Shown here: positions 1 through 64,000 of the stretch, one piece after another | How the letters are laid out: every line of letters begins with the position of its first letter | Position numbering within the stretch: the first letter of the stretch is position 1 | Source: Psychrobacillus sp. BL-248-WT-3 | GTDB lineage: Bacteria; Bacillota; Bacilli; Bacillales_A; Planococcaceae | Direction: 5' to 3' | Length of the DNA stretch: 64,000 nucleotides | NCBI RefSeq assembly: GCF_012843435.1 | Contig: NZ_JABAFC010000005.1 | Span: 1 to 64,000, forward strand | The notes under the pieces: model-generated | Told to the model about the DNA's origin: nothing | What the model saw: only the letters and a program-made list of their open reading frames with translations | Database searches by the model: none | Translations under genes and position numbers: made by a program

Positions 1-7
1 AAAATAA

Positions 8-47
8 GGAAAAAGAGAAATTGAGTGAGCTCAATTTCTCTTTTTCC
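8..47. terminator. Strong palindromic terminator at the left edge
   Basis: A perfect 18-bp inverted repeat (arms 8-25 and 30-47) with a 4-nt loop. The arms are A-rich on one side and T-rich on the other, so it could end transcription in either direction. It probably closes a gene lying left of the window. Confidence 0.75.
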
Positions 48-292
48 AATATTAGAAGCTAGTTTTGTCCCAGCCTCTTTTACTTTAGAATAGAAATTAT
101 AAATTCTGGGATAATGTTTGACGAATTTGTGAAAGTGAAGTACAAGGAGTTGTTTTTATTACTGGAGCATGCTAAAGTAAGAGTGTGAAATAAATCACAA
201 GATAACATACACCCCTTTGTTTGAACGTGAACATTTCTCCCATCCCCTTTGTAAAAAACCCTTTCCTAATTGAGGAAAGGGTTTTTTCTTTT
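48..292. other. Intergenic stretch with no recognisable gene
   Basis: Apart from the terminator at 253-287, no open frame with a ribosome binding site is visible on either strand. Confidence 0.5.
253..287. terminator. Intrinsic terminator
   Basis: Perfect 15-bp stem (253-267 with 273-287), loop of 5 nt, ending in a T-run on the plus strand and flanked by an A-run on the other side. There is no gene just upstream in the window, so it may serve a short transcript or be left over from rearrangement. Confidence 0.7.
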
Positions 293-599
293 GGCTATGG
301 TAAAGTTATCGGTCAATTTTGACTAAACTTTTCTTTTTTATACCGACTGTAAATTAAACGACTATTAAAAATATAAATTGATTATGAAGTGTGGCTGGAG
401 TGATTTTTTCGGCTTTATTTATGCAAGTAATTTATTAAATAGGGCTTTTTTAACTGGAGTGCCAGATGCCGACTCCTACGTGTTGGGTGATGGCTTATCG
501 CTCACCCTGAGGAAAGCGTCCGGCTGGGGCGGAAATCAATTCTATCTCTTATTTAAGATTTCTTAGCATCATAAATCTCCCTTACCCTTTAACATAGCC
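293..599. repeat. Non-coding interspersed element, copy A (MITE-like)
   Basis: This segment is clearly related along its length to 24023-24400. Its ends are imperfect inverted repeats: the left end begins GGCTATGGTAAAG and the right end, read on the minus strand, begins GGCTATGTTAAAG. Inside is a GC-richer core (about 462-535) whose flanks pair as an inner inverted repeat: CCAGATGCCGACTCC against the complement of GGAAAGCGTCCGGCTGG. No credible protein is encoded. Terminal inverted repeats, small size and lack of coding suggest a miniature non-autonomous element or a mobile structured RNA/DNA unit. That reading is inference. Copy A is shorter than copy B because the core lacks an internal segment. 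Confidence 0.6.
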
Positions 600-724
600 T
601 TTTATAGAATCTAAAAAGTAGATAACACAGCAAAGTTGTTATGGTAGTAGCTATCACTCATTTCAACGGGAACTCAGCCCTAATGCAGAAAACGAGGGGA
701 AAAGCCCTTTCTTACATAATAAAA

Positions 725-748
725 GGCTGTAAACAAGTGTTTACAGCC
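725..748 (-). terminator. Terminator of the yjbI-spxH operon
   Basis: Inverted repeat of about 11 bp (725-735 with 738-748), followed on the minus strand by a run of T. It lies just beyond the spxH stop codon. Confidence 0.75.
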
Positions 749-762
749 GATGAATAATCTAT

Positions 763-1581
763 TTATCTATTTTTTAAACGCCAAACTACTAGATTTGGAA
801 GTACAACTCTTTCAACCTCTTGACGCAATAAAAGCTTTTTTAATTCATAATCAGCTTGTTGCATCGTTAAACCGTAGTAATCAGCTATTTCCTTAGTAGT
901 CAATGAATGAAATCGATTTAATAATTTATCAAGTCCGGGTGGATCTTGTCTTTTGGGAGAAGTATTTAACATCTCCTGTAAAATTTGTACATATATATCA
1001 TAAGGATAAGTGCCAGAAATTTTGATGCCTTCATCTTCAATATTTTCATTAAAAAATACAACCGTTGGGAACGTATCAACTTCCATTTCACAAGTGATGG
1101 ATAAATCACTTTGGAAGGAGCGTAAACATTCCTGAGACTGGAAGTCACGTGTAAATTCCTCTACATCAATTTTCGCTTCATATGCAAGCTCTTGTAATAC
1201 CGAAAAAGAAGTTACATTTTTTGTTTGAAGGAATAGATATTCCTGTATTTTATTAAAAAAACGAAGTCCAGCTTTTTTTCCTTGAAATTCAGCTGCTTTT
1301 ACTGCAATAGAAGGCAATACAGAATGCTGAATATATGGATAGTTGATATCATCTTCAACTGTTCCTTTGGATAAAACGCAGGCAGTATTTAAATTGTTTA
1401 GTCTTGTACTAAGCACTGTTCGAATAGTAAAGTACTGCCCATACTCCACTTGTAATTTTCTAATAATCGGTTGCAAATCCCAACAAGCAGAACAAAGCGG
1501 ATCTAAAAACATATACATTTCAAGTGGCTTGTTTGTAATAGGAGCATTGATCGGCTCAACAGGAATTTGTATTCTTGTCAC
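763..1581 (-). CDS. spxH: ClpXP adaptor protein SpxH (YjbH family)
   Basis: This 272-aa cytosolic protein has a DsbA/thioredoxin-like fold and belongs to the YjbH/SpxH family. In B. subtilis and Staphylococcus this adaptor delivers the regulator Spx to ClpXP for degradation, and it is inactivated by disulfide stress. The CxxC motif (CSAC, residues 30-33) lies in the usual place, after MYMFLDPLC. The family-type C-terminal extension follows the thioredoxin part. The start is GTG at 1581, with a GAGGAGG ribosome binding site inside the end of the globin gene; its GTGA overlaps the globin stop by 4 bp, indicating translational coupling. Globin-then-SpxH is the conserved yjbI-yjbH order. Identification is secure. 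Confidence 0.93.
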   Translation of the reverse strand: MTRIQIPVEPINAPITNKPLEMYMFLDPLCSACWDLQPIIRKLQVEYGQYFTIRTVLSTRLNNLNTACVLSKGTVEDDINYPYIQHSVLPSIAVKAAEFQGKKAGLRFFNKIQEYLFLQTKNVTSFSVLQELAYEAKIDVEEFTRDFQSQECLRSFQSDLSITCEMEVDTFPTVVFFNENIEDEGIKISGTYPYDIYVQILQEMLNTSPKRQDPPGLDKLLNRFHSLTTKEIADYYGLTMQQADYELKKLLLRQEVERVVLPNLVVWRLKNR

Positions 1582-1976
1582 ATCTTTTCCTCCTCATGAC
1601 TCATTTGATTGACCATGTGGTTGGCAGTAAGTACAAGTCTTCTATATAAATCATGACGCACCTTTCCATCAAGTTCGACTTCGTCCATTGCATCTGACAT
1701 ACAGCTGAGCCAAGCTTCTGCACGTTCTGGTGTGATAGAGAAAGGGTTATGGCGCATCTTTAGCATGGGATGGCCATGTTCTTCCGAATATATGTTTGGT
1801 CCCCCAAGGTATTGGGTTAAAAATTGTTTTTGTTTACGCGCTGTTTCCGTTAAATCTTCAGGAAATATTGGCTTTAGCTTTGGATGTTTTGCTACTTTGC
1901 TATAAAACGTATCAACAAGGAGTGATAATTTATCTGCACCTATCTCGTCATATGGTAAAATCGGCTTCTGGGTCAT
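1578..1976 (-). CDS. yjbI: Truncated hemoglobin YjbI (group II, trHbO type)
   Basis: A 132-aa single-domain truncated globin that binds haem and O2. Visible family residues are a Tyr at about 25 (B10 position), the proximal His in MRHNPF (about H76, F8) and a Trp at about 89 (G8), all typical of group II globins. In B. subtilis yjbI is cotranscribed with the Spx adaptor gene, and its product has been linked to resistance to oxidative and nitrosative stress. ATG start at 1976 with GGAG upstream. It is the first gene of a two-gene minus-strand operon and overlaps spxH by 4 bp. Confidence 0.92.
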   Translation of the reverse strand: MTQKPILPYDEIGADKLSLLVDTFYSKVAKHPKLKPIFPEDLTETARKQKQFLTQYLGGPNIYSEEHGHPMLKMRHNPFSITPERAEAWLSCMSDAMDEVELDGKVRHDLYRRLVLTANHMVNQMSHEEEKM

Positions 1977-2071
1977 AGTTGTTTACTCCTTTGCTTTAGC
2001 ACTAAATACATTTTAGCAATCAAATACGAATATCTCAAACAATTAGACTGTAATCAGAAACAATATAGAAA

Positions 2072-2096
2072 AAACGACCAATTTTGGCGGTCGTTT
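2072..2096 (-). terminator. Terminator downstream of the lytic transglycosylase gene
   Basis: An 8-bp stem (2072-2079 with 2089-2096) followed on the minus strand by six or seven T residues. It sits directly after the stop of the 2102-2704 gene. Confidence 0.7.
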
Positions 2097-2101
2097 ATAC
2101 G

Positions 2102-2704
2102 TCAAGCTAAGAAATTATTTAGAACTTTTTTCACATAATTTTCTGTTTCCTTATAGGGAGGAATTCCGTCGAATTTTTTAACTGATCCTGGTCCGGCATT
2201 ATAAGCGGCCAGCGCTTTTTCTATATTACCATCAAATTGCTCTAACATCTGTTTCAGGTATTTTGTTCCACCCATGATGTTTTGCTCTGGATCCAGAATG
2301 TTTTGTACACCTAAATACTTAGCTGTGCCTGGCATAAGTTGCATTAAGCCAGATGCCCCAGCAGAGCTAATTGCACTAGGATTAAAATTCGACTCTTGTT
2401 TGATGACAGAAGAAATTAATTTTGCTGGCACATTATATGCGTCAGAAGCTTTGTTTATGATTTCTTCTATTGATGAGGGGTTACCCACAGAAACTTTCAT
2501 AGACTGGTAGGAATTATTTATACCGTTTTCGGGTATATAAACAGGTGAGTCACCACTATAGAAAAGGGAATCGAAAGTAGTTGTGGGACCCCCAATAGAT
2601 GTTTCTTGTAGAACCTGTCCAAGCATTTCTGAAAAAAGGGAAGAAGCGTTGTTAGTTTGAGAACTTTGGACACTTCCCAATGTTTGCATGGCATTAATAT
2701 CCAT
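2102..2704 (-). CDS. yjbJ: Lytic transglycosylase (YjbJ-like, SLT domain)
   Basis: A 200-aa protein with a C-terminal goose-lysozyme/SLT domain that cleaves peptidoglycan glycan strands. The catalytic Glu lies in KQESNFNP (about E104), followed by the hallmark motifs GLMQLMPGTAKYLG (about 119-132) and AAYNAGPGSV (about 166-175). The first ~75 residues are low-complexity and Ser/Asn-rich with no obvious signal peptide, so the export route is unclear. The ribosome binding site before ATG 2704 is weak; it follows the CYTH gene by about 33 nt, so it may depend on coupling. Position between yjbI and yjbK matches B. subtilis yjbJ. Confidence 0.87.
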   Translation of the reverse strand: MDINAMQTLGSVQSSQTNNASSLFSEMLGQVLQETSIGGPTTTFDSLFYSGDSPVYIPENGINNSYQSMKVSVGNPSSIEEIINKASDAYNVPAKLISSVIKQESNFNPSAISSAGASGLMQLMPGTAKYLGVQNILDPEQNIMGGTKYLKQMLEQFDGNIEKALAAYNAGPGSVKKFDGIPPYKETENYVKKVLNNFLA

Positions 2705-2737
2705 TAACGTTTTTAGTGACTTTATATCTATAAAGCA

Positions 2738-3313
2738 TCAACCTTTCAAAGAATTCATAGCCTTTACAAGACGTGCAATCTTTTTATCGGTCGAACGAAG
2801 GGGGATTTGATGTTTTTTCAATAATTCATAAAAGAATTTTTGCCCTTTTTCGACATCTTTACTTTCATATTCTACCTCATAATCTTCAGTATGACTATAT
2901 GAGGAGTGGTCTAAGAAAAGTATGCCTTCCTCCAGCTTCAATTGAGCACGATTAGTCTCTATACTACCAAAGCAAGAAAGGGATTTAGAAGCAATCAGCT
3001 CATCAATGAAAGCGATAGAAGGAAAAATTGCTTGGTTAATGATTAAATCTCTTTGCTCATCCGTTACTAAAATTGTTTGCTCATTCATCACGTGCTTTTT
3101 TACTGGTGATTTTAGGGTAAGTTCATTTCGATCTTCCAACACTCTTAAGCGAAAGCCCATATGATTATTTTTAAAATATTGGTCAGGTGTATCAAAATAA
3201 TAGTTTATTTGACTTTGAAAATGCTTAGGCTCGATATGGAAAAAGTCTGTCAAACTCATGAATTCTTCTTTCGTTAATAAGTTTTTAAATTCAATCTCTT
3301 GTTCAGATAACAT
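2738..3313 (-). CDS. yjbK: CYTH domain protein YjbK (triphosphate-binding)
   Basis: This 191-aa protein is of the CYTH/triphosphate tunnel metalloenzyme superfamily. The signature ExExK is near the N-terminus (E6, E8, K10 in EIEFKNLL). Further charged strand motifs follow (FRLRVLED, LTLKSPVK, EVEYESKD), consistent with a tunnel binding a triphosphate and divalent metal. The exact substrate in Bacillus is not established; CYTH enzymes include adenylate cyclases, thiamine triphosphatases and inorganic triphosphatases. ATG 3313 is preceded by AAAGGTGTGAG. It is divergent from yjbL-relQ, and its closeness to the (p)ppGpp synthetase gene is conserved in Bacillales. Confidence 0.87.
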   Translation of the reverse strand: MLSEQEIEFKNLLTKEEFMSLTDFFHIEPKHFQSQINYYFDTPDQYFKNNHMGFRLRVLEDRNELTLKSPVKKHVMNEQTILVTDEQRDLIINQAIFPSIAFIDELIASKSLSCFGSIETNRAQLKLEEGILFLDHSSYSHTEDYEVEYESKDVEKGQKFFYELLKKHQIPLRSTDKKIARLVKAMNSLKG

Positions 3314-3410
3314 AGTCTCACACCTTTCATATTATTTCATTATAGACGGTTTCCAATGAGTTTCAATATGTTAAAATAGTTACAGAATAGACAGAAGGGA
3401 ACGATGTGTT

Positions 3411-3794
3411 TTGCCTATTACATTTCAAGTACAAAGTGGCGTGCAACTAGAAAATGATATTCGGTTTACTTTAGAGGATGTGCCTAAAGGGTTAAATATA
3501 AAAGCTGGCGGACAAATGATCACAGATTCTGATTCTTTAGCTTTCGTATATTTATTAGAAGGAGATAGCGAATATCACTATCTTAAATTTGGTCAGGATG
3601 TATGGCCATTACTAGTTAATACTTTAAAAGCTACCGAGGATCCTACTTTACAAATTGGCGACCAAAGAATCGTTTTAGTGAAGTTTAAAGAAGAGTTAGA
3701 AATGCTAATTTTCAATATAGAAGGAAATGATAACTACGGACTAGAGTTTGCTCAAGCCGTTGAAAATGCTTTTAAAGAAATTTTAAACGTATAA
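3411..3794 (+). CDS. yjbL: Conserved hypothetical protein YjbL-like
   Basis: A 127-aa cytosolic protein with no catalytic motif I recognise. It has mixed alpha/beta character and no signal peptide or membrane segment. It lies exactly where yjbL lies in B. subtilis, between the divergent CYTH gene and relQ, and probably begins the relQ-nadK-rluD operon (29-nt gap to relQ). The start is TTG at 3411 after AGAAGGGA; the ATG at 3404 is out of frame. The name rests mainly on gene order and size. Confidence 0.72.
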   Translation: MPITFQVQSGVQLENDIRFTLEDVPKGLNIKAGGQMITDSDSLAFVYLLEGDSEYHYLKFGQDVWPLLVNTLKATEDPTLQIGDQRIVLVKFKEELEMLIFNIEGNDNYGLEFAQAVENAFKEILNV

Positions 3795-3822
3795 TAAGTG
3801 TTCAAAGTGGAGGTTTAGTAGT

Positions 3823-4482
3823 ATGGGCCAATGGGAACGTTTTTTAGAGCCGTATAAGCAGGCAGTTGATGAGTTAAAAGTTAAAATGAAAGGTATGCGG
3901 ACTCAATTTGATATTGAGAATACTAACTCTCCTATTGAATTTGTAACTGGTCGGGTTAAACCACTGGCTAGTATATATGATAAGTCATTAGAAAAGGGAA
4001 TCGTTTTTGAACCTTCTGCAACACTTGCAAGAGAAATTCCGGACATTGCTGGACTTCGCATGATGTGTCAATTCGTAGATGATATAGAAACCGTCATACA
4101 ATTACTTCGTAGTAGAAAAGATATGACTATTATTGAAGAAAGAGATTATGTTAGTCATAAAAAGCAAAGTGGCTATCGATCCTTTCATGTCATCATTGAA
4201 TACCCTGTACAGACAATTCACGGTGAGGTTAATATATTAGCGGAAATTCAAATTCGTACATTAGCAATGAATTTTTGGGCCTCCATAGAGCATTCGTTAA
4301 ATTATAAATATAAAGGCGTGTTTCCAGAAGAAATTAAAACCAGGCTGCAGTACGCTGCAGAAGCAGCATTTCGTTTAGATGAAGAAATGTCACTAATTCG
4401 AGGTGAAATTCAGGAAGCACAAAAATATTTTAGCGAGAACAAAGAACAATCCTCACCTCACATAAAAGAAGAAAAAATATAA
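3823..4482 (+). CDS. relQ: Small alarmone synthetase RelQ (GTP pyrophosphokinase, YjbM/SasB)
   Basis: This 219-aa protein holds only the RelA/SpoT synthetase domain and lacks the hydrolase and regulatory domains of long Rel. It transfers pyrophosphate from ATP to GTP/GDP to give (p)ppGpp. Family motifs are visible: GRVKPLASIYDKS, IPDIAGLRMMC, the substrate loop HKKQSGYRSFHV, and EIQIRTLAMNFWASIEH. Length fits the RelQ tetramer class (about 210 aa). ATG 3823 has an ideal GGAGG 8 nt upstream. It lies directly upstream of NAD kinase and a RluD-type synthase, as in B. subtilis. Confidence 0.93.
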   Translation: MGQWERFLEPYKQAVDELKVKMKGMRTQFDIENTNSPIEFVTGRVKPLASIYDKSLEKGIVFEPSATLAREIPDIAGLRMMCQFVDDIETVIQLLRSRKDMTIIEERDYVSHKKQSGYRSFHVIIEYPVQTIHGEVNILAEIQIRTLAMNFWASIEHSLNYKYKGVFPEEIKTRLQYAAEAAFRLDEEMSLIRGEIQEAQKYFSENKEQSSPHIKEEKI

Positions 4483-4500
4483 AAGAGAGGCCGTGGTACA

Positions 4501-5304
4501 ATGAATTTCTTTATACAGTCTCGAAATGATGAACTATCCAATGAATTAATGGAAACTGCTAAAATGTATCTTACAGATTTCGGATTAAAGTTGAACGAAG
4601 AAAATCCTGACATAGTTCTTTCCATCGGTGGTGACGGAACATTATTGCATGCTTTTCATAAGTACAAGCATATGACTGATTCTGTTGCATTTGTTGGTAT
4701 TCACACAGGGCATCTTGGTTTTTATGCGGATTGGAAACCGTCAGAAATAGAAAAACTAGTTATTAGTATTGCCAAGAAAGAATTTAAAGTTATCGAATAT
4801 CCATTACTTGAAGTAACGATTAACTATAAGCATGGAGAGGATAGCTCTGTTTATTTGGCGTTAAACGAATCTACTGTGAAATCTCCAGACGTTACCCTTG
4901 TGATGGATGTGGAGCTAAATGGGAGCTTGTTTGAGAGGTTTAGAGGAGATGGTTTATGTATGTCGACCCCATCCGGAAGTACTGCGTACAATAAAGCGCT
5001 AGGGGGAGCAATAGTACATCCTTCTTTAGAGGCTATGCAGCTAGCTGAAATTGCTTCGATTAATAATCGTGTGTTCCGTACGGTTGGTTCTTCTTTAGTG
5101 TTGCCTAAGCATCATACTTGTTTGCTGAGACCAGTTAACGGTCCAGATTTTATGGTTACTGTCGATCATCTACACTTGCTACATAAGGATGTTGCATCCA
5201 TTGAATATAAGGTTGCAGAAGAAAAAGTTCGTTTTGCTAGATTCCGTGCCTTTCCTTTTTGGACTAGAGTGCATGACAGCTTTATAGATAGTGACTTAAA
5301 ATAA
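4501..5304 (+). CDS. nadK: NAD kinase
   Basis: A 267-aa cytosolic enzyme that phosphorylates NAD to NADP with ATP. The diagnostic motif GGDGTLL is at about residues 43-49, the NE motif in LNEST at about 122, and the glycine/serine motif [15 protein letters not shown] at about 155-169. Length matches the short Firmicute NadK (PpnKA). The gene follows relQ by 18 nt with a GAGAGG site before ATG 4501 and overlaps the next start by one base, indicating a coupled operon. Confidence 0.94.
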
Positions 5305-6218
5305 TGATGGAAAATAGAATACAGCTTTCTTTCACTGTGGATAAATCACTTCTATTAAGAGAAGCGATTAGCCAATATGGCATATCCAAAAAAGCCCTTA
5401 CTAGTATTAAGTTTGAAGGCGGTCAAATTATAGTAAATGGGGAAGAAAAAACGGTGAGACATATACTTGAAAAGGGTGACATTGTTACGATTGTGTTTCC
5501 TAAGGAGAAGAAAAGTGAAGGATTAATAGCCGAGGAAATGTGCTTTCCTATTTTATTTGAAGATGAACACTTACTTGTTATCTCAAAAAAATCTGGAATG
5601 AGTACAATTCCTTCCCGTGAGCATCCGAATGGTACATTAGCAAACGGAATAGCTGGTTATCTTGAAAAAAACTCATCTGTCTCTACCGTACATATTGTTA
5701 CTAGGCTAGACAAGGATACGTCGGGCATAGTCTGTATTGCAAAGCATCGTCATGCTCATCACTTAATGAGTGAAATGCAAAAGGCCGGATCTATTTTTAG
5801 AACCTATGAGGCAATTGTTCATGGCAGTGTAGAACAAGATTCTTTCCTTATCGATGCTCCCATAGGTCGAAAGGATACCAGTATAATTGAGAGAAGAATT
5901 GACCCAGAAGGTAAGCAAGCTAAAACGTCTGTAGAAGTAATCAAGAGATTTACTGTTAATGGTGAAAATTTAACGCATGTTAGGTTAAAGCTTTTCACCG
6001 GTAGAACTCACCAAATAAGAGTACATATGATGTCAGTGGGGCATCCGCTAATTGGTGATGATCTTTATGGAGGAAGTTTGGCTATAATGCCTCGCCAGGC
6101 GTTACATGCTAAGCAACTAAAATTGGTGCATCCATTTACAAAGCAAGCTTTAACGATAGAAGATGAATATCCAATGGATATAGCAGCGGTTTTAGAAAAA
6201 GCTACGATAGATAAATGA
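5304..6218 (+). CDS. yjbO: RluA/RluD-family pseudouridine synthase (YjbO)
   Basis: A 304-aa RNA-modifying enzyme converting specific uridines to pseudouridine. The N-terminal ~75 residues resemble the S4-like part of RluD proteins. The catalytic motif HIVTRLDKDTSG places the essential Asp at about D136. Downstream, LFTGRTHQIRVHM and HPLIGDDLYGG are family motifs. The start ATG overlaps the nadK stop (TAATG), so translation is probably coupled. Which RNA and position it modifies cannot be told from sequence; it may be rRNA or tRNA. Confidence 0.92.
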   Translation: MMENRIQLSFTVDKSLLLREAISQYGISKKALTSIKFEGGQIIVNGEEKTVRHILEKGDIVTIVFPKEKKSEGLIAEEMCFPILFEDEHLLVISKKSGMSTIPSREHPNGTLANGIAGYLEKNSSVSTVHIVTRLDKDTSGIVCIAKHRHAHHLMSEMQKAGSIFRTYEAIVHGSVEQDSFLIDAPIGRKDTSIIERRIDPEGKQAKTSVEVIKRFTVNGENLTHVRLKLFTGRTHQIRVHMMSVGHPLIGDDLYGGSLAIMPRQALHAKQLKLVHPFTKQALTIEDEYPMDIAAVLEKATIDK

Positions 6219-6248
6219 ATGAAATAATCTAAAATGAATAACTAACGA

Positions 6249-6283
6249 AAACAAGGGAGTGGATTAAATCGCTGCCCTTGTTT
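6249..6283 (+). terminator. Probable terminator of the yjbL-relQ-nadK-yjbO operon
   Basis: A 9-bp stem (6249-6257 with 6275-6283) about 30 nt after the yjbO stop. The T-tract after it is short, so this is a moderate call. Confidence 0.5.
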
Positions 6284-6376
6284 CATTTTGATAAGAATTC
6301 TTTTACATTTAGTTTTAGTATGATTTCCCGGGGAATAATATATTGATGTAACTTTTTTACCAAATAAAGAAAGCAG

Positions 6377-6405
6377 TTGCTTAATAAAAATAGTGGTCTT
6401 ACAAT
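6377..6405 (+). promoter_or_regulatory. Candidate sigma-A promoter of mgtE
   Basis: TTGCTT (6377-6382), a 17-bp spacer and TACAAT (6400-6405), 33 nt before the chosen mgtE start. The short leader leaves no room for an M-box Mg2+ riboswitch downstream of it. Confidence 0.5.
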
Positions 6406-6438
6406 AGTAAAGGATAAATGCCGAGGGGAGGGAAAGAT

Positions 6439-7806
6439 ATGAGAGAAGAAAAGATGGATTTATTAGAATTAGAGGAATCAAATTTAATTCATTTTTTACT
6501 TGCAGATTCTATGGATGAATTTAGAGAAATTTTTATGGAGCTACATCCATATGATCAATCATTATTTTTTGAGAAGGTAGAGCCAGAGCTGCGACAGAAA
6601 ATCTTTCATTATCTTTCTCCAAAAGAGATGGCAGAGCTTTTTGAAGCAAACAAGTTTGATGAAGAGCTTTATGAATTTTACTTAAAAGAAATGGATACGA
6701 CATACGCAGCTGATATGCTTTCCTATATGTTTGCTGATAACGCAGTAGACGTCTTAAACGAACTTGAGGATGCCCAGGTTGCTAGCTACTTAAATATTAT
6801 GGATAAGGAATCTGCTCAGGAAATAAAAGATTTGCTACATTACGAGGAATATACTGCTGGGTCTATCATGACTACAGAATATGTAGCAATTCCAGAAAAC
6901 TCAACCTGTCGTTCTGCAATGACCATTTTAAGAAATGCAGCTCCTGATGCAGAGACCATTTATTATTTATTTGTAGTAGACGAAGCTCATCGACTTTCTG
7001 GAGTAATATCCTTAAGGGATTTAATAGTAGCGGATGAAGATACCCTGATAAAAGATATTATGAATGAACGTGTTGTTAGTGTACTAGTAAATGAGGACCA
7101 AGAAGAGGTTGCTCGAATGATCAAAGATTACAATTTTTTAGCGGTTCCTGTTCTAGACTTTGAGAACCATTTACTCGGAATTGTAACAGTAGATGATATT
7201 ATCGATGTATTGGATGAAGAAGCTTCTGATGATTATTCTAAGCTTGCTGCGGTTTCTGACATGGATACTTTCGATAAAGGGCCATTTTCTGCTGCAAGAA
7301 AAAGATTGCCATGGCTAGTTATACTTCTTTTCTTAGGTATGATGACAGCAAATCTTATGAGTATTTTCGAACAAACACTAGATAAGGTAGCTCTGCTTGC
7401 TGTGTTTATTCCTTTAATTGCGGGGATGGCTGGTAACAGTGGAACTCAGGCTCTCGCTGTAGCAGTTCGAGGAATTGCAACAGGTGATATTGAGGAACAA
7501 AGTAAAACGAAGCTATTATTTCGTGAAGCAGGAACAGGTCTAATAACAGGGTTAATATGTGGCTTACTAGTTATAGGGGTCATTTACTTCTGGAAACAGG
7601 ATCTGTTAATTGGAATGCTTGTAGGAGCAGCAATTTTTGGCTCTATCTTTTTTGCAACGCTTGGCGGATCTTTTATACCCTTACTTATTCATCGGTTGAA
7701 AATCGATCCTGCGGTAGCTTCAGGGCCATTTATAACGACTATTAATGACCTAGTTAGTATTTTAATTTATTTGGGCTTAGCAACACTGTTTATATCTTCT
7801 TTATAG
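6439..7806 (+). CDS. mgtE: Magnesium transporter MgtE
   Basis: A 455-aa MgtE-family Mg2+ channel. The order is complete: an N-terminal helical domain (about 1-125), a pair of CBS domains (about 130-255; GSIMTTEYVAIP and IMNERVVSVLVNED begin the two repeats), a connecting helix, then five membrane helices in the C-terminal ~170 residues. The pore region carries PLIAGMAGNSGTQALAVAVRG, the usual selectivity segment. In the family, cytosolic Mg2+ binds the N and CBS domains and closes the pore. I prefer ATG 6439, preceded by GAGGGGAGGG, over ATG 6418. In this gene order it stands where B. subtilis has prpE. Confidence 0.93.
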   Translation: MREEKMDLLELEESNLIHFLLADSMDEFREIFMELHPYDQSLFFEKVEPELRQKIFHYLSPKEMAELFEANKFDEELYEFYLKEMDTTYAADMLSYMFADNAVDVLNELEDAQVASYLNIMDKESAQEIKDLLHYEEYTAGSIMTTEYVAIPENSTCRSAMTILRNAAPDAETIYYLFVVDEAHRLSGVISLRDLIVADEDTLIKDIMNERVVSVLVNEDQEEVARMIKDYNFLAVPVLDFENHLLGIVTVDDIIDVLDEEASDDYSKLAAVSDMDTFDKGPFSAARKRLPWLVILLFLGMMTANLMSIFEQTLDKVALLAVFIPLIAGMAGNSGTQALAVAVRGIATGDIEEQSKTKLLFREAGTGLITGLICGLLVIGVIYFWKQDLLIGMLVGAAIFGSIFFATLGGSFIPLLIHRLKIDPAVASGPFITTINDLVSILIYLGLATLFISSL

Positions 7807-7810
7807 ATTC

Positions 7811-7838
7811 ACCAATCCAAACTTTTTGGCATAAAGTA
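7811..7838 (+). promoter_or_regulatory. Candidate sigma-K promoter of cotO
   Basis: An AC at 7811-7812, a 17-bp spacer and CATAAAGTA at 7830-7838 fit the sigma-K pattern AC-N16/17-CATANNNTA. It precedes a coat gene, the expected target. The leader would be only about 10-15 nt, so the call is tentative. Confidence 0.5.
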
Positions 7839-7858
7839 AAGGAAAAAAGGATGTGCCC

Positions 7859-8245
7859 ATGAGCTCTTTAAATGATCCTATACTTTATATATCCGGTCCC
7901 CCTGTTTTCCATCTTCCTCCACAGATACGCTCCAAGGAGGAAGTAGAAATAGTAGTAGATGAGACAATTATAGAAGAGGAAAGTACTTCTATTTATGAGA
8001 TAAAAAATACAATGTCAGCAAAAAATAATGCTATTTTTGAAAAACTGAAATTTTTATCTAAGCCATTTCAACGGAAAGTTTATCGTCCATTAAGCTTTCA
8101 TATGGCCGATGGGAGTATTATTCAAGGTGAAGTGCAAGAAGTGACCGATGAACAGGTAATATTTAGTATCAATGGCGAGAGCATAGAGACGTATCCCGTG
8201 CATCAAGTAAAGAAAATATTTTGGCGTGGAAGTATATTGAAATAG
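7859..8245 (+). CDS. cotO: Spore coat protein CotO-like
   Basis: A 128-aa protein resembling the CotO (YjbX) family, which in B. subtilis acts late in outer coat assembly in the mother cell. The first ~70 residues are Glu/Ser-rich and presumably disordered. The C-terminal ~60 residues form a compact basic segment (KVYRPLSFHMADGS ... HQVKKIFWRGS), the part conserved in CotO. I choose ATG 7859 because GGAAAAAAGG lies 8 nt before it; GTG 7853 is only 2-3 nt from that site. A sigma-K-like promoter precedes it and a strong terminator follows, so it is probably monocistronic. Neighbouring cotZ and spoVIF support the assignment. Confidence 0.77.
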   Translation: MSSLNDPILYISGPPVFHLPPQIRSKEEVEIVVDETIIEEESTSIYEIKNTMSAKNNAIFEKLKFLSKPFQRKVYRPLSFHMADGSIIQGEVQEVTDEQVIFSINGESIETYPVHQVKKIFWRGSILK

Positions 8246-8251
8246 TTTAAG

Positions 8252-8270
8252 GCTACCTTATATAGGTAGC
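8252..8270 (+). terminator. Terminator of cotO
   Basis: A 7-bp stem (8252-8258 with 8264-8270) and eight T residues, directly after the cotO stop. Confidence 0.8.
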
Positions 8271-8441
8271 TTTTTTTTGTAGCCTACCGTAAAAGTAAAC
8301 GATAAATGTTGTATTTCTGTTTTTCTTTGGGAGCAATTCGCTGACGAGTGCGTTTGCTGCCGCTTTCTCAGAGGGGTGTTTCGAATAACCTTTTAGTATT
8401 TGCTTATGTAGTAAAAGTAAGATTTTCTAAACATAAAAAAA

Positions 8442-8465
8442 CCGTTCGGTGAGTTAGCCGAACGG
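8442..8465 (-). terminator. Terminator of the CotZ/CotY-like gene
   Basis: Perfect 8-bp GC-rich stem (8442-8449 with 8458-8465) followed on the minus strand by six or seven T residues. Confidence 0.8.
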
Positions 8466-8492
8466 AAAAGACACTACAATATTGAAAGACGA

Positions 8493-9014
8493 TCAGTCAC
8501 AAATATCTAAGAATACATCCGCTACACATTGAATCGCACAGAAGCAGCTTAAGTCCACAGTCACACAGTTTGTTGTTGCATCCCAATCATTAACAGCACA
8601 GAAGCTTCCTATATCAAGTGTAGTACCATCTAAGAAATCAACGATAGTAGTTCCACCAACTGTAGATAATGGTGCTAAAACACGTAAAGTGGCACAGCAA
8701 TTATCAAATACTTCTTCAACTCTGAAGAATATTGAAACGCCACATTGCGGTGTAGTAGTTCCAGGAGCTGTATATCTAAATAAAGAAGAGAATGGCGTGC
8801 CATCCTTATTCAAAAGCATAAATACACGAGTATCTGCACGGTTATTTACTGGACTAACTAGACCTCCTAGTGGCTCTAAAAAACAGCTAGTCGGGCAAGA
8901 TCCACAATCAGTTACAGCTTGTGCTTGAATATCTGCTATTGCTTGCACAACATCACATACACAGTTTCCAGTCGAAGGACTTGGAGCAGGGTGATTATTT
9001 TTTCCACAACCCAT
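8493..9014 (-). CDS. cotZ: Cysteine-rich spore coat/exosporium protein, CotY/CotZ/ExsY family
   Basis: A 173-aa protein of the CotY/CotZ/ExsY family that self-assembles into the spore outer crust or exosporium basal layer. It is markedly Cys-rich, with clusters NCVCDVVQAIADIQ near the N-terminus, CGSCPTSC, FDNCCATLRVL, and a C-terminal VDLSCFCAIQCVADVFLDICD-type end. These match the family's disulfide-forming pattern. The start ATG 9014 has a perfect AAAGGAGGTG site. Sequence alone does not separate CotY, CotZ and ExsY, so the symbol is provisional. A candidate mother-cell promoter lies about 32 nt upstream. Confidence 0.87.
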   Translation of the reverse strand: MGCGKNNHPAPSPSTGNCVCDVVQAIADIQAQAVTDCGSCPTSCFLEPLGGLVSPVNNRADTRVFMLLNKDGTPFSSLFRYTAPGTTTPQCGVSIFFRVEEVFDNCCATLRVLAPLSTVGGTTIVDFLDGTTLDIGSFCAVNDWDATTNCVTVDLSCFCAIQCVADVFLDICD

Positions 9015-9045
9015 TTTGTTTCACCTCCTTTGCTTCTTTCTTTAG

Positions 9046-9054
9046 TAATTTATG
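9046..9054 (-). promoter_or_regulatory. Candidate sigma-K -10 element for the CotZ-like gene
   Basis: Minus-strand CATAAATTA fits the sigma-K -10 pattern CATANNNTA and lies about 32 nt upstream of the start codon. No good AC is at the ideal -35 spacing, so this is weaker than the other two sigma-K-like sites in this region. Confidence 0.4.
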
Positions 9055-9097
9055 TAAAGGGTTCTAATTGAACAAGGGCAAATAGCTCAGTTCCATT

Positions 9098-9127
9098 TGT
9101 ATATTTAAAAAGTCTGCGTACATACTA
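9098..9127 (+). promoter_or_regulatory. Sigma-G promoter of the spoVA lipoprotein operon
   Basis: TGTATA (9098-9103), a 17-bp spacer and CATACTA (9121-9127) closely match sigma-G promoters of forespore genes. spoVA operons are known sigma-G targets, and the element lies 29 nt before the first gene. Confidence 0.75.
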
Positions 9128-9155
9128 ACCTAAAAAAAGAGGAGCAAAAAGCCTA

Positions 9156-9545
9156 ATGCGCAAAATAGTGTATATTCTACTGTTGTCTTTATTATTGACG
9201 GCTTGTTCTAGCCCTAAAGATCAGGTGTATTCGGACAGAGATACCTCAAAACTTGAGCAAGTCCTTAAGGTGCAGGATAAGATTGCCGGATATCAAAGTG
9301 TAATTGATAACAATGATGTTGTTGTTGCAATAGATATTCCGAGGTTCAAACGTTTCCAAAAAGTTAAAATAGAAGATGAAGTAAAAAAAGCAATTGAAAA
9401 AGAGTTTCCAGATAAAGAAGTAATCGTTACAGGAGATATAAAAATTAAATGGGAAATAGAAAAAATAGTAGAAAAGAAGAAGAAAAATGACGAATTAAAA
9501 AAGTCAATTAATGACATTAAATCCCTATCGAAGGAAGAGACATGA
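9156..9545 (+). CDS. Sporulation lipoprotein, YhcN/YlaJ-like
   Basis: A 129-aa small lipoprotein. A basic start (MRKIVY), hydrophobic stretch and lipobox LLTACSS predict lipidation at about C17. The remaining domain (VVVAIDIPRFKRFQK, then a Lys/Glu-rich helix to the end) resembles YhcN/YlaJ spore lipoproteins, some of which ride in spoVA operons or in the germination-related mobile spoVA2 operon. It is first in a four-gene operon and overlaps spoVAC by 4 bp (ATGA). With a sigma-G promoter upstream, it is expected in the forespore and to sit in the inner spore membrane. The family call rests on size, lipobox and context more than on a diagnostic motif. Confidence 0.7.
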   Translation: MRKIVYILLLSLLLTACSSPKDQVYSDRDTSKLEQVLKVQDKIAGYQSVIDNNDVVVAIDIPRFKRFQKVKIEDEVKKAIEKEFPDKEVIVTGDIKIKWEIEKIVEKKKKNDELKKSINDIKSLSKEET

Positions 9546-10000
9546 TGGATCAAAAACAATTTCAAAAAATCGTCGATAAGCAAACCCCTAAGGCCCCATT
9601 ATTTATGAGCTGTCTTAAAGCATTTCTAGTTGGAGGAATATTTTGTACGGTTGGACAGCTAATTACTTTTTTTTATATACGTTTTTTTCCTTTTACTGAA
9701 AAGACTGCTGGTAATCCGACCGTAGCAACGATGATCTTTATCGCCATGATCTTAACAGGGACAGGTTTATATAAAAAAATCTCTCAGTTTGGAGGAGCGG
9801 GATCAGCGGTCCCTGTTACTGGATTTGGTAATGCTGTAATTTCAGCGTCAATCGAGCATAAGACAGAGGGGTATGTATTAGGTGTAGGTGGTAATATGTT
9901 TAAGCTTGCAGGATCTGTTATTGTATTTGGTGTACTTTCCGCCTTTTTAGTAGCGTTAGTTAAAACTATTTTAGTTAAATTAGGAGTGGTTTCGTGGTAA
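9542..10000 (+). CDS. spoVAC: Stage V sporulation protein AC
   Basis: A 152-aa inner-membrane protein of the SpoVA dipicolinic acid channel complex; in B. subtilis SpoVAC behaves as a mechanosensitive channel. Visible are the cytosolic N-terminus with the family segment KTPKAPLF-like (QTPKAPLFMSC), about four membrane helices, and the conserved FGGAGSAVPVTGFGNAVISASIEHK loop region. Length matches SpoVAC (about 150 aa). The start is ATG 9542 (or 9545), overlapping the lipoprotein stop. It overlaps spoVAD by several bases. Confidence 0.94.
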   Translation: MMDQKQFQKIVDKQTPKAPLFMSCLKAFLVGGIFCTVGQLITFFYIRFFPFTEKTAGNPTVATMIFIAMILTGTGLYKKISQFGGAGSAVPVTGFGNAVISASIEHKTEGYVLGVGGNMFKLAGSVIVFGVLSAFLVALVKTILVKLGVVSW

Positions 10001-11001
10001 ATACCGGTGGAACGATTTCATTTACACAACGACCTAGTATTGCAAGTGCCGGAATAATAGCTGGTCCGGTCGAAAAATCAAGTCCATTTGCCGAGGGTTT
10101 TGATGAAATACTGGAAACTGAAAAAGAAACAAATGAAACATATGAGCAGGCAGCAAGTCGGTTTATTGAAAAGGCCTGTTCTACGGCAGTAAAAAAAGCA
10201 CATGAAAAAATGGATAATATTGACTTGCTAATCGGAGGGGACTTAGTAAATCAAATGTCGCCTTCTAACTTTGCTGCAAGAAAGCTTGCTATTCCTTATT
10301 TTGGTGTTTTTTCTGCATGTGCGAGTTCAATGGAGGCAGTTATCATTGGATCTCTTATGCTAGAGTCTGGAAATGCTAAGAATGTTCTTGCCGGCGCCTC
10401 CAGTCATCACCCTTCAGTAGAAAGACAGTTTAGATATCCATTAGAATACGGAGCACAGAAACCAAAAACAGCTCAATGGACAGTAACCGCAGCTGCTTAT
10501 GCATTATTACAAAGTAAGGCTAAAAATGCTCCTTATATTACTCATGCTACTATGGGCAGAGTTGTGGATGGCCAGCAATCGAACCCGCTTCATATGGGAG
10601 CTGCAATGGCTCCTGCTGCGAGAGATACAATTGAAAGGCATCTGAAAAATACGAATAGCAAAATGACTGACTATGATCTAATTATGACGGGCGATCTTGG
10701 AAAAATAGGTCTTTCTATATTAAAAGAAATGTTCCAAGACGAGAATAGTGGAGTTATTTTACAGGATGCCGGTGCCCAATTTTATGGAGACAATCAATTC
10801 TTTAATGCAGGTGCGAGCGGTCCAGGTTGCTCCGCCTCCGTATTCTTTAGCCATATTTATAGTCAACTTAAAAAAGGAACGTTTAACCGAGTATTGTTAG
10901 TAGCTACAGGGGCTCTATTGTCCCCTTTAACTTATCAACAAGGGGAAACAATCCCTTGTATAGCACATGCCATAGAATGTCGAATGGAGAAGAAGGGATA
11001 A
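9994..11001 (+). CDS. spoVAD: Stage V sporulation protein AD
   Basis: A 335-aa soluble, membrane-associated SpoVA subunit with a thiolase-like fold; in B. subtilis SpoVAD binds dipicolinic acid. Family signatures include the Cys-containing [29 protein letters not shown], and the glycine-rich GDLGKIG and [11 protein letters not shown] segments. Start is GTG 9994 after TAGGAG, overlapping the spoVAC stop. It lies between spoVAC and spoVAE in the invariant family order. Confidence 0.95.
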
Positions 11002-11002
11002 T

Positions 11003-11368
11003 ATGATATCATCATTAATTACAGCTTTTGTAGTAGGTGGATTAATATGTGTAGTTGGGCAAATCTTAATGGATGCATTTAAGCTTACGCCGGCCCATAC
11101 GTTAAGTGGATTAGTTGTTTCAGGATCGATTCTAGATGGATTTGGTTTATATGAGCCTCTAATCGATTTTGCAGGAGCTGGTGCAACTATACCAATTACC
11201 TCTTTTGGAAACTCATTAACTCATGGAGCGTTGGCCGAAGCCGAGAAGCACGGATTAGTTGGAGTAATAACAGGAATGTTTGAAGTCACTAGTTCAGGTA
11301 TTAGCGCAGCAATCTTATTTGGTATCATTGGAGCCTTTATATTTCAGAAACGGAAAACCACGTACTAA
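11003..11368 (+). CDS. spoVAE: Stage V sporulation protein AE (SpoVAEb type)
   Basis: A 121-aa membrane protein with three to four helices, related to the SpoVAC repeat: it shares the [21 protein letters not shown] segment. It matches the short SpoVAEb subunit; there is no separate SpoVAEa cytosolic gene. It begins one base after spoVAD (ATG 11003, GAAGAAGGG upstream) and ends the operon. No spoVAA, spoVAB or spoVAF accompanies it. Confidence 0.92.
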
Positions 11369-11380
11369 TTAAAATGCCCT

Positions 11381-11408
11381 ACTTCCTCTTACCCCTTTGC
11401 ATACTATA
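11381..11408 (+). promoter_or_regulatory. Candidate sigma-K promoter of the YjcZ-like gene
   Basis: AC at 11381-11382, a 17-bp spacer and CATACTATA at 11400-11408 fit AC-N16/17-CATANNNTA. It lies 24 nt before a small sporulation-type gene. Confidence 0.6.
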
Positions 11409-11432
11409 AGTTGAAAGGAAGGGGGGAAAGAT

Positions 11433-11606
11433 ATGTACGGCTATTGTGGTGGCGAAAGTTTTTGCTATGGTGGTGGTTACGGCTATGGCTATGGCGGAGG
11501 TTATGATGGTGGAGGATACGGTGGTTTTCAAGGTTCTAACGCATTTGTTCTGCTTGTAGTGTTATTCATTCTTTTAATAATAGTAGGAAGCACCTTTCTC
11601 CCTTAA
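11433..11606 (+). CDS. YjcZ-family tiny sporulation membrane protein (57 aa)
   Basis: An ATG at 11433 with GAAAGGAAGGGGGG just upstream opens a 57-codon frame ending TAA at 11604-11606. The first 34 residues are Gly/Tyr-rich with two Cys (MYGYCGGESFCYGGGYGYG...). The last 20 form one hydrophobic helix (FVLLVVLFILLIIVGSTF), the signature of the tiny-TM YjcZ family found in Bacillus spores. Such proteins are membrane-anchored; their function is not known. It precedes spoVIF by 34 nt without a terminator, so the two may be cotranscribed. Confidence 0.88.
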   Translation: MYGYCGGESFCYGGGYGYGYGGGYDGGGYGGFQGSNAFVLLVVLFILLIIVGSTFLP

Positions 11607-11640
11607 CACCTGGATATAAATAATGCGAGGGGGAAAATAC

Positions 11641-11886
11641 ATGCAAAATTCTTTTTTTAGAGCGATTGAGAATAAAACTGGCGTATCAATGGATCAGCTT
11701 TTTACATTAGCTAACGCTATTTCAAATGCGGATTTTACTGATGAACATCAAGTTAGAAAAATCGTAAGAAAAGTAGGCAGGGTAGCTAACAAACCTGTTT
11801 CTAAAGAATTAGAAGATCAGCTGACGAACTCTATCCTCCAAAAAGGAAGTTCCATCAGTTTAACTGATATTGAAAAAATGTTGTAA
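11641..11886 (+). CDS. spoVIF: Stage VI sporulation protein F (SpoVIF/YjcC)
   Basis: An 81-aa cytosolic helical protein matching SpoVIF, needed in B. subtilis for proper coat assembly and spore resistance, where it affects GerE activity in the mother cell. Diagnostic content includes FFRAIENKTGVSMDQLF, ANAISNADFTDEHQVRKIVR and a C-terminal SLTDIEKML. I prefer ATG 11641, with GAGGGGG about 8 nt upstream, to the ATG 18 nt earlier. It lies next to the YjcZ-like gene and near cotO and yjcF-H, as in B. subtilis. Confidence 0.88.
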   Translation: MQNSFFRAIENKTGVSMDQLFTLANAISNADFTDEHQVRKIVRKVGRVANKPVSKELEDQLTNSILQKGSSISLTDIEKML

Positions 11887-11961
11887 TTTTTTTAAAAAAG
11901 AGGTTTAAGGTAATTTCAAATGGGGTAAAGAGCATAGAGTTTATAATGGAGGTGGATAAGA

Positions 11962-12273
11962 ATGGGGTATATTATTCCAGTTCAACCTTTGCAGTCACAA
12001 ATTTATGCTAATCGAATGCAAATGGAAGAATATAATTTTGCTCAAATCAGCAATGTTCAATCAGTTAAAATGAAATCACTTTTTGATAATCACTTAACAA
12101 ACCTTCAACAAAATGAAGACGTAGAACAAAAAGAAGAGAAGCAATTATCGGGTAATAAGGAACTTTCTAGCTTGCCATTATACAAAGGCTTTATCCAACC
12201 TAACCCCGTCAATTTATCACCTATTATTGCAGAAATATCAGGTAAAGGTCATTTTGTAAATACCTATATTTAA
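11962..12273 (+). CDS. Hypothetical protein, 103 aa
   Basis: I do not recognise this protein. It is polar, Gln/Asn/Glu-rich and probably partly disordered, with no signal peptide, membrane helix or cysteine. The N-terminus (GYIIPVQPLQSQIYANR) and C-terminus (PVNLSPIIAEISGKGHFVNTYI-like end) look more conserved-like than the Glu-rich middle. ATG 11962 has a strong GGAGGTGG site and a terminator follows, so it is very probably expressed. Its place after spoVIF suggests, but does not prove, a sporulation role. Confidence 0.7.
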   Translation: MGYIIPVQPLQSQIYANRMQMEEYNFAQISNVQSVKMKSLFDNHLTNLQQNEDVEQKEEKQLSGNKELSSLPLYKGFIQPNPVNLSPIIAEISGKGHFVNTYI

Positions 12274-12282
12274 GCAAAAAGT

Positions 12283-12313
12283 AAAACCCGCTAACGGTAT
12301 GTTAGCGGGTTTT
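12283..12313. terminator. Bidirectional terminator between convergent genes
   Basis: Perfect 13-bp stem (12283-12295 with 12301-12313) with A- and T-rich flanks, between the 103-aa gene and yjcF. Confidence 0.85.
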
Positions 12314-12325
12314 GCTTATGTAGGA

Positions 12326-12754
12326 TTATAATTCTTTTTCCATAGCTCGGTGAGGAATATTAGCCTCCAGAAATTCTGGGGACGTAATAGTATACCCTCT
12401 TTTTTCATAAAAAGGTAGTGCCTGACTTTGAGCATTAAGCTTTAGCTTTTTAAATTGATGATCCAATGCATATTTCTCCATACAATCCATCATCAAGTTA
12501 CCTAAATGCTTCCCTCTGTACTCTGGTAAGATACATACTCTCTCTACTTTACCGACATGGGGCTCTGCAATACGGATGCGGCCAGCTCCAAAAGGAGTGT
12601 CTCCATCATAGGCTACAAAATGCGTCGATTTCATATCATATTCGTCTAACTCTAAATGTAGAGGAACATCTTGTTCCTCTACGAATACTTTTCTTCTTAT
12701 ATGAATAGCATCCTCATATTCTTTCTCTGTTTCAACAATTTTTGCAAATACCAA
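12326..12754 (-). CDS. yjcF: GNAT family N-acetyltransferase YjcF
   Basis: A 142-aa GNAT acetyltransferase of the YjcF/ElaA-like group. The N-terminus IRRKVFVEEQDVP and HFVAYDGDTPFGAGRIR are typical. The acetyl-CoA loop VCILPEYRGKHLGNLMMD (about 91-108) fits the V-x-P-x-x-R-G/K-x-G motif, and LNAQSQALPFYEKRGY follows. The acceptor substrate is unknown. It ends a minus-strand operon yjcH-yjcG-yjcF; its start (12754) is 2 nt from the yjcG stop. Confidence 0.88.
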   Translation of the reverse strand: MVFAKIVETEKEYEDAIHIRRKVFVEEQDVPLHLELDEYDMKSTHFVAYDGDTPFGAGRIRIAEPHVGKVERVCILPEYRGKHLGNLMMDCMEKYALDHQFKKLKLNAQSQALPFYEKRGYTITSPEFLEANIPHRAMEKEL

Positions 12755-12756
12755 GT

Positions 12757-13272
12757 TTACTCAGCTCCAGACAATCTAAATGTTTCATATACGGTCCATG
12801 AACCGTCTTCTAATTGGTACAACAGGTGAATTCGGTCAATTTCTTCCTCAAACTGTGCACCAATCATTTTTAATTGAGGTAAAATATCGTCGTGTTCACT
12901 TCCACTAAGTTTTTGTGCAATAGTAATATGAGGAACAAATGAATACGTTTCGTCATCATGAAATTCAATAGAATTTAAATCCTCATGAAGCTTCTCTAGC
13001 TCTGGAGTAGATTGAACATTAAAATAGATGGCATTTGTTACAGGTGCAAAAGAACTTACCTTTGTAGTTTTCATAGTAAAAGGCTTATGTTTTTTAGCTA
13101 TATCATTAATATGGTCAGCTATTGTTTTAATTTGGGCTTCATCTGCCTCAAAAACTCCCTTCAATGTCATATGAGGAGTAATTAGGGCATAATGGGGATC
13201 ATAACGCTTTCTATAAGAGTTTGCAAAATCTTGTACCTTTTTTGATGGAAAAGCAACAATACCGTATTTCAT
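12757..13272 (-). CDS. yjcG: 2'-5' RNA ligase/phosphoesterase family protein YjcG
   Basis: A 171-aa protein of the 2H phosphoesterase superfamily. Both His-x-Thr/Thr-like motifs are present: PHMTLKG (about 36) and PHITIAQK (about 115), each on one lobe of the fold. 2H enzymes act on 2',3'-cyclic phosphates or RNA ends; the YjcG substrate is not known. ATG 13272 is preferred because AAGGAGGT lies 7-8 nt upstream; the ATG at 13278 is too close to that site. Confidence 0.9.
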   Translation of the reverse strand: MKYGIVAFPSKKVQDFANSYRKRYDPHYALITPHMTLKGVFEADEAQIKTIADHINDIAKKHKPFTMKTTKVSSFAPVTNAIYFNVQSTPELEKLHEDLNSIEFHDDETYSFVPHITIAQKLSGSEHDDILPQLKMIGAQFEEEIDRIHLLYQLEDGSWTVYETFRLSGAE

Positions 13273-13328
13273 AATCATGACCTCCTTATAATTATCTTAC
13301 AATATATTTCTATTATATCAAAAATACC

Positions 13329-14051
13329 CTACAGACTGAAATTGTTTAGCAGAGATCTTTTAATATCTGGCTGCCAAAGCTTCCATGTATGGTCTCCATT
13401 TAATTCGTCGTAAAAGGTAGAAACTCCTTTATTTTTTAGCATATCATGCAGTTGTCGATTAGGTGTAAGGAAATCGGTGAGTAGTCCGTCTCCCGTTTTA
13501 ACTGCTGTTTCTTCATTTCCTATTACTTGATAAATGGAAAAAGCACTTACTTCTTTATGATTTTCCACTTTTTCTAATATTTCTTCATTAACCAAAGGGG
13601 AGTGAAGGATGACCTTGCCAAAGGTGTTTGGATATCTTAGAGCAGTAAGTAAAGAAATTGTTCCTGCCAGTGAATCACCTATTAGAGCTCTCCCCATTCC
13701 AATTTGATAAGTGGGATAATTTTCATCAATATAAGGAACTAGCTCTTGTGCTATAAACCGTGAATACGCAAGCTGCTGCTCTCCCTCTGGATGATATTTA
13801 CTTCGGCGATCTTTTACATTTTTATAAGGCACGCCCACAATTATTAAGTTTTCTATTTCCCGGTTTTCGTATAACTCATCTGCAATCCGGGATATTCTGC
13901 CAAGCTGAAAGTAGTCTTTTCCGTCTGATGCGATTAAAACACTATATTTGTATAATGGTGAATAATTGGGAGGTAAATAAATTAATAACTGGATCTCTTC
14001 ATCTAACGCTTTACTGTAAATTGTTGTATCTTGTAATGTGCCTCGATTCAT
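13329..14051 (-). CDS. yjcH: Esterase-family protein YjcH
   Basis: A 240-aa alpha/beta-hydrolase of the esterase D/enterochelin-esterase-like group. The nucleophile elbow ALIGDSLAGTIS supplies the Ser (about S128). A likely catalytic Asp/His pair lies in the C-terminal third, with GDHTWKLW (about H217) giving the His. The N-terminus ALDEEIQLLIYLPPNYSP is typical of this group. No signal peptide, so cytosolic. First gene of the yjcH-yjcG-yjcF operon with AGGTG before ATG 14051. The natural substrate is unknown. Confidence 0.87.
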   Translation of the reverse strand: MNRGTLQDTTIYSKALDEEIQLLIYLPPNYSPLYKYSVLIASDGKDYFQLGRISRIADELYENREIENLIIVGVPYKNVKDRRSKYHPEGEQQLAYSRFIAQELVPYIDENYPTYQIGMGRALIGDSLAGTISLLTALRYPNTFGKVILHSPLVNEEILEKVENHKEVSAFSIYQVIGNEETAVKTGDGLLTDFLTPNRQLHDMLKNKGVSTFYDELNGDHTWKLWQPDIKRSLLNNFSL

Positions 14052-14167
14052 ATTTACACCTCGTTGTCATGTTATATAGAAATTGTATCATATACTGGTA
14101 AAGAGGTATAATAAGAGGAGTTCACAAGGATTGTTTTACATTGTTAGATTATAAGGAGGTTATTTTT

Positions 14168-14752
14168 TTGGAAAATGAATCATTAAGAGTGCATTCGAGA
14201 ACAGTAGAGCAAGCCACGTTAGATGCCTTAAAACGTAGAGGGGTTACCATCGAAGAGGTTGCTAAAATCGTGTATGAAATGCAGTTTCCTTATAATAAAG
14301 GATTAACAATTGAACATTGTATTGAGTCGATCAAGAGTGTCATGAAAAAAAGAGAAATGCAGCATGCCATCTTAGTTGGTATTGAATTAGATGAGCTTGC
14401 TGAGAAGAAAATGCTTTCTGCTCCTCTTCAGCAAATTGTAGAAGCAGATGAAGGTTTGTTCGGAGTAGATGAAACAATCGCATTAGGCGCTGTATTTACA
14501 TACGGAAGTATAGCCGTCACCACGTTTGGGCATCTAGACAAGAATAAAATAGGTATTATATCTAAACTAGATACAAAGAAGGGTGGAAGTATTCATACCT
14601 TTTTAGATGATTTAGTTGCAAGTATCGCTGCTAGCGCAGCATCTCGTCTCGCTCACCGAACAAGAGACTTAGAAGAAGCAAATGAAACCTTTGAAGATAT
14701 AGCACCAGAAGAAACAGCTCCAGAGACTAAAATTAAAGGTACAACAACATAA
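14168..14752 (+). CDS. pgpA: Phosphatidylglycerophosphatase A-like protein (YutG family)
   Basis: A 194-aa protein of the PgpA/YutG group, proposed to dephosphorylate phosphatidylglycerophosphate in phospholipid synthesis. The N-terminal half has helical TLDALKRRGVTIEEVA and an IELDELAEKK stretch. The conserved part follows: EGLFGVDETIALGAVFTYGSIAVTTFGHLDK and the Asp-rich HTFLDDLVASIAASAASRLAHR. The last ~30 residues are acidic and variable. I start at TTG 14168, placed 7 nt after a perfect AAGGAGGT; the upstream TTG at 14141 has no such site. It appears monocistronic, with an 18-bp terminator after it. Confidence 0.82.
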   Translation: MENESLRVHSRTVEQATLDALKRRGVTIEEVAKIVYEMQFPYNKGLTIEHCIESIKSVMKKREMQHAILVGIELDELAEKKMLSAPLQQIVEADEGLFGVDETIALGAVFTYGSIAVTTFGHLDKNKIGIISKLDTKKGGSIHTFLDDLVASIAASAASRLAHRTRDLEEANETFEDIAPEETAPETKIKGTTT

Positions 14753-14764
14753 TATAGTCGTATG

Positions 14765-14808
14765 AAAGTCTGTGGACAAACTGAAATTGAAGTTTGTCCA
14801 CAGACTTT
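14765..14808 (+). terminator. Terminator of the pgpA-like gene
   Basis: Perfect 18-bp stem (14765-14782 with 14791-14808) ending in a T-run, 13 nt after the stop codon. Confidence 0.9.
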
Positions 14809-15012
14809 TTAGTTAAATAATTATTAGTACAATTTATTTCTCCTATTAACTGGTAAATTTACTTGATTGTAAGCGAAGTTATTATCCCTCTTTTCCATTC
14901 ATATAAATAGAATGATTTTGAGTTTATATGTTATCAATTAAATGATTAAATACATTATTTCTAAAGTATTGTAAAGAATATAATTTATAAGAGCGTTGAT
15001 CTGCATATAAAA

Positions 15013-15040
15013 AGGAGGAGAATCATTGGACTCTCCTCCT
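15013..15040 (-). terminator. Terminator of the 51-aa minus-strand gene
   Basis: A 9-bp stem (15013-15021 with 15032-15040) followed on the minus strand by a T-run. It lies about 65 nt past the stop of the small gene at 15106-15261. Confidence 0.7.
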
Positions 15041-15105
15041 ACATGTTCTAAGTAACTACGATATATTACTATTTCAAAATAAAAAATTGACTTTTAGAAA
15101 ATAAT

Positions 15106-15261
15106 CTATTCGATTGTAGTTGTCTCGGTTATAGTAGAGTCACTTTGTTGGAAATATAAAAAAGTTTCCTCTTCTAGTTCATTTTGTAAACGTTCCTTGT
15201 TTAAGCCTATGGACATTGGTCCTTGAAAAATAGGTTCCCACCATGTTTGAGTTTCAGTCAT
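15106..15261 (-). CDS. Unrecognised small protein, 51 aa
   Basis: On the minus strand AAAAAGGAGAGG lies about 8 nt before an ATG at 15261, opening 51 codons to a TAG at 15106-15108. The product is acidic and polar, starts MTETQTWWEPIFQGPMS and ends in a Thr-rich tail, with no signal or membrane helix and no family I know. The strong ribosome binding site and a terminator close behind argue that it is real. Its nearest neighbours point away from it, so it seems to be a single-gene unit. Coding status would be settled by homologues in related genomes. Confidence 0.6.
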   Translation of the reverse strand: MTETQTWWEPIFQGPMSIGLNKERLQNELEEETFLYFQQSDSTITETTTIE

Positions 15262-15574
15262 TATATTTCCTCTCCTTTTTAAAAGCTTTTAAATAATTCA
15301 TTTGATTTTTATATACCCCAATTTGTTGCACCATCAAACACTAATTACGAAATTAAAACTTTTCATAAGACAGGATTGGTTAAAGAACGGTTAAAAAGAT
15401 TACTTTATAACTCATCCTTTAAAAGTAGTATGCCATTTTTGCATCATTTAATGTACTAGGTAGAAAATCCAATTTCTTTCGTCTACTTGAAAAAAATAGT
15501 ATGCTTTAGCAAGAAGGTCTTTTAGCACTAAAGAAGTTTTACTACAAAACAAAGTCGATGAGGAGATGATTTAT
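15262..15574. other. Intergenic stretch without recognisable gene
   Basis: About 310 bp between the 51-aa gene and the aldehyde dehydrogenase. It must hold the divergent promoters, but I see no near-consensus box and no hairpin worth listing. Confidence 0.4.
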
Positions 15575-16963
15575 GTGAAATTTACTTCACAGCAGTTGGA
15601 TATTATGTTAGAGGAGCACCACGCTTTTTACTACTCAGGCATAACAAAATCCGCGAAGTTTCGAATCGAACAATTAGAAGTATTGAAAAAAACGATTAAG
15701 AAGTATGAAGCTGAAGTAATTGAAGCTCTTTATAAGGACTTAAGAAAAAGTGAGTTTGAGTCATATACGACAGAAATAGGCTTAATATATGAAAGTATTT
15801 CAAATATGAATAAAAACCTGGAGCACTGGATGCAGCCTAAACAGGTGAAGACTCCAATGGCCTTAATGCCATCTAAAAGTCAGATTATTAGTGAACCCTA
15901 TGGAACTGTATTAATTATTGCCCCATTTAACTATCCTTTTCAATTAGTAATGGAACCGTTGATTGGTGCAATTGCTGGCGGTAATTGTGCCATGATTAAA
16001 CCTTCGGAAACTACTCCTCACACTACTAATATAGTGAAAAAGATTGTTGCAGAGGCATTTCATCCGCATTATATAAGAGTCGTGGAAGGAGAAAAAGAAG
16101 AAACTTCCCTTTTAATCCATGCTCCATTTGATTTTATTTTCTTTACAGGTAGTGTAAATGTAGGGAAGGTAGTAATGGAAGCAGCTTCTAAAAGACTCAC
16201 TCCTATTGCTTTAGAATTAGGTGGGAAAAGCCCGGCTATTGTCGATCATACAGCTAACTTAGATTTAGCCGCTAAACGTATTATTTGGGGTAAATTAGTG
16301 AACGCCGGACAAACTTGTATTGCACCTGATTATTTATTAGTAGAGGAGCCTGTAAAAGACAAGCTAATTGAAAAATTACAGGAAGCCATTCATCATTTTT
16401 ATGGAGAAAATGTACAAGAAAGTACAGACTACGGCAGGATAGTTAATACCAACCACTTTAAACGACTACAAAAAATGATTGTACAAGAAAAGGACCAGAT
16501 TATTTTTGGTGGAAAATCAGACAAGGAAGATTTATATATAGAGCCTACAATTCTAGATGGTGTACAATTTTCTAGTCCATCTATGCAGGAGGAAATTTTC
16601 GGACCAATTTTACCTGTAATAACTTACAAAGAGTTACCTGATATTATTCGTCAGATTAGAAAATTCCCTAAACCTTTAGCTGCCTATATGTTTAGTGAGC
16701 ATGAGGGAGCTCAAAACTATTTCCTAGAAGAGCTTTCATTTGGTGGCGGTTGTATAAATGATACTATCATGCATGCAGGTAGTGCACATTTACCTTTTGG
16801 TGGGGTTGGAAACTCTGGAATGGGTGCATATCATGGACTAGCGAGCTTTGAATTATTTACTCATCAGAAATCTATTGTGAAGAAGAGCACGACTATACCT
16901 CTTAATGTAGCATTCCCGCCTTATAAGAACAAAATAAAGCTAGTAAGAAGTTTATTAAAATAA
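15575..16963 (+). CDS. Aldehyde dehydrogenase (YwdH/class 3-like)
   Basis: A 462-aa NAD(P)-dependent aldehyde dehydrogenase. The general-base Glu is in LELGGKSP (about E214) and the catalytic Cys in NAGQTC (about C248). The Rossmann segment PFNYPFQLVMEPLIGAIAGGN and FTGSVNVGK are typical of the short class 3/fatty aldehyde type, about 460 aa. EEIFGPILPV and the C-terminal GGVGNSGMGAYHG motif are also present. GTG 15575 is 9 nt after GAGGAG and is a better start than ATG 15566, which abuts that site. The substrate is unknown but probably a medium- or long-chain aldehyde. It stands alone. Confidence 0.9.
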   Translation: MKFTSQQLDIMLEEHHAFYYSGITKSAKFRIEQLEVLKKTIKKYEAEVIEALYKDLRKSEFESYTTEIGLIYESISNMNKNLEHWMQPKQVKTPMALMPSKSQIISEPYGTVLIIAPFNYPFQLVMEPLIGAIAGGNCAMIKPSETTPHTTNIVKKIVAEAFHPHYIRVVEGEKEETSLLIHAPFDFIFFTGSVNVGKVVMEAASKRLTPIALELGGKSPAIVDHTANLDLAAKRIIWGKLVNAGQTCIAPDYLLVEEPVKDKLIEKLQEAIHHFYGENVQESTDYGRIVNTNHFKRLQKMIVQEKDQIIFGGKSDKEDLYIEPTILDGVQFSSPSMQEEIFGPILPVITYKELPDIIRQIRKFPKPLAAYMFSEHEGAQNYFLEELSFGGGCINDTIMHAGSAHLPFGGVGNSGMGAYHGLASFELFTHQKSIVKKSTTIPLNVAFPPYKNKIKLVRSLLK

Positions 16964-16976
16964 TAGTATTTTTTGG

Positions 16977-17005
16977 AGGTGCGATGATATAAAATTGTCG
17001 CACCT
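16977..17005 (+). terminator. Possible terminator after the aldehyde dehydrogenase
   Basis: An 8-bp stem (16977-16984 with 16998-17005) shortly after the stop. It lacks a good T-run, so confidence is modest. Confidence 0.4.
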
Positions 17006-17072
17006 TTAGTGCGTTATAATTATTTTATGGACAAATCGTGACATTACATAATCCAATTATATCAATGCTATA

Positions 17073-17101
17073 TTGACAATTTATATCTTTTTTACTACTA
17101 T
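17073..17101 (+). promoter_or_regulatory. Sigma-A promoter of the PAS-GGDEF-EAL gene
   Basis: TTGACA (17073-17078), a 17-bp spacer and TACTAT (17096-17101), with the start codon 52 nt downstream. Confidence 0.6.
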
Positions 17102-17153
17102 TTGAATTGAGGGAGTTGTGTTTTTACGATAAATTTAAAATGGAGGACAAGTA

Positions 17154-19331
17154 ATGGAGTCCATATTTGGAACAGGGTCCAAAGATTTATTGCTCACAGT
17201 AAAAGATGCTTTACATAAAGAATCGTTGTCAAATATTAACCTACTGGAAGAAAAACTTGAAGATACATTTTATAAAATGAATCTGATGAGCTATGCAGTA
17301 AATGAAACCATGATAATTGCTTTAACTGATCATGCTGGAAAAATATTATATGTAAATGACAAATTTACGGAGATCTCTGGTTACTCTCGTGAAGAATTAA
17401 TCGGAAAAACTCATCGAGTTATTAATTCCTTCACTCACCCGTCTGAATTTTTTGAAGAATTGTGGGAAACGATTCTTAATGGACAAACTTGGGAAGGTGA
17501 AATATGTAACAAACGTAAAAATGGACAATTGTATTGGGTGAAGACTTATATTTTACCTATTAATACAATTGAACAAGGTACATACTTTTTAAGTATTCGG
17601 ACAGATATAACACATGAAAAAGAAAATGAGCTACGTTTAAAGAATAATATCATTAATTCATTTGATACTGTAGTGAGACATGTAAACAACTTAATTTTTA
17701 GATTAGATAAAGAGTTGAATTTTACCCTACTAACCGGAAAGATAGCAACAGAGTACTTTTTGGAAAGAGGAATTCCGATGATTCATCCTTCCAATGAACT
17801 GTTTGCGGAACAAACATCTCTATCCTTTAATCGGACGATGGATTATTTTCCTAAGGAAATATCTGATAGACTTAAGCAGAATATTTCAAAGGTCTTTTTA
17901 GGAAAGGAAGTTTCTTATAAAGAGTGGTTTGGGCCTAAATGTATTCATATCACGATCTCACCTATTGAAAAAGAAGGTGAGATAATGGGCGCTATAGGAA
18001 TAGGAAATGATATTACGGAAATAGAAAAGACTAGAAGGAAGTTATCAGAGCTAGCGTACGAGGATCACTTAACAAATACATACAATACTGCAGCATTAAA
18101 TAGGGATATCCAGCTTAAGATAAAATTAAAGGAAAAGTTTAGCTTTCTATATATTGATTTAGACCGATTTAAAAATATTAATGACTCATTAGGTCATGTT
18201 ACAGGAGACCTGCTATTACAAAAGGTTTCTAAAAGAATGAAAAAATTCTATAACGAAGGCGCCAAGATTTATAGGATGGGTGGGGATGAGTTTGTTATTC
18301 TTTTGGAGGATAACTATTTTTCTTGTAGGGACTCATTAAGTAATGCCCAACTGTTATTAAAAGAAATTGAAAAGCCTTTTAGCATTCATGAAATGGAGCT
18401 ATACATTTCATGCTCTATTGGAATTTCCTGCTTTCCGGAACACGGAGATAGTTATAATGCTTTACATAGAGCTGCAGACTTAGCGTTAAATGAATCGAAA
18501 GATAAAGGGAAGAGAACAGCAGTCTTGTACACATCTGAATATGAAAAAGGATATATAGATAAGTTGTCTTTAGAGAGTGATATTCGGATGGGACTTAAAA
18601 AGAACGAATTCTTTCTAGTCTACCAACCGAAATTAAACCTAATTACCAACAAGGTTCAAGGCTATGAAGCGCTTATTAGATGGAATAGAAAGGGAAAAAA
18701 TATTATTCCGCCGAATGAGTATATTCCATTTGCAGAAGAGACAGGGCTAATTATTCCGATTGGTAGGTATGTTCTTAAGGAAGCATGTAAGCAAGCTACA
18801 CAATGGTTAAAAGAGGGATTGTCTTTTAGTACAATATCTGTGAATATAAGTCCAGTTGAGTTAGATCAAAATGACTTTACAGCCAATGTAAAATATATTC
18901 TTCATGAGACTGGGCTTCCAGCACATTATCTAGAACTGGAAATTACGGAAAACATTCTAATGAAAAATCTAAGCAAGCTGTCTAGTATATTGGAGGATTT
19001 AAAACAACACGGTGTTCGAATTGCAATGGATGATTTTGGTTCCGGCTTTTCAAATTTCCGTTATTTAAAGGAACTCCCTATTCACACTTTAAAAATAGAT
19101 CAAGTCTTTATGAATCAGATCATAGAAAAAAGAGACGAAGTAATAGTGTCCTCTATTATAAAAATAGGCAAAAGTCTTGGTTTAGAAGTAGTAGCGGAAG
19201 GGGTGGAAACAGAGGAAGTCATCCAGTTTTTAAAGCTACATAATTGTGAAATTGTCCAAGGTTTCTATTATTCCAAGCCTCTTCGTGTGGAGGATGTTCC
19301 TGGCTTTAAGCTTGTGGCCTCACAAACATAG
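17154..19331 (+). CDS. PAS-PAS-GGDEF-EAL protein, c-di-GMP turnover
   Basis: A 725-aa soluble protein. A clear PAS domain (about 45-160; GKILYVNDKFTEISGYSREELIGK) is followed by a second PAS-like segment (about 165-292). The GGDEF domain has an intact GGDEF at 376-380 plus DLDRFKNINDSLGH, so it can in principle make c-di-GMP. The EAL domain starts at EAL 505-507 and keeps the family metal and substrate residues in NISPVEL, EITEN, DDFGSG, LKIDQ and AEGVE. It therefore looks competent for c-di-GMP hydrolysis too. The sensor input is unknown; no membrane segment is seen, so it should sense a cytosolic signal. GGAGG precedes ATG 17154. It is monocistronic. Confidence 0.93.
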   Translation: MESIFGTGSKDLLLTVKDALHKESLSNINLLEEKLEDTFYKMNLMSYAVNETMIIALTDHAGKILYVNDKFTEISGYSREELIGKTHRVINSFTHPSEFFEELWETILNGQTWEGEICNKRKNGQLYWVKTYILPINTIEQGTYFLSIRTDITHEKENELRLKNNIINSFDTVVRHVNNLIFRLDKELNFTLLTGKIATEYFLERGIPMIHPSNELFAEQTSLSFNRTMDYFPKEISDRLKQNISKVFLGKEVSYKEWFGPKCIHITISPIEKEGEIMGAIGIGNDITEIEKTRRKLSELAYEDHLTNTYNTAALNRDIQLKIKLKEKFSFLYIDLDRFKNINDSLGHVTGDLLLQKVSKRMKKFYNEGAKIYRMGGDEFVILLEDNYFSCRDSLSNAQLLLKEIEKPFSIHEMELYISCSIGISCFPEHGDSYNALHRAADLALNESKDKGKRTAVLYTSEYEKGYIDKLSLESDIRMGLKKNEFFLVYQPKLNLITNKVQGYEALIRWNRKGKNIIPPNEYIPFAEETGLIIPIGRYVLKEACKQATQWLKEGLSFSTISVNISPVELDQNDFTANVKYILHETGLPAHYLELEITENILMKNLSKLSSILEDLKQHGVRIAMDDFGSGFSNFRYLKELPIHTLKIDQVFMNQIIEKRDEVIVSSIIKIGKSLGLEVVAEGVETEEVIQFLKLHNCEIVQGFYYSKPLRVEDVPGFKLVASQT

Positions 19332-19410
19332 ATGACATGAGAATCTTTTAACCTTATAAATTGGATGATAACCCTTTCAATTTTGAGGATTAGCGAGTTC
19401 CAACTAAAGC

Positions 19411-19446
19411 AAAAATACCTTGAGATCCCATTCTCAAGGTATTTTT
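19411..19446. terminator. Bidirectional terminator between convergent genes
   Basis: A perfect 15-bp stem (19411-19425 with 19432-19446) with A-rich left and T-rich right ends. It separates the GGDEF-EAL gene from the histidine kinase gene. Confidence 0.85.
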
Positions 19447-19501
19447 ACTTTAGTAAATGTGGGATGTAAGTCTTTGATGCAACGGATATAAAAAGAAGAG
19501 A

Positions 19502-21091
19502 CTAATCCGTTGCCTCTATGTTTGAAGTGTAAGGTAACTGAATAGTTACCGTAGTTCCTTGTCCTTTTTGGCTTTCAATGGCAATCGTTCCACCATGTTC
19601 AGCAATAATTTTTTCGGAAATCATCATTCCAAGGCCTGTCCCGTTAATCTTAGTAGAAAAAAATGGATCGAAGATTTTCTCAACAACCTGTTTGTCCATC
19701 CCTACTCCATTGTCTCTAATTTTAATAAGGATGATATCCTGGGGCTCGATGGAACAGCTAATATGGATTTTACCATTGTCAGACATTGCCTCTATCGCAT
19801 TTTTAACCAGGTTAATAAGTACTTGCTTCATCTGACCTTCCTCACCGTAAAGGTGTATCGGACCTTTTATAATATCAGTAGTCAAAAATATCCCATTCAA
19901 GTTAATTTCGGGTTGAAATAAAACGAGAAGATCATCTAATGTTTGAGTTAAATCATACTTCTTTGGCAATTTTGCGTGTGGCTTTGCTAAAACTAGGAAT
20001 TCACTAATAATGTAATTGATTCTTTCAATTTCGTTTTCAATTACTTTAGTGTAACGGTAATAGGGCTGGGTAGGGTCCCCATTCATAATCTGCATAAAGC
20101 CAGATATAACTGTTATAGGATTTCGAATCTCATGAGCTACTCCAGCTGCCATTTCCCCAGCAACCTTTAGCTTTTCTGATTGTAGTAATAAATTCTCTGT
20201 TTCTTTTTTAAAGCTAACGTCCCTACTAATTATAGAAAGGGCAATCAGCTCGTTTTGGTAATCATAAATTGGAGAAACAGTAATTTGGGCATCAAAATAA
20301 GTTCCATCTTTTTTTCGATCAGTAGTTTCGAGAAAATGATAGCTGGCCCCTTTTAATACCTCTTGTTTTCTTGTTTCATCTAGCTGATATTGTGGAGACA
20401 AAATAGAAACACTTTTTCCTATTACTTCTTCCCTTTTCCAACCATATAAATCTTCAAAAGCAGGATTTACCTCTATTATTTTATTGTCTTTATCAAATAC
20501 AGTAATACTATCCTTCGCATTATCAAAAAAAAGCTGTAAATAACTTTCTCTCGAATATTGCTCTTTTCTCATAGAAGTATTTAGTTCAAAAATCTTATTC
20601 CAATATTTACGGTCAAAGTATGTATTTAAGATGGAAGTGAAAATAAGTATAGCTAAAAGTAGTATAAAAGCAATTAAATCTTCTGAGGACAAAATATATG
20701 TATAGTCATCATTTTTATAATAGATGAGTCCAAGAATTTCAATGATAGTTATAAAGAATAATAATATTCTAGGACCTATATTGGAATAGATGACTGCGAT
20801 GTATATTGGGTAAATAAAAAATACAATCATAACTACGCTGTCACTGTATATATTCAAGATTAAAAGATAAAGATTGAGTGTTATAAACAAAATGTATTGG
20901 ATAATTGGGTTCTCTGAGTTTACCCAGCATAACAACGTTAAGATGAGTAGGTATACAATCCCAGCGTATAGATAAATTAATAGGTCCTTGTTATGTAAAA
21001 ATATTGCCAGAATAATATGACAAACAGTAAAACAGGAAAAAATAATGAAAAACAATTTATTTTTATCTTTCGTAGTATTAATATATTCCAT
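19502..21091 (-). CDS. Membrane PAS sensor histidine kinase, sporulation-kinase-like
   Basis: A 529-aa sensor kinase. Five to six hydrophobic helices fill about residues 10-157, followed by a PAS domain (about 182-297; DKDNKIIEVNPAFEDLYGWKREE). The H-box GVAHEIRNPITV puts the phospho-His at about H320. The HATPase domain has the N-box NLVKNAIEAM, then DNGVGM, FFSTKINGTGLGM and GQGTTV. Domain order and H-box resemble Bacillus KinB/KinC/KinD-type kinases that feed the Spo0A phosphorelay. No response regulator gene is adjacent, which fits an orphan phosphorelay kinase. I start at ATG 21091, behind AGGAGGTG, because the upstream GTG overlaps that site. Confidence 0.88.
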   Translation of the reverse strand: MEYINTTKDKNKLFFIIFSCFTVCHIILAIFLHNKDLLIYLYAGIVYLLILTLLCWVNSENPIIQYILFITLNLYLLILNIYSDSVVMIVFFIYPIYIAVIYSNIGPRILLFFITIIEILGLIYYKNDDYTYILSSEDLIAFILLLAILIFTSILNTYFDRKYWNKIFELNTSMRKEQYSRESYLQLFFDNAKDSITVFDKDNKIIEVNPAFEDLYGWKREEVIGKSVSILSPQYQLDETRKQEVLKGASYHFLETTDRKKDGTYFDAQITVSPIYDYQNELIALSIISRDVSFKKETENLLLQSEKLKVAGEMAAGVAHEIRNPITVISGFMQIMNGDPTQPYYRYTKVIENEIERINYIISEFLVLAKPHAKLPKKYDLTQTLDDLLVLFQPEINLNGIFLTTDIIKGPIHLYGEEGQMKQVLINLVKNAIEAMSDNGKIHISCSIEPQDIILIKIRDNGVGMDKQVVEKIFDPFFSTKINGTGLGMMISEKIIAEHGGTIAIESQKGQGTTVTIQLPYTSNIEATD

Positions 21092-21198
21092 TTTTCCCAC
21101 CTCCTATCAGATTAGATACTTCTTATATTAGCCTATTTAAAGGTATCTGAAAATACAAGATTTTGATAAGATGGAGTAAGAACAAAGGAGGAGTCATT

Positions 21199-22248
21199 AT
21201 GTCATACAAATTTCAAGAGCAAGAGACTGTCTCTTTGCTAAAACAATTAGTGGAAATTCCTAGTCCTTCCGGTTATACAAAGGACATCATGGATTTTATG
21301 GAGCAGTTTTTAAAGGATATTGATGTTAATTATATTAGAACTAACAAGGGAGCGCTTATTGCCACCATTCTAGGAGAAAATGATACTAAACATCGTTTAC
21401 TGACAGCACACACCGATACTTTGGGAGCTATGGTAAAGGAAGTGAAGTCTTCTGGCAGATTGAAGCTTGCAATGGTAGGTGGCTTTAATTGGAACGCTGT
21501 AGAAGGTGAGTATTGTACAATCCATACAGCAGATGGAAGAAAAATACGGGGCACCATTCTCATGCATCAAACAACAGTTCACGTCTATAAAAATGCGACT
21601 GCGCTCGCTCGTGATGAGCAAAACATTGAGGTACGTGTGGATGAGAAAGTAGTAAGTGCTAGTGAAACAAGAGAGTTAGGTATAGAGGTTGGGGATTTTG
21701 TTTCATTTGATCCTCGATTTGAGCAAACGGAATCTGGCTTTATCAAGTCACGTCATTTAGATGACAAAGCAAGTACTGCCCTTTTACTCCAATTAATGAA
21801 AGCTATTAAAGAAAATAAATGGACGATTCCTTATACAACACACTTTTATATTTCTAATAATGAGGAAATTGGATTTGGAGGCAATTCTAACATTCCAGAA
21901 CAAACAGTGGAATATATAGCAGTCGATATGGGTGCGATAGGCGATGGACAAACCTCGGATGAGTATACTGTTTCCATTTGCGCAAAAGATTCCTCTGGGC
22001 CGTATCATTATGAATTAACCCGAAACCTCGTAGAACTAGCCAAGGCAGAAGGAATTGATTATAAGTTAGACATCTATCCATACTATGGTTCTGATGCTTC
22101 TGCTGCAATAAGAGCAGGTTTTGATGTCAAGCATGCATTGTTTGGACCAGGAATTGAAGCATCGCATGCATATGAAAGAACTCATATTCAATCATTAGAA
22201 AATACAGCGAAACTATTGTATTCTTATATACAATCTGAAATTCTGTAA
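21199..22248 (+). CDS. M42 family metallopeptidase (YtoP-like aminopeptidase)
   Basis: A 349-aa cytosolic M42 (glutamyl/deblocking aminopeptidase) family enzyme, using two Zn/Co ions. Metal and catalytic motifs are in order: TAHTDTLGAMV, HLDDKAS (bridging Asp), NNEEIGFGG (catalytic Glu-Glu), VDMGAIGD and a C-terminal SHAYERTHIQS (metal His). Closest in kind to B. subtilis YtoP. ATG 21199 follows AAAGGAGGAG; the upstream in-frame ATG has no such site. Monocistronic, ended by a terminator. Confidence 0.9.
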   Translation: MSYKFQEQETVSLLKQLVEIPSPSGYTKDIMDFMEQFLKDIDVNYIRTNKGALIATILGENDTKHRLLTAHTDTLGAMVKEVKSSGRLKLAMVGGFNWNAVEGEYCTIHTADGRKIRGTILMHQTTVHVYKNATALARDEQNIEVRVDEKVVSASETRELGIEVGDFVSFDPRFEQTESGFIKSRHLDDKASTALLLQLMKAIKENKWTIPYTTHFYISNNEEIGFGGNSNIPEQTVEYIAVDMGAIGDGQTSDEYTVSICAKDSSGPYHYELTRNLVELAKAEGIDYKLDIYPYYGSDASAAIRAGFDVKHALFGPGIEASHAYERTHIQSLENTAKLLYSYIQSEIL

Positions 22249-22253
22249 TGGAT

Positions 22254-22298
22254 ACTAGTAGACATTTTTACGATTAATTTGTAAAATTGTCTGCTAGT
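22254..22298 (+). terminator. Terminator of the M42 peptidase gene
   Basis: An 18-bp imperfect stem (22254-22271 with 22281-22298), then a run of T. It begins just after the stop codon. Confidence 0.8.
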
Positions 22299-22369
22299 TC
22301 TTTTTTTACTTGTATTTTTGCTAGTAAATCCATATGATAAAAAAGTGAATAAGAAGGAGATATACAAAT

Positions 22370-23944
22370 ATGGACAAACAATTACAAGAAGAAATACTTA
22401 AGAGAAGAACCTTTGCAATAATTTCCCACCCGGATGCTGGTAAAACGACTATAACGGAAAAGCTTTTATATTTTGGAGGAGCTATTCGTGATGCAGGTAC
22501 AGTAAAGGGGAAAAAATCGGGGAAATTTGCAACTTCAGACTGGATGGAAATCGAAAAGCAACGTGGGATTTCTGTAACATCCTCTGTTATGCAATTTGAC
22601 TTTAATAATTGTCGTATAAATATATTAGATACACCTGGACATCAGGATTTTAGTGAAGACACTTATCGAACATTGATGGCTGTGGATAGTGCAGTGATGA
22701 TTGTAGATGCTGCCAAAGGGATAGAGGCTCAAACATTAAAACTATTTAAGGTTTGTCGCATGCGCGGTATTCCTATCTTTACTTTCATTAACAAACTAGA
22801 CCGACAAGGTAAAGAACCTCTTGAATTAATGGAGGAGCTAGAAGAAGTACTTGGAATTCAATCTTATGCAATGAATTGGCCGATTGGTATGGGTAAAGAA
22901 TTTTTAGGGATTTATGATCGCTACAATCATCGAATTGAGCAATTCCGCACAGAGGAATCTGAAAAATATCTTCCGTTAGATGATGAGGGAGAATTAGCTG
23001 TCGATCATTCTATGAAAGAAACATCTTATTATACGCAAGCTATGGAAGATATTATGTTGTTAAATGAAGCAGGGAATGATTTTGATAAAGAAAAAGTACT
23101 TTCTGGTGATTTAACACCTGTATTTTTTGGTAGTGCATTAACTAACTTTGGTGTGCAAACCTTCTTAGAAACATACCTTCAGTTTGCTCCAACTCCACAG
23201 CCGAGAATGACTGATGTTGAAGAAGAAGTAAATCCTTTGAACGAAGATTTCTCCGGTTTTATATTTAAGATTCAAGCGAATATGAATCCTGCTCACCGAG
23301 ATCGAATTGCATTTGTACGTATCGTTTCGGGGAAATTTGAACGCGGAATGACTGTTACTTTGGCACGTACTGGAAAAACGTTTAAAGTCACTCAGTCTAC
23401 TCAATTTTTAGCTGATGATCGTGAGACAGTAGAAACCGCTGTAGCTGGAGATATTATTGGTCTTTATGATGTTGGAAATTATCAGATTGGGGATACGGTT
23501 GTTGGAGGAAAAAAAGCATTTAATTATGAAAAACTTCCTCAATTTACTCCAGAAATGTTTGTAAAGGTTACTGCTAAAAATGTATTAAAATCTAAGCATT
23601 TCCATAAAGGTATTATGCAGCTTGTACAAGAAGGTGCAATTCAATTTTACAAAACACTTCATACAGAAGAAGTAATTCTTGGTGCAGTTGGACAGCTTCA
23701 ATTTGAAGTATTCGAGCATCGTATGAAAAACGAGTATAATGTAGAAGTTCGTATGGAGCCAATTGGATCGAAGGTAGCCCGTTGGATTGAAAACGAAGAA
23801 GATGTAAAAGAATCAATGACAGGTCCAAGAAGCATGCTAGTAAAAGATCGTTATGATCACTATGTATTCTTATTTGAAAATGAATTTGCAACTCGCTGGT
23901 TCCAAGACAAATATGAGCATATAAAGCTATATAACCTACTATAA
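22370..23944 (+). CDS. prfC: Peptide chain release factor 3 (RF3)
   Basis: A 524-aa translational GTPase that recycles RF1/RF2 from the ribosome after peptide release. GTPase motifs are G1 SHPDAGKTT (about 19-27), the switch segment [18 protein letters not shown]3 DTPGHQDF, G4 NKLDR, followed by domains II and III to the C-terminus typical of RF3. Length is as expected (about 525). AAGGAGAT precedes ATG 22370. Distinct from EF-G by size and by the RF3-type [17 protein letters not shown] segment. Confidence 0.95.
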
Positions 23945-23982
23945 GGTATAGATCCCTGCTAAATAGGGAATTGTAAATAAAG

Positions 23983-24016
23983 GTAATCGGAAGAATGCTC
24001 GCATTCTTTTGGTTAC
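23983..24016 (+). terminator. Terminator of prfC
   Basis: A 15-bp stem with two or three G-U pairs (23983-23997 with 24002-24016), followed by seven T residues. Confidence 0.85.
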
Positions 24017-24022
24017 TTTTTT

Positions 24023-24400
24023 TATTAGCTTTGTTAAAGTTATTGGTGGATTTTGACTAATAATTCTTATTTATAGTGACTGTAAACACTATAAAAAGGA
24101 CATTCATATGACTATTAAGATTATAAAATTGGGATTGGGTACAGTTTTTTTGCCTTATTTATGCAATTTATAAGCACTTATCGAAGCATTAAAGCTGTTC
24201 CCATTTATTGATTGGAGCGCCAGACGGCGACTCCTACGGGATGAGTGAGACAGATAAGACATCACAACCACGCGCGTAAGCGATGGGTGAGGGCTTATCG
24301 CTCACCCCGAGGAAAGCGTCCGGCTGGTGTGAACAATCAATTCTACTCACTGATCTAAGATTTCTTTGCATCATAAATCAACCCTACCCTTTAACATAAC
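24023..24400. repeat. Non-coding interspersed element, copy B (MITE-like)
   Basis: Related to 293-599 along its length and about 70 bp longer. The outer ends are imperfect inverted repeats sharing TGTTAAAG: TTTGTTAAAGTTATTGGT on the left, and TTATGTTAAAGGGTAGGG read on the minus strand from the right. The core (about 24213-24332) is GC-richer. Its edges, CCAGACGGCGACTCC and the complement of GGAAAGCGTCCGGCTGG, form an inner inverted repeat, and the sequence around GCGATGGGTGAGGG...TTATCGC can fold into a further hairpin. No protein is encoded. I recall similar GC-rich cores in intergenic regions of other Bacillales genomes, but cannot confirm that here. Confidence 0.65.
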
Positions 24401-24730
24401 TTTCTTATTAAAAACGAGAGAATTTGATTTCGATATGGAGCAGAAATGATAAATTAAAGAATTACATTCTCATTGGGGTGAGTGAAATCGTGGTATTTTT
24501 AACTTATATAACTGAAGAGCTACCCGTTCTAACTCATCGGCTGTGTTGAAAGGGGAAGTAGTTCGTAATTAATGCTATTAGTTGTTTCTGCACATTTCTT
24601 ATGCATAGAAAAAAGTTATACAATTGTTATATTCTCTTTATTTATCTATCCCTAAGCAATAATAAAATTTGAACTCTTACGTCATAGAGCATATGATATA
24701 AATAGCGAAAGTAAAGGTGGTTCCCCGTAT
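24401..24730. other. Intergenic stretch upstream of the RND pump gene
   Basis: It holds one good promoter (24669-24697) and otherwise nothing I can name. A 19-codon frame starting GTG 24490 with a GGGGTGAG site is visible but too short and isolated to call. Confidence 0.45.
24669..24697 (+). promoter_or_regulatory. Sigma-A promoter of the RND pump gene
   Basis: TTGAAC (24669-24674), a 17-bp spacer and TATGAT (24692-24697), 33 nt before the start codon. Confidence 0.65.
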
Positions 24731-27700
24731 ATGAAAATTAGTGGTTTCTCTATAAAAAGACCTGTATTTACTACTGTAATTATGTTTTTAGTAGTTATAT
24801 TAGGAGCTGTTTCTTTTTTAAAAATTCCAATCACATTGATCCCAGAGTTAAATCCTCCAATCGGCGTTGTTGTAACTAACTATCCCGGTGCTGGGCCAAT
24901 AGAGGTAGATGAAAAAATAACCAAACCATTAGAAACTTCTTTAAGTACCTTACCTGGTATTAAGTCAATCAGTAGTACATCTCAAGAAAGCGCTAATTTT
25001 ATTTTATTAGAATTTGATTGGTCTACCGATATGGATGATGCCCAATTGGACATTATGCAACGAATAGATTTAGTGCCCGTACCTACTGGAGCAGATAAGC
25101 CAAGATTTTTAAAATTTGATCCTGCACAGTTTCCAGTCATTCAGTTATCACTAAGAGCTGCTGATGAAGGACAAGATATTCGATTGATAGCAAAAGAACT
25201 AGAGAAGGAATTAATCAGCACAGAGGGTGTAGCAAGTGTTAATATATCGGGTTCACTTGTCGAAGAAGTGCAGATATTATTAGATCAAAACAAATTAATT
25301 CAAAATGGACTAACTCAAAGTGATATTGTCCAGCTAATTCAAGCGAATAATATTTCTCTTCCTGGAGATCCAATAGAAACAGAGGAAAAGATGTCCTTAA
25401 CTACTCGAATTATGAGCTCATTAACCTCTGTTGAAGAAATACAAAATTTGGTTATTACTGTTAACCCAATTGATGGTTCGCAAATAACTATTTCCGATGT
25501 GGCAACAGTTCAGTTAGCAGAACAAGAGACAGATAGTGAAACAAGAGCCAATGAAGAGCCGGCTGTTCTCTTGTCTGTGCTCCAAGAATCAAGTGCAAAT
25601 ACTGCACAAGTATCTACCGCCTTTCAAGAGGCATTGGACAAGCAACTTGAGAAAGAGGAATATAAGGGAGTTACAGCGGATATTCTTTTTGATCAAGGGG
25701 ATTACGTCAAACTGGCCATCAACAATATTGGAACCACGTTAGTAACAGGTGGTTTATTGGCAATGGTAGTTTTGTTCGTGTTCTTAAAAGGCATTAGAAG
25801 TCCAATTATTATTGGTGTTGCAATTCCATATTCCGTTATTGTGACATTTTTACTGATGTACTTTGCTGGTTTTTCTTTAAACATAATGACGCTCGGAGCA
25901 CTTGCATTGGGAATTGGGATGCTAGTTGATAATTCTATTGTTGTTATCGAGAATATCGAAAGGCATCTCGGTTTAGGAAAAGACCCTAAAGCTGCAGCTT
26001 TAACAGGCACAAAAGAAGTAAGTGGAGCAATTACAGCCTCTACTTTAACGACTATAGCAGTATTTATACCTGTAATTTTCCTTTCAGGACTTATTGGCCA
26101 GATATTTACCGAATTTGCATTAACTATTTCGTTTAGTCTTATTGCTTCACTTTTTGTTGCACTCACTGTCATACCTATGATGGCTAGTAGAATGTTAAAA
26201 AAACCAAAAGGAGATTTAGAAGCTAGAAGACGGAGATCGAAGGCTTACAACAATTTGGAGAAGTCGATTAAGTGGTCTTTAGGTCACCGAGCTTTAGTTC
26301 TGTCTCTGACCTTAGCTTTACTAATTATTTCTGTATTTGGTATTTTCCGTGTAGGTACTGAATTTTTACCTCCTACGGATGAAGGCTTTGCTTCTATTAG
26401 TGTAAGGCTACCAAATGGTTCATCGTTTACATCTACAAATGAAGTAGTAGACGAGATAGAGAATATATTGCAAGAACAGAAGGATGTAGATGTCTATGTA
26501 AGCTTTGTAGGTGGAAGTCAAGAGGGCATGTCTCGAGGCACTTCTAGATCTAACATCGCAGAAATCTCTGTGAAACTAAAACCGCTTGATGAACGAAGTC
26601 AATCTACATTTGAATTTGTAGATAAAGTACAGCCTAAAATAGCACAAGCAATAGGAGAAAGAGCAGAGATAAACTTTAATGTTCAAACAGCATCTGGCTC
26701 CTCACCTAATGTGGTGTCTTTCAATATTTCCTCCGCTGATAAGGATATATTAAACCAAGCCGTTGCTGATTTGCAGGCTGATTTAGAAAAAATAAAAGGC
26801 GTAACTAAGGTCAACAATGACATTATTTCTACCGTAGAGGAAGTACAAATGATTGTTAAGCGAGATGCAGCAACAGAACTAGGTCTCGCTCCTGCTCAAA
26901 TAGCTCAAATGGTTAACAATGTAACGAGAGGCGTGTTAGCTTCCCAAATAATCTCGGAAGACAATGAAGTTTACGGAGTTTACGTTAAATATAACGAATC
27001 AGACCGGGAAAATATTGAAACCTTAAAGCAACTAAAACTACGTACTCCATCAGGTCTTTTTGTAAACCTTGAGGATGTTGCAAGTATAGAGGTTGCTGAG
27101 GGACCAGTAGCTATACGAAGCTTAAACCAGGCTAGCGCGGTTGCATTTTCTGTTAAGTATGAGTCAGAAAATACACTAGGAGACATGTCCGAACAAATTG
27201 ATCAAGTAATAGAGAAGCAAAACTTTAGTGATAAAGTGCAAGTCAATTTTGGTGGCGACAGAGAGTTGATGGATAATGCCAAAAATGATATGATTTTGGC
27301 TGTTTTATTGGCGGTTGTCTTAGTGTTTATCGTAATGGCAGCTCAGTTTGAATCTTATAAATATCCGTTTGTAATCATGTTTACTGTACCGTTAATCGTG
27401 ATAGGAATTGGGATTGTCTTATTCATTACAAATACTCCTATTAGCGTTTCCGCTGTCATAGGGATACTAATACTTGTTGGAATTGTTGTGAATAATGGAA
27501 TTGTATTAGTAGATTACATTAACCAGCGTAAAGCAGATGGCTATTCATCCTTCGAGGCAATTACGACTTCCGTTCGAGATAGAGTACGTCCGATCCTAAT
27601 GACAGCTCTAACGACAATATTAGGTTTAATTCCACTGGCCCTTGGAATTGGAGAGGGAACAGAAATAAATCAACCAATGGCTTTAACTGTAATTGGTGGT

Positions 27701-27790
27701 TTAGTTGCTTCGACTTTACTAACATTATTTGTAGTGCCAATCATCTATAGTTTAGTGGACAAAGAGACAAGAAAAATAAAATCATCTTAA
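24731..27790 (+). CDS. RND family efflux transporter (SwrC/AcrB-like)
   Basis: A 1019-aa RND pump of the hydrophobe/amphiphile efflux family, similar in kind to B. subtilis SwrC (surfactin resistance). Features in order: first TM helix after ISGFSIKRPVFTT, a large extracytoplasmic loop with NYPGAGPIEVDEKITKPLE, TM2-6 (about 335-470) with the proton-relay motif ALALGIGMLVDNSIVVIEN (the Asp of LVDNS), a second large loop, and TM8-12 at the C-terminus (GIVVNNGIVLVDYINQ). Length fits the single-polypeptide Gram-positive members. No adaptor (MFP) or outer-membrane partner and no regulator gene is adjacent. Substrates might be lipids, surfactants or drugs. AAAGGTGG precedes ATG 24731. Confidence 0.92.
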   Translation: MKISGFSIKRPVFTTVIMFLVVILGAVSFLKIPITLIPELNPPIGVVVTNYPGAGPIEVDEKITKPLETSLSTLPGIKSISSTSQESANFILLEFDWSTDMDDAQLDIMQRIDLVPVPTGADKPRFLKFDPAQFPVIQLSLRAADEGQDIRLIAKELEKELISTEGVASVNISGSLVEEVQILLDQNKLIQNGLTQSDIVQLIQANNISLPGDPIETEEKMSLTTRIMSSLTSVEEIQNLVITVNPIDGSQITISDVATVQLAEQETDSETRANEEPAVLLSVLQESSANTAQVSTAFQEALDKQLEKEEYKGVTADILFDQGDYVKLAINNIGTTLVTGGLLAMVVLFVFLKGIRSPIIIGVAIPYSVIVTFLLMYFAGFSLNIMTLGALALGIGMLVDNSIVVIENIERHLGLGKDPKAAALTGTKEVSGAITASTLTTIAVFIPVIFLSGLIGQIFTEFALTISFSLIASLFVALTVIPMMASRMLKKPKGDLEARRRRSKAYNNLEKSIKWSLGHRALVLSLTLALLIISVFGIFRVGTEFLPPTDEGFASISVRLPNGSSFTSTNEVVDEIENILQEQKDVDVYVSFVGGSQEGMSRGTSRSNIAEISVKLKPLDERSQSTFEFVDKVQPKIAQAIGERAEINFNVQTASGSSPNVVSFNISSADKDILNQAVADLQADLEKIKGVTKVNNDIISTVEEVQMIVKRDAATELGLAPAQIAQMVNNVTRGVLASQIISEDNEVYGVYVKYNESDRENIETLKQLKLRTPSGLFVNLEDVASIEVAEGPVAIRSLNQASAVAFSVKYESENTLGDMSEQIDQVIEKQNFSDKVQVNFGGDRELMDNAKNDMILAVLLAVVLVFIVMAAQFESYKYPFVIMFTVPLIVIGIGIVLFITNTPISVSAVIGILILVGIVVNNGIVLVDYINQRKADGYSSFEAITTSVRDRVRPILMTALTTILGLIPLALGIGEGTEINQPMALTVIGGLVASTLLTLFVVPIIYSLVDKETRKIKSS

Positions 27791-27796
27791 ATAAGA

Positions 27797-27837
27797 AAAG
27801 CTCCGAAAATTTACGTACTGTAAAATTTCGGAGCTTT
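27797..27837 (+). terminator. Terminator of the RND pump gene
   Basis: An 18-bp stem with one mismatch (27797-27814 with 27820-27837), followed by a T-rich tail. Confidence 0.8.
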
Positions 27838-27970
27838 ATTTTTGTATACATTGGTTTGGTTTAAGACACTAGACCAAATAGAATATCGTGTAACACCTTT
27901 TCCGATTAAAGTTTATGTATGCGCATTTAGAGGTCTTTAGTATAATCAAAAAAAGGGGATGATTACCAAT

Positions 27971-29059
27971 ATGTCTAATGCATTGATTACAGGATTTCCA
28001 GGGTTTTTGTCGAAAAATATCATAAAGGAACTACGTCATCAAAATCGATATTCCGCTATTTATGTTCTAGTTCTTCCTAACCTAGTACAAAAAGCTGAAC
28101 AGGTAATAAGTGAAATTTACGAGGACGGAATAACTAACCAATCGATTATTGTGGTGAAAGGGGATATTACACTATCAAATGCAGGGCTTGATAATGAAAC
28201 AATTAACAACTTAAAGCAAGAAATAAATGATGTATGGCATTTAGCAGCTATTTATGACTTAGCTGTTCCAAAGGAAATTGCCTGGAAGGTTAATGTGGAA
28301 GGAACTAAATTATTTAATGAGTTAGTTCTTAAACTTCCAAATATAAAAAGGTATATGTATTTTAGCACGGCTTATGTGGCGGGGAAAAGAGAAGGTAAGC
28401 TACTGGAGACGGAACTTATTAAACCCCCTGGATTTAAAAATCATTATGAGGAAACAAAATACGAGGCGGAGGTACTTGTAAACAACTTAAAAAGCCAACT
28501 GCCACTTACCATTATTAGACCAGGGATTGTAAGGGGACATTCCATCACAGGAGAAACGATTAAGTTTGATGGGCCATACTTTTTTATAAACATGATTAAC
28601 AGACTGAAACGATTACCTATAATACCTTATCTCGGTAAGTCCACGTCTTTTATTAATGTAGTACCATCTGATTACATAACAAAAGCCTCCATATATTGCT
28701 GTTTTGATGAAGAAGCAGAAGGGAAGACTATTCATTTAACCGATCCAAAGCCTTATCCAGTTGAAGAGGTATATAGAGCTTTTGTTAGAGAAGTTACAGG
28801 GAAATATCCTAAGGGGAGAATACCATTAGCATTAGCAAAGGTATCTGTTAGCTTATTACCTATAAGAAAGTTCCTGCAGGTGGAAAAAGAAACATTAGAT
28901 TATCTCACTTGGAATTCTTCTTTTGATACAACAAATGCTGAAAAAATTCTGCGTAAAGGGGAGATAAATTGTCCTGATTTTATAGAGTCGATACCTTCCA
29001 TGGTTCGTTTTTACAACAAACACAAAGACGATCCAACCTATCATATATCCATTAAATAA
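27971..29059 (+). CDS. SDR family NAD(P)-binding protein, fatty acyl reductase/thioester reductase-like
   Basis: A 362-aa extended short-chain dehydrogenase. The Rossmann motif TGFPGFLS is at about residues 7-14 (TGxxGxxG-like, final Gly replaced by Ser). VWHLAAIYDL is the family's NNxA-region motif, and the catalytic YxxxK is HYEETKYEAE. The spacing and the HLAA...STAYVAG...YEETKYEAE...IIRPGIV order match the male-sterility/thioester-reductase (NAD_binding_4) subgroup, which often reduces acyl-CoA or acyl-thioesters. The substrate here is unknown. I favour ATG 27971 since ATG 27959 directly abuts the GGGG site, but this is not certain. It stands alone. Confidence 0.8.
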   Translation: MSNALITGFPGFLSKNIIKELRHQNRYSAIYVLVLPNLVQKAEQVISEIYEDGITNQSIIVVKGDITLSNAGLDNETINNLKQEINDVWHLAAIYDLAVPKEIAWKVNVEGTKLFNELVLKLPNIKRYMYFSTAYVAGKREGKLLETELIKPPGFKNHYEETKYEAEVLVNNLKSQLPLTIIRPGIVRGHSITGETIKFDGPYFFINMINRLKRLPIIPYLGKSTSFINVVPSDYITKASIYCCFDEEAEGKTIHLTDPKPYPVEEVYRAFVREVTGKYPKGRIPLALAKVSVSLLPIRKFLQVEKETLDYLTWNSSFDTTNAEKILRKGEINCPDFIESIPSMVRFYNKHKDDPTYHISIK

Positions 29060-29065
29060 TTATGC

Positions 29066-29094
29066 TTTACTAATTACTTAAATGTTGTTATTAT
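29066..29094 (+). promoter_or_regulatory. Candidate sigma-A promoter ahead of the manganese riboswitch
   Basis: TTTACT (29066-29071), a 17-bp spacer and TATTAT (29089-29094). The predicted transcript start, near 29101, lies just before the riboswitch aptamer. Confidence 0.55.
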
Positions 29095-29109
29095 AGACAT
29101 ATAAATAAA

Positions 29110-29212
29110 TAGACTCTTGACGTTCGTCAAAGGGGAGTAGCTATAGGGAAACCTATTTCATAGTCGTCATTACATGGCTTTTGCCATCGGTTATGATAGC
29201 ACATTAATTTTT
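29110..29212 (+). promoter_or_regulatory. yybP-ykoY manganese riboswitch
   Basis: The leader of the TerC gene contains the two hallmark conserved segments of the yybP-ykoY aptamer: CAAAGGGGAGTAGCT (29128-29142) and the distal ACATGGCTTTTGCCATCGG, each in a stem. Closing pairing is offered by GTTCGTCAAAG on the left and TTATGATAGC on the right. This class senses Mn2+ and commonly controls manganese exporters. The expression platform is the following hairpin (29225-29256) with a T-tract. Exact ends are approximate. Confidence 0.9.
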
Positions 29213-29224
29213 AATTTGCTTAGC

Positions 29225-29256
29225 AAGACCTTTGCCTTTTTTTAGGCAGGGGTCTT
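29225..29256 (+). terminator. Riboswitch-controlled terminator in the terC leader
   Basis: A 13-bp stem with two G-U pairs (29225-29237 with 29244-29256) and a T-tract, sited between aptamer and start codon. In an ON switch, Mn2+ binding would prevent its formation. Confidence 0.75.
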
Positions 29257-29284
29257 TTTATATTTCAAAGGAGGATATATTTTT

Positions 29285-30055
29285 ATGGATTATGGAATTT
29301 TGTTAGAGTATGGATGGGTTTTACTTGTCCTAGTAGGACTGGAAGGCTTGCTAGCTGCTGATAACGCAGTAGTAATGGCAGTAATGGTTAAGCACTTACC
29401 GAAGGCCCAACAAAAAAAGGCTCTGTTTTACGGTCTATTAGGAGCTTTTGTTTTTAGATTTGCAGCTTTATTTATGATTACGTTTTTAGTTAACATTTGG
29501 CAAGTGCAGGCACTAGGTGCTGCTTATCTGTTATTTATCTCGATTAAACATATTTACGATCAACGTAAAAAACCAGGTCCGCATATTGAAACGGATGGCT
29601 TAGAAGAAAATGCAAAAGGTTCAGGATTCTGGATGACTGTATTAAAAGTTGAATTAGCTGATATCGCGTTTGCAATCGACTCTATGTTAGCAGCAGTTGC
29701 AATTGCAGTAACGTTGCCATATTGGGGAGACTTTGAAATTGGTGGAATTAACGGTGGACAGTTTGCAGTAATGTTCATTGGTGGAGTTATTGGGCTAGTT
29801 ATTATGCGTTTTGCTGCTCATAAATTTGTTCAATTACTTGAAAAATATCCTTCATTAGAAACAGCAGCATTTTTAATAGTAGGCTGGGTAGGGGTTAAGT
29901 TAACTGTATTAACACTATCTCATCCAAGCGTAGCTATACTTGATGAGCATTTCCCACATTCAACTGGATGGAAATTGACTTTCTGGGTTGTTTTACTAGT
30001 AATCGCTATTGGTGGGTATTTACTTGGTGTAGCCAAAAACAAAAAGACTGCTTAA
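29285..30055 (+). CDS. TerC family integral membrane protein, probable Mn2+ exporter
   Basis: A 256-aa TerC-family protein with about seven to eight membrane helices. The family's acidic intramembrane motifs are present: GLEGLLAADNAVVMAVM (about 17-34) and VELADIAFAIDSMLAAVA (about 123-140), each with Glu/Asp that bind metal. Members YceF and YkoY in B. subtilis export manganese, with a role in metalating exoenzymes. The Mn2+ riboswitch immediately upstream strongly supports this role. GGAGG precedes ATG 29285. Monocistronic. Confidence 0.9.
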   Translation: MDYGILLEYGWVLLVLVGLEGLLAADNAVVMAVMVKHLPKAQQKKALFYGLLGAFVFRFAALFMITFLVNIWQVQALGAAYLLFISIKHIYDQRKKPGPHIETDGLEENAKGSGFWMTVLKVELADIAFAIDSMLAAVAIAVTLPYWGDFEIGGINGGQFAVMFIGGVIGLVIMRFAAHKFVQLLEKYPSLETAAFLIVGWVGVKLTVLTLSHPSVAILDEHFPHSTGWKLTFWVVLLVIAIGGYLLGVAKNKKTA

Positions 30056-30181
30056 TTTTAGTAAATGTATAATGATTTAGTTAAAAGTATGAAAAGATAG
30101 TATGGTTACTGCTATCTTTTTATACTTTTTTTTTTTACAATGATTTAATAGGCTCTCTTTAACTTGAAAGGAACATATTAA

Positions 30182-31534
30182 ATGAAAAACTATACATTTA
30201 AAGCGAAATATAAAATGACACCGGCTCAAATAATTGTTTCTTATTATTTTATTGCCATTGCTATTTCAGTTATTCTACTTCGCTTACCGGGAGTTCATAG
30301 GCCAGGTGTGAAAGTAGACTTTATTGATAGCTTGTTTACAGCAGTTAGCGCCGTTAGTGTAACAGGGCTAACAACTATAAGCATTGTAGATACATATACT
30401 ATTTTTGGATATATCATGCTTATTCTAATTCTCCAGCTTGGAGGAATTGGAATAATGTCTTTAGGAACATTTATTTGGCTTGTGGTTGGAAGAAGAATTG
30501 GTTTAAGGGAAAGGCAGTTAATCATGGTTGACCACAACCAGTCTAAAATGTCGGGTGCTGTAATGCTTATAAAGGAAATTATTAAAATTCTCTTATTCAT
30601 TCAATTGCTTGGTTCAATAATACTGACAGTTTATTTTACGCAATACTACGATACGTTTAAACAAGCATTGTTACATGGAGTGTTTACTTCAGTTTCTGCT
30701 ACTACTAATGCCGGTTTTGATATAACAGGTGAATCCTTAGTTCCTTATCATCATGATTACTTTGTTCTAATCATCACGAGTATAATGATTGTATTTGGTG
30801 CAATTGGCTTTCCTGTTTTAATTGAGGTAAAAGAATTTCTTTCCAATAAAAATAAAAATTTTAGATTTTCATTATTTACGAAGCTCACTACTTTAACTTA
30901 TGGGGCCCTATTAATTATAGGAACAGTGATGATTTTTTTACTTGAATTATTTAATACTCTTAAGGATCTACCTTGGCATGAGAAATTCTTCACTGCTTTT
31001 TTTCATTCAGTATCAACTCGGTCTGCAGGGCTAACTACTGTGGACATCAATATGTTTAACGAAGGAACTAATCTTTTTATGAGTGCACTCATGTTTATTG
31101 GCGCTTCTCCTAGCTCAGTAGGAGGAGGAATACGGACAACTACTTTTGCACTTGCAATCTTGTTTCTAATAAACTTTTCTAGAGGCAAAGAAAATATACA
31201 AATATTTAATCGTGAAATTCATCTACTCGATATTTATAGGGCCTTTGCAGTATTTGTTTTAGCTATCCTGATGGTCTTTGCTGCAACAATTATATTATCG
31301 GTTTCGGAACCGGGTGTTCCAGTAGCATCCCTACTATTTGAAATAACCTCTGCGTTTGGTACATGTGGTATGTCGCTTGGGGTGACAGAGAACCTATCTT
31401 CCTTCGGAAAGCTAGTCATCATGCTCCTCATGTTTATAGGAAGAGTTGGTTTAATATCCTTCCTATTTACACTAGGAGGTAAGCGAAAAATTACCAAATA
31501 CCATTATCCAAAGGAACGTGTAATTATTGGGTAA
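30182..31534 (+). CDS. ktrB: Potassium uptake protein KtrB/TrkH family
   Basis: A 450-aa K+ channel-like membrane subunit with the fourfold M1-P-M2 repeat. The P-loop Gly residues appear in SVTGLTT (about 57), SATTNAGFD (about 178), STRSAGLTT (about 282) and FGTCGMSLG (about 398), which form the selectivity filter. It should dimerise and associate with a cytosolic RCK ring (KtrA/KtrC type), which binds nucleotides and often c-di-AMP. No ktrA/ktrC gene is in the window, as is usual for the unlinked KtrCD type, so ktrD is an equally valid name. GAAAGGAAC precedes ATG 30182. Confidence 0.9.
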   Translation: MKNYTFKAKYKMTPAQIIVSYYFIAIAISVILLRLPGVHRPGVKVDFIDSLFTAVSAVSVTGLTTISIVDTYTIFGYIMLILILQLGGIGIMSLGTFIWLVVGRRIGLRERQLIMVDHNQSKMSGAVMLIKEIIKILLFIQLLGSIILTVYFTQYYDTFKQALLHGVFTSVSATTNAGFDITGESLVPYHHDYFVLIITSIMIVFGAIGFPVLIEVKEFLSNKNKNFRFSLFTKLTTLTYGALLIIGTVMIFLLELFNTLKDLPWHEKFFTAFFHSVSTRSAGLTTVDINMFNEGTNLFMSALMFIGASPSSVGGGIRTTTFALAILFLINFSRGKENIQIFNREIHLLDIYRAFAVFVLAILMVFAATIILSVSEPGVPVASLLFEITSAFGTCGMSLGVTENLSSFGKLVIMLLMFIGRVGLISFLFTLGGKRKITKYHYPKERVIIG

Positions 31535-31662
31535 TTAAAACTGCTTTTGAATAACTGCTAATCATTCTTACACAACACGGTGACTAAGCTTGTGGAAAGA
31601 GATAACCGATCAAGTAACCCTCTTGTAAAACAAAGTAGAAACAAAAGCTATGAGGAAACAAT

Positions 31663-31706
31663 AGAAGCCCCAGAATTTACCGAATGGTAAAATTTCTGGG
31701 GCTTCT
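31663..31706. terminator. Terminator-like hairpin between ktrB and the radical SAM gene
   Basis: A long GC-containing stem (31663-31681 with 31686-31706, one bulge) between convergent genes. Neither flank has a strong T-run, so termination is likely but not certain. Confidence 0.5.
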
Positions 31707-31765
31707 GAAATTATAAAGTGGGCTAATCAGCCTTCTACTAATTTCTGGGATGAAATTTGGTATTA

Positions 31766-33526
31766 TTAATTCGTTACTATTATATTTTCTTTTGGTTGCA
31801 AAAAGAAGAATTGTGGAGCTTCTCCGTTTTGGAATGCAGTCAGTAAGAACCCATTATCTTCTTTGATGATTCCTTGCTTAAACATATCCACATTAACAGT
31901 AATCGGTGTGATAAATGTCTGCTTGTACAATTCTCGTTCTGACAAATTTAAGTGTGAAAAGTCTACTCCAGCAATCGAGGGATCCTCTATTAGTAGCTTA
32001 TAGATTGCAGACTGAGTTTCTTTGTTTAAATCATTATTCCACCAAGGCTTCCTTGGTTGGAATTTTTGTTTTGATAAATAATCTAGTTTCATAACAGACT
32101 TAATAGTTGCTAAAGGAATATTTTCTAATTGTTCTAGGAAAGCAAAAAGACGAGTATATAGGTCCTCTAGCTGATGACCAATTCTAGACCAATTTCTTTC
32201 TTCCCAATAGGTACCGAATTGTTGGAAAAAGTCGAAAGGTGTTTCAAATATATGCTCAAATAGAAATTCTAATGTTTGGTCCATTCTATGTGCATTCCAA
32301 TACTTTTCAAGAACGTCTTCCACTTGCTTAATACGTAAAATATCATGAAAGCTTAATACATTATTAGAGAAAATTTCATATGGCGCCTGGTCTACATACA
32401 CATAACCATACTTTTTTGCTTCGACTCGTAATCCTGTACCTCTTAAAAGCTTCAAAAAGCCTAGTTGTAACTCTTCGGGACGCATTTCAAAAACTTCATT
32501 GAAAGTATTTCGGAAGGAATGATAATCCTCTTCTGGTAGCCCCGCGATTAAATCTAAATGCTGATCGATTTTTCCACCGCTTTTAACCATAGTAACTGTC
32601 CTTTTCAACTTTTCAAAGTTCTGTCTGCGTTTAACTAACTCATTCGTCAAATCGTTGGTAGATTGAACACCAATTTCGAAACGGAAAAGACCAGCTGGAG
32701 CATTTTCATTTAAAAATTGAATAACTTCTGGTCGCATAATATCAGCTGTTATTTCAAATTGAAAAACAACTCCTGGTAAATGTTCGTCGATTAGGAATTG
32801 AAACATTTCCATTGCATAACTTCTACTAATATTGAATGTACGATCGACGAATTTTATCGTTTTTGCACCATTTTGCATTAAGAATCGGATATCCTCTTTA
32901 ACTTTTTCTCGATTAAAATATCGAACACCAACTTCAATAGAAGAGAGGCAGAATTGACAAGAAAAAGGACACCCTCTACTAGTCTCGACGTAGACAATAC
33001 GTTTAGAAAGATTGGGTAAATCTTCTTCAAAACGATATGGAGAAGGAGATTCACGTAAATCTAATTTTGGAGGTAGCGGATTTAGAATAAATTTGTCGTT
33101 TTGTACATATGCTAGTCCAGGTACTTCTTTTAACTCTTTCTTTTTGGAAAGGAAGTCTAATGTTTCCTTGAAAGTCTGTTCACCTTCACCAACTACGATA
33201 TAGTCAATTTCTGTCACATTACGGAGCCAAACATTCGTGTCATAGGAAACTTCGGGACCGCCTAAAATAATAGTTATGGAAGGATCTACTGTTTTTAACA
33301 TCTTGATTACTTTAATTGTTTCTTCAATGTTCCAAATGTAACAGCTAAAACCTACTACATTCGGTTTTTTTTGGTACAAATCAGCTACTATATTAAAAGT
33401 TGGATCTTTTATAGTATATTCAACAATAAGGGGGGAATAGTCAGGTGCTGCTGCAGCCTTTAAACAGCGCAATGCCAAATTCGTATGGATAAACTTTGCA
33501 TTTAATGTGGTTAATATAATATTCAT
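31766..33526 (-). CDS. B12-binding domain radical SAM protein (DUF4080 type)
   Basis: A 586-aa protein. The N-terminal ~140 residues form a cobalamin-binding-like domain (GFSCYIWNIEET, ILGGPEVSYD, VVGEGEQTF), though without the canonical DxHxxG His ligand. The radical SAM core carries CPFSCQFC (Cys about 186, 190, 193) for the [4Fe-4S] cluster, followed by KFVDRTFN and QFEITADIM. The C-terminal ~180 residues fit the DUF4080 extension. The family is widespread in Firmicutes and its reaction is unknown; radical methylation or RNA/lipid modification would be guesses. ATG 33526. It stands alone, facing away from the kinase gene. Confidence 0.88.
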   Translation of the reverse strand: MNIILTTLNAKFIHTNLALRCLKAAAAPDYSPLIVEYTIKDPTFNIVADLYQKKPNVVGFSCYIWNIEETIKVIKMLKTVDPSITIILGGPEVSYDTNVWLRNVTEIDYIVVGEGEQTFKETLDFLSKKKELKEVPGLAYVQNDKFILNPLPPKLDLRESPSPYRFEEDLPNLSKRIVYVETSRGCPFSCQFCLSSIEVGVRYFNREKVKEDIRFLMQNGAKTIKFVDRTFNISRSYAMEMFQFLIDEHLPGVVFQFEITADIMRPEVIQFLNENAPAGLFRFEIGVQSTNDLTNELVKRRQNFEKLKRTVTMVKSGGKIDQHLDLIAGLPEEDYHSFRNTFNEVFEMRPEELQLGFLKLLRGTGLRVEAKKYGYVYVDQAPYEIFSNNVLSFHDILRIKQVEDVLEKYWNAHRMDQTLEFLFEHIFETPFDFFQQFGTYWEERNWSRIGHQLEDLYTRLFAFLEQLENIPLATIKSVMKLDYLSKQKFQPRKPWWNNDLNKETQSAIYKLLIEDPSIAGVDFSHLNLSERELYKQTFITPITVNVDMFKQGIIKEDNGFLLTAFQNGEAPQFFFLQPKENIIVTN

Positions 33527-33700
33527 TTTCTTAACTCCTTTAGTTTTGCATAACTATTGTAACAGTGAATATTCATGTCGACAATATGGTCAAAAATAAC
33601 CATATCCAGAATAATAAAAGTGTGGAATAATCAGAATTAATCAATAATTTAAAAATTTGAATTGTTTATTCTCAGATTCTTATGAGAGGTTGGGTGCAAA

Positions 33701-34756
33701 ATGTTAGCAGAATACGAGTACAAACAAAGGTTTGAACAGGTTTTCCAACTCTTTTCAAGTGGATTAATATTTATAAGTGATGAAGGAGAAGTATTAGACG
33801 CTAATCCATATATAGAAAAAGTGTTAGAGATAGAACGAGAAGAATTGCTTAAAATGAACTCTAATACACTTTTAAATATGTTCTCTCTCACAGGAGCTTC
33901 TAGAAAGACATTTCTACAGAATTTAGCTTCAAAAGGACAAGCAGAATTTTTTAGTGAATTTCAAACATATATGGGTGACAATAGGTATCTGCATTTGATT
34001 GTATCTAAACAGAGTGAATCTAATCTATTTCTCATGGAAATTCATGACGAATCAGAAAAAATGTTTATGAGGAAGCGCCTGAATCATAACGAATCGTTAA
34101 GTACTCTAGGACAACTTGCGGCAAGTATCGCTCATGAAATACGTAATCCCATGACATCTTTAAAGGGATTCACACAGTTGTTACTGAAAACTGCTAATGA
34201 AGACGGAAAAAGATACTTGGATGTTATTGATCATGAGATACAAAGAATGGAAGAAATATTGACAGAATTTCTTCAAGTTTCAAAGCCGAGCAACAAAGAG
34301 TACACCTACTTCGAAATTGACCAGCTCATAACAGAGGTAGCTAGTTTCATGACTCCTCAATCGCTTATGAAAGCAATTGAAATTAATATTACTAATGAAT
34401 TATATACAAACATTAGAGTATTGGGAAATAGAAACCTTTTAAAACAGGTTTTTATAAATGTCATAAAAAATGCTATTGAATCTATGGTAAAAAGTGGTAA
34501 AATAGATATTAGATTATCTTTGTCTTGTGATGGATTTGTAAGTATTAAAGTAAAAGATGAGGGGAATGGAATTGGAGAAGAAGAATTAGCTAATATTTTT
34601 AAGCCATTCTTCACAACTAAATCGACAGGAACTGGGCTTGGATTATCTCATGCCTATGAAGTTATGGAGGCTCATGGCGGTAAAATAGAGGTTGAGAGTA
34701 TGGTTGGAAATGGAACGATCTTTAATTTCCTACTCCCCTTACAAGTAGCTTCCTAA
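33701..34756 (+). CDS. Soluble PAS histidine kinase, sporulation-kinase-like
   Basis: A 351-aa kinase without membrane segments. An N-terminal PAS-like domain (about 8-115; GLIFISDEGEVLDANPYIEKVL) precedes the H-box SIAHEIRNPMTSLKGF (phospho-His about H145). The HATPase domain has NVIKNAIESM, DEGNGIG, KPFFTTKSTGTGLGL and GNGTIFNFLLP. It resembles phosphorelay kinases of the KinA/KinE class, and no cognate response regulator is adjacent. It lies downstream of the divergent radical SAM gene; ATG 33701 has GAGAGG upstream. Together with the 19.5-21.1 kb gene, this gives two orphan PAS kinases. Confidence 0.88.
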   Translation: MLAEYEYKQRFEQVFQLFSSGLIFISDEGEVLDANPYIEKVLEIEREELLKMNSNTLLNMFSLTGASRKTFLQNLASKGQAEFFSEFQTYMGDNRYLHLIVSKQSESNLFLMEIHDESEKMFMRKRLNHNESLSTLGQLAASIAHEIRNPMTSLKGFTQLLLKTANEDGKRYLDVIDHEIQRMEEILTEFLQVSKPSNKEYTYFEIDQLITEVASFMTPQSLMKAIEINITNELYTNIRVLGNRNLLKQVFINVIKNAIESMVKSGKIDIRLSLSCDGFVSIKVKDEGNGIGEEELANIFKPFFTTKSTGTGLGLSHAYEVMEAHGGKIEVESMVGNGTIFNFLLPLQVAS

Positions 34757-34762
34757 GCTATT

Positions 34763-34792
34763 TTGACAATCTATTAGTCTGACCTATATAAT
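34763..34792 (+). promoter_or_regulatory. Sigma-A promoter of the MarR gene
   Basis: Consensus hexamers TTGACA (34763-34768) and TATAAT (34787-34792) with an 18-bp spacer. A widely spaced inverted repeat (ACAATC 34766-34771, GATTGT 34793-34798) brackets it and might be an autoregulatory site, but that is speculative. Confidence 0.7.
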
Positions 34793-34831
34793 GATTGTTA
34801 ATGTAATTTAATATAGGTGAGGATGACGACA

Positions 34832-35275
34832 ATGACCAATGACTTATCGAGTAGTGCTTTGAAATTATTTATAGTACTTTCCCGTGCTCATAAAGTAATA
34901 CATGAATGTACAAATCATTTCTTTCAAGAAAATGGGTTAAATCCAACTGAATTTGCGGTATTAGAGCTTTTATTCCATAAAGGAAAGCAACCCTTGCAAC
35001 AAATAGGAAATAAGATATTACTCGCTAGTGGATCTATTACTTATGTAGTAGATAAGCTTGAGGGTCGTGGCTTTATAAAGCGGGTATCCAGCGATACAGA
35101 TCGAAGAGTTACCTATGCGGAAATAACAGAAGAAGGCTCAGAGTTTATGAAAGAATTATTCCCACGTCATGAGCAGCAGTTAGTACAATTAATGAGCATC
35201 TTGACAGAAGATGAAAAAAAAGATGCTATAGAGTTAATAAAGAAGCTTGGTCTGTCCATTAAAAAATTATCTTAA
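34832..35275 (+). CDS. MarR family transcriptional regulator
   Basis: A 147-aa winged-helix regulator. The recognition helix region is LLASGSITYVVDKLEGRGFIKRV and the wing contains SSDTDRRVTYAEITEEG, the classic DxRR wing motif. Flanking helices give the dimer interface. The subgroup resembles regulators controlling oxidative-stress or efflux genes, but no obvious target gene is divergently paired here. I choose ATG 34832, 9 nt after AGGTGAGG. The gene is monocistronic, with a consensus promoter before it and a terminator after it. Confidence 0.9.
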   Translation: MTNDLSSSALKLFIVLSRAHKVIHECTNHFFQENGLNPTEFAVLELLFHKGKQPLQQIGNKILLASGSITYVVDKLEGRGFIKRVSSDTDRRVTYAEITEEGSEFMKELFPRHEQQLVQLMSILTEDEKKDAIELIKKLGLSIKKLS

Positions 35276-35276
35276 G

Positions 35277-35305
35277 AACTTCGAGCCATAGTACGGCCCG
35301 AAGTT
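35277..35305. terminator. Terminator between the MarR gene and the lipoprotein gene
   Basis: An 11-bp stem with one mismatch (35277-35287 with 35295-35305) followed by a T-rich tail. Confidence 0.75.
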
Positions 35306-35311
35306 TTTATT

Positions 35312-35905
35312 TTAATTGATTTTAATAGTATTTGCCATTTTTATGAAATCTTCAATAGCAGGCGATTCTGCTGTATCAAAAACTGTTAATTTTACTCCTA
35401 AGCCATCTTGAAGGAATGTGTAGCCATAGACATTATTGCCATCTGGAATTTCTGCTTTGTACGACTTAACATCTTCTATTTGTTTCCCAGAAGGGACAAT
35501 TGAGTTATCAGTGATTTCTGTTACGTTGCCTTCTGAATTAGATGCTTTTACTGTCTCTACTAGCTCGTTTGTTACATCTGCCATATTAACCTCAGAGGCA
35601 TTATAGACTTCTATACGCATAGATTGCTCTTCATTTTCTTTATTGAATAGCAAGTCTTTATTTGGTTCTTCTGCAGTTAATTCATAGCCATCAAGTACGG
35701 ATATGGAATATTCCTGATTATCACTATCAACAGAAGTTCCGGTTGCTTCAGAACTATTTTCTTTTTCCTCTGAACCGTTAGCTTCGCTGTTGTTTGTAGA
35801 ATCTGTTACTTGATCATCGTTAGATGTCTCTTTCTCTGAAGAACCACAAGCGGCAATCAAAAGTGTTAACAATAGGACAGATAGAATTGAAATTACTTTT
35901 TTCAT
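35312..35905 (-). CDS. Uncharacterised lipoprotein
   Basis: A 197-aa lipoprotein. It has a basic start, hydrophobic core and lipobox LIAACGSS, so the mature protein should begin at about C20 and anchor outside the membrane. Residues about 22-65 are a Ser/Asn/Glu-rich flexible linker. The remaining ~130 residues form a globular domain (YSISVLDGYELTAEEPNKDLLF ... LGVKLTVFDTAES) that I cannot assign; it recalls small extracytoplasmic domains of many Bacillus lipoproteins. ATG 35905 has AAGGAAGC upstream. The CPBP protease gene lies 43 nt upstream on the same strand, so the two may be cotranscribed. Confidence 0.8.
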   Translation of the reverse strand: MKKVISILSVLLLTLLIAACGSSEKETSNDDQVTDSTNNSEANGSEEKENSSEATGTSVDSDNQEYSISVLDGYELTAEEPNKDLLFNKENEEQSMRIEVYNASEVNMADVTNELVETVKASNSEGNVTEITDNSIVPSGKQIEDVKSYKAEIPDGNNVYGYTFLQDGLGVKLTVFDTAESPAIEDFIKMANTIKIN

Positions 35906-35948
35906 TTAATCAGCTTCCTTTCTAGTATAGTTATGGTTTACATAACTT

Positions 35949-36560
35949 TCATATTAGTGGTAGCACCAGGAATAGCAGTAAAAGAAATACAATATGGGCT
36001 ACAATATTAAGTGGCATACTTTTTTTCTTTTCGTAAAGCCATCCAAAAATGATTCCTACAATAATAGCAAAAAAAACACCAATGTAGAAACCACTCACTA
36101 TAAATGATGCTCCATATAAAACGGAACTAGTTAGTATAGCGAGAGTAGGAGAGAACCAATTTTTCACTGCATTTTGGATGAAGCCACGCCAGAAAAATTC
36201 TTCTCCAGGAATAATGATGAAGAACAGTAAAATGTAATGCCATAAAGCAGAAGGTGCAAATACACCAAAGAAATGAGAAACTTCTTTCGTCGCTTTAGAT
36301 GGTAATAGCTCCAGTAGCTGTAAGCCTAAAAAGCACAATAAGTAAGTTCCTATACCATATACTATACCCCAAAATAAATAGTTAAACGTTTTCAGCTGAT
36401 CTTCTAATTTTGAAAAATAAAAAGAAGAAGCCGTTAAAAAAAGTGTTGTAAACGAATAGAAATACCAAAATACGTTTTCATTATTAAACGTAACCCAAGT
36501 AAAAACAAAAGCTAATACTAGTGATATTACTAGTCCTATAAAAAGTTTTCGATTAATCAT
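35949..36560 (-). CDS. CPBP family intramembrane metalloprotease
   Basis: A 203-aa integral membrane protein with about six helices. The CAAX protease/bacteriocin-processing motif EExxxR appears as GEEFFWRGFI (about 124-133), and a second metal-ligand motif with His is in NIVAHIVF near the end. In bacteria, members act in bacteriocin self-immunity or prepeptide maturation, but many have unknown roles. Nothing here ties it to a bacteriocin. ATG 36560 has AAGGATG upstream. Confidence 0.85.
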   Translation of the reverse strand: MINRKLFIGLVISLVLAFVFTWVTFNNENVFWYFYSFTTLFLTASSFYFSKLEDQLKTFNYLFWGIVYGIGTYLLCFLGLQLLELLPSKATKEVSHFFGVFAPSALWHYILLFFIIIPGEEFFWRGFIQNAVKNWFSPTLAILTSSVLYGASFIVSGFYIGVFFAIIVGIIFGWLYEKKKSMPLNIVAHIVFLLLLFLVLPLI

Positions 36561-36653
36561 ATATGCACATCCTTACCATAGTCACAAAAAAAGAGAAGTA
36601 TAGAGTTTTATGACGGTCTAGGAAAAAGAATTGCCTGTTACTTAGAAATAAAA

Positions 36654-36678
36654 CCGTTCATCTCATGGAGAGGAACGG
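36654..36678 (-). terminator. Terminator of the DUF2187 gene
   Basis: An 11-bp stem with one mismatch (36654-36664 with 36668-36678), with a T-rich tail on the minus strand. Confidence 0.65.
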
Positions 36679-36686
36679 CATGACGT

Positions 36687-36875
36687 TTAATCTTCATTGC
36701 TATATAATATCTTATAACGCTTATGGTTGATTACCGTTTTTTCTTCTAGTTCAAGCTCGTTAAAGTTTTCCATATAAGTTAAATCAACTATGACAGAATT
36801 CTCGTTAACTTTTTCTACTATACCTTGAAGACCATCTTTAAACTCAATAATGTTACCGACTTCAGCGATTTTCAT
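36687..36875 (-). CDS. YkvS-like small protein (DUF2187)
   Basis: A 62-aa cytosolic protein. Its segment EVGNIIEFKDGLQGIVEKVNENSVIVDLTYMENF is the beta-rich KOW/SH3-like core shared by YkvS and other DUF2187 proteins, followed by NHKRYKIL. The function of the family is unknown. I take ATG 36875; the earlier in-frame ATG at 36887 abuts the AAGGGG ribosome binding site, and the longer N-terminal frame is unlike the family. Confidence 0.78.
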   Translation of the reverse strand: MKIAEVGNIIEFKDGLQGIVEKVNENSVIVDLTYMENFNELELEEKTVINHKRYKILYSNED

Positions 36876-37101
36876 AGATTGTCCCATCCCCTTAAGAACA
36901 TAATATAATACAGTTTGCCCTAAAAAAAGATGTACGTAAAGTATTTTTATCAAAAGTTTTAAAACTATACATTTTGTCTAATTTTAAAATAGTACTTTTT
37001 AATAATACATGAGGAATTCAGTTTAGGAGACATTCTATGATTGTTATGTTTTTTGAGAGGAATAAACACCATTTATTTAAAATATAAGGAGATTTAAAAA
37101 T

Positions 37102-37290
37102 ATGCAATCGATAGATGAACAACTTAACGCGCTAAAAAGTGGGATGATAGATCAAATTCACGTCACTAAGGAAGAGTTTTTAGCATTTAGAGAAGTACTT
37201 GTAAAAAGAGAAGATTTTAAACACTTTAGTGGTAATGCAATGCAAGGTGGAGATATAATATATACTTATCTAACGCATCCAAGAAGTTAA
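37102..37290 (+). CDS. Conserved-looking small hypothetical protein, 62 aa
   Basis: I do not recognise a named family. The protein is acidic to neutral, with a helical N-terminal half (DEQLNALKSGMIDQIHVTKEEF) and a Gly-containing tail (GNAMQGGDIIYTYL). No signal or membrane segment is present. ATG 37102 is preceded by AAGGAGAT at good spacing, and the frame has normal codon use, so coding is likely. It sits upstream of the Spo0E-type gene on the same strand, about 110 nt away. Confidence 0.65.
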   Translation: MQSIDEQLNALKSGMIDQIHVTKEEFLAFREVLVKREDFKHFSGNAMQGGDIIYTYLTHPRS

Positions 37291-37403
37291 TGTGCTAATG
37301 TACATTACTTTACTTTAAATTGTCGGTATATTCTGATTAGTATAAGGGGTTTATGTATAGATAGTAGAGGGAAATATACAATTTTCAAAAGGAGAGTTTT
37401 CTA

Positions 37404-37580
37404 ATGATGGAATCTATTCTAAAAAGGCTAGAATATACAAGAGAAAAGATGATTCAATCTGCGATAGAAAATGGTGTAACTAATAGGGAAACTATTCGAT
37501 TAAGCGAAGAGCTAGATCATTTACTTAACGAGTTTCATTCCCAAGTTAAGCAGCTAAGCACATCTAAACAAATCGACTAG
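37404..37580 (+). CDS. Spo0E-like aspartyl-phosphate phosphatase, 58 aa
   Basis: An ATG at 37404 (or 37407), with AAAAGGAGAG upstream, opens 58 codons ending TAG at 37578-37580. The product is two helices, and the second contains SEELDHLLNEFH, the SxxLD signature of Spo0E phosphatases. In B. subtilis Spo0E, YisI and YnzD dephosphorylate Spo0A~P and so hold back sporulation; other members act on other regulators. The gene lies 19 nt before a MoxR ATPase gene, but linkage of function is not implied. The motif and size are convincing. Confidence 0.85.
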   Translation: MMESILKRLEYTREKMIQSAIENGVTNRETIRLSEELDHLLNEFHSQVKQLSTSKQID

Positions 37581-37599
37581 TAAATTGGAGAAGATATGA

Positions 37600-38538
37600 A
37601 TGGATTCAGCTTTAATCAAACTAAAAAAAGAATTGAACCAATCTATTATAGGTAGACAAAAAGAAATCGATTTTATGCTAATGGGTTTGTTAGTTCAAGG
37701 CCATGTGCTATTAGAAAGTGTACCTGGATCTGGAAAAACAATGATGGCTAAATCTTTTGCAGAAGCCATTCAAGGAGAATTTAAACGAATACAATTTACT
37801 CCCGATGTTCTTCCTTCAGATGTAACAGGAATTAGTTACTTTCATCCTCAGAAGCAGGAGTTTATTCTGCGGATGGGTCCAGTAATGAGTAATATTTTGC
37901 TTGCAGATGAAATTAATCGTGCCACTCCAAGAACTCAGTCCAGTCTTTTAGAGGCGATGGAAGAGAAACAAGTGTCAATTGATGGTGAAACTATTAAGCT
38001 ACCTTATCCTTTTATGGTAATTGCTACACAAAACCCAATAGAATCACAGCAAGGTACCTTCCAGTTACCTGCTGCTCAGCTAGACCGCTTTTTATTTAAG
38101 CTTAATATTGGTTATCCAACCATGAAGGAAGAGAATTACATTTTAAAACATTTTGGTCAAGCTCCTGGAAAAGTTAAAACTAAGCAAGTGGTTACTCTTG
38201 AGAAAATTGAAGAATGGTCTAAGCAAGTAAATAATATTCAAGTTCATGAAGATATTTTTACTTACATCATACAAATTGTACAAGGCACGAGAAAACACCA
38301 GTACATAGAACTAGGGTTAAGTAGTCGAGCTTCTTTAGCTATGCTACAGGCTTCTAAAGCCCACGCCTTCATTAATGGTAGGGAGTATGTGACACCAGAC
38401 GACGTAAAGAACATCATAGATCCTGTTTGTTTGCATCGCCTTAGATTGTCCTCGCAAGGAATGTTAATCCATGAAATATCTAATATTATGGCAGAATTGA
38501 TTAAAGAAATTGAAGCACCTGTTGAGGCAAGTATATAA
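37600..38538 (+). CDS. MoxR family AAA+ ATPase (first module)
   Basis: A 312-aa AAA+ ATPase of the MoxR group, chaperone-like proteins that mature metal-binding or von Willebrand-type partners. The Walker A is SVPGSGKTM (about 39-47), Walker B LLADEINRATP (about 103-113), sensor 1 ATQNPIE, and the arginine-finger/C-terminal helical lid follows with SSRASLAML. GGAG precedes ATG 37600 by 9 nt. It overlaps the next gene by one base (TAATG), forming a three-gene operon with DUF58 and DUF4129 proteins. Confidence 0.93.
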   Translation: MDSALIKLKKELNQSIIGRQKEIDFMLMGLLVQGHVLLESVPGSGKTMMAKSFAEAIQGEFKRIQFTPDVLPSDVTGISYFHPQKQEFILRMGPVMSNILLADEINRATPRTQSSLLEAMEEKQVSIDGETIKLPYPFMVIATQNPIESQQGTFQLPAAQLDRFLFKLNIGYPTMKEENYILKHFGQAPGKVKTKQVVTLEKIEEWSKQVNNIQVHEDIFTYIIQIVQGTRKHQYIELGLSSRASLAMLQASKAHAFINGREYVTPDDVKNIIDPVCLHRLRLSSQGMLIHEISNIMAELIKEIEAPVEASI

Positions 38539-39695
38539 TGACGTGGAAACGTAACGATGTAAACTATAAGTATATAAAAATATATAGGGATATATTGCTG
38601 ATCAGTGGGGTATTTCTTTTTATCTTTGATCAGCATGTACTTTTCGTTATTATTTTCTTTTTGTTATGTTTCGTGTTGATTCAACTGCTTTACTTTCAAA
38701 AAGTTGGTAGTGGACTTACTTTTGTAAATGAGAAAAAAAGAGTTAGATTAATGAAAGGGACTACCTCACATTTTGAGCTGACTTTTAAAAATAAAGGTAT
38801 GCCGATTTGGAATGGCACCATTACAATAGCATTCCACGATTCAGTTGCTCCAGTTAGAGCCAATAATATTTTATCTTCAGGATTTTTTGAGGTGAATGTT
38901 CCTTTTTCTATTGGATACAATAAAACAGTTACGATACAAGTACCTATAGTTGGTAGTCGAAGAGGTCTTTCGAGGTTTAGAGGCATAGATATTAATATCC
39001 CTCATCCTTTAACGGAAGGTTCTATTATATTGAATTACCAACCATACATATTGATGGATGCAATGGTTTATCCAACTATCTATCCAATCAAAGAAGAATT
39101 TCTTCCTACTCGACTTAAGCCTGGAGAGCTGGAGTTAAATTCTTCTTTGTTTGTTGACCCGTTCTTCCCTATTGGTACTAGAGAATATGAACAAGGTGAT
39201 CAGTTTAACCATATTCATTGGAAAGCAAGTGCAAGGACACAGCAGCTTCAAACCAAAATTTTTACAAAAGTTACTAATGTATCGGTATTATTTTTAGTTA
39301 ATCTTGCAGATGGGTATAGGATGGTTCATGATTTTGAGGAGAAGATAGAGTGGCTAGCATCTAATGTGGAAGCTTGTTATAAGGCAAATGTTCCCTTTGG
39401 ATTTGGCTTAAATATTCGAGCATCAGGAAAGAGACCATTTGTATTTGTTCCTTTAGGCTCTGGTGATGTACATAGACTAAATGCTTTAGAGTTACTTTCT
39501 ATTCTATCGGTTAGCAATATCACTATACCATTTGAAAATATGATTAAATATATTGATAGTCATGAGGAAATACCGGTGTCTGTTCGAGTTTTTTCTCATA
39601 ATATGGAGAAGTATCATTCCATATTAACCCCATGGGAGCAGAAGGCCATTGTCACATATCTGACTGAGCAAGAGGAGGGAGATTATGTTAAATAA
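38538..39695 (+). CDS. DUF58 membrane protein (first module)
   Basis: A 385-aa protein with two hydrophobic helices in the first 60 residues. The hallmark DUF58 sequence follows: FFPIGTREYEQGDQFNHIHWKASART (split here: REYEQGDQFNHIHW, KASART) at about 210-235. It begins within the stop of the moxR gene and overlaps the next gene. MoxR plus DUF58 pairs are common in bacteria and are thought to act in cell-envelope or protein-assembly tasks. The aspartates of a metal-binding (MIDAS-like) site are not obvious in this copy. Confidence 0.88.
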   Translation: MTWKRNDVNYKYIKIYRDILLISGVFLFIFDQHVLFVIIFFLLCFVLIQLLYFQKVGSGLTFVNEKKRVRLMKGTTSHFELTFKNKGMPIWNGTITIAFHDSVAPVRANNILSSGFFEVNVPFSIGYNKTVTIQVPIVGSRRGLSRFRGIDINIPHPLTEGSIILNYQPYILMDAMVYPTIYPIKEEFLPTRLKPGELELNSSLFVDPFFPIGTREYEQGDQFNHIHWKASARTQQLQTKIFTKVTNVSVLFLVNLADGYRMVHDFEEKIEWLASNVEACYKANVPFGFGLNIRASGKRPFVFVPLGSGDVHRLNALELLSILSVSNITIPFENMIKYIDSHEEIPVSVRVFSHNMEKYHSILTPWEQKAIVTYLTEQEEGDYVK

Positions 39696-40926
39696 CTCCA
39701 CTCAAACTTTCCATATACAAAAATTGTCCTATGAAAAGTACCTGAAGGATATGTGGATAGTTAGCTTGTTCTTTGTTTTATTGTTAAATGAGACTTTGGT
39801 AAGTTTGCCGTTTCTATGGATTGGTATCCAAATTTTTACCGTGCTGGTTGCCCAGTATACTTTTTCGAAATTTGGACCTAGTTTAATCATCGCTTTTATT
39901 ATTCCTACGGTGTCATTACTTTTCCTCTTTTTATTTGGAGGTCCCTTTTGGCTATATTGTATTGGGGTTCTAATATCTGTGTGTTGCTTACATTATAGAT
40001 ATAATGTAATTCAGTTGGATGAGGACAGTGATAATCCTTTTGCCTTACTGTCATTAATGGTATTTTTCTCTATCCACTTAATTTGTATTATGCTTGTGAT
40101 CGAAAATTATAAAATCACTTTATATAGTGTCTTTATAGGAGGAGTTATTTTCTTTGTAGGGTTAAGGCTATTTAGTGTTTGGAGAAAAAGTTACAGTCAT
40201 ACAAAAGAATCGTTAAACCAATTTGCACTTTATTATTTAGTTGGTTTGTCCGTTATCTTTCTTTTAACTTTCTTAAGCTTTTTGATTTTTAGCCCAGTGA
40301 GACAACTTTTAGGTGTGATCCTCCAAGGGTTGTTTACTATTGTGATGTTGCCTTTGACACCTTTGCTCATTTTAATTGAAAAATATTTGAGTAATTTGTT
40401 CAGCGAACCAGCAGAGGAAAGAGAACAGGATATTGTAGCAAATGACGGTATAATGGATGGTTTACGTCAAGATGAATCTGAAGCAATTACTTCGTCATTT
40501 CCAATAGAGTGGATCCTATTTGGGGCCTTAGGTATAGTAATACTTTTAATTGTTACTTATATTATCAAAAAGAAAATAGAATTTCCTGTGGAACAACAAC
40601 GAAATAATTTCATTTATAAAAATGATAATTTGGCTATTCAGGATGAAGAATTATTAAAGCAAAGTACCATTTATAAAGTTGAAGCTTCATTCCTTAGAGA
40701 GCTTTACTTTGAATTTGAAAAAGAGGCAACATCATTAGGATACAATAGAGAAATGAGTGAAACTGTTAGGGAATGGTTTAAAAGAATGTCATGGGAGGTA
40801 AAAGGTGAATTTTTTTCTACTTATGAAGAAGTAAGATATGGTGGTCACATGGTAGGAGAAGAACAGGCAGATATTTTTATAGAAGAATTGGATAAAATAA
40901 AAAAAATTTTAAAAAAAGAGGTTTAA
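39685..40926 (+). CDS. Multi-pass membrane protein with DUF4129-like C-terminus
   Basis: A 413-aa membrane protein with about eight helices in the first 240 residues, another near 275-295, and a cytosolic or external tail. The tail (about 330-410; LYFEFEKEATSLGYNREMSETVREW, then FSTYEEVRYGG) fits the DUF4129 domain that ends transglutaminase-like TgpA proteins. Unlike those, no transglutaminase core with a Cys-His-Asp triad is seen between membrane part and tail. It closes the MoxR-DUF58 operon; ATG 39685 has GAGGAGGGA upstream. The missing enzymatic domain suggests a structural or divergent role. Confidence 0.75.
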   Translation: MLNNSTQTFHIQKLSYEKYLKDMWIVSLFFVLLLNETLVSLPFLWIGIQIFTVLVAQYTFSKFGPSLIIAFIIPTVSLLFLFLFGGPFWLYCIGVLISVCCLHYRYNVIQLDEDSDNPFALLSLMVFFSIHLICIMLVIENYKITLYSVFIGGVIFFVGLRLFSVWRKSYSHTKESLNQFALYYLVGLSVIFLLTFLSFLIFSPVRQLLGVILQGLFTIVMLPLTPLLILIEKYLSNLFSEPAEEREQDIVANDGIMDGLRQDESEAITSSFPIEWILFGALGIVILLIVTYIIKKKIEFPVEQQRNNFIYKNDNLAIQDEELLKQSTIYKVEASFLRELYFEFEKEATSLGYNREMSETVREWFKRMSWEVKGEFFSTYEEVRYGGHMVGEEQADIFIEELDKIKKILKKEV

Positions 40927-41331
40927 ATAAATGTGAGCAGGGCATATTAATAAAGAACACAGCAACATTCTCATTTCCCCCTTTTTAAGGATCATCCACT
41001 GGATGGTCCTCTTTTTTTGTCTAAATTTATCATTTGCGTATTAGTTATTGAAATAAATTGCACTTCCCTTTATGAATGGACAGGTTGCTGATCCATTAGA
41101 ATGATGCAAGGGACAGTTAAGAGACAAAACAGTTGATGATAGTTTATCGTTCGCCCGGATCATCTGCACTTCCGAAAAGTGATATAAAATTTCTCTCTTT
41201 TCAATCGTCCCTGCCTTACATCAAAACCAAAATTATGAAATGGATTAATCATTAAAGTGAAATTTTAAATAAATTTGTTTTACTTTTCTGATAAACTGTA
41301 TTTAATACAAATTATATTGGAGGAGTTATTT
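40927..41331. other. Intergenic stretch after the first MoxR module
   Basis: It contains a terminator (40988-41010) and, around 41100-41165, a patch weakly like part of the repeat core of copies A and B (TTATCGTTCGCCCGG against TTATCGCTCACCCCG). No gene is seen. Confidence 0.4.
40988..41010 (+). terminator. Terminator of the first MoxR/DUF58 operon
   Basis: A 10-bp stem with a G-U pair (40988-40997 with 41001-41010) and seven T residues. Confidence 0.8.
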
Positions 41332-42201
41332 ATGACGGAGCAACTCAAAATAGGTTTTATTGGCACAGGTGTAATGGGTAAAAGTATAGTTAAGCATTTA
41401 CTAAAAGCAGGTCATGAGGTTAGTGTATACACAAGAACTAAGGAGAAAGCAGAGGAGTTACTTACTTTAGGAGCAAGGTGGGTATCAAAGCCTAGTGAAG
41501 CTGCTAGCAGTGTACAATACCTCTTTACCATGGTTGGCTATCCACACGATGTAGAAGAAGTTTATTTTGGAGAAGAAGGAATATTCTCAATAGAAAACAA
41601 AGGGTTAACTGTCATCGATTTAACAACATCCACACCTACTTTAGCAAAAAAAATTGACAATCGCGCTAAGGAGCTAGATATGCAATCCCTAGATGCTCCA
41701 GTGTCGGGTGGAGATATAGGTGCTCAATTAGGAAAGCTATCCATTATGTGTGGTGGAGAGAGGGAAACCTTTGACAGATCTTTATCAGTACTGAAGCTAT
41801 TTGGTGAGACCATTCTACATGAGGGAACTGCGGGCGCTGGACAACATACTAAAATGTGTAACCAAATAACGATTGCATCTAATATGATAGGAGTCTGTGA
41901 GGCACTTACATACGGAAAGAAAGCTGGGTTGGAATTAGAACAAGTATTAAGAGCAATTTCTACTGGTGCTGCTGGTTCTTGGTCATTGAGCAATTTAGCA
42001 CCTCGAATGATTAAAGGTGATTTAGAGCCGGGATTCTTTATCAAGCATTTTGTTAAAGACATGAAAATTGCTTTGGAGGAATCAGAAAGAATGAATTTGA
42101 CATTACCTGGGTTAGAGTTAGCGAAGTCATTATATGATCAATTAATAAGTGACGGATATGAGGATAAAGGTACTCAAGCACTAATAAAATTATACGAATA
42201 A
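41332..42201 (+). CDS. ykwC: NAD(P)-dependent oxidoreductase, 3-hydroxyisobutyrate dehydrogenase family (YkwC)
   Basis: A 289-aa beta-hydroxyacid dehydrogenase. The Rossmann motif GFIGTGVMG is at about 8-16. The substrate-binding motif LDAPVSGGDIGA is at about 120-131, and the catalytic Lys lies in GAGQHTKMCNQ (about K173). C-terminal KDMKIALEES fits the family. The substrate (3-hydroxyisobutyrate, glycerate or another) is not determined. ATG 41332 follows GGAGGAG by 6 nt; the longer upstream frame is not supported. It precedes cheV, as ykwC does in the B. subtilis neighbourhood. Confidence 0.9.
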   Translation: MTEQLKIGFIGTGVMGKSIVKHLLKAGHEVSVYTRTKEKAEELLTLGARWVSKPSEAASSVQYLFTMVGYPHDVEEVYFGEEGIFSIENKGLTVIDLTTSTPTLAKKIDNRAKELDMQSLDAPVSGGDIGAQLGKLSIMCGGERETFDRSLSVLKLFGETILHEGTAGAGQHTKMCNQITIASNMIGVCEALTYGKKAGLELEQVLRAISTGAAGSWSLSNLAPRMIKGDLEPGFFIKHFVKDMKIALEESERMNLTLPGLELAKSLYDQLISDGYEDKGTQALIKLYE

Positions 42202-42268
42202 TATAGTAATATTTTACCTCTGTATGATACAATTGGTATAATCGTGAGTGTGGAAAGGAAGATTTTTT

Positions 42269-43174
42269 GTGAATGACCACAAAGGAATATTACTAGAAAG
42301 CGGAACCAATGAATTAGAAATTGTAGAGTTTCAAGTAGGTTCAAATAGATTTGGCATTAATGTGATAAAAGTAAAGGAAATTATTCAACCTATTCCGGTT
42401 ACTTTTATTCCTCTTGCACATCCGCATGTGGAAGGCATTATTCAATTACGAGGTGATGTTCTACCCGTGATAAATATGAGTAAAGTTTTAGGTTTGCCCA
42501 TGCAATCTACAAGTGAGCAACAAAAATATGTTGTTGCAGAATTTAATAAACAAAAGGCTGTATTTCACGTAGACAATGTAACTCAAATACATCGTATATC
42601 ATGGGATCAAATAGAAAAGCCTGGTTCCCTATATCAAGGAGGATCTTCCCACGTAATAGGAGTTATTAAAAGAGACGAAGACATGCTCTTATTATTAGAC
42701 TTTGAAAGAATTATTGTGGATATAAATCCTGAATCAGGAATGAGTATAGATTCGGTGAAGAAATTAGGCCCAAGAGAAAGATCTAACAAAAAAATTGTAA
42801 TTGCAGAAGATTCACCTTTGTTAAGGAAATTATTGCATGATACTATGCATGAGGCGGGTTATGTAAACCTCGAGTTCTTTGAGAATGGGAAGGATACTTT
42901 AGCATACCTAGAGGAATTAGAGAAAGTCTCTCCAGATGTATCGGAACATGTTCAAATGATTGTAACCGATATTGAGATGCCACAGATGGATGGGCATGCT
43001 TTGACAAAATCCATTAAAACCAATAGTAATTTAGCCAAACTGCCAGTAGTCATTTTTTCAAGTCTGATTACAGACGACCTTAGACACAAAGGTGACTTAG
43101 TAGGAGCAGAAGATCAAGTTAGTAAACCAGAAATTACTGAACTAGTTTTAAAAATTGATAAATATATACTGTAA
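42269..43174 (+). CDS. cheV: Chemotaxis coupling protein CheV
   Basis: A 301-aa protein: an N-terminal CheW-like domain (about 10-155; IVEFQVGSNRFGINVIKVKEI, EGIIQLRGDVLPVINM) plus a C-terminal receiver domain (about 175-298). The receiver has IAEDSPLLRK, the phospho-acceptor in VTDIEMPQMDG and a Lys in VSKPE. CheV couples receptors to CheA and takes part in adaptation. The chosen GTG start (42269) is 7 nt after GAAAGGAAG. Its presence implies a motile organism, although no flagellar genes are in the window. Confidence 0.93.
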   Translation: MNDHKGILLESGTNELEIVEFQVGSNRFGINVIKVKEIIQPIPVTFIPLAHPHVEGIIQLRGDVLPVINMSKVLGLPMQSTSEQQKYVVAEFNKQKAVFHVDNVTQIHRISWDQIEKPGSLYQGGSSHVIGVIKRDEDMLLLLDFERIIVDINPESGMSIDSVKKLGPRERSNKKIVIAEDSPLLRKLLHDTMHEAGYVNLEFFENGKDTLAYLEELEKVSPDVSEHVQMIVTDIEMPQMDGHALTKSIKTNSNLAKLPVVIFSSLITDDLRHKGDLVGAEDQVSKPEITELVLKIDKYIL

Positions 43175-43192
43175 CAATATATAGAAATTAAA

Positions 43193-43234
43193 AGAGGGAT
43201 TCTCAAAGCTAATGCTAGCTATGAGAATCCCTCT
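43193..43234 (-). terminator. Terminator of ykyB (between convergent genes)
   Basis: A 13-bp perfect stem (43193-43205 with 43222-43234). The T-rich tail is on the minus strand, so it most likely ends ykyB, and may also stop cheV transcripts. Confidence 0.7.
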
Positions 43235-43354
43235 CCATAATATTAAATCAAATATACACTACTCAGCGTTAAAATAGGGTTAGGTAACTAGAACATTATA
43301 AGGAAGAAGAAATACACTTTTTTGACTGATAAAAGTGTTTGCTTCTACGAAATT

Positions 43355-43822
43355 TTATCGATCTAGGTAAGATTTCATCTTACTTGGGCGTCTATTGGAA
43401 ACACGAGCAAACTTCGCAGTACAAGATGTAGAGTGATTAGTGGACTTGCTTTTAGTAGCTTTGGGAGGTCCTATATAATCGGTTAATAATTGTTTAGCCA
43501 TTCTTATACTCATTTTCCTGATAGGGTTTCTATAAGTATCATCTAAATGACCGAGATGTGGTAATGTTTTAAAATCTTCTTTAACCGGAAGAAGGTGGAA
43601 ATAATAGTCAGCACACTGAACTAAAACGGAGGATTGCTGTTGGCTATTTCTAGGATTACGCACAAAATGAAGACCAATTTTACTAGCTTTTTTTTCTGTA
43701 ATCATTTTTTGAATAGCTAATTTTTTCAGCTCATAAAGGGGCTTGTTGTCTATAGCAGTTTTTGCATGTCTATTAACTGTATATATTGCAGTCGCTAACT
43801 GCTTGTCTGATTCAGTAGTCAT
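43355..43822 (-). CDS. ykyB: YkyB family protein
   Basis: A 155-aa cytosolic protein of the YkyB family, found across Bacillaceae and of unknown function. The conserved core is the segment YTVNRHAKTA, LYELKKLAIQKMI, ASKIGLHFVRNP, QQQSSVLVQCADYYFH and LPHLGHLDDTYRNP. The C-terminal ~40 residues are basic and variable. I take ATG 43822, with GAAAGGAG upstream, rather than a longer frame beginning at 43894. It stands next to cheV, as in B. subtilis. Confidence 0.9.
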   Translation of the reverse strand: MTTESDKQLATAIYTVNRHAKTAIDNKPLYELKKLAIQKMITEKKASKIGLHFVRNPRNSQQQSSVLVQCADYYFHLLPVKEDFKTLPHLGHLDDTYRNPIRKMSIRMAKQLLTDYIGPPKATKSKSTNHSTSCTAKFARVSNRRPSKMKSYLDR

Positions 43823-44025
43823 AATAAGTACACTCCTTTCTTTTACTCTTACTATACATACTATCATACCAACTAATGACCTAATTGTGTACACAAATCA
43901 AAAAAATATTATATAAAAATATTTATTAGTATTTTTATTAAAAATTACCATTATTTGACGATACAAAAGAGAGTACAGTGTGTTGATTTTTGCAATATGT
44001 CTTATACGAGGCTATGGAGGCTAAC

Positions 44026-46059
44026 ATGAACAATTACGAACAGCTTAAGATGGATGATTACTTAGCAGATATGATTCATGAACAACCCAACCTGATCACT
44101 TGCCTATTGCAAAAAAAGGAAGATGGTTCTCATGTAATTATTTATACAAATAAAAGTGCCAACAAATTTTTAAAAAGTGCGATAAATTTAAATAATTTCA
44201 CGCAAGAATTATGGATTCAATTAGAACCACTTTTTGTAGAAGAGGCCAAGCAGAAAGTCTACCATAACTTTGACATTATATTAAATGACCAAGTTTATAC
44301 ATTTGATATTACAATAGCGCCAATGGGAGAAAAAACAAGAGGGATATATGGTTTGTTGATGGTTGATCAAACGGCTAAACCCCATTTTGATCCCTTGCTA
44401 GAGGTTCAAGAAAAATATCATTCGTTAATAGAACACAATCTAGACACCATATTAGTTATTGACCAAGAAGGTAAAATTCAATACGCAAATAAAATAATAA
44501 ATACAGTTTATGGATATAAGTCGAATGAGTTATTAAATATACCATTTGAAACATTTGTAGGAGAAGAATCTCTGTGGAACTTCCGCAATATCATGAGCCA
44601 TGTAAAGACGGGCAAAGCTACCGAAATGCAGAATTGCTTGATACAACATGAAAAAGGCCATTTTATAAGTACAGATCTAAAAGCAATTCCTATAGTAATT
44701 GGTGGAAGTGTAAGTGGACTTCATATAGTTCTGCGAAATACGGTAAGTGATACAGAGGAGCAGGAGCAACTATTCTATCTTGTTTACCATGATCATTTGA
44801 CGGGCTTATGGAATAGAAGAGCATTAAAAGAACACTTACATGAAAATATTAAAGACGCTCAAAAAACAAATAGTGAAATATCTATTATACGAATTGACCT
44901 TGATCGATTTAAATTAATAAATGAATCATTGGGTTATACATATGGTGATGAGTTACTAAAAAAAATTGCAGATCGTTTAAGTTTATATATTGATAAGGCG
45001 AGTAATTTATATAGGCAAAGTGGAGATGAATTTGTTTTTTTATTAAAGGGAAAAACAAAGGAAGATACTAGTGCATTTGCGGAAAGTATATTAACGGAAC
45101 TTGCCAAACCGATTTATTTAGATCATCAAGAGTATTTTGGTACAGCCTCTATAGGAATATCGATGTTCCCTTATGATGGAGAAAAAAGAGATGAGTTATT
45201 GTTAAAGGCTGATCAGGCTTTATATGTGGCAAAAGATAGAGGAAGAGCTCATTATCGATATTTTCAGGAACAGATGAATTTATCTTTTCCAAATGCAGCA
45301 TTGATGGAATCACATTTAAGAAGAGCAATTGAAAAAGACGAGTTGTCTATACATTATCAGCCACAGGTCAATCTATTGACTGGTGAGATAAATTCATTCG
45401 AGGCTTTGCTACGTTGGAATAATCGCAAGTTTGGATATGTCTCTCCTATGCAATTTATCCCTCTAGCAGAAAAGTCAGGAATCATATTCAAGCTCGGAGA
45501 TTGGGTTTTAGATGAGGTTTGTAGACAGTTAAAGCAATGGCAAGATAAGGGCTTCCGAATGGCGAGAGTTGCAGTCAACATTTCACCTCAACAATTTAAA
45601 CAAGATAATTTTGCTTTTAAGATTAGAGATAAAATTAAAAAATTCAATATACTTGCCTCTTCTTTAGAGGTAGAAATTACAGAAAGTGCGATGACCGACT
45701 TGCAGAATACTTTCACTATTCTAAAAGAATTGAAGGATATTGGAGTCGTTATTTCAATTGATGATTTTGGAACCGGTTATTCCTCACTGAGTTATTTAAG
45801 AAAGTATCCAATCGACATTATAAAGATAGATCAGTCCTTTATAAAAGACATGGAAACCGACGAAAAAAGCGCTGCTATTGCAACGACGATTATTCGTTTA
45901 GCTCATAGCTTAGGCATGGAAGTAATCGCTGAAGGAGTAGAAAAAGATACCCAGGTGGAAATCTTAAAAGCAGCGAACTGTCAAAAAGCTCAAGGATTCT
46001 TTTTTAGTCGCCCTATCCCAATAGAGGATATTAACAAATCATATATGAATTATCAATAA
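44026..46059 (+). CDS. PAS-GGDEF-EAL protein, c-di-GMP turnover (variant SGDEF)
   Basis: A 677-aa soluble protein. A poorly conserved N-terminal region (1-130) is followed by a PAS domain (about 131-245; EGKIQYANKIINTVYGYKSNE). The GGDEF domain has SGDEF (332-336) in place of GGDEF and RIDLDRFKLINESLGY. The EAL domain starts at EAL 459-461 and keeps NISPQQF, EITESAM, DDFGTG, IKIDQSF and AEGVE. Hydrolase activity is therefore likely. Synthase activity is uncertain, because SGDEF is active in some proteins and not in others. ATG 44026 has TGGAGG 5 nt upstream; the longer TTG-initiated frame is not needed. Confidence 0.9.
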   Translation: MNNYEQLKMDDYLADMIHEQPNLITCLLQKKEDGSHVIIYTNKSANKFLKSAINLNNFTQELWIQLEPLFVEEAKQKVYHNFDIILNDQVYTFDITIAPMGEKTRGIYGLLMVDQTAKPHFDPLLEVQEKYHSLIEHNLDTILVIDQEGKIQYANKIINTVYGYKSNELLNIPFETFVGEESLWNFRNIMSHVKTGKATEMQNCLIQHEKGHFISTDLKAIPIVIGGSVSGLHIVLRNTVSDTEEQEQLFYLVYHDHLTGLWNRRALKEHLHENIKDAQKTNSEISIIRIDLDRFKLINESLGYTYGDELLKKIADRLSLYIDKASNLYRQSGDEFVFLLKGKTKEDTSAFAESILTELAKPIYLDHQEYFGTASIGISMFPYDGEKRDELLLKADQALYVAKDRGRAHYRYFQEQMNLSFPNAALMESHLRRAIEKDELSIHYQPQVNLLTGEINSFEALLRWNNRKFGYVSPMQFIPLAEKSGIIFKLGDWVLDEVCRQLKQWQDKGFRMARVAVNISPQQFKQDNFAFKIRDKIKKFNILASSLEVEITESAMTDLQNTFTILKELKDIGVVISIDDFGTGYSSLSYLRKYPIDIIKIDQSFIKDMETDEKSAAIATTIIRLAHSLGMEVIAEGVEKDTQVEILKAANCQKAQGFFFSRPIPIEDINKSYMNYQ

Positions 46060-46066
46060 TCATTGT

Positions 46067-46112
46067 AGACCCATGAGAGAGCACAAAGGCTTTTCTACGG
46101 GTCTTTTTTTAT
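46067..46112 (+). terminator. Terminator after the second GGDEF-EAL gene
   Basis: AGACCC (46067-46072) pairs with GGGTCT (46099-46104), the inner part paired less well, then seven T residues. Confidence 0.65.
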
Positions 46113-46171
46113 TAGTATAGACTCTATCAAGCCATAGTGCTTTTCTTATAAGGGTATGATAAAATATTGAG

Positions 46172-46185
46172 TGAATGTTCATTCA
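46172..46185 (+). promoter_or_regulatory. Palindromic operator upstream of fadH
   Basis: A perfect 14-bp palindrome, TGAATGTTCATTCA, 24 nt upstream of the fadH start, just after a possible -10 TATGAT (46155-46160). The arms match those of B. subtilis FadR sites (TGAATG...CATTCA), but the spacing is 2 nt instead of 6. A TetR-type regulator of fatty acid degradation is the natural candidate. Confidence 0.65.
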
Positions 46186-46208
46186 ATTTTAAAAGGGGTG
46201 TGTTTTCA

Positions 46209-46979
46209 TTGTTATTAAAGGGGAAAACGATTATTGTCACTGGTGGTTCTAATGGGATGGGTAAATATATGGCGATGGCTTTCGTAGCCGAAGGGGCAAA
46301 TGTCGTCATTACTGGTAGGGATAAGGAAAAGCTAGATAATGCAAAATTAGAGATCGCTCAGAATGGGGAACAAGTGGAAGTATTTCAAATGGATGTACGA
46401 GATCCTGAGCATGTTGCAGCAATGGTTGAGTTTACGGATAAGGCATTTGGTAGCATCGATGGCCTAGTCAATAACGCAGCAGGCAACTTTATTGTCGAGA
46501 CTTCGAAGCTTTCGCCAAATGGTTGGAAGGCTGTAATCGATATTGTACTAAACGGTACCTTCTATTGTTCAAATGCTGTAGGTAACTATTGGATAAATAA
46601 AGGAACGAAAGGTTCTATTATTAATATGCTTGCAACCTATGCTTGGGGAGCAGGGGCTGGGGTAGCTCATTCTGCTGCCGCGAAAGCAGGCGTGATGTCC
46701 TTAACAAGAACACTAGCTGTGGAGTGGGGAAGTAAATACGGTATACGAGTTAATGGAATTGCCCCAGGTCCAATTGAACGCACGGGTGGAGCAGGGAAGC
46801 TTTGGGAATCAGAAGAAGCTGCTAAAAGAACAATTCAAGCGGTTCCTCTAAAGCGTTTAGGTAAACCAGAAGAAATAGGCGATCTTGCAACATTCATGAT
46901 GTCAGACAAAGCTGCTTATATGAATGGAGAAATAGTAACGCTAGACGGTGGACAATGGTTAAATCAATTTCCATTTTAA
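46209..46979 (+). CDS. fadH: 2,4-dienoyl-CoA reductase FadH-like (SDR family)
   Basis: A 256-aa classical short-chain dehydrogenase for reduction of 2,4-dienoyl-CoA in the oxidation of unsaturated fatty acids. It has TGGSNGMGK (cofactor loop, about 11-19) and NNAAGNF (about 88-94). A Tyr-x-x-x-Lys is not in its classical position: SAAAKAG supplies the Lys while the Tyr position reads as Ser/His (GVAHSAAAKAG), as in peroxisomal-type dienoyl-CoA reductases. IRVNGIAPGPIERTGG follows. TTG 46209 lies 8 nt after AAGGGGTG; the 14 residues upstream are not supported. The position before cbpB-ccpC matches B. subtilis ykuF. Regulation by a FadR-like repressor is inferred from the palindrome. Confidence 0.87.
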   Translation: MLLKGKTIIVTGGSNGMGKYMAMAFVAEGANVVITGRDKEKLDNAKLEIAQNGEQVEVFQMDVRDPEHVAAMVEFTDKAFGSIDGLVNNAAGNFIVETSKLSPNGWKAVIDIVLNGTFYCSNAVGNYWINKGTKGSIINMLATYAWGAGAGVAHSAAAKAGVMSLTRTLAVEWGSKYGIRVNGIAPGPIERTGGAGKLWESEEAAKRTIQAVPLKRLGKPEEIGDLATFMMSDKAAYMNGEIVTLDGGQWLNQFPF

Positions 46980-47189
46980 AATAAATGTTAACTTCATCTG
47001 AAAATGATGAATTCCATAAAAAATAATAGCGGGCATGTAAAGTATTGCGCTAAATTCCTCGTATACCGAAACATCTTTAGAGATGTTTGATTAGCGATGT
47101 CCTCATTTGAATTTAAAAATAATGAGATGTTGTAAGCGATTTCATAGTTTTTTATTCCTTTCATATGCTATCATAGTTTTATAGGTTGT

Positions 47190-47208
47190 GTTTTCCAATT
47201 AGGAAAAC
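47190..47208 (+). promoter_or_regulatory. Inverted repeat in the cbpB leader
   Basis: GTTTTCC (47190-47196) and GGAAAAC (47202-47208), 7-bp arms 5 nt apart, directly upstream of the ribosome binding site. It may be an operator or an RNA hairpin. The basis for either is weak. Confidence 0.4.
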
Positions 47209-47228
47209 AGACAAAGGAGTAGGATTCA

Positions 47229-47681
47229 ATGATATTTGTAAGTAGTAAGGACTTTTTGCAAATTCCTATTAAGGATTACATTATTTCAGCAGATAAGGTT
47301 GCTCATGTGCAATTAGGAAATAATGCAGAACATGCATTGCTTGTGTTAACAAAGACGGGTTATTCTTCAATCCCAGTCCTAGACGTAAAGTATCGTCTGC
47401 AAGGACTTGTTAGTACTCAACAAATTACAGATGAAATACTTGGACTTGAACATATTGAATATGAACGATTACCTGATTTAAAGGTTGATCAAATTATGAA
47501 AAAGGATATTGCTTCTATTCACGTGAATGAAAAATTTCAAAAAGGTTTAGATCTCTTAGTCAATAACCCATATGTATGTGTTGTAGATGATGAGGGTACT
47601 TTTATCGGTATTTTAACAAGAAGAGTTATTTTAAAGCAGATGAAAAAGTATTTATACCAATCCCAGGAACCTCAAGAATGA
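47229..47681 (+). CDS. cbpB: CBS-domain c-di-AMP receptor CbpB (DarB/YkuL)
   Basis: A 150-aa cytosolic protein made of two CBS domains (about 12-75 and 80-145), matching YkuL/CbpB in size and place. In B. subtilis and Listeria this receptor, when free of c-di-AMP, activates the (p)ppGpp synthetase Rel and pyruvate carboxylase. Characteristic segments are GYSSIPVLDVKYRLQGLVS and VCVVDDEGTFIGILTRR. AAAGGAG precedes ATG 47229. It lies 445 bp upstream of ccpC, the conserved order. Confidence 0.88.
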   Translation: MIFVSSKDFLQIPIKDYIISADKVAHVQLGNNAEHALLVLTKTGYSSIPVLDVKYRLQGLVSTQQITDEILGLEHIEYERLPDLKVDQIMKKDIASIHVNEKFQKGLDLLVNNPYVCVVDDEGTFIGILTRRVILKQMKKYLYQSQEPQE

Positions 47682-47713
47682 TCTAATATAAATAGCTGTA
47701 GCTAAGCATAATA

Positions 47714-47754
47714 ATAAGACACTTACTGGTTGGGTTGAACAGTAAGTGTCTTAT
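47714..47754 (+). terminator. Terminator of cbpB
   Basis: A 14-bp perfect stem (47714-47727 with 47741-47754) with a T-rich tail, 32 nt after the stop codon. Confidence 0.8.
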
Positions 47755-48126
47755 TTTGTGGGCAAAATAATTGGAGGTATTTAGATTTCATTCAAATTTC
47801 TTAAGTCGCACCCTGTAGCTACGATAAAAAAGAATAAAATACTCGTGTTTGGTTGAAAAAAATTCCCTATTTCTCTTTCCGTACGATTGTTATGACTTTA
47901 GAATTAAATTAGATTACTTAATAAAAGAAATAAAGTATACAATTAAGATGACTAAGTACTATACCGATAAAGTAATCTCAATTGTAAGGAGTAAAATGGA
48001 ATAATTATGACGAGATGAATGAGAGAGATAAGTCCTGCAGTAAGTATAGATACATGCTTGTAAATTCTCCTGTGGAACATGAACCCATTGAAATAGTAAC
48101 CAAACTTAAAGAAAGAGGGTCAATAA
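47755..48126. other. Intergenic stretch between cbpB and ccpC
   Basis: An AT-rich region of about 370 bp. I see only very short frames (for example ATG GAA TAA after an AAGGAG), no hairpin and no near-consensus promoter. It must contain the ccpC promoter. Confidence 0.45.
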
Positions 48127-49002
48127 ATGAATTCAGATTATCTTATTATCAAAACATTAGCTGAAGAACAAAATATGCGTAAGGCTGCAGAGCGACTTTT
48201 TCTTTCTCAACCAGCTTTATCCTTACGTCTGCAAACCATTGAAAAGGAATGGCAAACAAAGTTATTCTTAAGATCTCAAAAGGGTCTAACAGCTACTCCT
48301 GAGGGAGAACTTGTTATTGAATTTGCTAACAGTATACTCCAGCAAAGAGAAGAACTTTTTGAGACTTTACAATCTTTAAGCTCTAAGGTGCATGGAACAT
48401 TAAAAATTGCGTGTGCCTCTATAGTAGGTCAAAATTGGCTCCCAAAGGTGTTAAAGGATTTTGTCCAAACGTATCCAGAGGCTAAGGTTTCTTTGTTAAC
48501 CGGTTGGAGTTCAGAAATTGTGAAAGCCATTTATGATGGAGAAGCTCAAATAGGCATTGTTCGAGGCCAAACGGATTGGAAAGGGAGCAAAATGCACTTA
48601 TTTAGAGATACTCTGTATTTAGTAGACAAAGAAATGACCAGCATAGATGATGTGCTAACAACAGAAAAGCCTTTTATCCAATTTAAAAGTGATTCGAACT
48701 ATTATCAAGAAATTCAGCAGTGGTGGCAGAAACACTTTTCTGTAAACCCGAAGCGTCAAATAATTGTAGATCAAATTGAAACGTGCAAGCAAATGGCTTT
48801 AAACGGTATTGGATATGCTATTTTACCTTCCATTACACTGACAGGCCATGAGGATGTAAATAAGATCCCGTTAACTAATAATGAAGAAGAGTTTGAACTT
48901 ACAAGGGATACTTGGTTAATCGGGTATGACAGCTCATTTGAACTTCCACAAGTTGAGGCATTTGTAAAAATTGTGAATGAGCATGCGAAGAAATTCCACT
49001 AA
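48127..49002 (+). CDS. ccpC: LysR-type regulator CcpC
   Basis: A 291-aa LysR-type regulator. The N-terminal helix-turn-helix contains MRKAAERLFLSQPALSLRLQTIE, and the remainder is a periplasmic-binding-protein-like effector domain (about 90-285; GTLKIACASIVGQNWLP, IGYAILPS). CcpC in B. subtilis and Listeria represses citrate synthase and aconitase genes and responds to citrate. The assignment rests on family resemblance and on the conserved position after cbpB. AAAGAGGG precedes ATG 48127. Confidence 0.83.
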   Translation: MNSDYLIIKTLAEEQNMRKAAERLFLSQPALSLRLQTIEKEWQTKLFLRSQKGLTATPEGELVIEFANSILQQREELFETLQSLSSKVHGTLKIACASIVGQNWLPKVLKDFVQTYPEAKVSLLTGWSSEIVKAIYDGEAQIGIVRGQTDWKGSKMHLFRDTLYLVDKEMTSIDDVLTTEKPFIQFKSDSNYYQEIQQWWQKHFSVNPKRQIIVDQIETCKQMALNGIGYAILPSITLTGHEDVNKIPLTNNEEEFELTRDTWLIGYDSSFELPQVEAFVKIVNEHAKKFH

Positions 49003-49060
49003 AGGAACTTTTTTGGGTGAGAAACGTACTAAAAGATATAAATAATAGGAGGGAAATAAT

Positions 49061-51457
49061 ATGCAGATACGCAAGTTTGCTTTGGCAATCGCAGCACTTT
49101 TTATCATTTTTTGTATTCAGCCTTTAGATGCCTCAGCAGCTCCAAGCTTAAAGGTCAAGACTACTCTAGGTTTTGACGGTAAGGCAAAGTACGGAGAGGG
49201 ACTTCCAATAACGATCACTGTAGAAAATTCAGGTGATGCTTTTTCGGGGGATATCGTGCTTGATATGTTCGAATCTTATAATTTAGGCAATGGACAGGCA
49301 ATTCCATTTGAAATTGGTGCTAAAGAAACAAAGACAGTTCAAATTGCCGCTTCGGGATTAAGTGACGACTATTTATACTCCAACTCCAATACAAAGCTTG
49401 TACACTTTTATGAAGGGGGCTGGGAAAAGGGGAAATCGATTGACTATAAAGGCTCCAAGAATTTAAAAGTAAACTTTATGGACCCATCCACGACTTTTTA
49501 TTTGACTATGACTAATAGTGCCGACCGTTTAACTTTTTTAAATGGTTTTAAACAATCGAATAGTCAAGTAGTCCATTTAAGTCAGTTAAGTGACTTCACT
49601 TATCCGACGGAAGGTATAGCTTGGCAGATGGCAGATTACATATTTATAGATGAGTATGTGTTGGCAGACCTTTCTAATAGTCAGCAACAGGCACTAGTTG
49701 ATTATGTTAGTTCAGGGGGAAATATTATTGCTGGGGCATCCGATAATACTTCCGCAGAACTTGGATTATTAGCAGAATACTTACCTTTCCAATTGCAATC
49801 GACCACCAAAAGTCTCTCACCCCAAACAGTAAGCTCTATAACTGGAGAAAAGGTATTATCAAATGATTTAACTGTATATGAGGCTACTTTAACTGAAGGT
49901 TCACAGCCCTTAATTAATTTAGAGGGAACATTACTGGCTGGCCAAAAAAAGTTAGGAAAAGGGGCAATTATACAAACAACCTTTTCTTTAGGTGATACCC
50001 CTCTCGCAAAAGACGAAGCGTATCCAGAGTTAATGAAAAAGATACTGAATCCAATAAAAACGCAATCTAATAATTATATGTATGGAAATAACCTAAAGGA
50101 TCAATTAGTTCACGATATTGGTAACACCAATTCTCTTTTTGCTTCTTTCAAAGTATCGACTCCTTTAATGATAGGAATTGTAATCATTTATATGCTTTTA
50201 GTAGGTCCTTTACTTTACCTCATATTGAAGAGAAAAGATAAAAGAGAATATGCGTGGGGCATTATTCCGTTACTTGCTATTATAACTTCCGCTGCCATAT
50301 TCGGTTACGGTGCAAAGGATCGCATTGCCAAGCCACAAGTTCAACAATCCTCGTTTTTATATGTGAATGAAGATAGCAGTCTTAGTGGGTATTATGCAGA
50401 ATCGATATTAAGTAACAAAGGGGGAGAGTTTGCTTTTACGTCTCCAAATAGTACGTCTATGGTTGCAAATAGAGCGTACAACTCCTTTACAGGCGAAACC
50501 GTTAACATTCATGAAAACGTAATACTTGAGAAGAGTGCTTCAAACTCAGAGCTAACATTCCGAGATCTTGGATATTGGTCTGTTTCTTCTTTTTACGGAG
50601 AAACATATATTCCTGAGGTAGGTAAAATAGATTCGAATCTTCGAGTTGAGGCAAGTAAACTATCAGGTACTATAACCAATAGCTTCCCGTTTGCACTTAA
50701 AGACGTTTCTATCTGGTCTGGTTCCAAATTAATAAAGCTAGGAGACTTAGAGCCTGGGGGACAAATGGAAGTCAATAAGGACATAGGATCGATTATGCTA
50801 AGTCCAACTTCTAATCCTTATATTAATAATGGTGGTAGCTGGGGCCAGAATGCTGCGAATCAAGACGATTTAATAACACAACGTAAAAAGTCTCTGTATT
50901 CGACGAGTAAAACTATGGAACAACAAGCAGCCAAACCTGCTATTACTGCATTCGTGGAGGATAATGTACTACCAATTGAGCTGAAAGATAAAAAGGTAGA
51001 AATGTCTGCACTTCATTTGTTGATACAACCATTTGAGGCAGAAACTATTATATCAGGTGATTTTACACTTCCTTCCACGAGCTTTACGGTTAATCTGGAA
51101 GCAGATGCTATGGGTAAATACATGGAACCAATGGAAAATAGTAACTTCGAGTGGTATTTAGATGACGGAGAATACATTACGTCATGGAAGCTACCAGAAA
51201 CTATAGCAGTAGAAGACGTAACTTATACCCAATTACAAATAGCTAATACGGATCGAAACTCGCAAACAATCGAGCTATGGAATAATAAATCAGAAACATA
51301 TGAGCCAGTAGATGAAAGCAGATTTACTATAAAAGAAAATATTTCCAATTATATTAACAAAGATGGAGTAATTATATATAAATTGACGAAGGACTCTATT
51401 GATGGAAATTCTTATACACGACTTCCAGAGGTTCGCATGAAAGGGGAGGTTAAGTAA
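49061..51457 (+). CDS. Exported membrane-anchored protein of the MoxR/ABC cluster, 798 aa
   Basis: It has a signal peptide (about 1-26, ending DASA-A) and a large extracytoplasmic region (about 27-365) beginning with a beta-rich NPCBM/alpha-2-macroglobulin-like part (GLPITITVENSGDAFSGDIVLD). A GATase-1/GldG-like segment follows (DYIFIDEYVLADLSNSQQQ, ALVDYVSSGGNIIAG). Two membrane helices are at about 370-390 and 398-418, then a second extracytoplasmic region of about 380 residues. I know no characterised homologue. The domain flavour resembles proteins beside ABC transporters of the GldF/GldG type. GGAGGG precedes ATG 49061, the first gene of the cluster. It overlaps the ABC ATPase start by one base. 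Confidence 0.75.
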   Translation: MQIRKFALAIAALFIIFCIQPLDASAAPSLKVKTTLGFDGKAKYGEGLPITITVENSGDAFSGDIVLDMFESYNLGNGQAIPFEIGAKETKTVQIAASGLSDDYLYSNSNTKLVHFYEGGWEKGKSIDYKGSKNLKVNFMDPSTTFYLTMTNSADRLTFLNGFKQSNSQVVHLSQLSDFTYPTEGIAWQMADYIFIDEYVLADLSNSQQQALVDYVSSGGNIIAGASDNTSAELGLLAEYLPFQLQSTTKSLSPQTVSSITGEKVLSNDLTVYEATLTEGSQPLINLEGTLLAGQKKLGKGAIIQTTFSLGDTPLAKDEAYPELMKKILNPIKTQSNNYMYGNNLKDQLVHDIGNTNSLFASFKVSTPLMIGIVIIYMLLVGPLLYLILKRKDKREYAWGIIPLLAIITSAAIFGYGAKDRIAKPQVQQSSFLYVNEDSSLSGYYAESILSNKGGEFAFTSPNSTSMVANRAYNSFTGETVNIHENVILEKSASNSELTFRDLGYWSVSSFYGETYIPEVGKIDSNLRVEASKLSGTITNSFPFALKDVSIWSGSKLIKLGDLEPGGQMEVNKDIGSIMLSPTSNPYINNGGSWGQNAANQDDLITQRKKSLYSTSKTMEQQAAKPAITAFVEDNVLPIELKDKKVEMSALHLLIQPFEAETIISGDFTLPSTSFTVNLEADAMGKYMEPMENSNFEWYLDDGEYITSWKLPETIAVEDVTYTQLQIANTDRNSQTIELWNNKSETYEPVDESRFTIKENISNYINKDGVIIYKLTKDSIDGNSYTRLPEVRMKGEVK

Positions 51458-52386
51458 TGATTGAGATTAAGGGATTAACTAAAAAATATGGCTCTTTTTA
51501 CGCTTTGAATGATTTAAATTTAACTTTACACGAGGGCACTGTTTTTGGATTTGTAGGAGCAAATGGTGCAGGCAAATCTACAACCTTTTCTATTCTTGCT
51601 ACTCTATTACAACCAACTTCGGGGGAAGCTTTTGTTAATGGTAAAAGTGTTAAGACAGACCCTCACGAGGTTAGAAAACAGATTGGCTATATGCCCGATT
51701 TTTTCGGAGTTTACGATCAACTAAAAGCGAATGAATATTTGGATTTTTATGGTGCTTCCTATGGTATTCCAGAGGCTGAAAGAGCGGTTTTAATACCTCA
51801 GCTACTTGAATTAGTGAACTTAACACATAAGCGTTATGCATATGTAGATCTTCTTTCTCGAGGGATGAAACAGCGTTTATGCCTAGCTAGGGCATTGATC
51901 CATGATCCAAAGGTATTGATATTAGACGAACCAGCATCTGGCCTAGATCCACGTGCACGTATCGAAATGAGAGATATATTAAGACAGTTGAAGGAAATGG
52001 GAAAAACCATTTTAATTTCTTCTCATATATTACCCGAGCTCGCTGAAATGTGTGATGAGATTGGAGTCATTGACGGTGGTAGGCTAATTGCTCATGGCTC
52101 GGTACAAGAAATACAAGCTCAGCTTGCTGGTGAAAGACGTATTACTGTCAAAGTAAAAGGATTGCTTGAAAATGCAGCCACTTTCTTTGAGGAGGACCCT
52201 TTTGCATCTAAGGTAGAGAGCCACCCAGAGAAAAATGCTATTACGTTTAGCTATAGAGGATCAGAAGAAGACCAGATTAATTTACTTAAAAAGGCAGTAG
52301 AACAAAGCTTGAAAATCATATCTTTTGCTGAAACAGAAACAGATTTAGAAGATGTATTTATGGAAATTACGAAGGGGGCGAAGTAA
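51457..52386 (+). CDS. ABC transporter ATP-binding protein (ABC-2 type)
   Basis: A 309-aa ATPase with Walker A GANGAGKST (about 34-42), signature LSRGMKQRLCLARAL (in place of LSGGQ), Walker B VLILDEPASGLDP and the H-loop ISSHI. The ~80-residue C-terminal extension is common in ABC-2 exporters. It fits a two-gene exporter with the following permease, of the GldA/CcmA/YtrB type. It begins within the stop of the upstream gene (TAATG), so translation is coupled. The transported cargo is unknown. Confidence 0.92.
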   Translation: MIEIKGLTKKYGSFYALNDLNLTLHEGTVFGFVGANGAGKSTTFSILATLLQPTSGEAFVNGKSVKTDPHEVRKQIGYMPDFFGVYDQLKANEYLDFYGASYGIPEAERAVLIPQLLELVNLTHKRYAYVDLLSRGMKQRLCLARALIHDPKVLILDEPASGLDPRARIEMRDILRQLKEMGKTILISSHILPELAEMCDEIGVIDGGRLIAHGSVQEIQAQLAGERRITVKVKGLLENAATFFEEDPFASKVESHPEKNAITFSYRGSEEDQINLLKKAVEQSLKIISFAETETDLEDVFMEITKGAK

Positions 52387-52387
52387 G

Positions 52388-53236
52388 TTGAAGCAAGCTT
52401 TAAATAATCCGGTGCTTATAAAAGAGATTAAACTACGCTTTCGCTCTCTGAAAAGCTTTACAGGTATATTATTTTATCTCATTGCTATGTCAATTTTTGT
52501 ATTTGGTTTTATCCTATTAACGACCTCATTTACAGGCACAGGGTATTTTAGACCAGAAGAAAGTTTCTTTATGTTTGTGATGCTTACCTATATTCAGCTC
52601 GGTCTTATTCTTTTCATCACACCAGGTCTTACAGCTGGAGCTATTAGCTCGGAGCGTGAGAAGCAAACCTTGAATATATTGTTAACAACATCTCAAACCT
52701 CTTTTCAAATTATTATAGGAAAGCTTTCTTCATCTATTGCTTTTTTATTGTTACTTTTAGTCGCAGGCTTGCCTGTCTATAGCTTCGTATTCCTATTTGG
52801 TGGAGTTTCACCTGGACAGCTTGGCTTAATCTTTTTATTTTTCTTCATAACTATGATGGCAATTGGCAGTATAGGCATTATGTATTCCACTATTATTAGG
52901 AAAACAATTGTCTCTATGATTGCTACCTATGGGACGATGATTTTTTTTGCAGGGGTAACTGGATTTATTTATCTAGTCCTTACTGGTATGAACAGTATGG
53001 CTACGGGAGCACTAGCAACTTCTCCTCAGCCAATAGCTCATTTTTTTGCAACGATCAATCCAGTTGTCCTAATGTTAAATTTAACAATGTCCAGTTCTGA
53101 AAGCTTTATCGGTCAAACAACTAATATAAACTTTCCAATATGGGCAGGATATGCAATTTTTTATGTATTACTAACCGTACTAGCAATTTTTATAGCTGTA
53201 AGAAAATTACGTGTAAATATGAAGAAATCTAAGTGA
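52388..53236 (+). CDS. ABC-2 type permease
   Basis: A 282-aa permease with six membrane helices. The N-terminus NNPVLIKEIKLRFRS is typical of ABC-2 permeases partnered with CcmA-like ATPases, and the ISSEREKQTLNILLTT loop is the family coupling motif. TTG 52388 lies about 11 nt after AAGGGGG and one base after the ATPase stop; a longer overlapping frame from 52352 has no support. It pairs with the preceding ATPase. Confidence 0.87.
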   Translation: MKQALNNPVLIKEIKLRFRSLKSFTGILFYLIAMSIFVFGFILLTTSFTGTGYFRPEESFFMFVMLTYIQLGLILFITPGLTAGAISSEREKQTLNILLTTSQTSFQIIIGKLSSSIAFLLLLLVAGLPVYSFVFLFGGVSPGQLGLIFLFFFITMMAIGSIGIMYSTIIRKTIVSMIATYGTMIFFAGVTGFIYLVLTGMNSMATGALATSPQPIAHFFATINPVVLMLNLTMSSSESFIGQTTNINFPIWAGYAIFYVLLTVLAIFIAVRKLRVNMKKSK

Positions 53237-53248
53237 GGAGTACTATAA

Positions 53249-54649
53249 ATGGAGAACAATAACAGATTAATCCAGTGGATTAAAAAAGCTAAATATAGCC
53301 TAGTAATTGAACACTATTTTAGAATGCTTCAAGGAGCTCTATTTTACGGATTTCTTTCTGTTGCTATCATTTTCCTAATATCTCGCTTGTTTGTCTTACC
53401 ATATTACACAATTTATGCCTGGTCTTTAGCATCTCTTGTTTTTGCCATTTTTTTAGGATGGGCATTTTGGAAAAGACCAAAGGAGGAAATAGCTCTTCGA
53501 CAGTTGGATGCTTATTTCCCTGATAATGTTCTAATGACTGCCGTTTCATTTATGCATAATAAAAGCCCCCTCGCTCAAGGTATTTTGCGCAAAGCTGAAA
53601 CTAGTGGGGGAGTAGCTTTTGAGGCATTTAAAAAAAGAAAAAAGAATTATTTTGAAGTAAAATGGATGGTCGGGTTAATAATGTCATGTGCGGCGATTCT
53701 TTTGTTATACACGTTTCCCGCGACTACTCAATTAGAAGCAAAAGATATTGAACAAGAAAAACAAATAATAAGTGATATAAAGAAGGAAGTAGAGAAACTA
53801 GAGAAAAAAGATTTATCTAAAGCAGTAAAAAAGGATTTAGAGGAATTAAGGGAATCATTGAAGGATACAGAACTTGCTGAAGAAGCATTGAGAGAACTTA
53901 TAAAAAAACAAAAGGAGCTTGCTCTTAAGGAACAAAAACTAGAAGAAAAGAAAAATATGGCTAACTCAGATGGATCAGAGGGAGCCTCTTTAAACGAAGC
54001 GGAGTTAAAAGAGCTTGCTTCCTTAAAGGAGTCTAATAGCGCATTGGCAAAAAGTTCAGCATCTGCTCACTCTACTCTAAGTAAAATGGGGAAAAAGCTT
54101 CCATTTTCCTCGAACAATATAGCACAAGGTAATACAAATTCAAATAATAACAGTAACAATAACCAGCAAGGCCAAGGACAGCAAGGTCAAGGCCAACAAG
54201 GTCAAGGACAGCAAGGTCAAGGCCAACAAGGCCAGGGTCAAGGTCAAGGACAACAAGGCCAGGGGCAAGGTCAAGGCCAGGGGCAAGGTCAAGGTCAGGG
54301 TCAAGGTCAAGGCCAAGGCCAAGGGCAGGGGCAAGGTCAAGGCCAAGGCCAAGGTTCAGGAGGACAAGGCGCTGGTAAGGGTTCTGGAGGAAGGGACCTC
54401 CTTTCTATTCCATCTAGAATAGGTGGTACTGGAGATACGAGTGTAGACAGTGGAAGCCTTGGCGAGGGTGACTCTTCTAGTGAAGAGCCAGCAGAAGCAC
54501 CAACAACTAGAGGTACGGTTAAATCATACGAGGAAGTCATCAATGAATACACGGACTCCTATTTAAAGAGTTCGGAAAGAATGCAGCTCCCTTCTGATTT
54601 ACAGAGGATTGTTCAGGATTATTTCTCATCCGTAGAAAATAACGATTAA
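53249..54649 (+). CDS. Membrane protein with long Gly-Gln repeat, DUF4175-like
   Basis: A 466-aa protein. Two N-terminal hydrophobic helices (about 28-48, 50-70) and one at about 139-160 anchor it. A coiled-coil region follows (about 165-235; IISDIKKEVEKLEKKDLSKAVKK, LEELRESLKD), then a Ser/Asn-rich linker and a (Gly-Gln)-rich tract of about 65 residues. After that come a Gly-rich hinge and a short C-terminal helix (YTDSYLKSSERMQLPSDLQRIV). This resembles DUF4175-type proteins found beside MoxR and vWA genes in other bacteria, but I cannot place it firmly. It overlaps the next gene's possible start and belongs to the 49-61 kb cluster. Confidence 0.7.
   Translation: MENNNRLIQWIKKAKYSLVIEHYFRMLQGALFYGFLSVAIIFLISRLFVLPYYTIYAWSLASLVFAIFLGWAFWKRPKEEIALRQLDAYFPDNVLMTAVSFMHNKSPLAQGILRKAETSGGVAFEAFKKRKKNYFEVKWMVGLIMSCAAILLLYTFPATTQLEAKDIEQEKQIISDIKKEVEKLEKKDLSKAVKKDLEELRESLKDTELAEEALRELIKKQKELALKEQKLEEKKNMANSDGSEGASLNEAELKELASLKESNSALAKSSASAHSTLSKMGKKLPFSSNNIAQGNTNSNNNSNNNQQGQGQQGQGQQGQGQQGQGQQGQGQGQGQQGQGQGQGQGQGQGQGQGQGQGQGQGQGQGQGQGSGGQGAGKGSGGRDLLSIPSRIGGTGDTSVDSGSLGEGDSSSEEPAEAPTTRGTVKSYEEVINEYTDSYLKSSERMQLPSDLQRIVQDYFSSVENND
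54164..54354 (+). repeat. Imperfect Gly-Gln coding repeat
   Basis: About 190 bp of alternating GGT/GGC/GGA/GGG and CAA/CAG codons inside the 466-aa gene. Codons are varied, so it is a protein repeat rather than a pure microsatellite, but units such as GGTCAAGGCCAA recur and could slip. Antisense reading gives a spurious Leu-rich frame. Confidence 0.9.
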
Positions 54650-54660
54650 TGGAGGAAACT

Positions 54661-55653
54661 ATGGAGTTAACAACTGAAGACTATATCAATATGAGTAAAC
54701 GTTTAGAAACAGTTCGCCAGGAAATAGGTCAATTTATTGTTGGACAAAAAGAGGCAGTAGAATTTTCTATTTATTGTGTTTTAGCAGATGGTCATGCACT
54801 TTTAGAGGGATTGCCAGGACTTGGGAAGACTATGCTTATCCGTACAGTTTCTGAAGTACTTGACCTTTCCTTTTCACGTATTCAGTTCACCCCTGACCTC
54901 ATGCCATCTGATATTACGGGGACTAGTATGATCGAACGATTAGAGAGCGGAAAACAACAATTTAGTTTTCAAAAAGGACCTATATTCAGTCAGATGGTTT
55001 TAGCAGATGAAATAAATCGTGCAACTCCTAAAACTCAAAGTGCCCTCTTAGAGGCGATGGGAGAGAAGACTGTTACGGTCCTCGGAGACACCAAGAAGAT
55101 GGATCGACCATTTTTTGTATTAGCAACACAGAATCCAATTGAAATGGAAGGGACTTATCCATTGCCAGAAGCACAAATGGATCGATTTTTATGTAAGATA
55201 ATTGTTTCCTATCCAACTAAAGATGAGTTAATAGAAATTACAAAGAGAACTACGGGAAGCCAAGATATTCGTTTGAACAAAGTAATGAATGCAGAAGATC
55301 TGATTATTGCTCAACAAATGGTTAAGGAAGTATTGATTGCGGATGACATGTTAGAGTATGCAGTTGATCTTATTGCAGCTACTCACCCGGAATCTTCTGT
55401 CGTCCCAGAAGTTCAGCAATATGTTCAATATGGGAGCGGCCCTCGTGGTTTGCAAAGCCTTATTAAACTAGCAAAAGCAAGAGCCTTGGTTTCAGGACGT
55501 TATCACGTTTCGATAGCTGATATTAAAACCGTAGTAAAGCCTGTACTAAGACATCGTTTGTTGCTTAACTATGAGGGGGAAGCAGAAGGTAAAAGTACGG
55601 ATGACTTAATTGAAATTATTTTACAAACAGTGAAGCAAGGACAAAGTGTATGA
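54661..55653 (+). CDS. MoxR family AAA+ ATPase (second module)
   Basis: A 330-aa AAA+ ATPase with Walker A GLPGLGKTM (about 50-58), Walker B MVLADEINRATP (about 111-122), sensor 1 LATQNPIEMEGTYPLPEAQMDRF and a C-terminal lid domain. It is about half identical by eye to the first module's MoxR in the motif regions. I start at ATG 54661, 5 nt after GGAGG; an in-frame ATG at 54649 overlaps the preceding stop. It overlaps the DUF58 gene by 4 bp (ATGA). Confidence 0.93.
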   Translation: MELTTEDYINMSKRLETVRQEIGQFIVGQKEAVEFSIYCVLADGHALLEGLPGLGKTMLIRTVSEVLDLSFSRIQFTPDLMPSDITGTSMIERLESGKQQFSFQKGPIFSQMVLADEINRATPKTQSALLEAMGEKTVTVLGDTKKMDRPFFVLATQNPIEMEGTYPLPEAQMDRFLCKIIVSYPTKDELIEITKRTTGSQDIRLNKVMNAEDLIIAQQMVKEVLIADDMLEYAVDLIAATHPESSVVPEVQQYVQYGSGPRGLQSLIKLAKARALVSGRYHVSIADIKTVVKPVLRHRLLLNYEGEAEGKSTDDLIEIILQTVKQGQSV

Positions 55654-56525
55654 GTAAGGATTACTTGATCCCAAAAGATTGGACTGGAAAGCTAAGTCGA
55701 TTGTCTATAGCAACCAAATCTAAACTACGTGGACAGCATAAAGGGTCTCATCGCTCCCAAAGATTCGGTGCTTCTCTAGACTTCTCAGATTTCAGGGAAT
55801 ACACGCCTGGAGATGATGTTCGTCAAATTGACTGGAATGTTTATGCTAGAACAGATAAGTATTTTATCAAACGTTTTTTAGATGAACAGGAAATGAGAGT
55901 ACATATTCTACTTGACTCCTCAAAATCGATGGGAGAAAAAGTAAAATGGAATTTTGCTAGGCAATTAGCAGCTTCCCTAGGTATCCTTGTACTTCAAAGA
56001 GATGATCGACTTACCTTTTCCATGGTTTCAAATGAAAAAGTTCCTCCTTTCAGAAGAAAAGGGGCAACCTACCGTAAAGCGTTTGCACAAGTAATAACCG
56101 ATTTGAATCCGCCGTCTATGGTAGACTCCTTTGCTAAAAATGCAATCTCCTTTCTGCCGAAAGACAGTACTGTATTATTCCTTATTACGGATTGCTTGGA
56201 GGACATAGAGCATTTAAGAACTCTTATACAAAAACTACCTCGCTTTGCGGGTGATATACGACTGTTACAAATTGTTACGAATGAGGAGTTAACCCCTTCT
56301 TTTTCTGGTGATATGCAGTTGGAGGATGTAGAAACCGCTCAACAATTAAATATATCTATGTCTTCCAGAGTAATAGATTCCTACAATGAGGAAAGAAAGC
56401 TGCATCAACTTGCTTTAGAAAAGTTATGTAGTAAATTCGGTATCAAACTAATACAGGTCAATGCAGATGAGGGCATTTCTCATGTCCTATTTCATCAACT
56501 ACTAAGAGCAAATTGGGTGCAGTGA
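55650..56525 (+). CDS. DUF58 protein (second module)
   Basis: A 291-aa soluble DUF58 protein without membrane helices, unlike the first-module copy. The DUF58 signature is DFREYTPGDDVRQIDWNVYART (about 49-70 as two blocks). A von Willebrand A-like core follows, with the MIDAS-type DSSKSMG (about 89-95) and LITDCLED further on. In related operons DUF58 proteins work with a MoxR ATPase that is thought to insert metal or remodel them. It begins inside the moxR stop. Confidence 0.92.
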   Translation: MSKDYLIPKDWTGKLSRLSIATKSKLRGQHKGSHRSQRFGASLDFSDFREYTPGDDVRQIDWNVYARTDKYFIKRFLDEQEMRVHILLDSSKSMGEKVKWNFARQLAASLGILVLQRDDRLTFSMVSNEKVPPFRRKGATYRKAFAQVITDLNPPSMVDSFAKNAISFLPKDSTVLFLITDCLEDIEHLRTLIQKLPRFAGDIRLLQIVTNEELTPSFSGDMQLEDVETAQQLNISMSSRVIDSYNEERKLHQLALEKLCSKFGIKLIQVNADEGISHVLFHQLLRANWVQ

Positions 56526-56536
56526 GGTGAGTACAT

Positions 56537-58297
56537 TTGGGTTTTAGTCAATTACCATATTTATGGACAGCAATATTTCCAGTAGTTGTTCTCCTTTATT
56601 ATTTCTTCCGAAAAAAATATAGGAAGCAATCTGTTTCATCTACGCTTTTTTGGGAGGAAGTAATGAAAGAAACGAGGGCCTCTCCTTATTTACAGCACCT
56701 TCAAAAAAATGCCTTATTTTATCTTCAGATGTTAGCGATGATTTTACTTGTTCTTGCACTGATTCAGCCTTATTGGAAAAAAGAAGCACTTGCAGGAGAG
56801 CAGGTTATCTTTGTCGTAGATACATCCGCTAGTATCGAAGTAAATATTAATAATACGAATTTATTTGACCTTCATAAACAAGAAATGCTTGATATGATTG
56901 AGCAGTTATCTGGTAAGCCATTCACCCTTATTACTACAGGAAATGAACCAACTGCTGTATTAAAACAAGAAACAAATATAAATCATATAAAAAATGAAAT
57001 AAATAAATTAGAAGTGACATATGAGGATGAGGCATTTTCCAAAACACTAGATTTTGCTCAATCTTTTTTTCAAACGAAAGATACTTCGGTTTATGTATTC
57101 ACGGACAAGCTTGATCAACAGACACTACCCCTACACTATGAAAATGTCAGTTGGAATGTTATTGGACAGCCAGCGGAAGTGGATAATATATCCATTAAAC
57201 GTTTTGGGGCTACAAAGATGAAAAACGGAACTTCAGCATTGGTCCAAATTGACAATCAAACGAACGAAGAACAAAATGCCTCTTTAACCGTATCAAATGG
57301 AGAGAAGGATATTATAAAAGAGGCGGTTATTTTGCCACCTAGAGAAACGGTGACTCTTTCTTTTAATGAGTTGGAGGAGGCAAGCTTTCTTAAAGCTACT
57401 ATTGATGTTTCTGATGATTATCTCCTAGATAATGAAATGGTTGTATTTATGCAAGACCAGCTTTCTAAGATTTACATAGATAGCTCGCTACATACATTGG
57501 TTCGTACGGCATTTCAATCACTAGGGATTGAAATGAGCAGTATACCATCGGAGCAGGTAAGCTTAGTAAAAGAAGAAGGTATTCTCGCTACCAATCAGTT
57601 TGGTTTGATAAATCAAATGGAAAGACCAGCCTTATTTATTGGAAGAAATGATGTGACGCCAATCGAAGTGAACGGTAATGTTCAAACTGTGGAGCACCCG
57701 TTATTTTCTTTTGCTGATTTATCGGATATTTATGTGAGCAGTGTATACCCAGGAGTAGAAGGCTATTCTACAATTGCAACGGTCGATAATAAGCCCTTTA
57801 TACAGGTATCACCCAAAGGCGATGTAGTCGTGCTTTCCGATATACAAATGACTGATTGGCCATTAAGTCCTTCCTTCCCATTATTTATGTGGAGCGTAAA
57901 AGAACAGCTATCCAATAGTAATCTATATTTAGGAACATTTACTCCAAATGAAAGAAAACCTCAATCGTTAGGCAGTACGACGAACGAATGGGAAATATAT
58001 ACGATGGAGGACTCCTATTTATATTCTATTGAAAATGGAGGAGCCTTTATGGCACCAAGGGAGCCCGGTGTGTATGTTATACGTTCAGGTGAAAAAGAAA
58101 AATACTTTACGGTAGCATTATCACAAAAAGAAAAAGAAATTTCCAAAGGAGCTTCTTATTCCATTGGTGCTCAGAAAACAGATAAGCAATCCGAGAATCA
58201 TGAACAATTTTCGCTAGTTCCATTTCTAATTGTTTTATTGCTCTTGTTGTTTGTTATCGAGTGGGAGGTGCAAAGACGTCGTGGATTTACGAGTTGA
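56537..58297 (+). CDS. BatA-type von Willebrand A membrane protein
   Basis: A 586-aa protein with an N-terminal BatA/aerotolerance-type domain: a membrane helix (about 8-24), the FRKKYRKQSVSSTLFWEEVMKE segment (two parts) and a second helix (about 61-80). A von Willebrand A domain with MIDAS DTSAS (about 95-99) follows. Then comes a long region of extracytoplasmic type with no named domain, and a C-terminal helix (about 557-576). TTG 56537 has GAGGTGAG upstream. It overlaps the next gene by about 17 bp. This is the sort of substrate expected for the MoxR/DUF58 pair. Confidence 0.82.
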   Translation: MGFSQLPYLWTAIFPVVVLLYYFFRKKYRKQSVSSTLFWEEVMKETRASPYLQHLQKNALFYLQMLAMILLVLALIQPYWKKEALAGEQVIFVVDTSASIEVNINNTNLFDLHKQEMLDMIEQLSGKPFTLITTGNEPTAVLKQETNINHIKNEINKLEVTYEDEAFSKTLDFAQSFFQTKDTSVYVFTDKLDQQTLPLHYENVSWNVIGQPAEVDNISIKRFGATKMKNGTSALVQIDNQTNEEQNASLTVSNGEKDIIKEAVILPPRETVTLSFNELEEASFLKATIDVSDDYLLDNEMVVFMQDQLSKIYIDSSLHTLVRTAFQSLGIEMSSIPSEQVSLVKEEGILATNQFGLINQMERPALFIGRNDVTPIEVNGNVQTVEHPLFSFADLSDIYVSSVYPGVEGYSTIATVDNKPFIQVSPKGDVVVLSDIQMTDWPLSPSFPLFMWSVKEQLSNSNLYLGTFTPNERKPQSLGSTTNEWEIYTMEDSYLYSIENGGAFMAPREPGVYVIRSGEKEKYFTVALSQKEKEISKGASYSIGAQKTDKQSENHEQFSLVPFLIVLLLLLFVIEWEVQRRRGFTS

Positions 58298-60878
58298 TCA
58301 ACCACTATTGCTATTAATATCACTACCTATTCTTATTTATTTTATATGGATATGGAATAAAGACAGAAAGCATTGGAAGAAGGAAGGTCTTGTAGTTTTC
58401 TTTATCCGCCTGCTTGCTATTTTTTGTTTAATACTTGGTCTTACGAATCCGTATCTATTAATGCCGATCAAAGAGGAACAGGTAGTTTTCCTTATTGATC
58501 GTTCTGCTTCTGTTCAAGGTACGGAACAACAGGTTTCTGAGTGGATTGAAAAAAGCTTAGATGCTCAAACAGACAAACATCTAGTTGGAGTTTATTCTTT
58601 CGCTGAGAATTTTCAGTCAGAGATAGCATTAACGAATGAGGATATAAAGCTACCTGTCTTCAGCCCAATGGATTTACCTGGTAATACAGATATAGCTAAA
58701 GCGTTGCAATTATCTACTGGAATAATTGATCCCAACAAAGCTACACGAATTGTTCTCTTTACCGATGGAATTGAAACAAGTGGCTCGGTGGCAGACGAAC
58801 TCATGAAAATGACAGGTAGTAATGTAACTGTTGATGTGGTGGAGCTTGAGAGAATATCATCAGAGGATGTAGCGATTACTACATTTGAGACACCACCTGT
58901 AGCCTTTGAAGGAGAACAACAGCAGCTAAATGTAGAGTTAGAGGCTACTAAGGCAACTAATGCAGAGCTATTACTTTATCAAAACGATGAATTACTATCT
59001 AGAGAACAAGTATCCTTAGAACAGGGCTCCAATAGTTTTACATTCCGTAACACGTCTAAGGGTGAAGGTCTGTTGAAATATGACGTACAGGTGATCGTTC
59101 AAGGGGATGCTTTAATCGAGAACAATAAGCTTACGAGTGTTACGAATGTAGAGAACTCTCCAAGACTGCTGATTGTCACTAATGAGGATGCTACAACTAA
59201 TATTACTCAAGTAATTGACCAAGAGGCAATTACTACAGATGTTATCTCTGCTAGTTCCTTGCCATATGATTTATCAAATTATCTAGCCTATGATGCAATT
59301 ATTTTCGACAATGTTCCAGGGCATCTTGTTGGAGAGCAAAAAATGAACGTCATCGAACAGGCAGTCAAAAATTTTGGTACTGGATTTATGATGGTTGGCG
59401 GACAAAATAGCTTTGGACTAGGGGGATATTTTAAAACACCTATAGAAAAGTTATTACCCGTTGAGATGGAAGTGAAAGGGAAGCAACAATTACCTTCATT
59501 AGGACTTATTATAGTGATGGATAGGTCAGGAAGTATGGCTGGCTCTAAAATGGAGTATGCAAAGGAGGCCGCTGCTCGTTCGGTTGAAATGCTAAGAGAT
59601 GATGATCATTTAGGCTTCATAGCCTTTGATGATAAACCATGGCAGATCATTGAAACAGAGCCACTCACAGACAGGGAAGACGCGGTTGAAAAGATCCTTT
59701 CTGTAGGCGCAGGGGGAGGAACTGAAATATATTCAAGCCTTGCGCAAGCATACGAGCAGTTACAACCATTGAAGCTACAACGAAAGCATATCATCTTACT
59801 GACAGATGGCCAGTCAAGCTCGTCTAATGACTATCAAACTTTAATAGAAGATGGAAAAGAGAACAATATAACTGTTTCCACTGTAGCGGTTGGTCAGGAT
59901 GCAGACCGTGCTTTATTAGAAAGCCTTGCAGAAATGGGAGGTGGAACTTTTTATGAAGTACAGGATGAATCTACCATTCCAGCGATTATGTCTACTGAAA
60001 CGGCGATCATCTCCAGAACCTATATAGAGGATAATCCGTTTTACCCTACTATTTATGGAGACCCGACCTGGTCTAGTTTGTTTGTGGAAGGAGTTCCACA
60101 GATGAATGCATATATTGCAACCACTGCAAAACAAACTGCAAATGTTATTGCACAAAGTGAGAAGGAAGATCCAGTTTTAGCTGAATGGATGTATGGGTTG
60201 GGAAGAACACTTGCCTTTACTTCTGATTCTACTGGTGCCTGGAGTGGAGATTTTGCTCGTTGGAATAATTGGGGAGATTTTTGGAACACAGCAGTCTCTA
60301 GAATGCTCCCATCCTATAGTGAAGTGCCATATACGATTCAAAAAGCAAGTGATGGAAGCTATACGGTAACAGATCCATCTGGAAAATCATCCTTTATAGA
60401 AGTGGCAGCGGTCAATGAAAAAGGGGAGGAACTAGAAGTAAATTCAGAGCCATTGGCGCCTGGAAAATCACGTGTCACGGTTGAGAGCGAGCCAGGACTT
60501 GTATTTTTCCGAGTTTCCAATGAACAGGACGCTGTCTATCAAGCTGGAATATCAATTCCTTATAGTGAAGAATATAAGGTCCAACAGCCAGATGTCCAAA
60601 AACTACAGCTTATAACAAATAGAACTGGTGGAGAACTTTTAAGTGAACCAGCAGAGGCGTTTCGAGATATGGATGTCACTAGCTCCGAAAAACAGCCTAT
60701 TAGACAGATATTAATATTAATTGCGATAATCCTTTTCTTTATCGATATAACAATCAGGAGATTTGGATTTAAACAGCTAATTTTACCATTTAAGAAACCT
60801 AAAAAAGCAATTACCCCTTCCACTACAACAAAGTCCAGTAATATGGAAAAGCTAGTGAGAGAAAAGAAAAAACGATAA
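58281..60878 (+). CDS. Large von Willebrand A membrane protein with GATase-like domain
   Basis: An 865-aa protein with N-terminal helices (about 8-24, 37-57) followed by a first von Willebrand A-like domain (MIDAS DRSAS about 76-80, VLFTDGIETSG). A Pro/Glu-rich Ig-like part follows, then a GATase-1-like domain (YDAIIFDNVPGHL, FGTGFMMVGGQNSFGLGGY). A second complete von Willebrand A domain has MIDAS DRSGS (about 413-417) and LLTDGQSSS. Next come a beta-rich region and a C-terminal helix (about 812-830). GTG 58281 lies 10 nt after GGGAGGTG; upstream residues in the frame are an overlap artefact. It is the last gene of the cluster. The fusion order resembles the YfbK/vWA-GATase type seen in diverse bacteria. 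Confidence 0.82.
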   Translation: MDLRVDQPLLLLISLPILIYFIWIWNKDRKHWKKEGLVVFFIRLLAIFCLILGLTNPYLLMPIKEEQVVFLIDRSASVQGTEQQVSEWIEKSLDAQTDKHLVGVYSFAENFQSEIALTNEDIKLPVFSPMDLPGNTDIAKALQLSTGIIDPNKATRIVLFTDGIETSGSVADELMKMTGSNVTVDVVELERISSEDVAITTFETPPVAFEGEQQQLNVELEATKATNAELLLYQNDELLSREQVSLEQGSNSFTFRNTSKGEGLLKYDVQVIVQGDALIENNKLTSVTNVENSPRLLIVTNEDATTNITQVIDQEAITTDVISASSLPYDLSNYLAYDAIIFDNVPGHLVGEQKMNVIEQAVKNFGTGFMMVGGQNSFGLGGYFKTPIEKLLPVEMEVKGKQQLPSLGLIIVMDRSGSMAGSKMEYAKEAAARSVEMLRDDDHLGFIAFDDKPWQIIETEPLTDREDAVEKILSVGAGGGTEIYSSLAQAYEQLQPLKLQRKHIILLTDGQSSSSNDYQTLIEDGKENNITVSTVAVGQDADRALLESLAEMGGGTFYEVQDESTIPAIMSTETAIISRTYIEDNPFYPTIYGDPTWSSLFVEGVPQMNAYIATTAKQTANVIAQSEKEDPVLAEWMYGLGRTLAFTSDSTGAWSGDFARWNNWGDFWNTAVSRMLPSYSEVPYTIQKASDGSYTVTDPSGKSSFIEVAAVNEKGEELEVNSEPLAPGKSRVTVESEPGLVFFRVSNEQDAVYQAGISIPYSEEYKVQQPDVQKLQLITNRTGGELLSEPAEAFRDMDVTSSEKQPIRQILILIAIILFFIDITIRRFGFKQLILPFKKPKKAITPSTTTKSSNMEKLVREKKKR

Positions 60879-60883
60879 AATGT

Positions 60884-60922
60884 AAAAGCGCAACAGAGGC
60901 TTGTTTCCTCTGTTGCGCTTTT
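60884..60922. terminator. Strong terminator at the end of the 49-61 kb cluster
   Basis: A perfect 16-bp stem (60884-60899 with 60907-60922) flanked by A- and T-runs, shared by convergent MFS and vWA genes. Confidence 0.9.
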
Positions 60923-60923
60923 A

Positions 60924-62111
60924 TCATAGAATGACAGGTTTCTTCTTTTTAACCCAAACAAGTGTAATGACCCAAGTGCAAAGTAAAATTACAGCACCTA
61001 CTAAAAACGGTATGTTAATATTTACGTCAAATAATATTCCAGCAAGTGCTGGGCCAATCATATTACCTAAGCTCATATAAGCATTATTCATACCAGCAGC
61101 AAACCCCTGCTCATTGCCAGCGAGCTTAGAAACGATGGTATTAACAGCTGGTCGAATCAATGTAGTAGCAATCGAGAAGACTGTTGCTAAAAACAAGATA
61201 AGCCAAAAGGAATCTACTAAAAAGAATAGAACTAATGAGACGGCTCCCACAACTAAGTTGACAAGAATAACGTTTAATTCACCAAAACGTTTAAATAAGC
61301 GATCAATGACAACTGTTTGAATAACCACTCCCACAAATCCACCTACCGTTAAAATAGCGGCTATTCTTTGCGGACTATATTCGTATTTGTGATCTACATA
61401 TAAAGAAAAGGTTGCCTGGAAGTTGGCGATTCCAAAAGAAAATACAAAAATAATAAATAACATCATAAAGTAAGGTGTATAAATCGAGCTTTTCATTTGA
61501 GTAAGAATATTTTCACGTTTTTTTATAGCTGGATTTAAATCAGTTATTACATTTTTAATATCAGGCAAAATGATTAAGGATACTATTGCGGAAAGAAAAG
61601 AAACTACCGCGGCCATATAAAATGGAAAGGATAAACTAACTCCTGCTAAAAATCCTCCAATAGCCGGCCCAATCATAAAGCCTAGTGACATGGAAGCTCC
61701 AATGAACCCCATACCTTTCCCACGTTCTTCATAACTTGTGATGTCAGCGACAAAGGCCATCGTTGCAGGTACTAAAAATGCTCCTCCAACTCCACCCATA
61801 AATCTTGCAATATAGAGCATCCATTCTTGAGTAGCTATCCCAAACCATAATTGTGAAACAGCGAAGATGATCAAGCCAATAATGATCATTTTTTTTCTTC
61901 CATGTTTGTCAGATAGTTCACCCGCTAATGGGGAAAATATAAATTGTCCTAAGGCATAGGATGCGATAATAAAACCTAAGGCTTGCCCAGCAACTCCAAA
62001 AGTTTCTAAATAAGAAGGCATTACTGGAATAACAATTCCTATCCCTGACATTACAATAAACATATTGAACATCAGAATATATAATGCGAATTTATTTCTT
62101 TTCTCTGTCAT
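60924..62111 (-). CDS. MFS multidrug transporter, Bmr/NorA-like (DHA1)
   Basis: A 395-aa major facilitator with 12 predicted membrane helices. The loop 2-3 motif A is GELSDKHGRKKM (about 66-77), and the DHA1 motif C-type Gly/Pro-rich segment is GFMIGPAIGGFLAG (about 135-148). It resembles Bmr, Blt and NorA, drug/proton antiporters, but the substrate is not fixed by sequence. There is no regulator gene alongside. ATG 62111; the region behind it holds a repeat remnant. Confidence 0.85.
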   Translation of the reverse strand: MTEKRNKFALYILMFNMFIVMSGIGIVIPVMPSYLETFGVAGQALGFIIASYALGQFIFSPLAGELSDKHGRKKMIIIGLIIFAVSQLWFGIATQEWMLYIARFMGGVGGAFLVPATMAFVADITSYEERGKGMGFIGASMSLGFMIGPAIGGFLAGVSLSFPFYMAAVVSFLSAIVSLIILPDIKNVITDLNPAIKKRENILTQMKSSIYTPYFMMLFIIFVFSFGIANFQATFSLYVDHKYEYSPQRIAAILTVGGFVGVVIQTVVIDRLFKRFGELNVILVNLVVGAVSLVLFFLVDSFWLILFLATVFSIATTLIRPAVNTIVSKLAGNEQGFAAGMNNAYMSLGNMIGPALAGILFDVNINIPFLVGAVILLCTWVITLVWVKKKKPVIL

Positions 62112-62285
62112 AACGACTCCTGCTTTCTCTCGTACTATTATTCATCTATCGATAATATCATATTTTCCCATTAATACATACTTTCGTGTCCCGAAAAGTT
62201 ATACAATTTTCTTCAATTAGAGTACTGTGTAAAATAAATAATAGCAATATAAAGTATTAATGATATAGCTGGTTTAAGCATATAC

Positions 62286-62335
62286 AGAGGACGCTTTCGA
62301 CGGGGGAAGTGGATAAGTCATCATTCGTCGCGACA
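62286..62335 (-). repeat. Probable fragment of the interspersed-element core
   Basis: About 45 bp similar to the minus-strand core of copy B: GACGCTTTCGACGGGGG, then GTGGATAAGTCATCA against GAGCGATAAGCCCTCA. The outer parts of the element are not obvious, so this is a degraded or core-only copy. Confidence 0.5.
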
Positions 62336-62455
62336 ATGAACGTAAGAGTAGGATTAGATTGAATGATCTGCAATGATATTTATGAAGACTAATTTTAATA
62401 AAAATTGGGAGGTTGTTCAATAAAATAGCTTACTTCGCGCCATAAAAAAAATACC

Positions 62456-62495
62456 CCCCAACAGGTAAACAGTTTCATCTGTCTACCTATTGGGG
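62456..62495 (-). terminator. Terminator of the pot operon
   Basis: A 17-bp stem with two G-U-compatible mismatches (62456-62472 with 62479-62495) and a run of eight or so T on the minus strand. Confidence 0.85.
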
Positions 62496-62545
62496 AGCAT
62501 ATCAAAATTAATTTCACGTTTTAATTTATAATTAATATGTTGAAA

Positions 62546-63619
62546 TTAATTATCTCCCATTTTAAATTTCAAGAATAATTCATTGTAGTGGCCTAGCATT
62601 TCGAGACCTAGATTTTTGTATACTTCTAAATTATCTCTAGCTTCCTCCGTAGGATAGAAACGCTCGTCTGCGATAACCTCTTCATCCATTATTTCCATCG
62701 CTTCAGTATTAGGAGTGGAATAACCAACATAATCTGCATTTTGGGCAGCAACCTCTGCATCTAACATGAAGTTAATGAATGCATGAGCACCATCGACATT
62801 AGCGGAGGTTTTTGGAATTACCATATTATCAAACCATAAATTAGAGCCTTCTTCAGGAACAGAATAGTCTAGTTCTTCATTTTCCCACATCATGTCAGCA
62901 GCTTGTCCAGACCAAGTAAGGGCTACAGCTGCTTCCTCATTTACCATCAGCTGCGTTACTTCATCGCCAATAATAGCCTTTACATTAGGAGTCAAGCCTT
63001 GAAGCTTTTCAAGAGCACTTTGAAGCTCATTTTCATCAGTAGAGTTTAAGGAATAACCTAGGCTATTTAATCCCATTCCAATAACCTCACGTGCTCCATC
63101 TACTAACAATACTTTGCCTTCTAAGGATGGATCCCATAAATTATCCCAGCTTTCAAATGTTTGTCCCTCCAATAGGGAAGGATTATAAACAATTCCTACT
63201 GTTCCCCAAAAATAAGGGATAGAAAACTCATTTTTAGGGTCAAAAGGTAAATCTAAAAAGTAAGGATCCACATTTTGTAGATTCGGTAACTTGGAAGGAT
63301 CGATTGGCAAGAGTAAATCATTTTCCTTCATTTTTTCAATAGCATACTCTGAAGGGACAGCTATATCATAGGAAGTCCCACCTTGTTCAATTTTTGTCAT
63401 CATGGCTTCGTTTGAATCAAAGGTTTCATAAACCACACGATATCCGGTTTCTTCTTCAAACTGGTTTATCAACTCAGGATCAATGTATTCTCCCCAGTTA
63501 AAGACAGTAACAGTATCACTACCGGCATTATTTGCACTTTTTCCTAAATAATCGTTTGTGATAAATAATACGATACATACAACTATAATGGCTACAGCTG
63601 CTCTTACAATCTCTTTCAT
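62546..63619 (-). CDS. potD: Spermidine/putrescine ABC transporter substrate-binding protein PotD
   Basis: A 357-aa extracytoplasmic binding protein. One N-terminal helix (about 8-21) contains a Cys (IVVC) that is a poor lipobox, so anchoring by lipid or by the uncleaved helix is uncertain. The mature fold has the PotD hallmarks: NWGEYIDPELINQFEEETG, VVYETFDSNEAMMTKI, YDIAVPSEYAIEKM, PYFWGTVGIVYN and WSGQAADM. It binds polyamines and delivers them to PotB/PotC. Its start overlaps the potC stop by 4 bp. Last gene of the operon, whose potA-potB part lies beyond the right edge. Confidence 0.92.
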   Translation of the reverse strand: MKEIVRAAVAIIVVCIVLFITNDYLGKSANNAGSDTVTVFNWGEYIDPELINQFEEETGYRVVYETFDSNEAMMTKIEQGGTSYDIAVPSEYAIEKMKENDLLLPIDPSKLPNLQNVDPYFLDLPFDPKNEFSIPYFWGTVGIVYNPSLLEGQTFESWDNLWDPSLEGKVLLVDGAREVIGMGLNSLGYSLNSTDENELQSALEKLQGLTPNVKAIIGDEVTQLMVNEEAAVALTWSGQAADMMWENEELDYSVPEEGSNLWFDNMVIPKTSANVDGAHAFINFMLDAEVAAQNADYVGYSTPNTEAMEIMDEEVIADERFYPTEEARDNLEVYKNLGLEMLGHYNELFLKFKMGDN

Positions 63620-64000
63620 TTACGTATCCCCATTCCTGTCAGGTTTTTACCGCCTCGTTGGCTAATGAAGTAGTAACCTACAACTAAGAACAATGTTACG
63701 ATAAAAATAATACCTGAAAGTGCATTTATCGTTAAAGTAATTCCAGCTCGAGCCATGGAGTATATTTCAACAGATAGAGTACTAAAACCATTTCCTGTTA
63801 CAAAAAAGGTGACTGCAAAATCATCTAAAGAATAAGTAAGTGCCATAAAGAAACCTGCGAAAATACCTGGCTTGATGAAAGGGATGATAACCCTTCTTAA
63901 AATGTCTCTTCTAGTTGCACCTAAGTCAGCTGCCGCATCGATTAATGAGCTGTTCATCTCTTGTAGCTTTGGAAGTACCATTAAAACAACAATAGGAATA
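63616..64000 (-). CDS. potC: Spermidine/putrescine ABC permease PotC (5' end beyond the window)
   Basis: The C-terminal ~128 residues of a PotC-like inner-membrane permease. The frame runs on past the ATG at 63981 to the window edge (IPIVVLMVLPKLQ), so that ATG is internal. The EAA loop appears as SLIDAAADLGATRRDILRRVIIPFIKPGI, the coupling site for the ATPase. Membrane helices are seen at about residues 40-60 and 85-110 of the visible part. It overlaps potD by 4 bp. Confidence 0.9.
   Translation of the reverse strand, partial: IPIVVLMVLPKLQEMNSSLIDAAADLGATRRDILRRVIIPFIKPGIFAGFFMALTYSLDDFAVTFFVTGNGFSTLSVEIYSMARAGITLTINALSGIIFIVTLFLVVGYYFISQRGGKNLTGMGIRK

Follow-up and report, generated by a model that had tools for sequence, protein, structure and literature searches.

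An ordered eight-gene envelope set of Gram-positive bacteria combining an ABC transporter trio with a MoxR/DUF58/vWA module

The eight genes and their products

The window analyzed here is a stretch of 64,000 nucleotides from Psychrobacillus sp. BL-248-WT-3, whose nearest named relative is Psychrobacillus faecigallinarum (89% identity in p8). Between positions 49061 and 60878 it carries eight co-directional genes on the + strand, p1 to p8, each overlapping the next or separated from it by no more than 17 bp. The cluster described in the original prediction is real, with its ATPase sites and four MIDAS motifs intact. Its features are as follows.

49061..51457, + strand: p1, 798 aa, with a signal peptide, an Ig-like region and a GATase1/GIFT-like domain at about residues 145-335
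51457..52386, + strand: p2, ABC ATPase of 309 aa with intact Walker A/B and signature motifs
52388..53236, + strand: p3, ABC-2 type permease with six TM helices, likely start TTG at 52388
53249..54649, + strand: p4, 466 aa, with three TM helices, an external coiled coil and a variable Gly-Gln linker
54167..54354, + strand: repeat array with the unit CAAGGC, encoding the p4 Gly-Gln linker, of species-variable length
54649..55653, + strand: p5, MoxR-type AAA+ ATPase, 334 aa (PF07726, 208 bits against a cut-off of 27)
55650..56525, + strand: p6, DUF58 protein with the MIDAS motif DSSKS at 89 and no TM helix in the window protein
56537..58297, + strand: p7, with a BatA-type two-TM anchor, a vWA domain (86-212), an Ig-like region, a GATase1-like domain (310-460) and a C-terminal TM helix
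58281..60878, + strand: p8, with a two-TM anchor, vWA domain 1, an Ig-like region, a GATase1-like domain split by vWA domain 2, a C-terminal TM helix and a basic tail
60883..60923, no strand assigned: 17-pair inverted repeat separating p8 from a convergent MFS gene

The tight, co-directional unit was predicted to close with a strong terminator; the hairpin is present, but the terminator-like call is listed for the - strand only, and the repeat is common to the ends of p8 and the convergent MFS gene. In the promoter scan the real sequence scored no better than shuffles. Five genes flanking the set recur in 6-14 of 18 loci from the family and have no match in 38 loci from the class and phylum, and this supports the ends of the eight-gene unit. 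The start codons need some care: the mechanical reading frame of p3 begins at 52352, the true start probably being the later TTG, while p8 probably starts at GTG 58281 and not at TTG 58230, where its mechanical frame opens.

Pfam matches over the cut-off identify p2 as an ABC ATPase, p3 as an ABC-2 permease, p5 as a MoxR AAA+ protein, p6 as DUF58, p7 as a BatA anchor (PF07584, 51.3 bits against 25.9) with a vWA domain, and p8 as a vWA protein, matched in two stretches, with a GATase1-like domain. The p1 and p4 proteins of the window have zero matches over the cut-off, and no family was found for p4. Across p1 relatives, DUF7408 is detected in 18 of 34 aligned sequences (E<=0.01) and DUF4350 in 10 of 34 (E<=0.01, best E 4e-5), the window protein being outside the latter group. 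After its GATase1/GIFT-like domain p1 has a pair of TM helices (371-418) with a basic loop, followed by a large C-terminal ectodomain; its predicted model is poor overall (mean pLDDT 61) and better at about residues 190-330 and in parts of the C-terminus.

The catalytic and metal-binding motifs are strongly conserved. In alignments of 58-69 sequences the ABC motifs are near-invariant, as are the MoxR Walker A/B and neighboring motifs, those of p5 being kept in 66 sequences; we take a conserved arginine of p5 to be the arginine finger. By sequence, the nearest solved chain to p5 is 2r44 (E 1e-79). The D and S/T residues of MIDAS are kept across 58-69 homologous sequences in DUF58, in the p7 vWA domain and in the two of p8; DUF58 and p7 each have a single position where S and T exchange. 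The four predicted MIDAS motifs hold up. A MoxR ATPase adjoining a MIDAS-bearing vWA or DUF58 partner is the arrangement by which MoxR/vWA chaperone modules are recognized, and the order MoxR-DUF58-BatA with the BatA N-terminal anchor is also present. Elsewhere in the window, at 37600-40926 (+), there is a second MoxR-DUF58 pair and, after it, a protein whose weak match to DUF4129 stays below the cut-off. The genome as a whole has five MoxR-like places, one of them below the cut-off.

By a prediction from hydropathy and charge, the vWA domains of p7 and p8 face outward, whereas MoxR and DUF58 are inside the cell. A GATase1-like ectodomain is common to p1, p7 and p8. On the predicted models this fold is in the external region, in a comparison restricted to folds that Foldseek had ranked high enough to be re-aligned. 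The anticipated vWA-GATase fusion in p8 is borne out in its domains; amidotransferase activity seems unlikely, in that the 11 columns that we read as the nucleophile elbow carry cysteine in none of 69 homologues.

The remaining protein, p4, had been described originally as a coiled-coil membrane protein with a Gly-Gln repeat. The longest run of G/Q/N/S/P residues varies from fewer than 8 to 88 in its homologues, which argues against the repeat as a defining part. What is kept are the TM helices, a coiled coil judged from the sequence, and a C-terminal motif (Y434, P448, Y458 and F459) of which Y458 and F459 are invariant in 29 sequences. By simple hydropathy 24 of 33 sequences have three helices, and the others include two fragments. 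The Gly-Gln run itself reads best as a flexible tether and not as the functional core. Runs of this type, 34-88 residues long, occur in the window, ten Psychrobacillus loci and one locus labeled Bacillus; in Planomicrobium and Planococcus loci the run is 7 residues, and the CAAGGC array is a fast length polymorphism. A resemblance of p4 to DUF4175 is rejected, there being no such Pfam match in 29 sequences. Of 29 homologues, 7 match TrAA12 (best E 1.1e-10) and 6 match a serine-rich model (best E 3.3e-8); both were taken as low-complexity matches.

Distribution of the set and of its two modules

With p8 as the query, 52 of 299 genomes sampled across the phylum reach E<=1e-10. Of these, 40 also pass E<=1e-60, and the remaining 12 have short matches, mostly to vWA domain 2. 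Within the family 141 of 200 genomes match, 137 of them over a long stretch once three genomes with short vWA-only matches and one fragment are left out, and within the class 44 of 250 match at E<=1e-30. Around these matches 69 loci were collected: 13 from named relatives, 18 from the family, 18 from the class and 20 from the phylum, the last drawn from 38 genomes outside the family at E<=1e-60. All eight genes occur in the same order in 57 of the 69 loci, from Bacilli to distant Bacillota (13/13 named, 17/18 family, 16/18 class and 11/20 phylum), and a few of these 57 have one of the genes divided between two frames. The eight genes are thus an old, real and strictly ordered envelope set in many Gram-positive bacteria, as the claim of one conserved gene set had it.

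The incomplete loci are of several kinds. One (L054) has lost p4-p7 and most of p8, and contig ends cut four others (L068, L021, L022 and L030). In one class locus (L074) and three phylum loci (L032, L034 and L036) p1 is kept and no ABC ATPase was seen; the protein with 4-6 TM helices in such loci aligns to p3 with an hhalign value of 70.5%, which is suggestive only, and Pfam found nothing in it in three of them. Three phylum loci (L035, L037 and L038) have genes of the MoxR half with no recognized p1-p3 in the locus stretch, as distinct from other contigs of the same genomes. Neighbors seen at single loci include a transglycosylase/transpeptidase penicillin-binding protein (L032:13988-16249), an Omp85/POTRA protein (L037:12028-13899) and a DUF2207 membrane protein (L025:14945-17356), each a hint at the envelope. 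Upstream of p1, two of the loci lacking an ABC ATPase carry a lipoprotein-like DUF4430 protein (L034:13254-14639 and L074:12983-14314), and a frame that looks transposase-like by eye lies just upstream at L035.

The original prediction had suggested looking for links with sporulation, motility and S-layer genes, none of which emerged as a requirement. SpoIVA is absent from 22 of the 137 full p8 carriers in the family, which rules out a need for sporulation, and 39 of 154 SpoIVA-positive genomes show no full p8 (two of the 39 with masked stretches); the two traits are associated by a Fisher test uncorrected for phylogeny (p 0.001). In 101 genomes FliF is found in 86, and 13 of the 15 that lack it carry the set. 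In the same 101 genomes the presence of at least 20 SLH domains, a threshold of our own choice, is unassociated with the set (42/23 vs 23/13; odds ratio 1.03, p 1). A role in anti-phage defense was also rejected, PADLOC matching p2 only and always with ATPase models.

A search with p1 revealed that the first three genes have a wider distribution than the rest. Among the 200 family genomes 158 carry p1. Every one of the 137 full p8 carriers is among these; the other 21, two of them with masked stretches, show no full p8, and 42 genomes have neither gene. The 21 belong to ten genera, several of which also contain full carriers. In the class sample the p1 profile matches 91 of 250 genomes, some partially, including all 44 p8 carriers and leaving 47 with p1 only. 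The reverse, p8 without p1, was found in none of the 200 family or 250 class genomes. Among p1-only genomes whose loci were left unfetched, masked stretches could hide p8. Given the gene order, p4-p8 are more readily removed by a 3' deletion than by a 5' one. The hypergeometric values for this nesting were computed ignoring both the ease of 3' deletions and shared ancestry, which the nesting may partly reflect and which weaken the argument drawn from it.

Loci were taken from 13 of the 21 family genomes (L054 and 12 more), two masked ones being left out. In all 11 readable loci p1, p2 and p3 are adjacent and p4-p7 are absent; in one (L083) the p1 frame is shortened at its C-terminus, and in four (L077, L078, L081 and L087) an MFS gene, recognized by eye and following p8 in the window, lies 58-270 bp after p3. 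From the class, loci of 19 of the 47 genomes and one second copy in a p8-carrying genome were added, with the trio in 20/20 and p4-p7 in 0/20. Pieces of p8 remain behind p3 in two of the trio-only loci (L054 and L089). A second place matching p1 exists beside the p8-linked one in seven genomes (G610, G530, G630, G659, G684, G692 and G700), lying in two frames in G530; in G610 it is a stand-alone ABC trio (L097), and therefore the trio has paralogues.

The concatenated trio of 83 loci (52 full and 31 trio-only) was placed on a tree rooted at its midpoint and used without a support filter; the trio-only loci fall into 16 separate clusters on it, and parsimony counts 15 changes. The scattered clusters, together with the p8 remnants in two trio-only loci, point to repeated deletion of p4-p8. 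The simplest history is that an eight-gene set was ancestral and that p4-p8 were probably lost many times while p1-p3 were retained. The ABC and MoxR halves have diverged together, yet seven pairs of well-supported splits conflict between them. Of the single machine envisaged originally, the union of an envelope MoxR/DUF58/vWA set with a GldG-like ABC set stands; its inseparability does not, the trio standing alone in 31/31 readable p1-only loci.

A proposed remodeling module and its possible client

Taking together the observed gene content and order, the intact active sites, the separable modules and the related ectodomains, we tentatively favor p4-p8 as a MoxR/vWA remodeling module that may serve the core ABC transporter p1-p3. 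The complete nesting of p4-p8 among p1 carriers and the resemblance of p7 and p8 to the trio ectodomain favor the transporter as the client. From these we infer physical contact between the modules, an action of MoxR on the transporter and an output at the envelope. The p1-p3 proteins would form a self-sufficient GldG-like ABC-2 transporter, with p1 offering an external GATase1/GIFT-like domain for sensing or binding. Working from the cytosolic side and fueled by ATP, MoxR (p5) and its vWA adaptor p6 would act on p7 and p8; the vWA and GATase-like domains that these two expose outside the cell could dock on the homologous p1 ectodomain. As a membrane scaffold, p4 might reach outward through its coiled coil and elastic linker. 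In this way the transporter would be assembled, gated or recycled at the envelope at the expense of ATP.

A bolder form of the same proposal, which we regard as rather doubtful, is that an AAA+ MoxR/vWA motor became dedicated to an ABC transporter by way of vWA proteins copied and elaborated from the transporter's own GATase-like ectodomain. If so, one ATPase ring would remodel or gate another ATP-driven membrane machine, and the module would be an optional upgrade of a common Gram-positive transporter, discarded repeatedly.

Several observations weigh against a transporter client. A transporter that functions alone needs no module, the two halves differ in the seven conflicting split pairs, and four loci (L032, L034, L036 and L074) show no ATPase. 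The 3/20 phylum loci with MoxR-half genes and no recognized trio lie outside Bacilli and indicate that this transporter need not accompany the MoxR half. These loci also speak for a module that serves some other client, in the cell wall, morphology or stress resistance, beside a trio merely co-transcribed with it, as do the related plasmid modules of Deinococcus and Ketogulonicigenium with no convincing p1-p3 and the morphology and envelope defects of RL3499-RL3502 mutants noted in parts of papers that cite them (PMC5118466, PMC5700661, PMC3893208). Complete nesting in p1 carriers in both the family and class samples and the kinship of the p7/p8 ectodomains with that of p1 make this alternative unlikely. 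We think still less of the eight proteins forming one obligate secretion or envelope machine. Strict order in 57/69 loci and co-divergence of the halves would fit it, and there is an archaeal precedent in the proposal made for DUF4350/GldG-like, MoxR and vWA sets in the pertinent section of Makarova et al. 2015 (PMC5898192), but the trio lacks p4-p7 in 11 family and 20 class loci spread over 16 tree clusters. Maturation of a metallo- or redox enzyme by cofactor insertion, in the manner of NorQD or CoxD and with the vWA membrane proteins as an anchor only, agrees with MoxR roles described in parts of two papers (PMC9976466, PMC3893208) and is very improbable, as none of p1-p8 matches such an enzyme and nothing in the 38 loci from class and phylum matches the five window neighbors tested.

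Clients are unknown for many of the widespread MoxR/vWA modules, and here evolution offers a candidate, an ABC trio that accompanies the module in every sampled Bacilli carrier and outlives its loss. Matched soil bacteria of one family, with the full set or with the trio only, could be used to test the targets of MoxR, DUF58 and BatA proteins.

Comparison with known systems

Among the papers listed in the literature searches, chiefly open ones, none dealt with the whole eight-gene set, in keeping with the original statement that no characterized counterpart could be named. The closest systems that have been studied are RL3499-RL3502 of Rhizobium, the Bat operons and NorQD. The RL3499-RL3502 operon (cmdA-cmdD) of Rhizobium leguminosarum reportedly includes a vWA/GATase-type protein and is not known to carry an ABC trio or p4. 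Portions of the later literature describe it, after Vanderlinde et al. 2011, as a widely conserved operon with a MoxR of the MRP subfamily, and list vWA and DUF58 domains for the corresponding region, a likeness compared by description only (PMC5118466, PMC5700661, PMC3893208). The Bat (Bacteroides aerotolerance) operons differ in that they also have BatD and TPR proteins (PMC5700661, PMC11834572, in part), families that Pfam found among none of p1-p8 at E<=0.1; the passages on these operons mention no ABC trio, and one relates stress phenotypes in Riemerella (PMC11834572).

Related modules are found on two plasmids. In that of Deinococcus aetherius, MoxR and DUF58 are joined by a weak match to p4 and by a protein that matches both p7 and p8, the equivalents of these two lying in one annotated gene of 1334 residues (L058:9961-13965). 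In the Ketogulonicigenium robustum module one protein matches both p8 and the anchor of p7, beside MoxR and DUF58. On these plasmids the only matches to the p1-p3 profiles were ABC ATPases of unrelated kinds and, within the fused vWA protein, a weak match to p1.

In the part of the NorQ/NorD work consulted, a MoxR hexamer and a vWA adaptor remodel a membrane protein through MIDAS (PMC9976466), and by analogy p5 and p6 would act on p7, p8 and p1-p3. NorQD is a soluble system whose target is nitric oxide reductase, whereas the window set has three further vWA domains predicted to be extracellular (one in p7, two in p8). Excerpts of other studies note a MoxR/vWA pair in differentiating haloarchaea (PMC10067837) and list MoxR and GldG-family genes, under separate locus tags, among the hydrazine-responsive genes of anammox bacteria (PMC12053348).

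GldA, GldF and GldG of gliding Bacteroidota are not equivalogs, with scores of 235.4 of 402.6 bits for GldA and 31.4 of 288.5 for GldF, and the GldG model matches neither p1 nor its aligned homologues. The archaeal arCOG01314 system, for which secretion or membrane remodeling is predicted in the relevant part of Makarova, Galperin and Koonin 2015 (PMC5898192), joins a GldG-like DUF4350 ectodomain protein, a MoxR ATPase and a vWA protein in one operon. The window set may be similar, DUF4350 being detected in some p1 relatives and not in the window protein. The archaeal system differs in including S-layer-like Ig proteins; DUF58 has 0 occurrences in the text, and section 9 and the available portion of Table 2 name no ABC ATPase. 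Against this background the MoxR/DUF58/vWA half of the set is of a known kind, and its two-module structure with an ABC trio is the main new result.
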